Shown here piece by piece: positions 1 through 39,659 of a stretch of DNA of 39,659 bases (its first letter is position 1; every line of letters begins with the position of its first letter). Below the pieces are notes generated by a model. It was given only the letters and a program-made list of their open reading frames with translations. It was not told where the DNA came from and did not search any database. Origin of the DNA: Cyclobacteriaceae bacterium (lineage in GTDB: Bacteria > Bacteroidota > Bacteroidia > Cytophagales > Cyclobacteriaceae); contig PXCO01000106.1 in assembly GCA_003565295.1 (NCBI GenBank), positions 1 to 39,659 on the forward strand, read 5' to 3'. Both the position numbers and the translations under genes were made by a program.

Positions 1-1
1 A

Positions 2-1009
2 TATGACAATACCATAGACACCAAAGTTCCGGGGCACTGGGGGGTGCACAAAAACATCTATGGGCCCACGGATAAGGCCTTTAAATTTCTGGAAGATGTG
101 CTTACCGAGGTTATGGACATTTTCCCAAGCACCTACATACATATAGGTGGTGATGAAGTTCCCAAAGACCACTGGATCACCTCCTCAGCCGCTCAAAGAG
201 TAATTAAAAAAGAAAAACTGGAGGACGAACACGAACTTCAGAGTTATTTTATCAGAAGAATAGAAAAATTCCTCAATCAAAATGGCCGGAAATTAATCGG
301 ATGGGATGAGATTTTGGAGGGAGGGCTGGCACCAAACGCCACGGTGATGAGTTGGCGTGGTGAAAAGGGAGGCATAGCTGCCGCTAAAATGGGCCATGAT
401 GTGATAATGACCCCAAACAGCCATCTTTATTTCGACCATTATCAGGCCGAGGACAAATCCACAGAGCCATTGGCCATAGGCGGGTTTTTGCCCCTGGAAA
501 AAGTGTACAGTTATAGCCCCATACCGGAGACCCTTAGCATAGAGGAAAGCAAACATGTGCTCGGGGTACAGGCCAATCTTTGGACAGAATATATTCCCAC
601 CAATAACAAAATGGAATATTTTCTTTTTCCCAGAGCCCTGGCACTTGCAGAAGTTGCATGGAGGGAAAAGGAATCAAAAAATTTCGAGAGTTTCAGCAAG
701 AACCGACTCCCACATCATTTGAGGCAATTTGAAGCATCTGGGGTGTTCTTTAGGATACCGGAAGCCGAGGTGGTAATACAAGTAGATAAGGCTTCAGGTA
801 GACATAAAGTTAGCATTACGCCACTGGTGAGTCAGGCACGTGTTTTTTACACCGTAGACGGTCATAAGGCCGACCAAACCGGCACACCATATCACGGACC
901 CTTTATGGCGCCTATTCCCGGTGAGGGTCAGGAACGCTTATCCCTGCGGTACGTGGTAGTCACCCCAAATGGCAGGTCCAGCAATGAATTTCAGGTAGAG
1001 ATAAAATGA
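2..1009 (+). CDS. Beta-N-acetylhexosaminidase, GH20 family (3' part only)
   Basis: The reading frame is open from the window edge (codons begin at base 2), so the N-terminus lies outside. It encodes the second half of a GH20 catalytic barrel. The motif HIGGDEV at about 143-163 holds the family's Asp-Glu catalytic pair, and GWDEILEGGLAPNATVMSWRG and NLWTEYI are typical of the late barrel strands that line the GlcNAc pocket. The last 80 residues (DGHKADQTGTPYHGPF region) look like the chitobiase/hexosaminidase C-terminal beta domain. The enzyme should remove terminal beta-GlcNAc or GalNAc from chitin or glycan oligosaccharides, probably in the periplasm or at the surface, although the signal peptide cannot be seen. 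A strong hairpin follows the stop codon, so this is the last gene of its transcript. The family assignment is secure; the exact substrate is not. Confidence 0.93.
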   Translation, partial: YDNTIDTKVPGHWGVHKNIYGPTDKAFKFLEDVLTEVMDIFPSTYIHIGGDEVPKDHWITSSAAQRVIKKEKLEDEHELQSYFIRRIEKFLNQNGRKLIGWDEILEGGLAPNATVMSWRGEKGGIAAAKMGHDVIMTPNSHLYFDHYQAEDKSTEPLAIGGFLPLEKVYSYSPIPETLSIEESKHVLGVQANLWTEYIPTNNKMEYFLFPRALALAEVAWREKESKNFESFSKNRLPHHLRQFEASGVFFRIPEAEVVIQVDKASGRHKVSITPLVSQARVFYTVDGHKADQTGTPYHGPFMAPIPGEGQERLSLRYVVVTPNGRSSNEFQVEIK

Positions 1010-1026
1010 TGTATATGCTGAATTTT

Positions 1027-1068
1027 TTCACCAAGGAAAACAGGTGTTCACCTGTTTTCCTTGGTGAA
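1027..1068 (+). terminator. Strong hairpin terminator after the GH20 gene
   Basis: A perfect 20-bp inverted repeat starts 18 bases after the GH20 stop codon. The left arm is 1027-1046 and the right arm 1049-1068, with almost no loop, so the top base pairs must open. It is followed by a T-rich stretch (attattcttttt). The left flank is also T-rich after an A-poor start, so termination is best supported for the + strand. Confidence 0.8.
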
Positions 1069-1391
1069 TTATTCTTTTTAAATAGCCTTTCAGTCGCACC
1101 CTAATGCAAGTAACATCTACTGTTATATTTTGCTCATTGATTTTCAGAAATGCTGATAGGATATGGCTGATCGAAGAGGTTCAGGATTTGTTAGTTTTCT
1201 TACTTCCCATGGCCAGTTCATTCATTGCTTAAATAGCATTCCTAAAATCATCTTTTCCAAATCTGTAATCAGTTTTTGCATAATAGTCTTTTACAAGACA
1301 ATTTATTCTGGCTACATCGATTTATTTAGGATTATTGTTGAAAACCCTACTTATGAATAAGGCATAACACTCCTAAATCGATTAAGCTTTT
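1069..1391. other. Intergenic region upstream of the ECF sigma gene
   Basis: About 320 AT-rich bases separate the GH20 terminator from the sigma factor gene. An open frame at 1163-1360 has no recognisable protein features and I do not call it a gene. The region must hold the promoter of the sigma/anti-sigma pair, but I see no clean TTTG-N19-TAnnTTTG match. Confidence 0.5.
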
Positions 1392-1985
1392 ATGGAAAAC
1401 GCAAAGGAAAGAACCGCTCAAGAAGTCATCACCGATTGGGTAAATGAACATGGAGATTACCTTTACCGGTGGGCCTATCACAAAACGGGTAATGAGAATG
1501 TTGCAGAGGACCTGGTGCAAGAAACCTTTTTGGCGGCAGTGAGGAATTATCCGAAATTTAAAGGTAAAAGTGGCCCCAAAACTTGGCTTACCCGCATACT
1601 TAACAACAAAATAATAGATCATTACAGGAAAGCTTCCAGTAAACTGGTTAGCATGGATGATTTAGAAACCCAGAAGAGTGCACAATTCACTAATTCTTTT
1701 TTCAATTCCGGGGATAATTGGAATACCAATGGCTTAGAAGAAGCTTGGGAAAATGAAAGCCATTTATTGGACAACGAATCATTTACTCAAATTATGGATA
1801 TCTGCATGGAGGATTTACCTTCAAAATGGAGAATGGCCATATTATCAAAATTTATTTTGGACAAGGATGCTGGTTTAATTTGTCAGGATTTGAATATAAC
1901 CAAGTCTAATTATTGGCAGGTAATACACAGGGCAAAGTTGATGCTGAAAAAATGCCTTGAACTCAAATGGTTTGGCGTTGGTTGA
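1392..1985 (+). CDS. ECF RNA polymerase sigma factor
   Basis: This is a 197-residue sigma-70 family protein with only regions 2 and 4. Region 2 spans about residues 14-85: the AEDLVQETFLAAVRN segment is the region 2.2 core-binding helix, and TWLTRILNNKIIDHYRK is the region 2.3/2.4 promoter-melting and -10 recognition segment. Region 4 lies at about 140-190, with LPSKWRMAILSKF followed by a helix-turn-helix around ITKSNYWQVIHRAKLMLKKCLE. The ending resembles the sigma subfamily in which an HRARxxLxxCLExxWF segment is followed by a small zinc-finger gene (TIGR02943-like, from memory). The next gene starts nine bases later and looks like its anti-sigma partner. The target regulon cannot be read from the sequence. 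Confidence 0.92.
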   Translation: MENAKERTAQEVITDWVNEHGDYLYRWAYHKTGNENVAEDLVQETFLAAVRNYPKFKGKSGPKTWLTRILNNKIIDHYRKASSKLVSMDDLETQKSAQFTNSFFNSGDNWNTNGLEEAWENESHLLDNESFTQIMDICMEDLPSKWRMAILSKFILDKDAGLICQDLNITKSNYWQVIHRAKLMLKKCLELKWFGVG

Positions 1986-1994
1986 ATATTGCGT

Positions 1995-2267
1995 ATGAAA
2001 TTAGTTGAAATTATGAACTGGATGCTTCTTTCTTGTAAAGAAGCCACGCTTTTGATTGAGAAAGAACAAATAGAGCCACTTACTAAGTTGGAGAAAACGA
2101 GGTTGTGGGTACATACCAGTATGTGCAGAGCCTGCAATGCCTATCAAAAGCAAAGTTTGCTGATAGCAAAGGCTTTGAAAAAGTGGTTTCATCTTGCCCC
2201 CGCCAATTCCAGGAAACTCCCTTCGTCTTCAAAGGAAAAAATCATCGATAAGATCAAATCGTCTTAA
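1995..2267 (+). CDS. Small zinc-finger (ZAS-like) putative anti-sigma factor
   Basis: This is a 90-residue protein whose ATG lies nine bases after the sigma factor stop; an in-frame TTG two codons earlier is less likely. It carries the pattern of a ZAS zinc site: a cysteine in LLSCKEATLLIEK, then H-x3-C-x2-C in VHTSMCRACNAYQ. No transmembrane helix is visible, so it would act in the cytoplasm. By family and position it should bind and hold the sigma factor encoded just upstream, perhaps in response to redox or metal stress (inference). The tail is basic and serine-rich. I am confident of the pairing, less so of the signal sensed. Confidence 0.78.
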   Translation: MKLVEIMNWMLLSCKEATLLIEKEQIEPLTKLEKTRLWVHTSMCRACNAYQKQSLLIAKALKKWFHLAPANSRKLPSSSKEKIIDKIKSS

Positions 2268-2699
2268 ATTTTAGTTTTTTTCAAGAATTAAATCCTCATT
2301 CTTCTATTATATGGACAGTGTTTTAAGCTACTAATCTCAAATGCTGGGGAACATTGGTTCGATATTTACAAAGAATGGCAATTATATATTTGCCCAGTCA
2401 AGACTTTCTGTTTTTTATGAAAGAAAAGCCCGACCATTAGGCTATTGTCATAACCTGAACAACGATTCCTATTATAACCTCCACTTGCGGGTATGCATTG
2501 GTTTTGGAATATTTTCGGTGAAATTTTTATAAGATAAAAACTATCAACAGGTTGCAGTACGATTAGTGATCATATTTCTATTTGAACGTTATATTTAGTC
2601 AGAATTGTCAACTAAAAGACATTTTGAAATCGGTTTTGGTGGTATAATTGGTAAATGATTCTTTTGGCTCAATTCAATAGGTGAAAAACGCCAATATGG
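2268..2699. other. Non-coding gap before the repeat block
   Basis: No credible gene is visible. The open frame at 2341-2532 lacks any recognisable motif. Near the right end, GCTCAATTC (about 2668-2676) and GAATTGAGC (about 2699-2707) form a 9-bp inverted repeat that leads into the repeat block. Confidence 0.45.
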
Positions 2700-2870
2700 A
2701 ATTGAGCATGACGAGATCCACACACCGAGGGGCGCCCCCCCCAATAGCTCCGGGGCTACCGGGGTTGCGAGATTCCCCCGAAGCAAGTTCCCCGAAGCGA
2801 GTTCGGGGCAGGCTATCCCGAAGATCGGGACAAGTTGTGGCAAATAAAAATCAATTATAAACACATGAAA
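2700..2870 (+). repeat. Dispersed hairpin-rich repeat, first (diverged) unit of tandem pair
   Basis: This unit contains the same blocks as the units at 2865, 14129 and 28439: GCATGACGAG, ACACAC, a GC-rich inverted block, TGCGAGATTCCCCCGAAGC, and a right end AATTATAAACACATGAAA. It also has the hairpins CCCCGAA-gcgag-TTCGGGG (about 2792-2810) and TCCCGA-aga-TCGGGA (about 2816-2830). It lacks the CCTGACGGCAGTCAGG head. Its terminal ATGAAA is shared with the start of the next unit. Confidence 0.8.
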
Positions 2871-3018
2871 TCGAGCCTGTCCTGACGGCAGTCAGGGCAT
2901 GACGAGAGCGACACACGGGGGGATGCCCCGATGGCTATCGGGGAGATGCGAGATTCCCCCGAAGCGAGTCCGGGGCAGGCTATATGACCAATAAAAAGAC
3001 AATTATAAACAGATGAAA
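2865..3018 (+). repeat. Dispersed hairpin-rich repeat, second unit; ends at a start codon
   Basis: This unit is bounded by ATGAAA at 2865-2870 and again at 3013-3018. Inside, in order, are GAGCCTGTCCTGAC, the palindrome CCTGACGGCAGTCAGG, GCATGACGAG, ACACACGGGG, the hairpin CCCCGAT-ggct-ATCGGGG, GCGAGATTCC, a CCCCCGAAGC...CCGGGG inverted block, and the A-rich tail GACAATTATAAACAG. The right ATGAAA is the first two codons of the GT2-like gene. The same architecture precedes genes at 14134 (minus strand) and 28560. Confidence 0.88.
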
Positions 3019-3555
3019 ATAAGCATTATAATACCTTCCCAAAATGATACCGAATACCTTCGGGACTTATTGGTGTTTTTATATAAACATACACTACCTA
3101 CACATCTTCAAGAGGTAATTATCGTAAATAATTTTGAAGACGAAAACCTAACTAAACTAGCTGAAAAATCCCATGCAAAACTTTATTTTTTTGAGGGAAG
3201 TTCCCATAGGCTAAAAGCCGAAGCTGGAGCATTTGTAGCCACAGGTGAAATACTTTATTTCATAAAACCGGGTTTTTTCCCTCCAAAAAACTTTGATAGG
3301 CGCATTATCAAAGCAGTTAACTTAAAAAAAGAATTAGGAAGCCTCTACCATCCCTTTATCGCATATTGCTGCAAATGGATGAACTTAAAGCAAATGGACA
3401 GGTTGATCTTTTTTCTTTCCCCAATGAGCAATTTTTTTATAAAGAAAAAGCTGTTTCATGAATGTGGAGGATTAAAATATGACGGAAAAGTCATTTCATT
3501 CCGGCAATTGCTCAACAGAAACTTGTTGAAAAACCGTCCAGGGCTGGTTCATTAA
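3013..3555 (+). CDS. GT2-fold glycosyltransferase-like protein, probably degenerate
   Basis: This is a 180-residue protein that aligns with the small GT-A glycosyltransferases of the TIGR04283 type: an N-terminal ISIIIPSQNDTEYLRDLL, then SHRLKAEAGAFVATGEILYF, then a late FFIKKKLFHECGG. Two metal/nucleotide-sugar positions look altered. The usual VDGGSTDGT segment reads VNNFEDENL (about 38-46), and the usual LFLHADT segment reads YFIKPGFFP (about 82-90), so the acidic residues are missing. The start codon is supplied by the right end of the repeat at 2865-3018. The gene converges on the Crp-family gene. It may be an inactive or repurposed paralogue; the fold is well supported, activity is doubtful. 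Confidence 0.68.
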   Translation: MKISIIIPSQNDTEYLRDLLVFLYKHTLPTHLQEVIIVNNFEDENLTKLAEKSHAKLYFFEGSSHRLKAEAGAFVATGEILYFIKPGFFPPKNFDRRIIKAVNLKKELGSLYHPFIAYCCKWMNLKQMDRLIFFLSPMSNFFIKKKLFHECGGLKYDGKVISFRQLLNRNLLKNRPGLVH

Positions 3556-3585
3556 ACAGGTTTTTAAGATAAGAAAAACCCAGCT

Positions 3586-4266
3586 TCAAATGGCCGACAT
3601 GTTTCTTACATAAATCCTTTTTCTGTCATACTTGATGATACCATTTTTTTCAAGTTCCCTGAAAACTGTGGTCACGGTTTGTCGGCTGGTTACGGTGAGC
3701 TTTGCCACTTCCTCGTGGGTTATCCCAAGTTCTACCACAAATTGTTCGCTATCACCTTTTACTTGTCTGCCGAAAGCATTCACTGCCTCTTTGATAAAAT
3801 TTCGGATCCGTTGTTCAGAGGTATTGAAAACAATATTTTCTAAGCGGTTTTGAATTTTTTTCAATTTAAAGCCGATCAGTTTGGTCACTTCCAGATTAAA
3901 ATTGGCATTAAGTCCCATGATTTTTTGGAAATCATTGATGCCAACCTTACAAATCACCGCATCATCTGTCACTTCAGCAATTTCTTCCCGCTTGGTTTGC
4001 CCCGTAAGGCACAGCTCCCCAAACACCTCCCCTGGACCAAGAATGGCCAAAATCACTTCCCTACCATCCTTGGAAATCTTTGAGATTTTAATTTTCCCCT
4101 TCTTTAGCAGGAAAACACATTCTGAGCTGTCCTCAGGAAAATAAAGAACTTGATTTTTGGGGACATCCTTCATGGTGGTCACCTTGTGCATCAACCTTTT
4201 TTCCTCAGGGGTCAGCACCTTTAGTATACTGAAATTTTCTAAAAACCAAATTTTGGTTCTTTCCAT
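3586..4266 (-). CDS. Crp/Fnr family transcriptional regulator
   Basis: This 226-residue protein has the standard two-domain layout. The N-terminal cyclic-nucleotide-binding beta roll spans about 20-125, with FLLKKGKIKISKISKDGREV and LGPGEVFGELCLTG. A dimer helix precedes a C-terminal HTH_Crp domain at about 150-222, where GITHEEVAKLTVTSRQTV is the winged helix-turn-helix. There is no N-terminal cysteine cluster like that of Fnr, so an iron-sulfur sensor is unlikely. The phosphate-binding arginine of true cAMP receptors is not obvious in the GEVFGELCLTG segment, so the ligand is unknown. It stands alone between a convergent GT2-like gene and a non-coding gap, so its targets are not apparent. 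Confidence 0.93.
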   Translation of the reverse strand: MERTKIWFLENFSILKVLTPEEKRLMHKVTTMKDVPKNQVLYFPEDSSECVFLLKKGKIKISKISKDGREVILAILGPGEVFGELCLTGQTKREEIAEVTDDAVICKVGINDFQKIMGLNANFNLEVTKLIGFKLKKIQNRLENIVFNTSEQRIRNFIKEAVNAFGRQVKGDSEQFVVELGITHEEVAKLTVTSRQTVTTVFRELEKNGIIKYDRKRIYVRNMSAI

Positions 4267-4849
4267 GAAAGGGTATTTTTTAAGGTTAAATATTGAAATA
4301 ATTTAATGAAAGGTTGGGTCATTTTTCGTTTTTTTGTCAGGAAAATTAGAAACACCGACTACAACACTAGTACAACACCTCCATCGGCCTCTTTAAAAGT
4401 TGCAAAAAATGCAAAAAGAAGGTTGGAAAGTGGTTTAATCAATCCAGGTGAACCGGAATCAATAATAATGATTCCGGTGAATTTGCCCCCATCATAAACT
4501 TAATTATTAATGGTAAGCATAATTCAACTTTTTCTGTTTCCCCCCCCAAAAAAAAACTCCCCAAAAACACCATTTGGTGTTTTCGGGGAGCTATCCCAAC
4601 TCAACCACACAAAAAATATACTATTTAAAAATCAACCAATCTTCTACCTCAATAATTGATCAAAAACTAAATTCAACTACTTCGAAAAGTATATCCGAAA
4701 AGCTTATACCTAAAGGTAAATACTGAATTTGAAGAAATAAAATGAAAGTAAACCAAGTCACCTTTTACCGTAATAAAGTGATATAATTCCTTACCTCAAA
4801 CCTTTATTCCATCTCCTGAAACAGTACCGGGGTAAGATGAAAAAGCCAT
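4267..4849. other. Gene-poor gap with two hairpins
   Basis: There is no convincing gene. An open frame at 4306-4497 shows no protein character. The gap holds a 10-bp hairpin, ACCGGAATCA/TGATTCCGGT, at 4452-4478 without a T-tract, and the terminator described at 4548-4590. The stretch 4591-4849 is AT-rich and probably the 3' untranslated region of the transporter gene. Confidence 0.55.
4548..4590 (-). terminator. Rho-independent terminator, minus strand
   Basis: Arms CTCCCCAAAAACACC (4557-4571) and GGTGTTTTCGGGGAG (4576-4590) pair over 15 bp with one mismatch. Read on the minus strand, the hairpin is followed by nine Ts (the A-run at 4548-4556). It lies about 260 bases downstream of the SSS transporter stop codon and is the first good terminator for that transcript. 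Confidence 0.85.
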
Positions 4850-6292
4850 TCAGACATTGTTTTTCCTTAAAAACAACAAACCCAGATAGGTGATGGCCGC
4901 ATTGACCAGTAATATTTCAAAACCGAATTGATACCCCGAAAACCAGGATTCCGAAAAATGATCCAGCACAAATGAAAGGGCAGGGCTAAGCAAACATATT
5001 AGAGGTACCCATCTGTCACTAACATTCCATCGGTTGGTAAGTCCATATACAAACATTCCCAATAAGGGGCCATAGGTGAACCCGGCCGCCTTGAACACTG
5101 CACTTACCACCGACCTGTCATTCAATTCATTGAACAACACTATGGTGAAAAACACCAAAAAGGTAAACCCAATGTGGATGAACAGCCTTGTCCTGTCCTG
5201 ATTTAGTTTTTTTCGTTTAGGCAGATCAATAATATCTATACAAAAAGAGGTGGTGAGTGCCGTCAAGGCTGAATCCGCACTGGAAAAAGCTGCCGCAGTG
5301 ATCCCCAATAAAAACACCACACCTGCCAGGGTGCCAAAGTGATTCAGGGCCAAAGAAGGAAAAAGCTCGTCGGTAGCTCCCGGAAGCCCAATGCCAAACT
5401 GGGAGGCATAAGTATACAACAACACCCCTAAGGCTAAAAACAACACATTGGAAAAAAGAAAAGTAAGTGAGAACCAAAAAATATTTTTCTGGGCATCCTT
5501 TTGGTTTTTGCAGGTCAGGTTTTTTTGCATCACATTCTGATCCAACCCGTTCATGGCAATGGTGATAAAGATGCCTGCTGCAAACATCTTGAAGAAATTT
5601 TGACTGGAATTCCCGTCCCACACCCAAATGTCGGACCGGTCACTTTGGGCAATCATACCCAACAAACCCGTGCCGTCCTTGTTGAGATGACTTGCGATTA
5701 CAAAGATACAGATGAGCACTGCCGCCAACAAAAAGGTGGTCTGAAGGGTGTCTGTCCACACGATGGTTTTGATACCGCTTTTAAAGGTGTATAACCAAAT
5801 AAGTACCATGGTGGTGAAAACTGCAGCATAAAAGGGAATACCGAATGCTTCAAAAAAGGCCAGTTGCAGTACAGTGGCCGCCAAAAACAAGCGGAACGAA
5901 GCGCCTATGGTCTGTGAGATCAAGAAGATGGTAGCACCGGATAGGTAGGTGTTTCTGCCGAACCGGGTTTTCAGGTATTCATAGATGGATATCAGGTTTA
6001 ACTTATAAAATAGGGGTATAAGCACCAATGCTATGACCGCATAACCCACCATATTGCCCAAAACCAGTTGCAGGTACGCCCAGTTGGTATTGCCTACCTC
6101 CCCGGGTACAGAAATAAAAGTCACCCCCGACAATGATGCGCCTACCATACCGAAGGCCACCAAAAACCAGGGAGACTCCCGGTTGCCGGTGTAGAAGGTA
6201 AGGCTGTCCGATTTTCTGGAAGTCAGGTAGCTAATAAGAATCAACAATAAGAAGTAACCGGCGATCACGCCAAAGACTAAGATTGGGGACAT
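4850..6292 (-). CDS. Sodium:solute symporter (SSS family)
   Basis: This is a 480-residue integral membrane protein with about 13 hydrophobic segments, the usual size and topology for the SSS (LeuT-fold) family. Recognisable landmarks are the N-terminal YFLLLILISYLTSRKSDSL, the family segment FYTGNRESPWFLVAFGMVGA followed by SLSGVTFISVPGEV, and LGITAAAFSSADSALTALTT in the eighth/ninth helix region, which carries the conserved serines of the sodium site. It would take up a solute with sodium across the inner membrane. SSS substrates range from sugars to carboxylates and the sequence does not decide. It is transcribed alone, with a terminator at 4548-4590. Confidence 0.93.
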   Translation of the reverse strand: MSPILVFGVIAGYFLLLILISYLTSRKSDSLTFYTGNRESPWFLVAFGMVGASLSGVTFISVPGEVGNTNWAYLQLVLGNMVGYAVIALVLIPLFYKLNLISIYEYLKTRFGRNTYLSGATIFLISQTIGASFRLFLAATVLQLAFFEAFGIPFYAAVFTTMVLIWLYTFKSGIKTIVWTDTLQTTFLLAAVLICIFVIASHLNKDGTGLLGMIAQSDRSDIWVWDGNSSQNFFKMFAAGIFITIAMNGLDQNVMQKNLTCKNQKDAQKNIFWFSLTFLFSNVLFLALGVLLYTYASQFGIGLPGATDELFPSLALNHFGTLAGVVFLLGITAAAFSSADSALTALTTSFCIDIIDLPKRKKLNQDRTRLFIHIGFTFLVFFTIVLFNELNDRSVVSAVFKAAGFTYGPLLGMFVYGLTNRWNVSDRWVPLICLLSPALSFVLDHFSESWFSGYQFGFEILLVNAAITYLGLLFLRKNNV

Positions 6293-7188
6293 CAGAAAAC
6301 AGGTTAAAATTTTGCCCGTAAATTACGTATTTTTCATTAGAACCTTGGGGAGGATTGCTGAAAATGAAAATGCCGGGTTAATGATATTTTTTAAGTGTAG
6401 AAAGCATTGCCAGGCTTAAAGCTAAATGCCCTTCATTGGTCATTTCTTGAATATATCTTTTTGTCAGAAGACTTCCCCCAGCAGGTCCGTCATGGTTTTG
6501 ATGCATTAACCAAAGACTGCCATTCTGAATATAGTAGGAAAGAAATAATTTCTGGTCTTGGGTGTGGAATAATAAGGTTTTTAATAGGTTTCAGCTTTTC
6601 GAGTTTTTCGATATCGAATTAAAATTTACGCTCAAGCCCTATTCTTTCAGCCTCATTTCCGCTAAAGCAATAAATAACAGTAACTATTTATGATTGGTAG
6701 GAAAGGTAGCAGTGAAAACTGAGGCCTATGTCGGTGGTAAATCTCCAGCCCTTTATCTACTAGTACACCATTATTCACGACTTCATGACATCAGGGATTA
6801 GATGGATTTATCTCATATTTTTGGCAATATTATCGAGTATTACTTTTTCCCGCTTTGCGCTTCTTTATTCTAAGGATCATTCCATCAAAAAAACCACCCA
6901 AATGAAGTTAAGATTTTCAAGACCTCCCCTATTTTTGCCATTTCACCACTTTCATAAAAATCCTGAAAAGTTTGGGTTATGATGTTCTTTTAATAATCGA
7001 GAACAATTTAGTAATATATTCTTTAAAAACAAATAATTTATCATATTTAATTAATACATTCAAATAGTAATCTAGTCTTCAGAGCCAGGAAAAAGGTTAA
7101 ACCTTCAGTTTGAAGGTTAATCTGTAAATCATTGGCAACAAAACCATCCGAAAACTAACTCGCACATGTAATCGGTATTGTTCAAGCC
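6293..7188. other. 900-bp gene-poor region, possible gene remnant
   Basis: No intact gene could be supported. Plus-strand open frames at 6407-6622 and 6785-6982 show no recognisable features. On the minus strand a 70-codon open stretch at 6378-6590 without a good start reads plausibly as protein (QNGSLWLMHQNHDGPAGGS in its middle), and a neighbouring frame just upstream also reads as protein, which may mean a frameshifted relic. The rest is AT-rich and featureless. Confidence 0.4.
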
Positions 7189-7225
7189 AAAAAAACCCTC
7201 CAGGTATAAAAAACCTGGAGGGTTT
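7189..7225 (-). terminator. Rho-independent terminator after the plug-domain gene
   Basis: Arms AAACCCTCCAGGT (7193-7205) and ACCTGGAGGGTTT (7213-7225) form a perfect 13-bp stem with a 7-base loop, 13 bases past the stop codon of the minus-strand gene. On the minus strand it ends in seven Ts (the A-run at 7189-7195). Confidence 0.9.
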
Positions 7226-7238
7226 CTCTTAATAAAGT

Positions 7239-9713
7239 TTATTCTGCTTTCCCCATTTCCAACATTTCAGGAGCACCAATAACCTGGAAGGTATGGGTAG
7301 CATGCAAAGGTCTACCTTCACTGCTTACCCCTTCCAAAACCACCTTGTAATCCCCAACGGCATCGGAGGTGTAAAAGGTGATACGGGCTTTGCCCTCATT
7401 GGTCACCATCATATGGGGATTCCAATAAACGGTGGACCGCAGGTCAGGCAAGTCATAATAGTCGGAATCTGGTGATTCATACTTCGGGGCATAAAAACTC
7501 CTTGTTTTCGTATATCCGGTCGCCCTGTGGGTCACCAGGTGCTTTCCGGGTTCCGGTTCCTCCTGCAAGGACGCTCCCCTTTCCGTAAATAGGGCAATGA
7601 CACCACCAGCTCCCCTACCCCCGTAAATACCCACGGTTCCAGGGCTCTTAAGAATCTCTATCCTGGCAATATCAAATTGGTTGAGACTTGACACTGTTCT
7701 TTCGTCTATGGGCATTCCGTCAAGAAGGTAAAGAGGTGTGCCTTGTCCCCGAATTATTGCCCTAAATTCATTGAATCCCGTTTGTGTGACCTGAAGTCCG
7801 GCCACCCTGCCTTGCAGGGCCTCCATAATATTGCCCGAGGGAGCTACGGGGAGTTGACGGCGCTCCAGGGTAACATCGGCACGTTTATGCAGCCTAAAAG
7901 GCTCGTGGATCTCTGCCCTTCCTTCTACTACCACCTCTTCCAGGAGTATCTCACCTAACTCCATGGCCCCCACATCTGCGTCAAATGGTTGGGTATACTG
8001 TTGACCGGGCAGCGCATACCCATCAGGTACCGTCTTGCCAAAAGATGGCGCTAGGCCAACTTTGGGAATGCCCTGGTAGGGAAAATAGTCGCGATAGTCC
8101 ATGTGAACTTCCACATTGTGTGTTCTACCTCTGGCGTCAGTTCCCTGAACCATCACATCTATGCTATCTTTAAAATAAAATCCCCTAAACCTAAACCTTC
8201 CCTCTTCATCCACAGGTGTGGTGATGAAAGTTTGAAACCTATCCTTCAAATACAGTAGTGCCTCCCCTTCTTCTACCGGTTGTCCGTTTGCCTTTTTCAA
8301 CGCTCCCCATATATTTAGGTCATATTCGTTGGGATATTGGATTTCCGGTAACTTCTGGGCGGCTATGGCCTCCCACTGAAACTTGCTCCATCCCTGGCTC
8401 ATCATCAAATTCCTAAGGGCCACTTGCCGCTCCATTTCCCTGTTTTCAAAATAATAGGCGGGTTGCTCAATGTGGCCTTTCAAATCCGCACTCATCAACA
8501 AATACGTCATTATATTCTCTTCGTGAGGACTTCTTCCCACCCACTCATCTGCTGTGATGGCCACGGAAAACCTGAAATCTTCATCCTCGGCCTTATCCAG
8601 TTCCACGTCCAGGGTCACTTTTTCCCTGGTTTCGTATTTAGGCTTATCAGCATTAACCTTTAAGGCGTCTTGACCTTCATTTTGGATAAAGACCAATCGT
8701 TCAGCCAATGGCTCCCCTTCCAAGGTACCCAGGTTGATTCTAAGGATACCCGTGGGCAAATTGGCTTTTTCTATTGTGATGGATGCAGGCTCTCCGTCCT
8801 GAACCTGAATTTCTTTTCCCTCAACTAAATCGTCCTGGGCAATTGCAGTTACCAACAAGTTGTTGACCTGATCCTGGCCAGAATGAATGCTAATGTGTAA
8901 ATTCTCAGGGTCCTGAAGTTCGTCCCCCTTCAAGACATACCCTGCATCCAAAACCCTGGGAAGGGGATAATCCACTGTTTTACCATCCTGGAAGTTCACC
9001 TTTGCAAAGTACTGCTTGCCTTTATCCGGAGTGAGCTCAAATGCCCCCATGCCCAAATGATGGTCCTTGAATTCGGTTACCTTAACACCATTTTCATCGA
9101 ATATACCGCCTTCTATGTTCACACCATAACCATCATTTCCCAAGGCCTTAAAGGCCACTGTGGATGTGATTCCCTGCACCAAATCCCCACCTTCAGGGAA
9201 AAATTGCAAGTCTATCTCTGCTTCACGGCTTTCCTCTGAATCCTTGAAATGACTTTTCTCTTCCATTACCAAAATTTCCTTTTGGAAATAATTTTCCTCG
9301 CCAAAATTTCTCATCCAATTGGTGAATGCCGAAATCCTGTAAACCCCGGGTGACAAATCCTCCGGCAACAAGAAATCCCCCACTGCCTCCCCATCCATGA
9401 TGGGGAGGGTAAGGCTTTCCACCACTCCCCCCGCATCATTCATCAAGTCCACATAGAGCACCCCACTTTTCTGGGTAGGTTGAAGATTGCTCCCGCCCAC
9501 AACATAGCCCTTAAGCCAGATCATCTCCCCACGCAGGTAATGAGGTTTGTCGTGGTGCAAATAAACTTTTTCCGGGGAAAGGTTCACCCGGTATGCATTT
9601 AAGGTCACCCTAATCTTGTCCGTAAGGTCATCGCCAAAAGGAACCCATCCCAGCACCCCGATCAGCGGAAGTGCCCAAATAAGGTGTATATATTTATTCA
9701 TCAACTTTTTCAT
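7239..9713 (-). CDS. Plug-only TonB-type protein with MG2-like domains
   Basis: This is an 824-residue secreted protein with an N-terminal signal segment (IHLIWALPLIGVLGWVPFG). Residues about 45-150 (KVYLHHDKPHYLRGEMIWLK and PGVYRISAFTNWMRNF) look like an alpha-2-macroglobulin MG2-type module, with further beta domains up to about 590. At about 620-715 is a SusC-style plug domain: ALQGRVAGLQV, IIRGQGTPLYLLDGMP, IARIEILKSPGTVGIYGGRG. It ends with a short macroglobulin-like tail (STVYWNPHMMVTNEGKARIT). There is no 22-strand barrel, so it cannot be a TonB transporter by itself. Such proteins are common in Bacteroidota, usually annotated as plug-domain or carboxypeptidase-like proteins, and their role is unknown. 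It is divergent from the lipoprotein gene at 9864 and has its own terminator. Confidence 0.85.
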   Translation of the reverse strand: MKKLMNKYIHLIWALPLIGVLGWVPFGDDLTDKIRVTLNAYRVNLSPEKVYLHHDKPHYLRGEMIWLKGYVVGGSNLQPTQKSGVLYVDLMNDAGGVVESLTLPIMDGEAVGDFLLPEDLSPGVYRISAFTNWMRNFGEENYFQKEILVMEEKSHFKDSEESREAEIDLQFFPEGGDLVQGITSTVAFKALGNDGYGVNIEGGIFDENGVKVTEFKDHHLGMGAFELTPDKGKQYFAKVNFQDGKTVDYPLPRVLDAGYVLKGDELQDPENLHISIHSGQDQVNNLLVTAIAQDDLVEGKEIQVQDGEPASITIEKANLPTGILRINLGTLEGEPLAERLVFIQNEGQDALKVNADKPKYETREKVTLDVELDKAEDEDFRFSVAITADEWVGRSPHEENIMTYLLMSADLKGHIEQPAYYFENREMERQVALRNLMMSQGWSKFQWEAIAAQKLPEIQYPNEYDLNIWGALKKANGQPVEEGEALLYLKDRFQTFITTPVDEEGRFRFRGFYFKDSIDVMVQGTDARGRTHNVEVHMDYRDYFPYQGIPKVGLAPSFGKTVPDGYALPGQQYTQPFDADVGAMELGEILLEEVVVEGRAEIHEPFRLHKRADVTLERRQLPVAPSGNIMEALQGRVAGLQVTQTGFNEFRAIIRGQGTPLYLLDGMPIDERTVSSLNQFDIARIEILKSPGTVGIYGGRGAGGVIALFTERGASLQEEPEPGKHLVTHRATGYTKTRSFYAPKYESPDSDYYDLPDLRSTVYWNPHMMVTNEGKARITFYTSDAVGDYKVVLEGVSSEGRPLHATHTFQVIGAPEMLEMGKAE

Positions 9714-9863
9714 CTTATTCCTTCATTTTTAGTCATTTGCGGTAGTGCATATACCCTATCTTACGCAAAAACCGTTCTAAAAGATTTAAGTGAAAAATTT
9801 GTGCTAAAATTTCCCTTCGTTTTGCTCATTTTATTGCTTACTTTCGTTTTAAAACACTTTATC

Positions 9864-10754
9864 ATGAAAACTGTGTATTCGCTTATCCTTCTGAGTATTT
9901 TTATCTTTATTTCTTGTGGTGGGCCTAACAGGTCAAATATGGACACTAAAGAATGGCACAACTACTGGTATCAGGGAAAGGCCGAAATCAGTTCCTACGA
10001 CCTTAAGCAATACCGGTATGGGGAAGAAAGACAGGGGGAAGCGGTCCTGATCTTCGTGACCGAAGATATTTCTAGAAAAAAACACGTAAAATTGGACGAA
10101 CCTGAAAAAGCAGGTCGCGATGCAGAAAAGGTGCTCAAACTAAACTTTACCAAAGAATTTGTCACGGGCATTTATCCCTACCACATGATGCTTTCCGTGT
10201 TTTCGCCGGTTTACAGGAATACATCCGCCCTGAAAATTACGGCCTCTTCTCAGGAGTGGTGTGGGCAATCTTTTACCCAGATGAACCTTTCTGGAGGTGA
10301 TCGGTACAAGGTTAAACTTTTTTCCTATTTTGAGGAAGAAGGGGATCAGGAATTCAGCATAACAGCAATGGCAGAGGACCACCTTTGGAACCTAATACGT
10401 TTTGGCCCCCAGCATCTGCCCACGGGAGAAGTGAACCTGGTGCCTGGCCTATTGGAGCAAAGGTTCTCCCATGTTCAACCTGCCCCGCAAAAAGCCCTGG
10501 TGCGGATCAACAGGGTAGATAACACCTATGATGAATTAGAAGTGGATTATGTCGACTATAACAGAATCCTGAAGATCCACTTTGAAAAGGCATTTCCCCA
10601 CCAAATCATCTATTTTGAAGAAATAAATGAAAATGACAAGGGTACACGGGAAACTACAACAGGGAAAAGGAAAGCAGTGCGGCAAATAGACTATTGGAAC
10701 AAAAACAAAAAGGAAGATACCCGCTATAGAAGGGAGCTACAACTAGACCCATGA
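9864..10754 (+). CDS. Conserved Bacteroidota lipoprotein ('septum formation inhibitor Maf'-type name in databases)
   Basis: I chose the ATG at 9864 because it gives a clean lipoprotein signal, SLILLSIFIFISCGG, with cysteine 19 or so as the lipidation site; the frame stays open further upstream. The mature protein has about 280 residues. From memory, its segments KEWHNYWYQGKAEISSYDLK, YGEERQGEAVLIFVTEDIS, SSQEWCGQSFTQMN and LPTGEVNLVPGL match a conserved Bacteroidota family that databases often label septum formation inhibitor Maf. It shows none of the nucleotide pyrophosphatase motifs of real Maf, so that name looks wrong. Its stop codon overlaps the start of the mannosyltransferase gene by four bases, which implies a shared function at the cell envelope. 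Confidence 0.82.
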   Translation: MKTVYSLILLSIFIFISCGGPNRSNMDTKEWHNYWYQGKAEISSYDLKQYRYGEERQGEAVLIFVTEDISRKKHVKLDEPEKAGRDAEKVLKLNFTKEFVTGIYPYHMMLSVFSPVYRNTSALKITASSQEWCGQSFTQMNLSGGDRYKVKLFSYFEEEGDQEFSITAMAEDHLWNLIRFGPQHLPTGEVNLVPGLLEQRFSHVQPAPQKALVRINRVDNTYDELEVDYVDYNRILKIHFEKAFPHQIIYFEEINENDKGTRETTTGKRKAVRQIDYWNKNKKEDTRYRRELQLDP

Positions 10755-12070
10755 GGGACAAAAGGATTTACTTGGGAGGGTTAATTTTATTCTATGCCCT
10801 GTTTCTTGTCTTATTAGGGTATTTTATACCTAGAAGCCAGTTTGTATTAGGCTTTTTTACGTATGCCCTACTTTTTGGCCTATTCCTGCTTTTATATGAT
10901 TCATTTGGCAGGTTAAGGCCACTTTATCGTACCCTATTGGCCACGTCGGTCATTTTCCGGTTGTTGCTCTTTTTTGCAGTTCCAGAGTTATCGGATGATG
11001 TATACCGATTTATTTGGGATGGGCATTTGCTCTTACAGGGAATCAACCCCTACGTCCACCTACCTGTTGACATCATCTCCTCTTTAGAAATTGCGGATTC
11101 GGAGTTTTTCAGGGATCTTTTTAAGATGCTGAATAGCCAAGCATATCATTCGGTTTACCCCCCTACCAATCAGCTAATCTTTATGATTGGGGCGGCCATT
11201 GGTCAGGAAAGTGTTTTCGGATCCATTTTAGTGATCAGAACTATCCTTTTGGGATTTGATCTAGCTGTGATGCTGATGCTCCATAAGCTGGCAAAGGTAT
11301 TTAACAGACCAAGATGCAGGGTGCTTTTATATGCGTTAAACCCCCTCGTGATATTGGAAATAACGGGTAACCTCCACTTTGAAGGGATAGTCTTATTTTT
11401 TGTTTTATTGACCCTTTGGTATTGGTATATTAAGCATAAAGGAATCGGCATCGCCTTTGGCACTGCCATTGGGATTAAGCTAACTCCCATCCTACTTGCA
11501 CCACTGCTTTTCTTAAGGAGCGAAGGATATCTTAGAAAATGGTTAATTCTAGGCACCCTCTCCACTGTTCTTATTCTTTTTATTCCCTTGGCATTTTCTT
11601 GGGAAGGATATCTGGAAGCCCTTAAACTGTATCATGGGAAATTCGAGTTCAACGCTTCCGTTTATTTTATATTCAGGGATTTGATCATGGTTTGGCTGGA
11701 CTTCAACCCCATTGCTTATTTAAGTCCCTTGCTGACCTTGCTTTCCGCCTTGCTTATCATCTGGATGGCCGTTAAGCGCAAATTTCCTTTGGATTTACTT
11801 CAGGGTTCGGTTTGGACTTATATGATTTATTTTTTGCTGCATACGGTGATCCATCCCTGGTACATCATCATACCATTGGGATTGGCAGTGCTCACTAACT
11901 ATAAAAGCCTGACCATCTGGTCACTAATGATATTTACCTCCTATGAGGCCTATAGCATCCCACAAACAGAAAGCTCAGCAGCATTGAGGTTTATTCAGTA
12001 CCTTATTTTGGGCGGGGCCATTATTTTTGACCTAAAAAGAAGCAGGCCAGGATCTGTGGAGCAGCGATGA
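10751..12070 (+). CDS. Polyprenyl-phosphate-type mannosyltransferase-like membrane protein (GT-C fold)
   Basis: This 439-residue, very hydrophobic protein has about 11-12 membrane segments. After the second or third helix comes the motif PELSDDVYRFIWDGHLLLQG followed by INPY, which is typical of the GT-C mannosyltransferases related to MptA/MptB and to the DUF2029/GT87 group; the acidic pair in SDDVYR is the expected catalytic site facing the periplasm. YPPTNQLIF and GIKLTPILLAPL are further family-like segments. It should move a sugar from a polyprenyl-phosphate donor to an outer-leaflet acceptor. It starts inside the stop of the upstream lipoprotein gene (ATGA overlap), so the two are translationally coupled. 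The acceptor is unknown; the sugar is assumed from family names only. Confidence 0.85.
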   Translation: MRDKRIYLGGLILFYALFLVLLGYFIPRSQFVLGFFTYALLFGLFLLLYDSFGRLRPLYRTLLATSVIFRLLLFFAVPELSDDVYRFIWDGHLLLQGINPYVHLPVDIISSLEIADSEFFRDLFKMLNSQAYHSVYPPTNQLIFMIGAAIGQESVFGSILVIRTILLGFDLAVMLMLHKLAKVFNRPRCRVLLYALNPLVILEITGNLHFEGIVLFFVLLTLWYWYIKHKGIGIAFGTAIGIKLTPILLAPLLFLRSEGYLRKWLILGTLSTVLILFIPLAFSWEGYLEALKLYHGKFEFNASVYFIFRDLIMVWLDFNPIAYLSPLLTLLSALLIIWMAVKRKFPLDLLQGSVWTYMIYFLLHTVIHPWYIIIPLGLAVLTNYKSLTIWSLMIFTSYEAYSIPQTESSAALRFIQYLILGGAIIFDLKRSRPGSVEQR

Positions 12071-12071
12071 A

Positions 12072-12106
12072 ATGAAATCGGGCTTGACACAAACAACACA
12101 CTTAGG
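12072..12106 (+). repeat. Possible remnant of the dispersed repeat
   Basis: Right after the mannosyltransferase stop, ATGAAATCGGGCTTGACAC resembles the left end of the full repeats (ATGAAATCGAGCCTGTCC), and ACACAC follows soon after. The hairpin core and right end are missing. Short and imperfect, so it could be chance. Confidence 0.35.
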
Positions 12107-12115
12107 GAAGAATGG

Positions 12116-14134
12116 TTAAGGGTTTACAAACTCAAATTTTACAGCATCTGCAATTACATATTTATCCAGTTCACCATGAATGGTCAAGGCATGCTGAAAC
12201 CCAGACTCAAATGGATGTTCCCCTATTTCTACCCAATCACCTCCATTGATTTGTTGATTAACATAAGTGTTTAAATTTCCATTGGCATGATGAATAGTGA
12301 TAGGAACCTCGGATGCAAATTCCCTTGAAGAGGGAAACCAAATGGAAACCTTGTAGGTTCCTGGTTTGAAAAAATAGGGTTGAAAGTAAAACTCTCCATC
12401 CTTTCCTTTGGGATTGTATCGAAAATTCATTTCAAATCGACCCATGCTCAATGTTTCATTTTCGTACCAATCACCAATAAAGGAAGTAAAGCCCTTCATG
12501 TTGTTGTCTATAATTATCGTATGCTCATCATTCCAAATACCATAGGGATTGTTTTTTAAAGAAATGACCTGGTTTTGGGAGACAAGTTTCTTTTGGAGTT
12601 CGTGAATATCAACTTTTTGAATGGCTCTTTCAGATTTCACCGCCATTGCGGCAGCTAAGCCCGCCGATTGTCCTAAAATCATATATTGGGGTTCCATTCT
12701 GATAGAAGAAATGGCGAGATGAGAACCTGAAATGCAAACTGGAACCAAAAGGTTCGTGCATTCTTCAAATTTTGGAACAATCGAACGGAAGGGTATTTCA
12801 TATTGGGCAACAGGAATGGATAAATAACCTTCATTGTAAACCTCAGGTTTCATGTCGGGAAACCTGCTTATTTCAATGTAATTTCTCTGCATTTCTCTAA
12901 CATCGATATTGTAAGAACCCATCCCTATGGCATCATATTTAACTGTGTCAGTTAAAAGGTCATGTTCTGTCATAATGTATTCTCCTTTCATCCTTCTTGC
13001 AACCCTCACGTATAATTGATGAGGGAAATGCCCGTTATCCACATATTCGTCCTTACAAAGGCCGAAGTTTTTCATTTCATTTCGAACATGAAGTGGGACA
13101 GATTGATCATTTGCCAGAAAGTAGGCCAGGCCCAATGTATAGTCCTCATGCCACTGCCAAATGCTGTCTCTTTTTTCATAATCGGCCTCAGGATATTCCC
13201 AACTTGACCCATCTAATAAGTTTGTGGAAATTCCAACAGAGGAATTTATATCTGATTTACCATTTGGCAGTGTGGGCCAAAATGTAATTAACGGGCCCGC
13301 CTCAGGCTTTGCATGGTAATATCGTTTAACTAATTCAAATTGATCAGGGCTATAGTTTTCAGGTTTTGGCCATTCAATCATATTTTCAGGTTCATTGGTA
13401 GCAATAAGTCTAAAACAATAAGATTGAATCCCTTTGTCGGCTTCTCCAATTTCCACCATTGGCTTGGGATGGATCAGGGGAAGGAGTGTTTTCTTTTTTT
13501 CGTCCAAAAATGGGTTAAGACGGGCATCAATCTGATGACTCGTGAATGTAATTGGCTGCCGTCCTGCCCAGTTTTCATTATATTCGCTTTTACCTTCCCT
13601 CCCGTAGGTATAAGAAACACCCGCTCTTGCCATCAAATCCCCCTCGTAACCGGCATCGATGAAAATTTCGCCTTCTGCACGGGTGCCGTCGGTAAAAACC
13701 AAAGATTTTATCCTTCCGTCCTCATTAATTACCTGTTCTATTCTCCTGTTATAAATGACGTCTACATTCGACTCCTCCAGCCAATCTTTCATTATCTTTT
13801 CACCAATATGAGGCTCAGGACCCCTCCAAAAAAATATGTGGGTATTATAGTGATCTGCAACTTTTTTATACAAATCTACTGCCAAGCCCCCTATCACCGT
13901 CCTATCACCATAATCTGTATGAGACAGTCCCCCGGTAACCATTCCTCCAACATGCTTCCTGGGTTCAACAAGCAACACCTTCATGCCTTCATTGGCAGCA
14001 GCGACCGATGCCGTAACCCCACTTGCAGTAGCCCCATATACCACAACATCGTAAGGTTGATGTATTTCTTGAGCTATTGATGTTATTATTGTGAGTAAAT
14101 AACTGAATAGTAAAAATAAAATTCTCATTTTCAT
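12116..14134 (-). CDS. Secreted FAD-dependent oxidoreductase with golvesin-like C-terminal domain
   Basis: This is a 672-residue protein with a signal peptide (LFLLFSYLLTIITSIAQ). The FAD-binding Rossmann fold of the FAD_oxidored type follows at once: YDVVVYGATASGVTASVAAA, then VEPRKHVGGMVTGGLSHTDYG. Further flavin segments are IDAGYEGDLMARAGVSYTYG and SSIRMEPQYMILGQSAGLAA. The last 120 residues (FFKPGTYKVSIWFPSSREFA, QQINGGDWVEIGEH, YVIADAVKFEF) match the golvesin/xanthan-lyase-associated beta-sandwich, likely a carbohydrate-binding or adhesion module. Proteins of this layout occur in polysaccharide-use loci, and the upstream neighbour is a heparinase-type lyase. The start codon is the ATGAAA at the right end of the repeat at 14129-14265. 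Substrate unknown. Confidence 0.87.
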   Translation of the reverse strand: MKMRILFLLFSYLLTIITSIAQEIHQPYDVVVYGATASGVTASVAAANEGMKVLLVEPRKHVGGMVTGGLSHTDYGDRTVIGGLAVDLYKKVADHYNTHIFFWRGPEPHIGEKIMKDWLEESNVDVIYNRRIEQVINEDGRIKSLVFTDGTRAEGEIFIDAGYEGDLMARAGVSYTYGREGKSEYNENWAGRQPITFTSHQIDARLNPFLDEKKKTLLPLIHPKPMVEIGEADKGIQSYCFRLIATNEPENMIEWPKPENYSPDQFELVKRYYHAKPEAGPLITFWPTLPNGKSDINSSVGISTNLLDGSSWEYPEADYEKRDSIWQWHEDYTLGLAYFLANDQSVPLHVRNEMKNFGLCKDEYVDNGHFPHQLYVRVARRMKGEYIMTEHDLLTDTVKYDAIGMGSYNIDVREMQRNYIEISRFPDMKPEVYNEGYLSIPVAQYEIPFRSIVPKFEECTNLLVPVCISGSHLAISSIRMEPQYMILGQSAGLAAAMAVKSERAIQKVDIHELQKKLVSQNQVISLKNNPYGIWNDEHTIIIDNNMKGFTSFIGDWYENETLSMGRFEMNFRYNPKGKDGEFYFQPYFFKPGTYKVSIWFPSSREFASEVPITIHHANGNLNTYVNQQINGGDWVEIGEHPFESGFQHALTIHGELDKYVIADAVKFEFVNP

Positions 14135-14265
14135 GTGTTTATAATTGTTTTCCAGCGGTCATAACTTGCCCCGGTTTATCGGGGTGGAATCTCGCTTTGA
14201 TAATCATCCTTCCGTGTGAGGTTTTCCTCATGCCCTGACTGCCGTCAGGACAGGCTCGATTTCAT
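14129..14265 (-). repeat. Dispersed hairpin-rich repeat, full unit; ends at a start codon
   Basis: Read on the minus strand, this unit starts with ATGAAATCGAGCCTG (14265 downward), carries the palindrome CCTGACGGCAGTCAGG, GCATGAGG, CACACGG, AAGCGAGATTCC, a CCCCGAT...CGGGGC block, and the tail CAATTATAAACAC, and ends with ATGAAA at 14134-14129. That last ATGAAA is the start of the FAD oxidoreductase gene. Confidence 0.88.
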
Positions 14266-14325
14266 GTGTTTATAATTGATTTTCAATGGTCATAACTTGT
14301 CCCAAACCGAAGGTCTGAAACCCCC
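14266..14325 (-). repeat. Partial repeat unit abutting the full unit
   Basis: On the minus strand this reads GGGACAAGTTATGACCATTG followed by AAAATCAATTATAAACAC and then joins the ATGAAA of the full unit at 14265. It is the right end of another unit. Together the two units fill nearly the whole gap between the heparinase-type gene stop (14331) and the FAD oxidoreductase start. Confidence 0.75.
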
Positions 14326-14330
14326 TGACA

Positions 14331-16271
14331 TTAATCCATCCTTTGTATGGTTATGGTATCTTTCCCGTTTTTGTCCAAGTTCTTATATTTCAACTTGATC
14401 CTTTGTAGCCCTTCTGGCCAAGCCCTTTCCAATCGATCGTCATCCATATTGATTGAAGAAATTTCGCTTTCAAAAAATGTAGGATCATACTCCAATAATA
14501 GCTTGAAACCTTCACCTGAGAGCTCCAACCTACCCTCCTCTTCCTCACGAACCTTGCAAGATGTCAAGAAATGCTGAAGAGTTTGTCCTTGTATTTTGTT
14601 TAGTTTATAGCTATTTTCTATCGTAAAGCCCTTCTTCCTTCTAAGTGTATAGGTCCTTACCCAATATTCCACCCCTGCCTCAACCGGATAGGCCTTTGAA
14701 ATGTCCACGGCAAATTTCTTGCTATTTCTGTTTTCTGAAAAAGTTACAGAACTTGCCTCAAATTGAGCCCCATTCTTTTGTCCGTGGCCATTGATAAATG
14801 GCAAATTGTGATATTCAGACTGCATGGTCCATATCTCATACCTCTGATCACTAAAAGTTTTTGCCGTATACGTTCCTACACCCGCATCTACCAAGCACGG
14901 CTTTCCGTCTACATATAAGATGAAAGTGCCCACATCATTGTGATTGTGACTTTCTGCATTATGGCCTCCCTTGGCTGCAAAAAACAAACCTTCCCTACTA
15001 CCCTCATTTTCTCTTGCTACTGCTAATTCGGAATCTGGCAACCAAACACTTCCAAGATAGGGTGCCTCTGGATTATAAGCCAATAGCCTGTCCATATGAA
15101 AAAGATTTTCCAGTGCAAGCTCAATTTTCCCCGGTAAGCGTGTATTTCCGAAGTTTTGCTGATCCGCTACGTAGGCACCGAAAGCTTTCATCGTATCATC
15201 TCCTATTTTTTCCCCAAAACGAAAAATTTCTCCTGCCCTGGTGTTGATGCGATTGGAAGCATCCGCAAAATTAATGAAGTAGCGATCAGCAATGAACGCC
15301 CGGTATATATATTTGCCAATATTAGCCACTTTTTCTACTCCAAAAACATCCACTTTGCCTCGAGTTGCTTTTTCCAGTAAATTAAGGTAGTCATACAGCT
15401 TACCTCCAGCATGGCTCCAATAGGAGGGCCCCTCATCGCATCCTCCATCTTCCTCATAGGCATCCAGAAACCTGTCCACCGACAACATGGTTTTATAAAC
15501 TCCCTTTTTACGTTTATTGGGGTCATCCTCCATCAACATGATCGTAAGCAGCACATTGTAATTGCACCAGACCGTCCAATTATTCATTCTTGTCCTGCTT
15601 GTGTTTAACCCCATCCACCAAAAATCATCCCGGGTATAATAAGGAACAAGCACCCTTTCCTTTATTTCCTTCTTGATCCTTTGGTTGATTAGGGGGCTTA
15701 TACTTTCAAACTCATCTTGAAAAAAATGATGGGCTAAAGCCAATTCAGCAGCTATTTGCCCCACGGAAAGATCAATGGTAGGCTCTTCAACATCAGGAAG
15801 TCCAAATCCAGCCTCTTGTAAATAGAGGTGTGCCGAATATCCCCAATAGGTCATTTCTGACAAATCCCATATCCCATTGATAAGGTCATCAATGAATCTA
15901 CCCTTACCTTCCATTAACTCCGCCATGAATAATGCCTGAAATGCCTTCCTTTTTTCTGAAAAAGGATTTTGCATGATAACCCTGCTGCCAGACCTTTCAA
16001 ATTCAAGGTAATGGGTGGCCTTCACCTGCGGCCAATCCATACCCAGATATTTCTCCCCCTCTTGTATATAATCATTTCTCAAATGGTCTGGAATTAGGGT
16101 TTCCCATGTAGTCCTATCTTTATAGGATGGGTAGTCAATCCATGATCGATCCACGATAAGGTGACTGTTTAAATCGTTCAATGAATATTTTTTTGAAAGC
16201 AGGTTTCCCTGGGCTAAAAGAGACCCGGAAACAAGTAGACCTATTAAGGTTATAAAGGATGAAAAACGCAT
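14331..16271 (-). CDS. Heparinase II/III family protein (polysaccharide lyase-like), secreted
   Basis: I place the start at 16271, where the ATG is followed by a clear signal peptide (FSSFITLIGLLVSGSLLAQG). The frame is open 30 codons further up but that would overlap menC and hide the signal. The mature protein (about 625 residues) has a long helical N-terminal half, expected as the incomplete alpha/alpha toroid, with DDFWWMGLNTSRTRMNNWTV and EEDGGCDEGPSYWSHAGG. The C-terminal heparinase II/III beta-sandwich carries GGHNAESHNHNDVGTFILYV and KPCLVDAGVGTYT, the family's hallmark His/Asn segment. It likely cleaves an acidic polysaccharide in the periplasm. It may share a transcript with menC upstream and the FAD oxidoreductase downstream. 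Confidence 0.88.
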   Translation of the reverse strand: MRFSSFITLIGLLVSGSLLAQGNLLSKKYSLNDLNSHLIVDRSWIDYPSYKDRTTWETLIPDHLRNDYIQEGEKYLGMDWPQVKATHYLEFERSGSRVIMQNPFSEKRKAFQALFMAELMEGKGRFIDDLINGIWDLSEMTYWGYSAHLYLQEAGFGLPDVEEPTIDLSVGQIAAELALAHHFFQDEFESISPLINQRIKKEIKERVLVPYYTRDDFWWMGLNTSRTRMNNWTVWCNYNVLLTIMLMEDDPNKRKKGVYKTMLSVDRFLDAYEEDGGCDEGPSYWSHAGGKLYDYLNLLEKATRGKVDVFGVEKVANIGKYIYRAFIADRYFINFADASNRINTRAGEIFRFGEKIGDDTMKAFGAYVADQQNFGNTRLPGKIELALENLFHMDRLLAYNPEAPYLGSVWLPDSELAVARENEGSREGLFFAAKGGHNAESHNHNDVGTFILYVDGKPCLVDAGVGTYTAKTFSDQRYEIWTMQSEYHNLPFINGHGQKNGAQFEASSVTFSENRNSKKFAVDISKAYPVEAGVEYWVRTYTLRRKKGFTIENSYKLNKIQGQTLQHFLTSCKVREEEEGRLELSGEGFKLLLEYDPTFFESEISSINMDDDRLERAWPEGLQRIKLKYKNLDKNGKDTITIQRMD

Positions 16272-16353
16272 AATAAGTATTGGGTTTATTCTGAGATAAT
16301 TGTTTACAAAGCTTTTAAACCACTGTTCCATAATTAATTGGAAGCCATTATAT

Positions 16354-17469
16354 TCACTCATAAGGGTCAGAAATAATTAGGCTTAAATCTTGCCATCCCT
16401 TATTCCTATCTAGCAAAAGATGTCCCTTGTCAATTGCCAACGGGGATGAAATATTGTTGTGGTAGAGCTGTCCGGTACCTAGACCCTGATGTAGGGGGTT
16501 TCCGGTCATGGCGGTAAATTGTGCAATGGCATTTAATCCAATATTGCTTTCCAAGGCCGATGTCATCCACCACCCTATTCCTTTTTCCTCTGCCAATGCA
16601 ATCCATTCTTTGCAACTTGCCAATCCTCCCAACAAGGTAGGTTTGAGAATGATATAGGGGGGCATCAATATCTCCAGAAGGTTCTTTTTTTCTTCATACT
16701 CCACGATTGGGATTAATTCTTCATCCAATGCGACGGGCACCGGGGATTCCCTGCATAGTTTGGCCATTTTTTCCCATTCACCAGGCGAAATGGGTTGTTC
16801 TATACTGTGCAGTTCATATGCGGCAAGTGCCTTAAGTTTTTCCATTGCCGTTTCGGCTTTGAATGCACCATTGGCATCTACCCTGAGAATCACCTGATCT
16901 GAGGAGAAATCCTTTCTGATTCCCTCCAAAAGCTTGCATTCCTGAGCAAAATCCATCGCCCCTATTTTCAATTTTATACAGGAATACCCTTCCTCCAGCT
17001 TTTTTGAGATCTGCTCCTGCATAAAGCCGGGATCTCCCATCCAAATCAACCCATTGATAGGGAGGGCCTGTTTTCCAAGCGTAAAGGGGGAGGGGAAAAG
17101 AATTTTATTACCGCCATGAATTAAATCGATAATTGCCGTTTCAAGTGCAAACCGTAGGCTTGGTAGTTGAGAATCAATTTCTTTAGTAAGCATTTCAAAG
17201 ATGTAAGGTATCTCATCATTCAACTCCAAAGCTTCAATTCTACGTAAGGCAGTGGCAGCTTTTTCGGCAAAATCCGGTACATCATCTATACTTAAGCCCT
17301 TAAGCGGGCCTGCCTCACCGTACCCCAATTTACCAGGATATTCTTGGGAGCTCAATTGTAGGATATAGGTGTCTTTTGACTTTAAAACACCCCTGGAGGT
17401 GCCTGCGTCAAATTTAAAACGTAGGTTATAGGCCATAAAGTTTGCCTTGATCTTAAATCTTTTACTCAT
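16354..17469 (-). CDS. menC: o-Succinylbenzoate synthase (enolase superfamily)
   Basis: This 371-residue protein belongs to the enolase superfamily. The N-terminal capping domain is followed by a barrel with the expected residues: the KLKIG pair of lysines near 166-168, metal ligands in RVDANGAF (Asp198), SIEQPI (Glu224) and ALDEELI (Asp249), and the opposite-face lysine in ILKPTLLGGL (Lys276). TSALESNIGLNAIAQF near the end is typical of MenC. MenC dehydrates SHCHC to o-succinylbenzoate in menaquinone synthesis. A dipeptide epimerase is the main alternative, but the ending and the size fit MenC better. It is divergent from the queA-like gene, and no other men gene is in the window. Confidence 0.86.
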   Translation of the reverse strand: MSKRFKIKANFMAYNLRFKFDAGTSRGVLKSKDTYILQLSSQEYPGKLGYGEAGPLKGLSIDDVPDFAEKAATALRRIEALELNDEIPYIFEMLTKEIDSQLPSLRFALETAIIDLIHGGNKILFPSPFTLGKQALPINGLIWMGDPGFMQEQISKKLEEGYSCIKLKIGAMDFAQECKLLEGIRKDFSSDQVILRVDANGAFKAETAMEKLKALAAYELHSIEQPISPGEWEKMAKLCRESPVPVALDEELIPIVEYEEKKNLLEILMPPYIILKPTLLGGLASCKEWIALAEEKGIGWWMTSALESNIGLNAIAQFTAMTGNPLHQGLGTGQLYHNNISSPLAIDKGHLLLDRNKGWQDLSLIISDPYE

Positions 17470-17505
17470 TACTGTATTGAAAAATGGGTTTGGGTCAAAA
17501 TAAAG

Positions 17506-17513
17506 TATATTTG
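17506..17513 (+). promoter_or_regulatory. Candidate Bacteroidota -7 promoter box for the queA-like gene
   Basis: TATATTTG matches the Bacteroidota -7 consensus TAnnTTTG exactly, 69 bases before the start codon in the divergent menC/queA gap. A TTTG lies only 13 bases upstream, not the expected 19 or so, so the -33 half is weak. Confidence 0.5.
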
Positions 17514-17582
17514 CAGTCGGTTTAGCGCCTACAGCCCCAAGGGGTAATGGTAAAAATATAAAAAAAGGCCCAGTTAATCCCC

Positions 17583-18791
17583 ATGCAAAATTTTCATTTA
17601 TCAGATTTCAATTATGAGTTGCCGCCGGAAAGGATTGCAAAATTCCCGTTAGATCAAAGGGACCAGTCAAAATTACTTTGTTACGAGAGAGGGGAAATTC
17701 AACATCACACTTTTAGGCAATTGCCTGACCTGTTACCCAACGGTTCTCTAATGGTATTCAACAATACCAAAGTGATTCCGGCCAGGTTATATTTCAGAAG
17801 GAGGACAGGTGCTGTAATTGAAATTTTTCTCTTAACACCGGTAAACCCTTCTCCACTCATTCAGGTGTGCATGCAAGCTCAGGGAGAAGTCACCTGGGAA
17901 AGCATGATCGGCAACCTCAAAAAATGGAAAGAACAGGAAGTTTTAAGCACTGAACTGAACCATAATGGCCATAAGTTAATACTTAATGCCACTTTGGTAA
18001 ACCGGGAGAAAAAGTGGATTAAACTCTCTTGGACCCCCAAAAGCTTTACCTTCGCTTCCATAGTGGAAATAGCTGGAGAGGTTCCCCTACCCCCTTATTT
18101 AAACCGCAAAGCAGAACCTGAGGATAAACCCAGGTACCAAACGGTTTATTCCACCAATGAGGGCGCTGTAGCCGCACCAACCGCTGGGTTGCATTTCACA
18201 AACAGTGTGCTGGATAAACTTTCCTCAAAAAATATTAGGTTAACCTACCTTACTTTACATGTAAGTGCCGGTACATTTCAACCAATCAAGAGTGAAGATC
18301 CCAGGGCACATACCATGCATAGCGAGCAAATGGTATTTAGCAAAAGCAACATAGAGGATTTGTTGTTAAAGGACAGAAAGAAACTTATAGCCGTTGGAAC
18401 CACATCTATGAGATCACTTGAAAGCTTATATTGGTATGGCGTTAAGCTATTAATTGACAAGAATGAAGTGTTTGAAATCCAGCAGGACTATCCCTATAAG
18501 CATTCAAAAAGAAGATTACCCTCCACGCAAGAAGCCCTAGGTACCCTATTAAAATTAATGGAAATGGAAAACAGAACTGTACTGACCGGCACTACTTCTA
18601 TCTATATTTACCCTGGTTATGATTTTAAAATGGTAGATGGGCTGATAACAAACTTTCATCAGCCCGGATCAACCCTAATGTTACTTGTAGCAGCCTTTGT
18701 CGGTAAAGATTGGAAGAATATTTACCGAGCGGCCATGGAAGAACAATATAGGTTCCTTAGCTATGGTGACAGCAGTTTATTGTGGAGATAA
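17583..18791 (+). CDS. queA: S-adenosylmethionine:tRNA ribosyltransferase-isomerase, long Bacteroidota variant
   Basis: This is a 402-residue QueA family protein. Family segments are clear: FNNTKVIPARL, GEVPLPPYLNRK, DKPRYQTVYSTNEGAVAAPT followed by AGLHFT, TMHSE, VGTTSMRSLES, TNFHQPGSTLMLLVAAF and YRFLSYGDSSLLW. QueA transfers and isomerises the ribosyl part of SAM onto preQ1-tRNA to give epoxyqueuosine at the wobble base of NDN-GUN tRNAs. It is some 50-60 residues longer than the classic enzyme, and the usual HVGAGTFQP motif reads HVSAGTFQP here. Bacteroidota often have this long type as well as a short QueA, so the symbol is given with that caution. It meets the LytTR gene tail to tail with only one base between. 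Confidence 0.85.
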   Translation: MQNFHLSDFNYELPPERIAKFPLDQRDQSKLLCYERGEIQHHTFRQLPDLLPNGSLMVFNNTKVIPARLYFRRRTGAVIEIFLLTPVNPSPLIQVCMQAQGEVTWESMIGNLKKWKEQEVLSTELNHNGHKLILNATLVNREKKWIKLSWTPKSFTFASIVEIAGEVPLPPYLNRKAEPEDKPRYQTVYSTNEGAVAAPTAGLHFTNSVLDKLSSKNIRLTYLTLHVSAGTFQPIKSEDPRAHTMHSEQMVFSKSNIEDLLLKDRKKLIAVGTTSMRSLESLYWYGVKLLIDKNEVFEIQQDYPYKHSKRRLPSTQEALGTLLKLMEMENRTVLTGTTSIYIYPGYDFKMVDGLITNFHQPGSTLMLLVAAFVGKDWKNIYRAAMEEQYRFLSYGDSSLLWR

Positions 18792-18792
18792 A

Positions 18793-19203
18793 CTAATCTA
18801 ACCCGTTGCTACCCAATTTCTGAATTCCATTTATCAGGTTTTGATAGTAAGTTCTACCAACAGGTACCTTGTCTTCATCCACCATCACTTCCTTAGGAGA
18901 TATGGTATTTATCTCATTGACGTTGATGATGTAGGACTTGTGAATGCGAATAAACAAGTCACCCGGCAATAACTCCTCAAATTCCTTGAGGATGTTTCTG
19001 AGTGAATAGGACTTCTTTTTTGTAACTAGTGTGGTATAATTACCATCTCCTTTCAAGTACATGATATCTAAAAACCTGACCTTGGTCAAACATCCCTTAT
19101 CCCTGATGAATATAGCGTCCTTGATGAGCAATTCTTTGGGTTTTGTCAAAGTTCCGTTGATTGAGTTAGACCCATTACTGGTGATATTATCCTTGATTTT
19201 CAT
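18793..19203 (-). CDS. LytTR DNA-binding domain protein without receiver
   Basis: This 136-residue protein is little more than a LytTR DNA-binding domain at about 32-130. The hallmark segments are DIMYLKGDGNYTTLVTKKKS, YSLRNILKEFEELL, FIRIHKSYIINVNEI and VPVGRTYYQNL. There is no receiver domain, and the N-terminal 30 residues are polar and probably disordered. Orphan LytTR proteins bind DNA constitutively or with an unknown effector. The gene is transcribed alone and converges on the queA-like gene; nothing nearby points to a histidine kinase partner. Confidence 0.9.
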   Translation of the reverse strand: MKIKDNITSNGSNSINGTLTKPKELLIKDAIFIRDKGCLTKVRFLDIMYLKGDGNYTTLVTKKKSYSLRNILKEFEELLPGDLFIRIHKSYIINVNEINTISPKEVMVDEDKVPVGRTYYQNLINGIQKLGSNGLD

Positions 19204-19400
19204 AACCTACCTTTTTACATCCATGATTAGTTGAAAGTGTAACCACGAATAGGGTGAATTGTTTGATGTATGTAATCAAAATTGTAGGGGGAACAATTAA
19301 TCAAGTCTAAAAGTAGGCAATTATCAGGCTTCTGGAAAAAAATGATCAAAAAATTAATTTATAAATCCATTTTTCTTTTAAAATTGTGGGTAAGGAATGG

Positions 19401-20165
19401 TCATTTCAATTTTATTTTCATATTTTCGTTGATGATTTCGGATAATAACTCCAGCTTTCCCTCTCTAAACAAATCATCAACAATAAAAAGATCTCCTGCA
19501 TCATCGGCCTTGTAATTGTTATAATCCTGAAACTGAACCCCATTGATTTCTCTTCTATTGATTGCCTCGCGAAATCGTTTCCCGCCACCATCCACATAAA
19601 ACTCATATGCCAGATAATCGATCAGGTATGTTTCCTTTTCGATCCAATACAGGTAAATATCATCAAAATCTTCTCCCCCACCCTCTTCACGAAAAGTAAT
19701 TTGGAGCAAATGATAAGTTTTTCCCCCCATTTCGACATCTCCTATGAATTGCTTTTTCACTGCTTTGTCATTGAGCACCACAGGCAATAGGTTGAAATAT
19801 ATCACCGAATTCACTGAATTACTATACGCTTTTTCCCTTGACGAACTGACCTCAACCGCCTCTCCATCGATATAACGCTGAAAAGACTCATCAGTGAGCA
19901 CATCCTTAATTACTCTGGAATCGGAATCCAAGAATTCCCGACTGTAAATAAATCCATCTGTCCCCCTTTCCAACATATAATGGATATCGCGAAAATCAAA
20001 CTCCATTTCGATGGTATCCCAACCCTCACCCCAATGGGCGATAATACTTCTGTCCACAATCCTCTGCGCCTCATTGTCGAGCGCACAACCATGGAGCATA
20101 GAAAACATCACAAAACACAAAGCATATACTACTCCCCTTAAGGCACGTTGAAACTCAGTATTCAT
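19401..20165 (-). CDS. DUF6503-type lipoprotein
   Basis: This 254-residue protein has a lipoprotein signal (YALCFVMFSMLHGCALD, lipidated at the cysteine near 27). The mature part matches, from memory, the DUF6503 family of Bacteroidota: IVDRSIIAHWGEGWDTIEME near the start, then NSVNSVIYFNLLPVVLNDKA, FREEGGGEDFDDIYLYWI, and YLIDYLAYEFYVDGGGKRFR followed by EAINRREINGVQFQDYNNY. The function is unknown; the fold resembles LolA/LolB-like half-barrels in general character, which is only a guess. It is divergent from the serine hydrolase gene at 20277. Confidence 0.8.
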   Translation of the reverse strand: MNTEFQRALRGVVYALCFVMFSMLHGCALDNEAQRIVDRSIIAHWGEGWDTIEMEFDFRDIHYMLERGTDGFIYSREFLDSDSRVIKDVLTDESFQRYIDGEAVEVSSSREKAYSNSVNSVIYFNLLPVVLNDKAVKKQFIGDVEMGGKTYHLLQITFREEGGGEDFDDIYLYWIEKETYLIDYLAYEFYVDGGGKRFREAINRREINGVQFQDYNNYKADDAGDLFIVDDLFREGKLELLSEIINENMKIKLK

Positions 20166-20276
20166 AAAAAACTTAGATTAACTTAATTGATGGGCAATTT
20201 AGCCTAATAAATTATTTTTTTGGCTATATTTCAAACCAAAAGCAGTTGTTTTTTTAAGTTACATCACCCCGTACCT

Positions 20277-22175
20277 ATGAGAAAGTTTATTACCTTGATT
20301 TTGCTTAGCTTTTTGTTCATCCCATTGGGTTGGTGCCAGCAAGGTGCCGGTCAGGACTTTACCTTTTCGCCTGATCGCATAGAAGCATTTTGCGATGGGT
20401 TAATCAAGGGGTTAATGTCTGAACATCAAATTCCCGGAGCTGTACTGATTATGGTCAAAGATGGGGAAACTCAATATTCCCGGGGCTACGGGTATTCGAA
20501 CCTCAAAGAAAAAACCAAGGTGCACCCTGACAGTAGTCTGTTCAGGATTGGCTCTATCAGCAAAGTGTTCATCTGGACGGCTGTCATGCAGCTGTATGAA
20601 AAAGGTCTTTTGGACCTGAATGCGGATATTAACCAGTATTTAGGTGATTTTTCAGTTAAAAAGAAAGATGGGCAGCGGATTACCCTAAAAAATCTCATGT
20701 CCCATACCGCAGGATTTGAAGACAGGGTATTGGGTCTCTTTGGTGAGGATGAAAACAGCCTCTTGCCCCTAGAAGACTTACTTTTTAAAGAGATGCCAGC
20801 ACAGATAATGCCACCCAATAGCCAAGTTTCTTATTCCAATCATGGTAGTGCCCTGGCAGCCTTGATCGTGGAAAAAGTTAGTGGGATGGACTTTCACTCT
20901 TATGTGGAAGAAAACATTCTTCATCCCTTAGGAATGGAACAAACCACATTTAAGCAACCTGTTCCAGAGCAGCTTAGCCCGCACGTATCTAATGGCTACA
21001 CCTCCATCACATCACCAGACCCCGAGCCTTTCGAGTTCATTAGGGTTTATCCCGCAGGAGCAGGGAGTGCCAGTGGAGCAGACATGGCCAAATTAATGAA
21101 GGCTTTTCTGGGAGAAGGGAGTTTGAATGGGGTTAGTATTCTGGATACCATGACCTTAAGGGAAATGATCCAACCGGCTTTTACCCAACACCCATCCATT
21201 CGTCCTATGCTACATGGGTTTTTGGACTTAAGTCGAAATCAGTATAAAGCATATGGCCATTTTGGGGACACCTTCTGGTTTCATTCCATGATGGTGCTTA
21301 TCCCCGAGGAAAATTTGGGCGTATACCTTTCTCTAAATGGGGCAAACGGGGCTTTGACCTACCTGGGTTTTTTTGAACAATTTATGAATGCCTTCTTTCC
21401 GGAAAACAACCCACCCCAAATCCCGGAAATTCAGGTATCTGATGGATTTTTTGACCACTTGAAAGGTGATTATAAAATGAATCGCTATTCCAGGTCAGAC
21501 TTCACCAAAATCATGTCCCTGTTTCTAAGAATCAAAGTAGAAAAAGATTCAGATCATTACCTCAGCATAAGCACCCCATTTGGTAGCTTCCTTTATGAGC
21601 CGATGGACAGCCTCTTGTACCGAAAACAGGGGAGTTCAGAACTAATTGCTTTTGGTAAAGATGATAAAGGAAGAATTAAGTACCTTTATGCGGATCAATT
21701 GCCCATGCTGACCATGGAAAAGGTCCCTTGGTACGAGAGCCAGGCGCTTCATTTCGGTGTTTTTATTTTAGCCCTTTCGGCCAATTTTTTTATCCTTTGG
21801 TTTTGGCCGATGGTCTTTCTCTCAAGAAGAAGGTTTTATGCTACAGATCCAAACCGACGTTATTTGCCCCTTTCCTCAAAATCTCTTGCCTGGGTGAATG
21901 CGTTGCTGTTCATGATCTTTGTGATTGGGCTCTCAATTGTATTGAGTGATCCTTTTTCTGTAGCGGTGGTTATTCCAACAAGCCTAAAAGCACTATTGGT
22001 CATTCCCATTGTTTTTTCGGGGATTAGTTTGATGATGTTTATTCATGGACTGAAGATCTTTGAAATCACGGCGATATCTTTAAGGACCAAAATTTTTTAT
22101 TTCATTTTGGTACTTATCAATCTATCTGCTGTATTTCAACTATTTTACTGGAACCTGCTTGGCTGGCAATACTGA
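20277..22175 (+). CDS. Serine hydrolase (beta-lactamase/PBP class C fold) with C-terminal membrane helices
   Basis: I start at the ATG at 20277 because it begins a proper signal peptide (FITLILLSFLFIPLGWC); the frame opens earlier at a TTG. The 632-residue protein has a class C beta-lactamase-like domain at about 30-390, with the S-x-x-K motif in FRIGSISKVF (Ser93, Lys96), the Y-x-N motif in SYSNHGSA (Tyr186), and a late HFGDT in the place of the K/H-T-G box. After a linker domain come four membrane helices at about 485-625. Proteins of this layout are usually D-aminopeptidase- or esterase-like rather than antibiotic-resistance enzymes. The active site should face the periplasm. Its true substrate is unknown. 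Confidence 0.87.
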   Translation: MRKFITLILLSFLFIPLGWCQQGAGQDFTFSPDRIEAFCDGLIKGLMSEHQIPGAVLIMVKDGETQYSRGYGYSNLKEKTKVHPDSSLFRIGSISKVFIWTAVMQLYEKGLLDLNADINQYLGDFSVKKKDGQRITLKNLMSHTAGFEDRVLGLFGEDENSLLPLEDLLFKEMPAQIMPPNSQVSYSNHGSALAALIVEKVSGMDFHSYVEENILHPLGMEQTTFKQPVPEQLSPHVSNGYTSITSPDPEPFEFIRVYPAGAGSASGADMAKLMKAFLGEGSLNGVSILDTMTLREMIQPAFTQHPSIRPMLHGFLDLSRNQYKAYGHFGDTFWFHSMMVLIPEENLGVYLSLNGANGALTYLGFFEQFMNAFFPENNPPQIPEIQVSDGFFDHLKGDYKMNRYSRSDFTKIMSLFLRIKVEKDSDHYLSISTPFGSFLYEPMDSLLYRKQGSSELIAFGKDDKGRIKYLYADQLPMLTMEKVPWYESQALHFGVFILALSANFFILWFWPMVFLSRRRFYATDPNRRYLPLSSKSLAWVNALLFMIFVIGLSIVLSDPFSVAVVIPTSLKALLVIPIVFSGISLMMFIHGLKIFEITAISLRTKIFYFILVLINLSAVFQLFYWNLLGWQY

Positions 22176-22205
22176 GGATGCAAATAAAATTCAGGACGGT
22201 TTCAT

Positions 22206-23303
22206 TTACCAGTTTTGGAGGTAATGAATAATGTCTTTTATACTTGCACTTTGACCTGTACTGATATAATGACCGGAGGCTGCCATGCCAGCCAAAAGAG
22301 AAGATTCAGCACTCAAGCCTCGGATCCAACTGGTGATAAAACCGGCATTAAAATTATCCCCGGCACCGGTGAGCACTTTAGGCTGGGCCACCAATTTACC
22401 ATTTACCTCCACGGTCCTTTCCTTACTTACCAAAATGGAATTCGCATTGGGATGAACCAAAAGCAAATCCACTGAAATTTCCGAAAATATGATCTTTGAG
22501 GTGGTAATCAATGACTGGCCGGAATGAGGTTCCTCCCCTTTTAGGGCCGCATACATGAGTATGGTCTCATTTTCGTTCAACCCTAAAATGACTGTCCCGA
22601 AGTCCTGATAGATGGATAATACCTCCAGCATTTCCCTTACCGATGCACTGGATTTCTTTGAAGGGTCGCAAAGGTCAAAAAAGAAATACCTTTTTTTCCG
22701 AGAAGCCTTGGGAAGTAAATCCTTGGCGATTCCTCTCCATATGTCAGTGGCATGCGGTAAGTTTACCCAATCTACAAATGCCAACAAGTCCACCTCCTCC
22801 AATGCCTGTTTGATTTCCGATTTGAGTTTCTTGTCTTTCTTGATATAAGCCCAGTCCAACTCATCAAATACGTCCAACTCGGAAAAAATAATCTTCCCAT
22901 CCCCAAACTCAAAAGCATTGCTTACTGCCTCAGGGCCTAGAGATACCAGTTTGCACCTGGTACTGAGCTCCTGAAAAACAGCATTTAGCTTGGGCTTACC
23001 CAGGGTGCCCATACAGGTGGTGTCCACATTTAAGGAACACAAGGCGTCAGACATGATAGGGGCATTCCCTCCAGCCTTGGTAATTCGGGTCTTTAGCTCT
23101 ACCTGACCACTTTTCCCGGCATGTTTGGCCAAGTGTTTTGAAAAGTCAAATATATCGGGGAAAAACACCTTTTCATTCCCCTCTGCGCTCTTCACGGGAA
23201 GTTGAATTTTATCCACATAGCCGTCAAAGCCGACAAAGGCCTTAGGCACCAAATCAGCTGCCTTCTGCAGCTCTTTTATGGTTTCTTCAATCAGTTCTTT
23301 CAT
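22206..23303 (-). CDS. PfkB family carbohydrate kinase
   Basis: This 365-residue protein carries the PfkB C-terminal signature VLTGAGDNFNAGF, whose aspartate is the catalytic base and whose glycines form the anion hole, and an N-terminal FVGFDGYVDKIQLPV with ITKAGGNAPIMSDALCSL, the sugar-binding GGN segment. The gene starts eight bases after the deoC stop, so the two are almost certainly one operon. Paired with a deoxyribose-phosphate aldolase, the obvious role is to phosphorylate a deoxysugar or related sugar that DeoC then splits (inference). The sequence is not close to ribokinase or fructokinase by eye, so the substrate is open. Confidence 0.85.
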   Translation of the reverse strand: MKELIEETIKELQKAADLVPKAFVGFDGYVDKIQLPVKSAEGNEKVFFPDIFDFSKHLAKHAGKSGQVELKTRITKAGGNAPIMSDALCSLNVDTTCMGTLGKPKLNAVFQELSTRCKLVSLGPEAVSNAFEFGDGKIIFSELDVFDELDWAYIKKDKKLKSEIKQALEEVDLLAFVDWVNLPHATDIWRGIAKDLLPKASRKKRYFFFDLCDPSKKSSASVREMLEVLSIYQDFGTVILGLNENETILMYAALKGEEPHSGQSLITTSKIIFSEISVDLLLVHPNANSILVSKERTVEVNGKLVAQPKVLTGAGDNFNAGFITSWIRGLSAESSLLAGMAASGHYISTGQSASIKDIIHYLQNW

Positions 23304-23311
23304 CCTAATTT

Positions 23312-24070
23312 TTAATACCCTGGCGTCTGTTTTTGATTTTTTGGAGCACCTTCAGAAGGAATCCCGAATCTTTTTTTGGCCTCTTCTAACATGGCAACAG
23401 TTGCCGTGGCCCCTATCCGGGTAACACCGATTTTTTTTACCTTTAAAAGATCATCTAAGCTCCGGACCCCGCCAGCAGCTTTTACCTGTACCGAGGGGTC
23501 GGCATGTGCACGCATAAGCTTCAAGTCCTTCAGTGTGGCTCCTTTATAGCTGTATTTACCATCTCTTCCTTTTACAAAACCATAACCGGTACTCGTCTTC
23601 ACGAAGCCCACCTGTGCCTGGTTACAAATTTCACAAAGTTTAATCTTGAATTTGTCCCCAGAAAGAAAATCATTCTCGAAGATCACCTTCAATATTGCCC
23701 CATAAGAATGGGTAACTGAGGCCACAGACTTTATTTCATTGGTTACATATTCCCAGTCCTCTGCCAATACCTTTCCTATGTTCACCACCATGTCTATCTC
23801 TCTGGCACCATCCTTACACGCTTGAATGGTTTCCGCCACTTTAATGGTAAGGGAGGAGTTGCCATGTGGAAAACCAATGACGGTTCCCACAAGTACATCC
23901 GTACCTTTCAACCAATTAACAGCATCCGGTACCGCATAAGGTTTGATGCACACTGATGCCACATTGTATTTTTTGGCGATTTCACAACCCTCCTTTAGTT
24001 CCTGATCCGTCATCGTAGGATGAAGAAGGGAATGATCGATCATCTTGGCTAATTCCAGTATCTTATCCAT
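23312..24070 (-). CDS. deoC: Deoxyribose-phosphate aldolase
   Basis: This 252-residue class I aldolase has all the main DeoC features: the N-terminal MIDHSLLHPTMTDQEL, GTVIGFPHGNSS, EIDMVVNIGK with the catalytic aspartate (Asp93), LKVIFEND, the Schiff-base lysine in GFVKTSTGYG (Lys158) and the second lysine in VKAAGGVRS (Lys197). It splits 2-deoxyribose 5-phosphate into glyceraldehyde 3-phosphate and acetaldehyde. The PfkB kinase gene follows eight bases later. No nucleoside phosphorylase or phosphopentomutase is nearby, so the substrate probably comes from a phosphorylated free sugar instead of from nucleosides (inference). Confidence 0.94.
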   Translation of the reverse strand: MDKILELAKMIDHSLLHPTMTDQELKEGCEIAKKYNVASVCIKPYAVPDAVNWLKGTDVLVGTVIGFPHGNSSLTIKVAETIQACKDGAREIDMVVNIGKVLAEDWEYVTNEIKSVASVTHSYGAILKVIFENDFLSGDKFKIKLCEICNQAQVGFVKTSTGYGFVKGRDGKYSYKGATLKDLKLMRAHADPSVQVKAAGGVRSLDDLLKVKKIGVTRIGATATVAMLEEAKKRFGIPSEGAPKNQKQTPGY

Positions 24071-24205
24071 ATTTAGTCTGATTACTTGATTTAGGGCAAT
24101 TTAAAGAACTTTTTAGGGAATCCCATACCGATCATTCATTGTTTCAGCAAAAAACACTGTACAAATCCAGAGGTTGCCGAGGCCCTGTGCCTATCCGTTT
24201 TGCTT

Positions 24206-25573
24206 TTACACTTTGAGCTCATTGTATAGTTTGCCCCAAGGTTCTCTCATCCTCCTATGGAGCAGAAGGTTGGCGGCAAAGTTATCCTTGAACCTTTCCT
24301 TATCAGGATCCCAGGTTAAATCTTGACCCAGCATCATAGCGATATTGCCCAAATGGGCAATGGTAATGGACCTGTGCCCTACTTCACAGGGGGCAATGGC
24401 CTCAGTCCTTGAAAGCACACAGTCAATAAAATTTCTATAATGGTTATCACTTTTATAAAGCTGCAACTCTTCAGCTTGTATTTCGGTATCGTCAATTTTT
24501 TCGGGACTGACTTCATATCTGCCCCTGTTAGCCCACGCCTCTCCTTCGCTTCCAATAAAAGTGACTCCATGTCTGGCATCATTTGTCACGGTTAAGGTGA
24601 CACCATTGGCATATACGCATTCGAAGTAAAATTCTATTGCAGTGTCCCACAGAGGATGGTCAGACCATTTGGACCTTGCATTTTGGATTTTAACAGGTCC
24701 GGTGTTGTCGGTGCCCATGCCCCACTGGGCTATGTCGGGATGGTGACCTCCCCAGTCGGTAACCATGCCCCCTGAATAATCCAGCAACCAGCGGTAGTTC
24801 ACATGGGTGCGGGCGGGGCTATAGGGTGCCTCTGGAGCTGGCCCTAACCACATATCGTAGTCAAAACCTTTGGGCACAGGTTGCGGCTCGTACAGGTGAC
24901 CTGTTTTACCAAAATCCGGAGTGCCTCCAGGAAGTCCACAGACCACAGCTTTAAGCTCCCCTATCCTACCATTTCTGACAAGTTCGCACACCCTCCTGAA
25001 ATTTTTATCGGAGCGCTGCTGACTGCCTGTCTGAAAAATGACACCATGTTTTTTTACCGCATTGCTCATGTCCCTTCCTTCCTCCACCGTGAGGGAAAGG
25101 GGCTTTTGACAATAGATGTCCTTTCCCTTGGCCGCTGCCATCAGCACTGGGATCGCATGCCAGTGGTCAGGGGTTACCACCTCCACAGCATCCAAATCCT
25201 TTTGATCCAGCATTTCGCGGAAATCGGTGAAGCCTTTGGAAGACTTGTATTTTTTTCCATGTTCTTCCTTGTAATGTTCATCCACCATGTTCATGATGAA
25301 CTTTCTCCCTGCCACTTTTCCGTCCCAATAGCCGTCACTTTCCTCGTTCACGTCACAAATGGCAGTGATTTGCACCCTGGGGTCGTCGATAAACCCCCTG
25401 ACATCGTTCCCCGCTTGGTTGCCTGCTCCGATAAATCCGAGGTTGATGCGGTCAGAGGGTGCTATGAAACCGTTTTTGCCAAGGGCAGATGCGGGAATAA
25501 TGGTAGGTGCCACCAGTGCACCTGCGGCCATGGTCCCTATTTTTTGGATGAAATTTCTTCTGGGTTTATTCAT
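24206..25573 (-). CDS. Tat-exported Gfo/Idh/MocA family oxidoreductase
   Basis: This is a 455-residue protein that begins with a twin-arginine signal (KPRRNFIQKIGTMAAGALVA). The Rossmann fold follows with INLGFIGAGNQAGND and ITAICDVNEE. The usual EKP catalytic motif reads DIYCQKPLSLTVEEG, a change often seen in exported members of the family, and GGMVTDWGGHHPDIAQWGMG holds the conserved His/Asp near the substrate. Exported Gfo/Idh proteins carry a tightly bound nucleotide and act on sugars or glycosides in the periplasm, in some cases by oxidising C3 so that a partner hydrolase can cleave the bond. The gene lies 22 bases after the glutamine-synthetase-like gene and may be co-transcribed. Confidence 0.9.
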   Translation of the reverse strand: MNKPRRNFIQKIGTMAAGALVAPTIIPASALGKNGFIAPSDRINLGFIGAGNQAGNDVRGFIDDPRVQITAICDVNEESDGYWDGKVAGRKFIMNMVDEHYKEEHGKKYKSSKGFTDFREMLDQKDLDAVEVVTPDHWHAIPVLMAAAKGKDIYCQKPLSLTVEEGRDMSNAVKKHGVIFQTGSQQRSDKNFRRVCELVRNGRIGELKAVVCGLPGGTPDFGKTGHLYEPQPVPKGFDYDMWLGPAPEAPYSPARTHVNYRWLLDYSGGMVTDWGGHHPDIAQWGMGTDNTGPVKIQNARSKWSDHPLWDTAIEFYFECVYANGVTLTVTNDARHGVTFIGSEGEAWANRGRYEVSPEKIDDTEIQAEELQLYKSDNHYRNFIDCVLSRTEAIAPCEVGHRSITIAHLGNIAMMLGQDLTWDPDKERFKDNFAANLLLHRRMREPWGKLYNELKV

Positions 25574-25595
25574 GATTGATTTATGTGTTTACGCT

Positions 25596-26951
25596 TTAGA
25601 TGATTTCAAAATATCGTTTCCTCTCCCAATCGGTAACTGAAGCATGGAATTCCCTGCATTCCCATTCCCTGGTTTTACAGAAATGATCGACAAAAACTTC
25701 CCCAAACAACTCCCTGGAAATCTCCGATTTTTTCATTTGTGCGGTTGCCTCCTCCAAATTACCTGGTAGAGAGCCGTTACTAAAATCCTTGTACCCGTTT
25801 CCTACCGTGGCAGGTTGTTCCAGTCTCAATTTGTTTTGAATTCCGTAAAGGCCTGAGGCCAAACAAGCCGCCATTGCAAGATAAGGGTTAACATCCGAAC
25901 CCACTACCCTGGTTTCCAGCCGTGTGGAATTTTCTCTGCCTTTCAGCACACGAAGGGCAGTAGTCCGATTATCATAAGCCCATGTAAGAGTGGTGGGCGC
26001 CCAGGCCCCCTCCACAAGGCGTTTGTAACTGTTGATGGTCGGTGCCACCATAGGCAAGATATAGGGAAGGCAATGCAACTGGCCCGCCATATATTGCTTC
26101 ATAAGCTCTGAGATAGATTGATCTTTCTCATAAAAGAGATTTTTTTTACCATCTGGGCTCCAAAGGCTTTGATGCACATGCCCCCCGTTACCAGGTAAAT
26201 GATCCGACCACTTGGCCATAAAGGTGGCCATAATGGCGTGACGGTAAGCAATCTCCTTCACACAGGTCTTAAACAAGGTAGCCCTGTCTGCAGCCGCTAG
26301 AATATCCCCATACTTAATAGCCGCCTCATATACACCGGGTCCTGTTTCAGTATGCAACCCCTCCAAGGGAACCCCAAATTGATGGCATAAGTCAAAAAGG
26401 TCATTAAAAAAAGGTGATTTCAGAGAAGAACGCAAGATCGAGTACCCAAACATCCCGGGAGTCATGGGTTTGGAATGACCCGGCTCCTCCTTATGGAACC
26501 TGTCTGGGGTGGTCTCAAAATTAAACCATTCAAATTCTTGAGCAAACCTTGGCAGCAGACCCTGATCCTTTGCCTTTTTTCTAATTCGCTTTAGCAGGCT
26601 TCTGGGGCAGACCTCCAGCCCTTTCCCTTCGGCATCACTGAAATCTGCAAGGAAAAAAGGCAAGCCATTTTCCCATGGGATATTTCTAAGCGTGCCATGA
26701 TCCACCCTGGCATCAAAATCGGGATATCCGGTATGCCAGCCGGTCACATCTACGTTATCGTATGATTTATCCTCCATGTCCCATCCAAATACCACAGCAC
26801 AAAACCCCATGCCTCCTTCCAGAATGGTGAGAAACTTGTCCTGTGACACCACCTTTCCACGGAGTACCCCGTCTATGTCGACTACGGCAAGTTTTACCTT
26901 ATGGTAATCATTGTTCTGTAAGTAGGCTTTGATCTCAACTTTACTTTTCAT
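25596..26951 (-). CDS. Glutamine-synthetase-like gamma-glutamyl-amine ligase
   Basis: This 451-residue protein is a class I-type glutamine synthetase homologue: N-terminal beta-grasp (VKLAVVDIDGVLRGKVVS), then the catalytic domain with the metal ligands in GLHTETGPGVYEAAI and NGGHVHQSLW, the NSYKRLVEGAWAP loop, YDNRTTALRV and the C-terminal LETRVVGSDVNPYLAMA. It deviates from true GS around GPGQ (here GPGV) and HMH (here GHVH), as gamma-glutamylamide ligases such as PuuA do. Its ATG lies inside the end of the ethanolamine-type permease gene (11-base overlap). The likely reaction is ATP-dependent coupling of glutamate to an imported amine, perhaps ethanolamine as reported for Streptomyces GlnA4 (inference). 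Confidence 0.82.
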   Translation of the reverse strand: MKSKVEIKAYLQNNDYHKVKLAVVDIDGVLRGKVVSQDKFLTILEGGMGFCAVVFGWDMEDKSYDNVDVTGWHTGYPDFDARVDHGTLRNIPWENGLPFFLADFSDAEGKGLEVCPRSLLKRIRKKAKDQGLLPRFAQEFEWFNFETTPDRFHKEEPGHSKPMTPGMFGYSILRSSLKSPFFNDLFDLCHQFGVPLEGLHTETGPGVYEAAIKYGDILAAADRATLFKTCVKEIAYRHAIMATFMAKWSDHLPGNGGHVHQSLWSPDGKKNLFYEKDQSISELMKQYMAGQLHCLPYILPMVAPTINSYKRLVEGAWAPTTLTWAYDNRTTALRVLKGRENSTRLETRVVGSDVNPYLAMAACLASGLYGIQNKLRLEQPATVGNGYKDFSNGSLPGNLEEATAQMKKSEISRELFGEVFVDHFCKTREWECREFHASVTDWERKRYFEII

Positions 26952-28287
26952 GGTCTAAAGGCTGAAGGTTTTGATAGATAAATAAACGAAAAATTAAATA
27001 AGACCCTCCCAACATTCCAAAAAAAACCAATGCCAACACGAAGTTATAAAGGGCAAGGGCAATCAGGGACACCATTGCTATCACAAGGGCTATCCAGGGG
27101 AATAAGGGATAAAAGGGGACTATAAATGGCCTTTCCAGTTCAGGCTCCTTTTTCCTTAAAGCCAATAAGGAAACCATAGAAAGAATATATAAGCCCAGGG
27201 CGCCAAACACAGCGATAGTGATGATTTCGCCGGTCTTTCCCGTAAGTAAAGCAATTATGCCTATGCACATATTGAAAACAAGTGCATTGGTTGGAGTTTT
27301 AAACTTGCGACTTACTTTTCCAAATGCCTTTGGGGCATACCCCACCCTTCCAAATTCAAAGGTGGTTCGCCCTGCTGCCAAAATGATCCCATTAAAGGAG
27401 GCTACCAAACCGAATAGCCCGATAAAGGTCAATAATTGATACATGCCGGTGCCCTCTCCCACTACTTGCGCCATGGCCAATGGCAAGGGAGAGTCCAGTG
27501 CTTCCCTACTGCCGGGTAAATATACCACCGACTCCCATCCGCTCACGCCAACCGCGGCGGTAAAGGTCAGTAAACACAACACTATTAAAGTGAGCAAGGC
27601 CGTACCAAACCCGATAAGGATATTTTTCTGGGGGTTAATCGTTTCCTCTGCCACATTTGCTACGCCTTCGATAGCCAGAAAAAACCAAATGGCAAAGGGA
27701 ATAGCCGCAACCACTCCCATATAGCCATTGGGGAGAGAATTTTGCTCCAGATGCTCAAAGGAGAATGCGGGCAGAGTGGTACCTGCAAATAACAACAATC
27801 CCCCTACGGCAATTACTGTGATAAAAAGTTCAAAGGAGGCTGCAAGTTGCAAGCCCAGGATATTCAGCCCTGTAAAGATAAAATAGGCCACAATCCCGAT
27901 AAGCAGAGGGTCCAGCGTTGGGAAAAATATCCCAAAATATGCACCAATGGCCGCGGCAATGGCAGGAGGCGCGAAAATAAATTCTATATTCTGGGCCATG
28001 CCTGTGAGGAAACCCAGGTGCCTACCTAGCCCCCTCTCCGCATAAGCAAAAGCACCCCCGGCCCTGGGAATGGCACAGGCCATTTCCGTGTAGCTAAAGG
28101 TGAATGTAATGTACATTATAATGATAAACCCAATGGCGATGCCTAAGCCCAGCGTACCCCCTGCCTCCAACCCAAGGTTCCATCCAAAGTAATTGCCTGA
28201 AATCACATAGCCCACCCCAAGGCCCCAAAGCATAATGGGTCCCAGTGTGCGTTTAAGTTCTCCCGAACCCTCTTTTTTATTTTCCAT
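26941..28287 (-). CDS. APC family permease, ethanolamine permease-like
   Basis: This 448-residue protein has 12 hydrophobic helices and the APC family layout. The N-terminal LKRTLGPIMLWGLGVGYVIS, GNYFGWNLGLEAGGTLG, FSYTEMACAIPRAGGAFAYA and GMAQNIEFIFAPPAIAAAIG are nearly word for word what I recall of the ethanolamine permease group (TIGR00908 type). It would import ethanolamine, or a similar small amine or amino acid, by proton exchange. The last eleven bases overlap the start of the glutamine-synthetase-like gene, so the two products are made together. No eutBC ammonia-lyase genes are in the window. Confidence 0.85.
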   Translation of the reverse strand: MENKKEGSGELKRTLGPIMLWGLGVGYVISGNYFGWNLGLEAGGTLGLGIAIGFIIIMYITFTFSYTEMACAIPRAGGAFAYAERGLGRHLGFLTGMAQNIEFIFAPPAIAAAIGAYFGIFFPTLDPLLIGIVAYFIFTGLNILGLQLAASFELFITVIAVGGLLLFAGTTLPAFSFEHLEQNSLPNGYMGVVAAIPFAIWFFLAIEGVANVAEETINPQKNILIGFGTALLTLIVLCLLTFTAAVGVSGWESVVYLPGSREALDSPLPLAMAQVVGEGTGMYQLLTFIGLFGLVASFNGIILAAGRTTFEFGRVGYAPKAFGKVSRKFKTPTNALVFNMCIGIIALLTGKTGEIITIAVFGALGLYILSMVSLLALRKKEPELERPFIVPFYPLFPWIALVIAMVSLIALALYNFVLALVFFGMLGGSYLIFRLFIYQNLQPLDHEK

Positions 28288-28438
28288 AGAGGTTGATGTT
28301 AGTGGTTCTTTGCAAGTGTGGTCTTAGGGTTGGTTTATAAAAGCATGCTTTAAATATATCAAAGAAAAGGTAAAATCACATCATTCCTTTGGCAAGTTTC
28401 CAACTGTGAAGCCTACATTTGTAAAAAATGACAGACCA

Positions 28439-28565
28439 ATGAAATCGAGCCTGTCCTGACGGCAGTCAGGGCATGACGAGCACGCCACACACTGGGATGC
28501 CCCGATAGCTACGGGGCGTTGCGAGATTCCATCTGACCATAAAAAGACAATTTAAACAGATGAAA
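28439..28565 (+). repeat. Dispersed hairpin-rich repeat, single unit; ends at a start codon
   Basis: This unit is bounded by ATGAAA at 28439-28444 and at 28560-28565. It contains GAGCCTGTCC, the palindrome CCTGACGGCAGTCAGG, GCATGACGAG, CCACACAC, the hairpin block GATGCCCCGATAGCTACGGG followed by GC, TTGCGAGATTCC, ATCTGACCATAAAAAG and the tail ACAATTTAAACAG. It is slightly shorter than the unit at 2865-3018, lacking the CCCCGAAGC block. The right-hand ATGAAA begins the 3-hydroxyacyl-CoA dehydrogenase gene. Confidence 0.88.
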
Positions 28566-29450
28566 AATATAACGGTAATAGGCGCAGGTACCATGGGAAA
28601 TGGTATTGCCCACACATTTGCCCAAAATGGCTTTGAGGTAAACCTGATGGATATAGATGCTGAAAGGTTAGATAAGGCACTTTCCACCATTTCTTCTAAC
28701 CTGGATCGGCAGATTAAGAAGGAAATCATCAAGGAAAATGAAAAGGAAGAGACCCTTAGCCGATTACATACCTCTATGGATATAGGAGAAGCCGTAAGGG
28801 AGGCGGAATTGGTAGTGGAAGCCGCTTCGGAGAAGCTTTCCCTGAAATTAAGCCTGTTCAAATCATTGGATACCTTGGCACCTGGTGATTGCCTGCTGGC
28901 CACCAACACCTCTTCCCTGTCTATTACAAAAATTGCAGCTGCCACAAAACGCCCCGAAAAGGTAATAGGTATGCATTTTATGAACCCTGTCCCTGTAATG
29001 AAGCTAGTCGAGGTGATCAATGGATATGCAACTTCCAAAACCACCACTGAAAAAATAATCGCCCTATGTGAAAAATTGGGCAAGGTACCCGTGGAAGCCA
29101 ATGATTATCCGGGATTTGTGGCTAACCGGGTTTTGATGCCCATGATCAACGAGGCCATATATACCCTTTATGAAGGGGTGGCTACCGTAGAGGCCATAGA
29201 CACCGTAATGAAACTGGGTATGGCCCACCCCATGGGGCCTTTGCAATTGGCGGATTTTATCGGGTTGGATGTGTGCCTTTCCATCTTAAGGGTACTGCAG
29301 GAGGGTTTTGGTCAGCCCAAGTATGCACCCTGTCCGTTGTTGGTAAATATGGTGGAGGCTGGGAATTTGGGAGTGAAAACTAGGAAGGGCTTTTATAAAT
29401 ATGGGGGAGATGGGAAAGCTACTGGGATTTCAAGTCGATTTAACGAGTAG
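28560..29450 (+). CDS. 3-Hydroxyacyl-CoA (3-hydroxybutyryl-CoA) dehydrogenase
   Basis: This 296-residue protein is a single-domain-pair HAD. The NAD-binding fold starts with ITVIGAGTMGNGIAHTFAQN and VNLMDIDAERL, the catalytic histidine lies in VIGMHFMNPVPVMKLVEVI, and the C-terminal dimer domain carries DYPGFVANRVLMPMINEAI and MGPLQLADFIGLDVCL. It oxidises 3-hydroxyacyl-CoA to 3-ketoacyl-CoA, or works in reverse in butyrate-type metabolism. The start codon comes from the right end of the repeat at 28439-28565; the gene is otherwise isolated, divergent from the permease and convergent with the quinoprotein gene. Confidence 0.93.
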   Translation: MKNITVIGAGTMGNGIAHTFAQNGFEVNLMDIDAERLDKALSTISSNLDRQIKKEIIKENEKEETLSRLHTSMDIGEAVREAELVVEAASEKLSLKLSLFKSLDTLAPGDCLLATNTSSLSITKIAAATKRPEKVIGMHFMNPVPVMKLVEVINGYATSKTTTEKIIALCEKLGKVPVEANDYPGFVANRVLMPMINEAIYTLYEGVATVEAIDTVMKLGMAHPMGPLQLADFIGLDVCLSILRVLQEGFGQPKYAPCPLLVNMVEAGNLGVKTRKGFYKYGGDGKATGISSRFNE

Positions 29451-29552
29451 GCATTATTTATTAACAAGGTTTTCGTTCCGTTTTGGTTTTTGCGGTTTTT
29501 TGATCCTGTAGTAGGGGTAAAAAACCCTAGTTCATCGTGGTGAGCCCTGCTT

Positions 29553-29606
29553 GGAAGGTCTTTCCCGAACAGGTTGGAAAACCTTCCGAGGTCCAAAAAA
29601 GACCTC
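29553..29606. terminator. Inverted repeats in a convergent gap, possible terminator
   Basis: GGAAGGT (29553-29559) pairs with ACCTTCC (29581-29587), with a smaller AGGTT/AACCT stem nested inside, and GAGGTC/GACCTC (29588-29606) forms a second hairpin. They lie between two convergent genes. No clear T-tract follows on either strand, so termination is only likely. Confidence 0.4.
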
Positions 29607-29624
29607 AAAGGTTATATGGGACTG

Positions 29625-32399
29625 TCATAATGGTTTAATCCGGATATTCCTGAACTTCATCACATACTCCTGCCCGTCTTCCATGCCATGTGCTTGCAAG
29701 CCAATAAAACCTTTGGAATGGGTTTCATACACCTCTTCCAAAACCAAATCTTCCACCTCCTGGCCATTTACCCAGGATCGTATCCTGGGCCCCTCGGCAA
29801 GGATCCGCATATGGTTCCAGCCTTCGTCATGAAGGTAATGATGTCCGTTTTGGATCTTCTCTTCCGAAGACAACCACCCGGTGCCTAGAGCCTCCCCGTA
29901 GATTAACCCGGTGGTGGGGGTTCCGGGCTTGTGGTTCCGCTGCATTTCCACCTGGGGGCCATATACCCTGCCCGCCCGGTTATGATGGCCTTCCCCATGC
30001 GTGAGCGGCTTCGCCTTGGAACGTATTTGTATGCCGGAGTTGCTCACACTGTCGATCATCACCTCCAGCTCCATCTCAAAATCCCCAAACTCCTCCTTGG
30101 TGCATAAAAAGCTGTTTTCACTGTTTTGTACCGTACGGGCCACAATTGCCCCGTCTTCCACCCTGAATCTGTGCGAACCGTTCAGGTGTACCCAACCATC
30201 CAGGCTTTTTCCGTCAAATAGGGATTTCCATTCCCCCTTTTCGGAGCTAGAATGATCCGCTTCATCGGGAAGGGCAAAGGCCACAATGGAATCCCCGTAG
30301 GGAGTGGCATTTTTACCTCCTCCCCCTGCGGCAATGACGATATATTGCTTTCCATCAATCATATATACTGAGGGGGTGGCATACCCGGCCGCAGGCAGCT
30401 TGTATTCCCACAACAGTTCCCCATTATGGCTGCTAAAGGCACGAATCATCTCATCCGGGGTCCCTGAAATAAAGACAATCCCGCCAGACGTGGTGACAGG
30501 CCCACCAAAATTCTTGGCTCCCGTCCCGGTAATCCCCTTGGCTGCCAATTCAGGATATTCCCCCAAAGGCACCTTCCACAGGATTTCTCCCTCCGCAAGG
30601 TCCACGGCATTTAAGGTACCCCAAGGTGGGGAAATGGCCGGTGCACCGTGGGAGTCCGTGAAAAAGGGGTTGGACACCGAATACCTTCGTATGCCATTGC
30701 CACTTTTAGTTTGAACCTCACTGCTGTCTGCCTGTAAAAAGGCTACCAGGTCATTTACTTCCCTCCAGGTCAGCTGCTGAAAAGCGGGCATAATCCCCTT
30801 CCCTGTGGCCAATAACTCCCGGATTTCTGCTTCCTCCATGGACACTTCCTTTAATGCCGGATAAGTGGGTGGATTTCCTTCCCTATCTGCTCCATGACAG
30901 GAGGTACAGTTCTTTTGGTACACCAAGGCACCTTTGGCCAAAGGCCCTTCCTCCTCTTCCCCATCAGTATCATAAAAAAGATGCAAAGTATTGATGGAAG
31001 GGGCCTCATTGGCATTGATATAGACGACATTGAGATAGGGATTATACGTCCCCCCACCCCACTCCACTCCCCCTTGATGGCTGGGAGTGGTGATGATTCC
31101 GGCCGTAGAAGGAGGGGTATAGAGAAAGCCTGACTCATACTTTCGGAAGGTTTCCAATACTTCCTTGTGCGTATCAGGGGTGATCTGTGACAAGTCTGCC
31201 TCATGCATGGAAAGCCTGACCAAGGGCGGAGGCCTTAAGGGAAAGGGTTGGGTGGGCCAGGCTTCCTCTCCCGGCACGGTAGAGGCCGGAACGGGCATTT
31301 CCACCACGGGAAAAACGGGCTCCCCGGATTCACGGTCCAGCACAAAAGTCAATCCCATTTTGGTAAACTGCACCACTACATCCCGCTTTTCTCCCTTATT
31401 ATTGATTGTGAGCAACATGGGTGCTGGAGGGTTATCATAATCCCAAATATCATGGTGTACGGTTTGGTAGTGCCAAATTCTTTCCCCTGTTCGAGCGTTC
31501 AATGCCACCACACAATTCCCAAACAGGTTCATTCCCTTTCTGAACCCCCCGTAATAGTCATTAGCCGGAGATCCGGTGGCAAAAAACACCCAGCCTCTCT
31601 CCTCGTCCAAAGAAAAGCCACCCCAGGGATTTGCACCTCCGTAACGCTCTCCCTCTACCCATTCCCAAGTGTCATAACCATATTCCCCTTCATGGGGAAT
31701 GGTATGGAAAATCCATCGAAACTCCCCGGTGACCGCATCAAAAGCGCGTATATCGCCTGGAGTGGAATTGTATTCCTCCGGCACCCTACTGGTGACGATC
31801 AGGAAATCCTCGAAAACGATCCCTGGAGTAGTCACTTCTATGGAGGCGGTTTCAGACTCCACAGGCAGGTGTTTTCTTAAATCTATGGAGCCGTTTTCAC
31901 CAAAACTTTCTATCAATCGACCTGTACCTGCATCCAGGGCAAAGACCCTGTTGTTCACAAAGTGAAATATCCTTTTTCCGGCCTCCCCTTCCCAATAGGT
32001 CACGCCCCTGTTTCTTCCCCTGAACACCTTTTGGTTGTCATTATAAGGGGTGGGGTCAAACACCCATGCCTCTTCCCCAGTTTTGGCATTAATGGCCACC
32101 GCATCAAGCTTTGGGGTGGTAAAATACAGCAACCCATCGATCATAATGGGGTTGGAATACATGGAAGGGCCATTGGGGTCCCCTGTTTGGTATTCCCAGG
32201 CTTTTTCTAATCTATGCACATTCCCGGCATGGACCTGTGCCATTTCCGAAAACTGGGTGGCTTTTTTATCCCCCCTGTAGATGGCCCAGTCGGTGAAGTT
32301 GTCGTAGGGGTCTACTTTGTGGGAAGGTTGCTCTTCCTTTTGAACAGGTCCACAGGCGATGGAGATCAAAAAAACTAAAGGCAGGTAATATTGCTTCAT
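29625..32399 (-). CDS. Lipoprotein fusion: PQQ dehydrogenase, cytochrome c, DUF1080 (3-keto-glycoside hydrolase-type)
   Basis: This 924-residue protein has a lipoprotein signal (LPLVFLISIACGP, cysteine 16). Residues about 35-485 and 570-710 form a quinoprotein beta-propeller, with SPANDYYGG, VHHDIWDYDNPPAPMLL and repeated W-type motifs (GEEAWVFDP, GELLWEYKLP). A class I cytochrome c is inserted at about 488-560: CTSCH at 498-502 binds haem and Met537 in GKGIMPAFQ is the likely axial ligand. Residues about 722-924 are a DUF1080/PF06439 domain (EWKSLFDGKSLDGWVHLNGS, SNSGIQIRSK, YGPQVEMQRN, WNHMRILAEGPRI). PQQ enzymes oxidise sugars or alcohols and pass electrons to cytochrome c; DUF1080 proteins have been reported to hydrolyse 3-keto-glycosides. 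It is transcribed alone. Confidence 0.9.
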   Translation of the reverse strand: MKQYYLPLVFLISIACGPVQKEEQPSHKVDPYDNFTDWAIYRGDKKATQFSEMAQVHAGNVHRLEKAWEYQTGDPNGPSMYSNPIMIDGLLYFTTPKLDAVAINAKTGEEAWVFDPTPYNDNQKVFRGRNRGVTYWEGEAGKRIFHFVNNRVFALDAGTGRLIESFGENGSIDLRKHLPVESETASIEVTTPGIVFEDFLIVTSRVPEEYNSTPGDIRAFDAVTGEFRWIFHTIPHEGEYGYDTWEWVEGERYGGANPWGGFSLDEERGWVFFATGSPANDYYGGFRKGMNLFGNCVVALNARTGERIWHYQTVHHDIWDYDNPPAPMLLTINNKGEKRDVVVQFTKMGLTFVLDRESGEPVFPVVEMPVPASTVPGEEAWPTQPFPLRPPPLVRLSMHEADLSQITPDTHKEVLETFRKYESGFLYTPPSTAGIITTPSHQGGVEWGGGTYNPYLNVVYINANEAPSINTLHLFYDTDGEEEEGPLAKGALVYQKNCTSCHGADREGNPPTYPALKEVSMEEAEIRELLATGKGIMPAFQQLTWREVNDLVAFLQADSSEVQTKSGNGIRRYSVSNPFFTDSHGAPAISPPWGTLNAVDLAEGEILWKVPLGEYPELAAKGITGTGAKNFGGPVTTSGGIVFISGTPDEMIRAFSSHNGELLWEYKLPAAGYATPSVYMIDGKQYIVIAAGGGGKNATPYGDSIVAFALPDEADHSSSEKGEWKSLFDGKSLDGWVHLNGSHRFRVEDGAIVARTVQNSENSFLCTKEEFGDFEMELEVMIDSVSNSGIQIRSKAKPLTHGEGHHNRAGRVYGPQVEMQRNHKPGTPTTGLIYGEALGTGWLSSEEKIQNGHHYLHDEGWNHMRILAEGPRIRSWVNGQEVEDLVLEEVYETHSKGFIGLQAHGMEDGQEYVMKFRNIRIKPL

Positions 32400-32593
32400 G
32401 GTGCGATTAAATTGGGTCAGCCGGAAAAGTAAAAAAAATCCCTGAAAGCTCCCAGCAATTTAGGAATGGAGGAGATTGTAAAGTAGAAGCGGGGATTTTC
32501 ACAAGTAAGCGATGTACCAATATAAAGTCTACCCAAAACCAATAATTCTATTATTTTGTAGCATTTTGGTCTTTTCCAACGTAATGACTGATA

Positions 32594-33928
32594 ATGATTA
32601 AATCTCTACTTCAGAACATAAACTCCATGAATTCCATTTATTTTCTCATTATTTTCTGTGTAGTGTTTTGGAGCTGTGAAAAGCAATGGGACGACCCCAT
32701 CCCCGAGGGAGCTGAACTGGGTACGCCAAGGTTAATCGCAGAACTTACCGAAGAAGGGGAAGTCATGCTAAAATGGAACTTTTCAATGCTATGTGCTGGC
32801 TGGATGTGCCCCCACACGGTGGAGGGAAGCAGGTACGAGGTATATGCGTTGATGCCAGGAAGCGAGGAGTGGGTGAGAATAGCCCAATTGAGTGCAGATG
32901 ACAAGTCGTTTCTATTTCATGAATTGGAATTTGGTGAAATTTATGAATTTAACGTCAAGGCATTTAGGGCTGGCCATATGACCACCTCCAATCAGGTCAT
33001 GGTTTCCCCTAACAAAATCCCAGAGTATGAAGTTTTGATGGAACTGGGCGATTGGGATCCCATAATCCACCCCAAAGTTAACCCTGGCGGGAACAAGGTG
33101 GTATATATTACCAACCATCGTTGGAGCGTAGGCACCCAAAACTATATGACATTAAGCCTATTCTTACACGATTTTGGATCGGATCAATCCGAATTGATAA
33201 AGTTAAATTGCTACCACCCACAATGGTCTAGGGATGGGCGAAAAGTTATTTACGGCACCACTGAAGGACTTCAGCAAAGTGAGCAGGGACATCCCCCCTC
33301 TCAATTGGAAACTTATGATGTGGATAACAAAACCATTGAAGTGGTGAGGAAGGGATTTTACCAACAACTTTTTCCAAGATTCGACAAGGAGGATAACCGT
33401 GTAATATATCTTTCAGACTCCTTGAAAAGAGGGGAAATGGGCTTGTGGCGTACAGAAATAAGTGGCAACACCGAGGTAATCTGGCCCTCATTCCCTTTTC
33501 CAGCACATGGAGCTGGCTTGTCCTTGGTTACAGGTTTGGATGTTTCAGGGTTTAAGGATTTGGTGGTTTTGGATATCGTAGGTACTGTAGAAAACAGGAC
33601 TGTATATAATATCCATGCGGTGGAGTTTGGGGAAAGCATTCATAAAAAGGAAATAGTGGCAAGCCGTTGGAATGATAGGGCACCTGCTTTTTCTCCCTTT
33701 GATGATAAGCACCTAGCCTTTATATCGGATAGGTCGGGTGCCAATCAGGTCTGGACCTTGGACCTTTCCAATGGTAATCTCAAACAGGTCTCGTTCTTTC
33801 AGGACGAAATACGTATTAGTACCTCCGGTACAAGCCTAAGCTGGACCGATCAGGGACAAGCGCTAGTTGTGCCAATCTCTACAATGGGCGGGGTCCAACA
33901 GCTTGTTAAACTTCCTGTGGCAAGTTGA
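32594..33928 (+). CDS. TolB-like lipoprotein with Fn3-type and PD40 propeller domains
   Basis: This 444-residue protein ends its signal at FLIIFCVVFWSCEKQ, so it should be lipidated. A second ATG twelve codons in is possible, but the first keeps the lysine needed in front of the hydrophobic stretch. Residues about 40-140 (PRLIAELTEEGEVMLKWNFS to IYEFNVKAFRAGHMTTSNQV) look like a fibronectin type III domain with an unusual CAGWMC insertion. The rest is a WD40-like/PD40 propeller: HPKVNPGGNKVVYITN, HPQWSRDGRKVIYGTT, FPRFDKEDNRVIYLSD, APAFSPFDDKHLAFISDRSG. It lies about 300 bases before the GGT-like gene on the same strand. A role in binding or scaffolding is probable; none is proven. Confidence 0.8.
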   Translation: MIKSLLQNINSMNSIYFLIIFCVVFWSCEKQWDDPIPEGAELGTPRLIAELTEEGEVMLKWNFSMLCAGWMCPHTVEGSRYEVYALMPGSEEWVRIAQLSADDKSFLFHELEFGEIYEFNVKAFRAGHMTTSNQVMVSPNKIPEYEVLMELGDWDPIIHPKVNPGGNKVVYITNHRWSVGTQNYMTLSLFLHDFGSDQSELIKLNCYHPQWSRDGRKVIYGTTEGLQQSEQGHPPSQLETYDVDNKTIEVVRKGFYQQLFPRFDKEDNRVIYLSDSLKRGEMGLWRTEISGNTEVIWPSFPFPAHGAGLSLVTGLDVSGFKDLVVLDIVGTVENRTVYNIHAVEFGESIHKKEIVASRWNDRAPAFSPFDDKHLAFISDRSGANQVWTLDLSNGNLKQVSFFQDEIRISTSGTSLSWTDQGQALVVPISTMGGVQQLVKLPVAS

Positions 33929-34241
33929 CTCAACTATATTTTCCATCCAAGGGCTCAAATGGATCATCATTTGGGTGAGGCACAATTTGCCATTGCCGCA
34001 TTTTAAGGTTTTATCAACAAATTTGATTGATTTCTGACTTAACTAATTTTTAACATCGAATTACCTCTTTTTGCATAATCAAGGTTGAAATGGTATCTTA
34101 CACCTGAGCCACGATTTTAGCCAGCCGGACACCCTGAGATGGCCAGTGAGATGGATGTCCCTTAGCGGCAAATTGAGGCAAAGGTCACTTCTACCTGACC
34201 TTAGTAGTAAAAAGCCTGAACTATAATTACCGCTAATTAAT
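33929..34241. other. Intergenic region before the GGT-like gene, weak promoter candidate
   Basis: No gene is visible. TTTG at 34070-34073 and TATCTTAC at 34094-34101 are 20 bases apart, a partial match to the Bacteroidota promoter TTTG-N19-TAnnTTTG. A 6-bp hairpin AGGTCA/TGACCT lies at 34182-34201. Confidence 0.35.
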
Positions 34242-36038
34242 ATGGTCATACCTCCTTTTCACCTTCGGATTGCCTGCTGGAAGTACCCGCTTCTTCCTTT
34301 ACTCTATTTAGTACTGAACCTGACACCAGTAGATGCGCAGGTAGTATCGGAAAGCCTTCGGCCGCCCGCAATGGGAAAGTCGGGAATGGTTGCGACCGCA
34401 CACCCTTTGGCCTCTTTGGCTGGTCAGAAAGTTCTAGCTGATGGTGGCAATGCGGTAGATGCAATAGTAGCCGCTGCAGCGGCACTAAACGCCGTCGAAC
34501 CCTATATGTCCGGCATTGGAGGTGTGGGGTATATGTTGCTTTATTCAGTGGAAGAGAAAAGAGTGCGTTCACTGGTTTTTGGCGGATGGGTACCCAAATC
34601 ATTCAACGCAGAGGAAATGGCCAAGGCAATGACCTTTGATGATGGGGCAGGCCATGGAACCGTTGAAGCCATTGGCCCAATGACAGCGGCTGTACCGGGC
34701 AACCTTGCCGGTTGGAACCGAGCATTGGAAGATTATGGCACCATGTCCCTGGCCAGGGTTCTTGAACCCGCCATAGAATACCTGGAGCACGGGGTTCCTG
34801 TAACGGAATTTGATCAGGCCATGTGGGAAGGAAGTCAAAATAGGTTGGTTCACCATGCCTCTTCCAAGGAGGCCTATCTAAAAGAAGGGAATGCCCCTTA
34901 TCGGATTGGTGAAATATTTGCCAACCCCAAACTCGCAGCAACCATGCGTCAAATAGGGGATCAAGGCATTGATCATTTCTACAGGGGAGCGCTTGCCCAA
35001 GCGATTACGGATGCCTTTGCCAAGGATGGTGGTTTTATATCCAGGGAGGATCTGGCAAAGGTGCCTGAGAGTGTGAAGTGGACAGATCCTTTGATGATAG
35101 ATTATAAAGGTTACACTATATATAACCATCCTCCTCCGGGCATGGGCATTCAGCAGTTGCAGACGCTCAAGATAATGGAGGGGTTTGATATACAGGAGAT
35201 AGGGCATAACAGTACCTCCTATCTGGCGCACTTGATGGAAACCATTGCATTGTGCAGGCATGACACCGACCGGTACATTGGTGATCCCGCCTACGTAGAT
35301 ATTCCCCTGGACCTTTTATTATCGGATGAATATATAGGACAGCAACGGGTCATTGTCCAGGAAAGCGTACAAGAGCGGCAAAAGTTGGCAGATAACCTAT
35401 CCCCTTCCCTGCCTATTGAGCATACGACCAAAGAACCATTAGATGAAAGGTACACTTATGCGACCACGAGTCTTTCTGCTGCTGATCAGTGGGGCAACGT
35501 GGTGGTGATCACGCAAACCCTGGGAGGTGGCTTTGGTTCCGGTTATGTGGCAGGAGAAACAGGCATTGCCTTTAATAATGCCATGGAATGGATGGATATG
35601 AAGCCCGACTCTCCCAATACTGTGGAGCCTGGAAAAGCTGTGGGATGGTGCATAGGGGCAATGATGCAAGTCCATAAGGACGGCATCCCTGTAATGGCCA
35701 TAGGTTCTCCGGGTAGTTTTGGCATTTTGCAATCCGTTCCACAAGTAACTCTTAACGTTTTGGATTTTGGAATGGATATTCAAGCCGCCATAGACGCTCC
35801 GCGGTTTAGGTGGAAGGACGAATTGGGTGCCGTACCGGCTAAGGAGATCATCATAGAAACAAGGGTGGAAAAAGAAACCCGGAAGGAATTAGAACGACTC
35901 GGTTTTGTACTGGACTCAAGCCCAGGTGATTGGACCATGTTTGTGGGAGGTGCCCAGGGAATTTTTTTTGACCGGGAATCAGGTTGGATTCTAGGGGGGG
36001 CTGACCCCCGAAGAAACGGATATGCATTGGGCTGGTAA
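34242..36038 (+). CDS. Gamma-glutamyltransferase-family Ntn hydrolase with altered substrate pocket
   Basis: This 598-residue protein has a signal peptide (YPLLPLLYLVLNLTPVDAQ) and the GGT fold: ADGGNAVDAIVAAAAALNAV, VEPYMSGIGGVGYML, then the self-cleavage site TYATTSLSAADQWGN, where Thr408 should be the nucleophile, and GSPGSFGILQSVPQVTLNVL. Positions that bind the gamma-glutamyl group in the Escherichia coli enzyme (Arg114, Asn411, Gln430, Asp433, Ser462-Ser463 as I recall) read differently here: FGGWVPK, TLGGGFG, NNAMEW and PGKAVGWC. It is therefore an autoprocessing amidase of the GGT family whose substrate is probably not a gamma-glutamyl peptide. The next gene begins about 29 bases later, and an M81 peptidase follows. 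Confidence 0.85.
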   Translation: MVIPPFHLRIACWKYPLLPLLYLVLNLTPVDAQVVSESLRPPAMGKSGMVATAHPLASLAGQKVLADGGNAVDAIVAAAAALNAVEPYMSGIGGVGYMLLYSVEEKRVRSLVFGGWVPKSFNAEEMAKAMTFDDGAGHGTVEAIGPMTAAVPGNLAGWNRALEDYGTMSLARVLEPAIEYLEHGVPVTEFDQAMWEGSQNRLVHHASSKEAYLKEGNAPYRIGEIFANPKLAATMRQIGDQGIDHFYRGALAQAITDAFAKDGGFISREDLAKVPESVKWTDPLMIDYKGYTIYNHPPPGMGIQQLQTLKIMEGFDIQEIGHNSTSYLAHLMETIALCRHDTDRYIGDPAYVDIPLDLLLSDEYIGQQRVIVQESVQERQKLADNLSPSLPIEHTTKEPLDERYTYATTSLSAADQWGNVVVITQTLGGGFGSGYVAGETGIAFNNAMEWMDMKPDSPNTVEPGKAVGWCIGAMMQVHKDGIPVMAIGSPGSFGILQSVPQVTLNVLDFGMDIQAAIDAPRFRWKDELGAVPAKEIIIETRVEKETRKELERLGFVLDSSPGDWTMFVGGAQGIFFDRESGWILGGADPRRNGYALGW

Positions 36039-36067
36039 TCAAGTAACCTTATTAAGAACATACGTTG

Positions 36068-37423
36068 ATGGAAAAACCAAATAAGAGAAGGCTGTTTTTA
36101 AAAAAAACGGCATTGGGAACCACTTCCATAGCCTTAGCCCCTGGATTTCTAGGACTCAAAGCAAAAAGCAAGTTAGCTGGTCTCCCCAATATAAGGCCCA
36201 AAGTCGCATTTATCACCACCACCTACAGTTCAGGCAGTTCTCACTCGGATGTGATCGGCACCAAGCTTTTTCTGGGTATCCCCACGGATAAGGGATTAGA
36301 GGAACCTCAAATTGAGGTGGTGTCCTTTTGGATAGACCAAATGGCTCCCGATCACACGGGGCCAAAGATCGCGGCCTTGAACCATCTTCCCATTTTTGAT
36401 ACCATAGAACAGGCGATGACCCTGGGAGGAAAGGAAATTGCTGTGGATGCGGTGATATATGTGGGTGAACATGGGGAGTATCCCTATAACCGATTGGGAC
36501 AGAAAATGTACCCAAGAATGAATCACCTGGAGCAAATCTTCCGAGTGATAGATGCCCATAATCACCCAATACCTGTATTTAGTGATAAGCATCTCTCCTA
36601 TAACTGGCTCGATTGCAAGTGGATTTATGACCGTGCAAAGGAACTCAATGTTCCCATGATGGCTGGTTCTACCCTGGCCTATTGCTGGAGAGATCCCATC
36701 CTCCATCACCCCATTGGCAGCCAAATTACAGAAGCCGTTGGTATTGGGTATGCAAGTTTAGATGCTTATGGGCACCATGTTTTGGAATTGCTACAGTGTA
36801 TGGTAGAGCGTCGAAACGGCGGTGAAACTGGGGTCGCATCTGTGCAAGGGCTGGAAGGTGACCAGGTTTGGAAAGCATTGGACGATGGGCGCATTTCAGA
36901 GGAACTGGTGAAGGCCGCCTGTGATAAAATCCAAAACAGAACCGAGGGGGCGATGAGAGAAATTGTTAAGCATCCTAAAGCCATCCTTATTCGTTATAAT
37001 GATGGGTTAAAAGCCGCCATTCTTATGCTTGATGAACTCGTGAACAATGGTTGGGCCTATGCCGCAAAAGCCAATGGGGAAACCGTAGCTACTGAATTTG
37101 TGCTTTCCAAAGGTCCCATATTCGCCCACTTCAGCTATTTGACCTTAAATATACAAGGGTTTATCACAAGGGGTGGGGTTCCTCCTGTGCCTATAGAGCG
37201 AAACCTCCTGACCAGTGGATTGATTGATATGGGTATTCGCTCTTTAAATAAAGGAGGAAGGCCTATAGATACTCCCTTTCTGAATATCAATTATTCAGTA
37301 AAGGATGATTTTGCCATTTATCCACCCAACCCCAGGCCAATAGGTGCAAGTATCGGTACTTGGCCTCCTGCCGGTTTCGAAGAGAAGTATGATTTCATCA
37401 TTCAGGAACGATACAGGCAATAA
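36068..37423 (+). CDS. Unrecognised Tat-exported protein
   Basis: The ATG at 36068 is preferred over a TTG one codon earlier. The 451-residue product starts with a twin-arginine signal (NKRRLFLKKTALGTTSIALA). I do not recognise the family. The N-terminal half has the alternating strand/helix pattern of a nucleotide-binding fold: RPKVAFITTTYSSGSSHSDV, then VDAVIYVGEHGEYPYNRLG, PVFSDKHLSYNWLDCKWIYD, LNVPMMAGSTLAYCWRDP. This order loosely recalls exported Gfo/Idh/MocA proteins but lacks a GxGxxG loop and an EKP motif. Several His, Asp and Glu residues are clustered (GEHGEYPYN, DAHNHPIP), which could bind a metal. It lies between a GGT-family hydrolase and an M81 peptidase on the same strand and likely works with them. 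Confidence 0.75.
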   Translation: MEKPNKRRLFLKKTALGTTSIALAPGFLGLKAKSKLAGLPNIRPKVAFITTTYSSGSSHSDVIGTKLFLGIPTDKGLEEPQIEVVSFWIDQMAPDHTGPKIAALNHLPIFDTIEQAMTLGGKEIAVDAVIYVGEHGEYPYNRLGQKMYPRMNHLEQIFRVIDAHNHPIPVFSDKHLSYNWLDCKWIYDRAKELNVPMMAGSTLAYCWRDPILHHPIGSQITEAVGIGYASLDAYGHHVLELLQCMVERRNGGETGVASVQGLEGDQVWKALDDGRISEELVKAACDKIQNRTEGAMREIVKHPKAILIRYNDGLKAAILMLDELVNNGWAYAAKANGETVATEFVLSKGPIFAHFSYLTLNIQGFITRGGVPPVPIERNLLTSGLIDMGIRSLNKGGRPIDTPFLNINYSVKDDFAIYPPNPRPIGASIGTWPPAGFEEKYDFIIQERYRQ

Positions 37424-37516
37424 ATAGCTATAGATACTTTAAGTTGGCTTTTGTAATTGCAGGATCGTCAAATAGGGCTTAAGGTTTTAACAATATTAAC
37501 TTCAATCAATTGGACC

Positions 37517-39169
37517 ATGTACGGCAGCATCCATTTCTCTATCTATATTAAACTTCTAATGGTAATTTTCACCATACCTATGGCAGGAGCTTTTAGCAGT
37601 ATGGGATTCGCAATGGCATTCGAATTGACCCCATCGCCTGCCCATAGAGATACTTTAGGTCCTTTGATTGGAAATGATCAAGACCTACCCAAAATTGGTG
37701 TGGCCGGGATCTGGCATGAATCAAATTCTTTCAGTAAGCAGAAGGCAACCTTAGACCAGTTCCACCCAAACAATTATTTGGGTCAGCAAGAGGATTTTTT
37801 TGCCAGGGCAAATTCACAAACTATTTCAGCCGGGTATATCGCTGGGGCCAAGGATCACGGGCTTAACCTTGTTCCGGCATTATCGACTGGAGCCCGGCCC
37901 ATGGGTCCGGTCACCGATGATGCCTTTGAGCACCTGATGGGTATCATCCTAAGGCAATTAAAGGAAGGCCCGGCATTGGATGGTATTTTACTTGACCTCC
38001 ATGGGGCGATGGTGGTGGAAAGCTACCCCAGTGGGGATGAGGAGATCATCCGAAGGGTTCGTGAAGCCTTTGGTCCTGATATACCCATCGTGGTCACGCA
38101 TGATTTTCACGCCAATATCACCGAACAATCAATCGCCTTATCGGATATTTTGCTCACCTACAAGGAAAACCCTCATGTGGATACATTTGAGCGAGGTTAT
38201 CAGGCGGCTAAGTTGATGGCAAGGCTGGTAAAAGGTGAGATTAAGCCCGTACAGGCAATTGTAAAGCCACCCATGGTTTACAACATTGTTTTTCAGAACA
38301 CCTTTAGCGAGCCCTTATTACCAATTACCACTGAAAGCAAGCGACTAGAGGAAGATGAGCGTATACTAGCAGTAAGTGTTGCAGGCGGCTATCAATATGC
38401 TGATGTACCAGGGATGGGCCCTTCGGTCGTGGTGGTAACCGACGGGGATATACCCTTGGCTAAGCAAGAGGCAGGACGACTTGGTGACATGCTTTGGGAA
38501 TCAAGGTACCAAACCCTACTGAAAAATTTGATGCCTGAGGATGCCGTTAAAGAAGCTATGCAGCATAAGGGACGTCCTGTTGTATTGATTGACATGGGAG
38601 ATAACATTGGAGGAGGTTCCCCAGGGGATGGAACAGTGATGCTGAAGGAATTGATTCAACATGAAGCCCAAGGATGGGTAGTGGTCATTGCAGATCCTGA
38701 GGCTTATGAAATAGCTGCAAAGGTGGGTGTGGGCGAACCGTTTGATGCAGAAGTTGGGGGTAAAACAGATGATATGCATGGAAAACCTGTCCGGATTCAA
38801 GGACATGTCAGGTCCCTGCATATAGGACATTATTATGAGCCCGAAATTCGTCATGGGGGTGGGCGGTACTGGGACATGGGACATACAGCCGTGATTCATC
38901 TTGATGGATCCAGTTTGGAGGAACCCAATTTGGTGTTAATTACCCAAAAACCTTCCAGTCCCAATAGTGCCCATCAACTTATATCCAATGGCGTGTATAT
39001 TGAACGCCAAAAGATTGTGGTGGTTAAAGGGGCCATTGCTCCCCGTGCGGCCTATGAACCCATCAGTTCCCTTATTATTTCTGTGGATAGTCCTGGTGTG
39101 ACGGCCGTGAACCCTGTATGGTTTGACTTCCGTAGAGTGAGAAAGGGGTTGTTTGGGATGGGTGATTGA
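37517..39169 (+). CDS. M81 family metallopeptidase (MlrC/microcystinase C-like)
   Basis: The ATG at 37517 gives 550 residues with a hydrophobic, signal-like N-terminus (IKLLMVIFTIPMAGAFSSMG); the frame is open from a TTG 20 codons earlier. The M81 core follows with its metal-site motifs: GIWHESNSFSK, LDLHGAMVVESYPSGDE, VVTHDFHANITEQ and YKENPHVDTFERGYQA. The C-terminal MlrC domain has DMGDNIGGGSPGDGTVMLKE. MlrC itself cleaves linear microcystin products next to the iso-linked D-Glu, and relatives act on diverse amides. Co-direction with the GGT-like and unknown genes suggests a shared catabolic task. Whether it is exported or membrane-anchored is uncertain. Confidence 0.88.
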   Translation: MYGSIHFSIYIKLLMVIFTIPMAGAFSSMGFAMAFELTPSPAHRDTLGPLIGNDQDLPKIGVAGIWHESNSFSKQKATLDQFHPNNYLGQQEDFFARANSQTISAGYIAGAKDHGLNLVPALSTGARPMGPVTDDAFEHLMGIILRQLKEGPALDGILLDLHGAMVVESYPSGDEEIIRRVREAFGPDIPIVVTHDFHANITEQSIALSDILLTYKENPHVDTFERGYQAAKLMARLVKGEIKPVQAIVKPPMVYNIVFQNTFSEPLLPITTESKRLEEDERILAVSVAGGYQYADVPGMGPSVVVVTDGDIPLAKQEAGRLGDMLWESRYQTLLKNLMPEDAVKEAMQHKGRPVVLIDMGDNIGGGSPGDGTVMLKELIQHEAQGWVVVIADPEAYEIAAKVGVGEPFDAEVGGKTDDMHGKPVRIQGHVRSLHIGHYYEPEIRHGGGRYWDMGHTAVIHLDGSSLEEPNLVLITQKPSSPNSAHQLISNGVYIERQKIVVVKGAIAPRAAYEPISSLIISVDSPGVTAVNPVWFDFRRVRKGLFGMGD

Positions 39170-39245
39170 GGAAAATATAAAAAGTTACTTTAAAAAATAC
39201 ATTGATAAATATAGATACTTTTTAATAAAATATGTAAGAACTTTT

Positions 39246-39253
39246 TAATTTTG
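39246..39253 (+). promoter_or_regulatory. Candidate Bacteroidota -7 promoter box
   Basis: TAATTTTG fits TAnnTTTG exactly and lies 25 bases before the ATG at 39278, in a very AT-rich gap. The -33 half is only a run of Ts at about 39219-39223. Confidence 0.5.
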
Positions 39254-39277
39254 TATTTTACTTTCCTTACTTTATTA

Positions 39278-39659
39278 ATGAAGCCATTCTGTCTCTTATT
39301 TATCATTTCCCTTCCCCTTTGTTTTTACACAAAGGCCCAAACACCCTCTACCCACTCCATCTATGCCGAACTGGGCGGGGCGGGCTTGGCCTATTCCTTT
39401 AATTATGATTTTAGGTTTGACAAGGAGGACCTTCAATCCTGGGGTATGCGCATCGGTGCCGGTGGTTGGGCCAGAAACGACACCTATAACAAGGAGGCCC
39501 TTCTTTCCCTTCCCGTGCAGATCAACAGGCTTTGGGGCAAAGGCCCTCATTATTTTGAGCTGGGGGCAGGTGGCACTTTCTTGTATTATAGGGACAGAAA
39601 CATCTGGCAAGACGATGTGTTTATCCGGAGAAACTTCCACTTTATCCTGGACTCCGGAC
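39278..39659 (+). CDS. Putative outer-membrane protein (5' part only)
   Basis: The frame opens at the ATG at 39278 and runs off the window after 127 codons. It begins with a signal peptide (FCLLFIISLPLCFYTKAQ). The visible mature part, with HSIYAELGGAGLAYSFNYDF, GMRIGAGGWARN, LLSLPVQINRLWGKGPHYF and ELGAGGTFLYYRDRN, has alternating aromatic and polar strands and glycine-rich turns typical of small 8- to 10-stranded outer-membrane beta-barrels of Bacteroidota. No function is known for such proteins. The strand pattern and signal are clear; the rest is out of view. Confidence 0.78.
   Translation, partial: MKPFCLLFIISLPLCFYTKAQTPSTHSIYAELGGAGLAYSFNYDFRFDKEDLQSWGMRIGAGGWARNDTYNKEALLSLPVQINRLWGKGPHYFELGAGGTFLYYRDRNIWQDDVFIRRNFHFILDSG

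Follow-up and report, generated by a model that had tools for sequence, protein, structure and literature searches.

A small dispersed repeat of Cyclobacteriaceae that supplies start codons and is probably a mobile element inserting between ATG and AAA

Why should copies of one dispersed repeat end exactly where genes begin? In a 39,659-nucleotide stretch of a Cyclobacteriaceae genome (the window), a preliminary description had placed three such units at 2865-3018 (+), 14129-14265 (-) and 28439-28565 (+), and a reading of the window sequence found all three at these places, each opening with ATGAAATCGAGCCTG, containing CCTGACGGCAGTCAGG and GCGAGATTCC, and closing with an A-rich tail and ATGAAA. 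At all three the terminal ATGAAA is the start of an ORF (180, 672 and 296 aa). Pfam agreed with the names given to two of these genes, recognizing the 672-aa ORF (start 14134) as an FAD oxidoreductase (FAD_oxidored PF12831, E 8e-105) and the 296-aa ORF (start 28560) as a hydroxyacyl-CoA dehydrogenase (3HCDH, PF02737/PF00725). The GT2-like label of the 180-aa ORF (start 3013) was not supported, as Pfam gave it no GT2 domain and its sole match, RCK, fell below the cut-off. The palindrome CCTGACGGCAGTCAGG occurs at three exact places in the window and, at up to three mismatches, gives six matches on both strands compared with 0.08 expected; Rfam returned 0 matches at gathering score within the window. 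The first site is a two-unit array with its left ATG at 2696 and an older head, ATGGAATTGAGC, and the second retains an older tail remnant (Table 1).

Table 1. Units, modules and related start codons in the window; G001 is a congener of the source genome.
Position	Strand	Feature	Basis
2699..2867	+	Older degenerate unit of the two-unit array, head GAATTGAGCATGACGAG; left ATG 2696-2698	Sequence
2868..3015	+	Unit AAATCGAGCCTG...AAACAGATG; last ATG 3013-3015 opens the 180-aa ORF	Sequence, ORF calls
2881..2896	+	Palindrome CCTGACGGCAGTCAGG, extra hairpin module close to the left end of the unit	Pattern search
9711..9713	-	Start codon of an 824-aa ORF; empty in the window, occupied in G001 (C33:25822)	
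14132..14262	-	Unit; the 672-aa FAD oxidoreductase gene starts at its terminal ATG, 14134-14132; left ATG 14265-14263	
14234..14249	-	Palindrome module	Pattern search
14266..14320	-	Remnant of an older unit, consisting of the tail only and located upstream of the unit at 14132..14262; left limit approximate	Sequence
28414..28421	+	TACATTTG, promoter-like -7 motif, kept upstream of the insertion	Sequence
28439..28441	+	Left ATG, interpreted as the former start codon	Empty allele at G001:C33:42640
28442..28562	+	Unit inserted where the 3-hydroxyacyl-CoA dehydrogenase gene starts; the gene now begins at the last ATG of the unit, 28560-28562	
28455..28470	+	Palindrome module	Pattern search
28530..28535	+	CATCTG, 5' arm, can pair with CAGATG	Covariation; fold
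28557..28562	+	CAGATG, 3' arm, includes the start codon	Covariation; fold
32594..32596	+	Start codon of a 444-aa ORF; empty in the window, occupied in G001 (C33:47974)	

Across the source genome (5.62 Mb, 403 contigs), CCTGACGGCAGTCAGG has 136 exact copies, the head ATGAAATCGAGC has 209 and the tail has 258 matches at up to two mismatches, with 0 matches for the reversed-pattern control of each. A 25-base head-tail junction matched in 61 stretches of named genomes that, judged by their titles, come from the same family or order: Lunatibacter, Cyclobacterium, Algoriphagus, Lunatimonas and Pleomorphovibrio, all of which we take to be Cyclobacteriaceae, together with a Cyclobacteriaceae MAG and a Cytophagales MAG. 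At up to one mismatch, the tail was present in 41 of 98 genomes, reaching 235 copies in the source genome, 271 in the congener G001, 160 in G034 and 108 in G019, fewer in G067 (56), G022 (26) and G017 (16), and mostly 1-9 in the remainder; the reversed tail gave 1-2 matches in several of the 98 genomes, so that single matches may be chance. Of 118 family genomes, 21 have the core GCGAGATTCCATSTGRCC at up to one mismatch. As is usual for repeats, some copies fall at contig ends, but several assemblies agree. These data support a dispersed repeat with marks of mobility. A sister subfamily, with a ATGAAATGCCCATGAG-like head variant and the same kind of tail, was seen at L022, L047, L220, L267, L276, L279 and L283.

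An 82-row alignment (A1), from which 3 of 85 short units were left out, consists mostly of units of 88-92 nt. These carry, in order, ATGAAATCGAGC, a hairpin TGACG-loop-CGTCA, GATGATTAT, TGCGAGATTCCATNTGACC and an A-rich CAATTATAAACAN'ATGAAA; longer units have extra palindromes added. Units are joined head to tail, with one ATGAAA common to both neighbours. Within A1, the left hairpin (TGACG/CGTCA) shows compensatory changes, with 88.3% of cells paired, and the right side of the unit has the guide-end helix only. By inspection of the alignment, the ends AAATCGAGC and AAACANATG do not form terminal inverted repeats, and in the 82-row short-unit alignment the conserved hairpin foot is GAGCATGACG, with no GT[AG]G. 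When folded as single-stranded DNA, two palindrome-bearing units of the window did better than shuffles (z -3.0 and -2.5), and two short units did not (z -1.0 and -0.5). Unit numbers also change: between flanks that are 96% identical, Pleomorphovibrio marinus (L139) has two units and the source genome one, a difference due either to recombination between units or to a new insertion. At L254, a site occupied in both the source genome and G001, the left junction is the same and the unit contents differ. About 2.4 kb including the unit (L216/L139) are 96% identical between the source genome and P. marinus, compared with 78-80% at three other loci that they share.

How often do the units end at genes? 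For most counts, flank-sequence duplicates and copies cut by contig ends were dropped. Terminal right ends opened an ORF of at least 60 aa in 56 of 103 cases in the source genome and 46 of 64 in named genomes; a stricter tail, with the next six bases left free, gave 36/64, 32/39 and, for G001, 7/12. In a 480-kb stretch of G001, picked for its synteny with the window and then extended onwards, 13 of 26 arrays (27 rows, 283218 being a double row) end at the start of an ORF of at least 100 aa. In G128, which belongs to a more distant genus and from which 20 of 21 sites were fetched, 17 of 20 frames are open to the end of the fetched stretch, roughly at least 85 codons, and the target peptides, read by eye, include a malate/lactate dehydrogenase and a sugar nucleotidyltransferase. 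In these sets, copies are thus not mostly far from starts, and the start-codon link drawn from the three window units is supported as well beyond chance.

Because about half of the copies in the source genome and the congener stretch open no gene, the target looks like ATGAAA and not like genes. Among ATGAAA sites of the G001 stretch, 10 of 46 at ORF starts were occupied, as were 10 of 102 at other intergenic places and 0 of 486 inside genes. This count sets aside 29 sites inside elements, in 6 of the 26 arrays the right end does not read ATGAAA, and the ORF calls behind it are crude, an element end inside an ORF frame being taken as the start and other ORFs being given their first ATG. An ATGAAA target, combined with loss of intragenic insertions, explains most of the residence at starts; an extra preference for starts, beyond motif and loss, is suggestive only.

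Orthologous sites without the unit had been expected to keep a single ATGAAA. All six that we compared have a single start codon and no unit, and so agree with insertion; exact ATGAAA is present in two of the six, the empty starts in these diverged congener pairings being ATGGAA, ATGAAA, ATGAAT, ATGAAA, ATGAGA and ATGAGA. The pairs are window 28439 (filled) with G001 C33:42640 (empty); G001 25822 and 47974 (filled) with window 9713 and 32594 (empty); G001 111185 and 110359 (both filled) with source-genome C184 (empty); and G001 103271 (filled) with source-genome C190 (empty). They come from 5 of the 26 G001 arrays and 1 of 52 gene-type sites of the source genome; a G001 stretch near 108700 aligned but was uninterpretable, and matches in other genera were left uncounted. 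Each filled allele consists of the left flank, ATG (once ACG), one or more units and a second ATG. The 60-base leaders before the start aligned better than shuffles in four of the six pairs: none of 500 shuffles reached the score at each of 28439, 110359 and 111185, and 2 of 500 did so at 25822, where the leader of the empty allele has 9 extra nucleotides adjoining the start. The leaders of 47974 (167/500) and 103271 (213/500) aligned no better than shuffles.

These pairs bear on the reading that the unit is an intergenic REP-like repeat which ends in ATGAAA by chance and multiplies through recombination, its link to starts being a by-product. Such a repeat would account for the half or so of source-genome copies that lie away from starts and for arrays that gain or lose units between near-identical flanks, and the two uninformative leader comparisons leave it some room. 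With filled and empty alleles at start codons, and with 17 of 20 copies at ORF starts in G128, we nevertheless regard it as very improbable.

The preliminary description had the unit sitting between two direct copies of ATGAAA, as if it had inserted at, or duplicated, gene starts. Insertion at starts is supported by the six empty sites; direct duplication is not, as the two ends vary in different halves. At left ends (n=107) the ATG part was changed in 29 and the AAA part in 7, compared with 2 and 10, respectively, at right ends (n=115; Fisher p=1.4e-4, for six bases that the search match left free). The loci were partly found with ATGAAA in the pattern, which favours intact ends and neither half over the other. 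Terminal ends were paired up with their left ends for 89 of 103 in the source genome and 62 of 64 in the others; in those left out, the left head was missing or the next unit was a TGCCCATGAG variant. Since the left AAA and the right ATG are near-constant, we place the insertion point between the ATG and the AAA. Part of this asymmetry could come from drift of a left ATG no longer in use, together with selection for the right one, but the constancy of the left AAA would then be unexplained. The same ends allow a classical mobile repeat to be weighed, in which a staggered cut would have made a 6-bp ATGAAA target-site duplication outside the element. Most copies do have ATGAAA at both ends, and the empty sites do have one start codon. 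However, one listed case only has a variant common to both ends (G001 10349, ATTAAA), the variants otherwise sit in different halves, and the two ends do not form inverted repeats; we consider such a duplication unlikely. A GTG ancestral start for pth, considered for the left end GTGAAA at L028, was not supported, as the 11 relatives whose start was located by the motif have ATGAAA (7), ATGAAG (3) or ATGAGA (1); the motif missed 2 of 13 relative loci, L352 (in G001) and L362.

A1 further indicates that CATNTG pairs with CAN'ATG, the arm bearing the start codon. The variable pair is GC in 34 rows, CG in 34, AT in 8, CC in 3, GG in 2 and GT in 1; it is changed on both sides in 43 of 82 rows, and 97.1% of the helix cells are paired. 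For the whole structure, 93.1% of cells are paired compared with 7.4-52.4% in slid controls, for a structure that was read from the alignment by eye and then counted, and was thus chosen on the same data that test it; relatedness among rows is still present in the covariation shuffles. RNAalifold alone gave 7 pairs and zero covariation. Among 51 pairs of units whose bodies are at most two positions apart, 13 differ at the variable base, 6 by full switches between standard pairs and 7 involving a mismatch. Of 87 terminal ends that have CATNTG, 83 carry a complementary variable base, and CATNTG is missing from 59 of 96 terminal ends of the source genome and from two of the three window units.

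At the left end, ATGAAATC can pair with GATTCCAT, through A1 columns that are near-invariant and little informative. G128, the one set outside A1 read for left-end pairing, has AAACC/GGTTC in place of AAATC/GATTC in 12 of 12 copies with the head in view. Its heads are ATGAAACC or ACGAAACC in all 12, in copies that were picked by the GCGAGGTTCC side only, the core GCGAGATTCCATSTGRCC side being the sole criterion. This matching two-sided change is possibly a single event. The CATNTG base pairs in 15 of 20 G128 copies. Judged by pairing alone, one CAT would face both the left ATG and the right CANATG.

Is this hairpin there for the gene or for the element? In the source genome, CATNTG pairing was found at 22 of 56 gene ends versus 14 of 40 non-gene ends, and in other named genomes at 37 of 46 versus 10 of 17. 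Because the hairpin is kept no better at genes than elsewhere in the source genome, a role in mobility is favoured. The alternative is a host-beneficial translation leader or RNA switch, with the hairpin or an upstream ORF regulating translation so that copies are kept. A start codon within a covarying hairpin arm is in line with this, as is the finding that units with an open upstream frame seldom have a length that would join this frame to that of the gene: their length is 0 mod 3 in 6 of 89, compared with 60 of 152 units with an early stop, and 1 or 2 mod 3 in 83 of 89 versus 92 of 152, in counts uncorrected for shared ancestry. About equal pairing at gene and non-gene ends in the source genome, target genes that look unrelated, and the 97 of 118 family genomes that have no core motif at up to one mismatch make such a leader or switch quite unlikely. 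An upstream ORF encoding a conserved peptide was rejected, as 152 of 241 units have an early stop.

What, then, happens to the gene? At 28439 the insertion lengthened the leader and kept the promoter-like motif, the TACATTTG type of which is also present at the empty G001 allele; TAnnTTTG is the -7 promoter consensus of Bacteroidota. The old start now opens a short upstream ORF, and an A-rich stretch precedes the new start. Bacteroidota use A-rich leaders in place of a Shine-Dalgarno sequence, and the A-rich tail may serve as such a translation leader. For units of length 1 or 2 mod 3 with an intact tail, the upstream frame ends at a TAA before, or a TGA overlapping, the new ATG.

We observed the copy number, starts with and without the unit, asymmetric ends and covariation, and think it probable that they reflect a small non-autonomous mobile element of single-strand type, with a core unit of 88-92 nt, that inserts between ATG and AAA. 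It would be an element of some Cyclobacteriaceae genomes, its core lengthened by extra palindromes, and would insert in one orientation between the ATG and AAA of ATGAAA. The element itself would be AAATCGAGC...CANATG, giving ATG+AAA at both ends after insertion, with the old start codon remaining on the left and the last three bases of the element forming the new start. Every junction would be a fresh target and would thereby give rise to head-to-tail arrays. An internal CAT (GATTCCATNTG) is predicted to base-pair both with the ATG on the left (ATGAAATC/GATTCCAT) and with CANATG on the right, and starts would be the usual residence, with ATGAAA frequent as a gene start and intragenic insertions lost.

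Pairing of CAT with both ends resembles recognition in IS200/IS605, from which we infer a single-strand mechanism acting in trans. In the guide mechanism of that type, end and target are recognized through pairing (PMC6006769), and re-targeting of IS608 is treated in PMC5934647. On this model, the exact cut, single-strand transposition, an enzyme supplied in trans, and tolerance by way of a rebuilt start and an A-rich tail would go together. More tentatively, and with somewhat less than even confidence, the element may home to start codons, with CAT as an anti-start guide, entry between codons 1 and 2, and its own start and A-rich leader brought along; its mover may be an enzyme as yet unlinked to such elements. 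If so, the most essential position of a gene would become a safe site.

Which enzyme could move the unit? A Y1_Tnp search of the source genome gave two genes, one broken and the other intact and set within a different repeat, CAACCCGCTTCGGGGTTG; the unit brackets neither. The intact Y1 transposase lies at about 750-2500 of L292, ringed by that other repeat family CAACCCGCTTCGGGGTTG. None of 30 Y1 loci from 15 other genomes was bracketed by the unit (0/32 with the source-genome loci), and a Y1 transposase as linked mover was not supported at these scanned loci. The nearest approach is L334, with a unit roughly 1 kb away, and at five more loci the motif gave one or two weak matches; genomes that carry the element and genomes that lack it both contain Y1 genes. 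An autonomous longer copy was likewise not found, as the scanned loci contained five head-tail pairs of 580-3480 bp, none convincing. No RAYT gene flanked by unit copies was found among the scanned loci. A RAYT-like gene of G001 (C33:452475-453032, L348), with NHFH and YLHQNP, lies between repeats GAAAACCTTCGAGGTC and forms with them a separate repeat system; it has zero source-genome matches at E 0.001 and resembles subclass 2.6 in a table of PMC6006769. As no mover was found, the comparison with IS200/IS605 denotes a possible mechanism and not membership.

Like IS200/IS605 elements such as IS608, the unit would insert beside a short fixed sequence, and has a subterminal hairpin at its left end and a predicted internal guide that pairs with end and target, and would do without target duplication, as end asymmetry and empty sites suggest. 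Unlike them, it has a start codon as its fixed sequence, a single CAT may act at either end, there is no linked TnpA, the core is about 90 nt and the right helix consists of the guide and the end themselves. With REP/REPIN sequences (TnpA-REP, RAYT) it shares short palindromic repeats, hundreds of copies, mosaic arrays and a patchy distribution among relatives; it differs in that the short-unit alignment shows no GT[AG]G at the hairpin foot and the scanned loci no unit-bracketed RAYT, and in sitting at start codons and carrying one. CGTC-tagged palindromic repeats are reported from Bacteroidetes (PMC3733652), and the left hairpin of the unit has a CGTC(A) arm; a search of the text of PMC3733652 gave neither 'start codon' nor 'ATG'. 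The unit is short, non-autonomous and present in many copies, like bacterial MITEs, but has no terminal inverted repeats, and target duplication is unsupported, although a decayed duplication would look alike. HEARO/IscB elements sit beside ATGA or GTGA, so that there too a start-codon-like sequence adjoins the left end; unlike them, the unit has no ORF or large RNA. Among the matches listed from the open-licence PMC literature, none describes a start-codon element.

Insertion at a start codon should normally cost the cell the gene, and an element that aims at the start and rebuilds it would be a distinct solution. It also offers a testable case of target choice through base pairing, and an annotation hazard, as a spurious short upstream ORF begins at the former start. 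Elsewhere in the window, 1027-1068 holds a strong hairpin 3' of the first ORF, formed by a perfect 20-bp inverted repeat around a 2-base loop. The stretches 29573-32473 and 39335-39659 are 94% and 97% identical to G001, compared with about 71-81% for other syntenic matches, which reflects either recent transfer or strong conservation.
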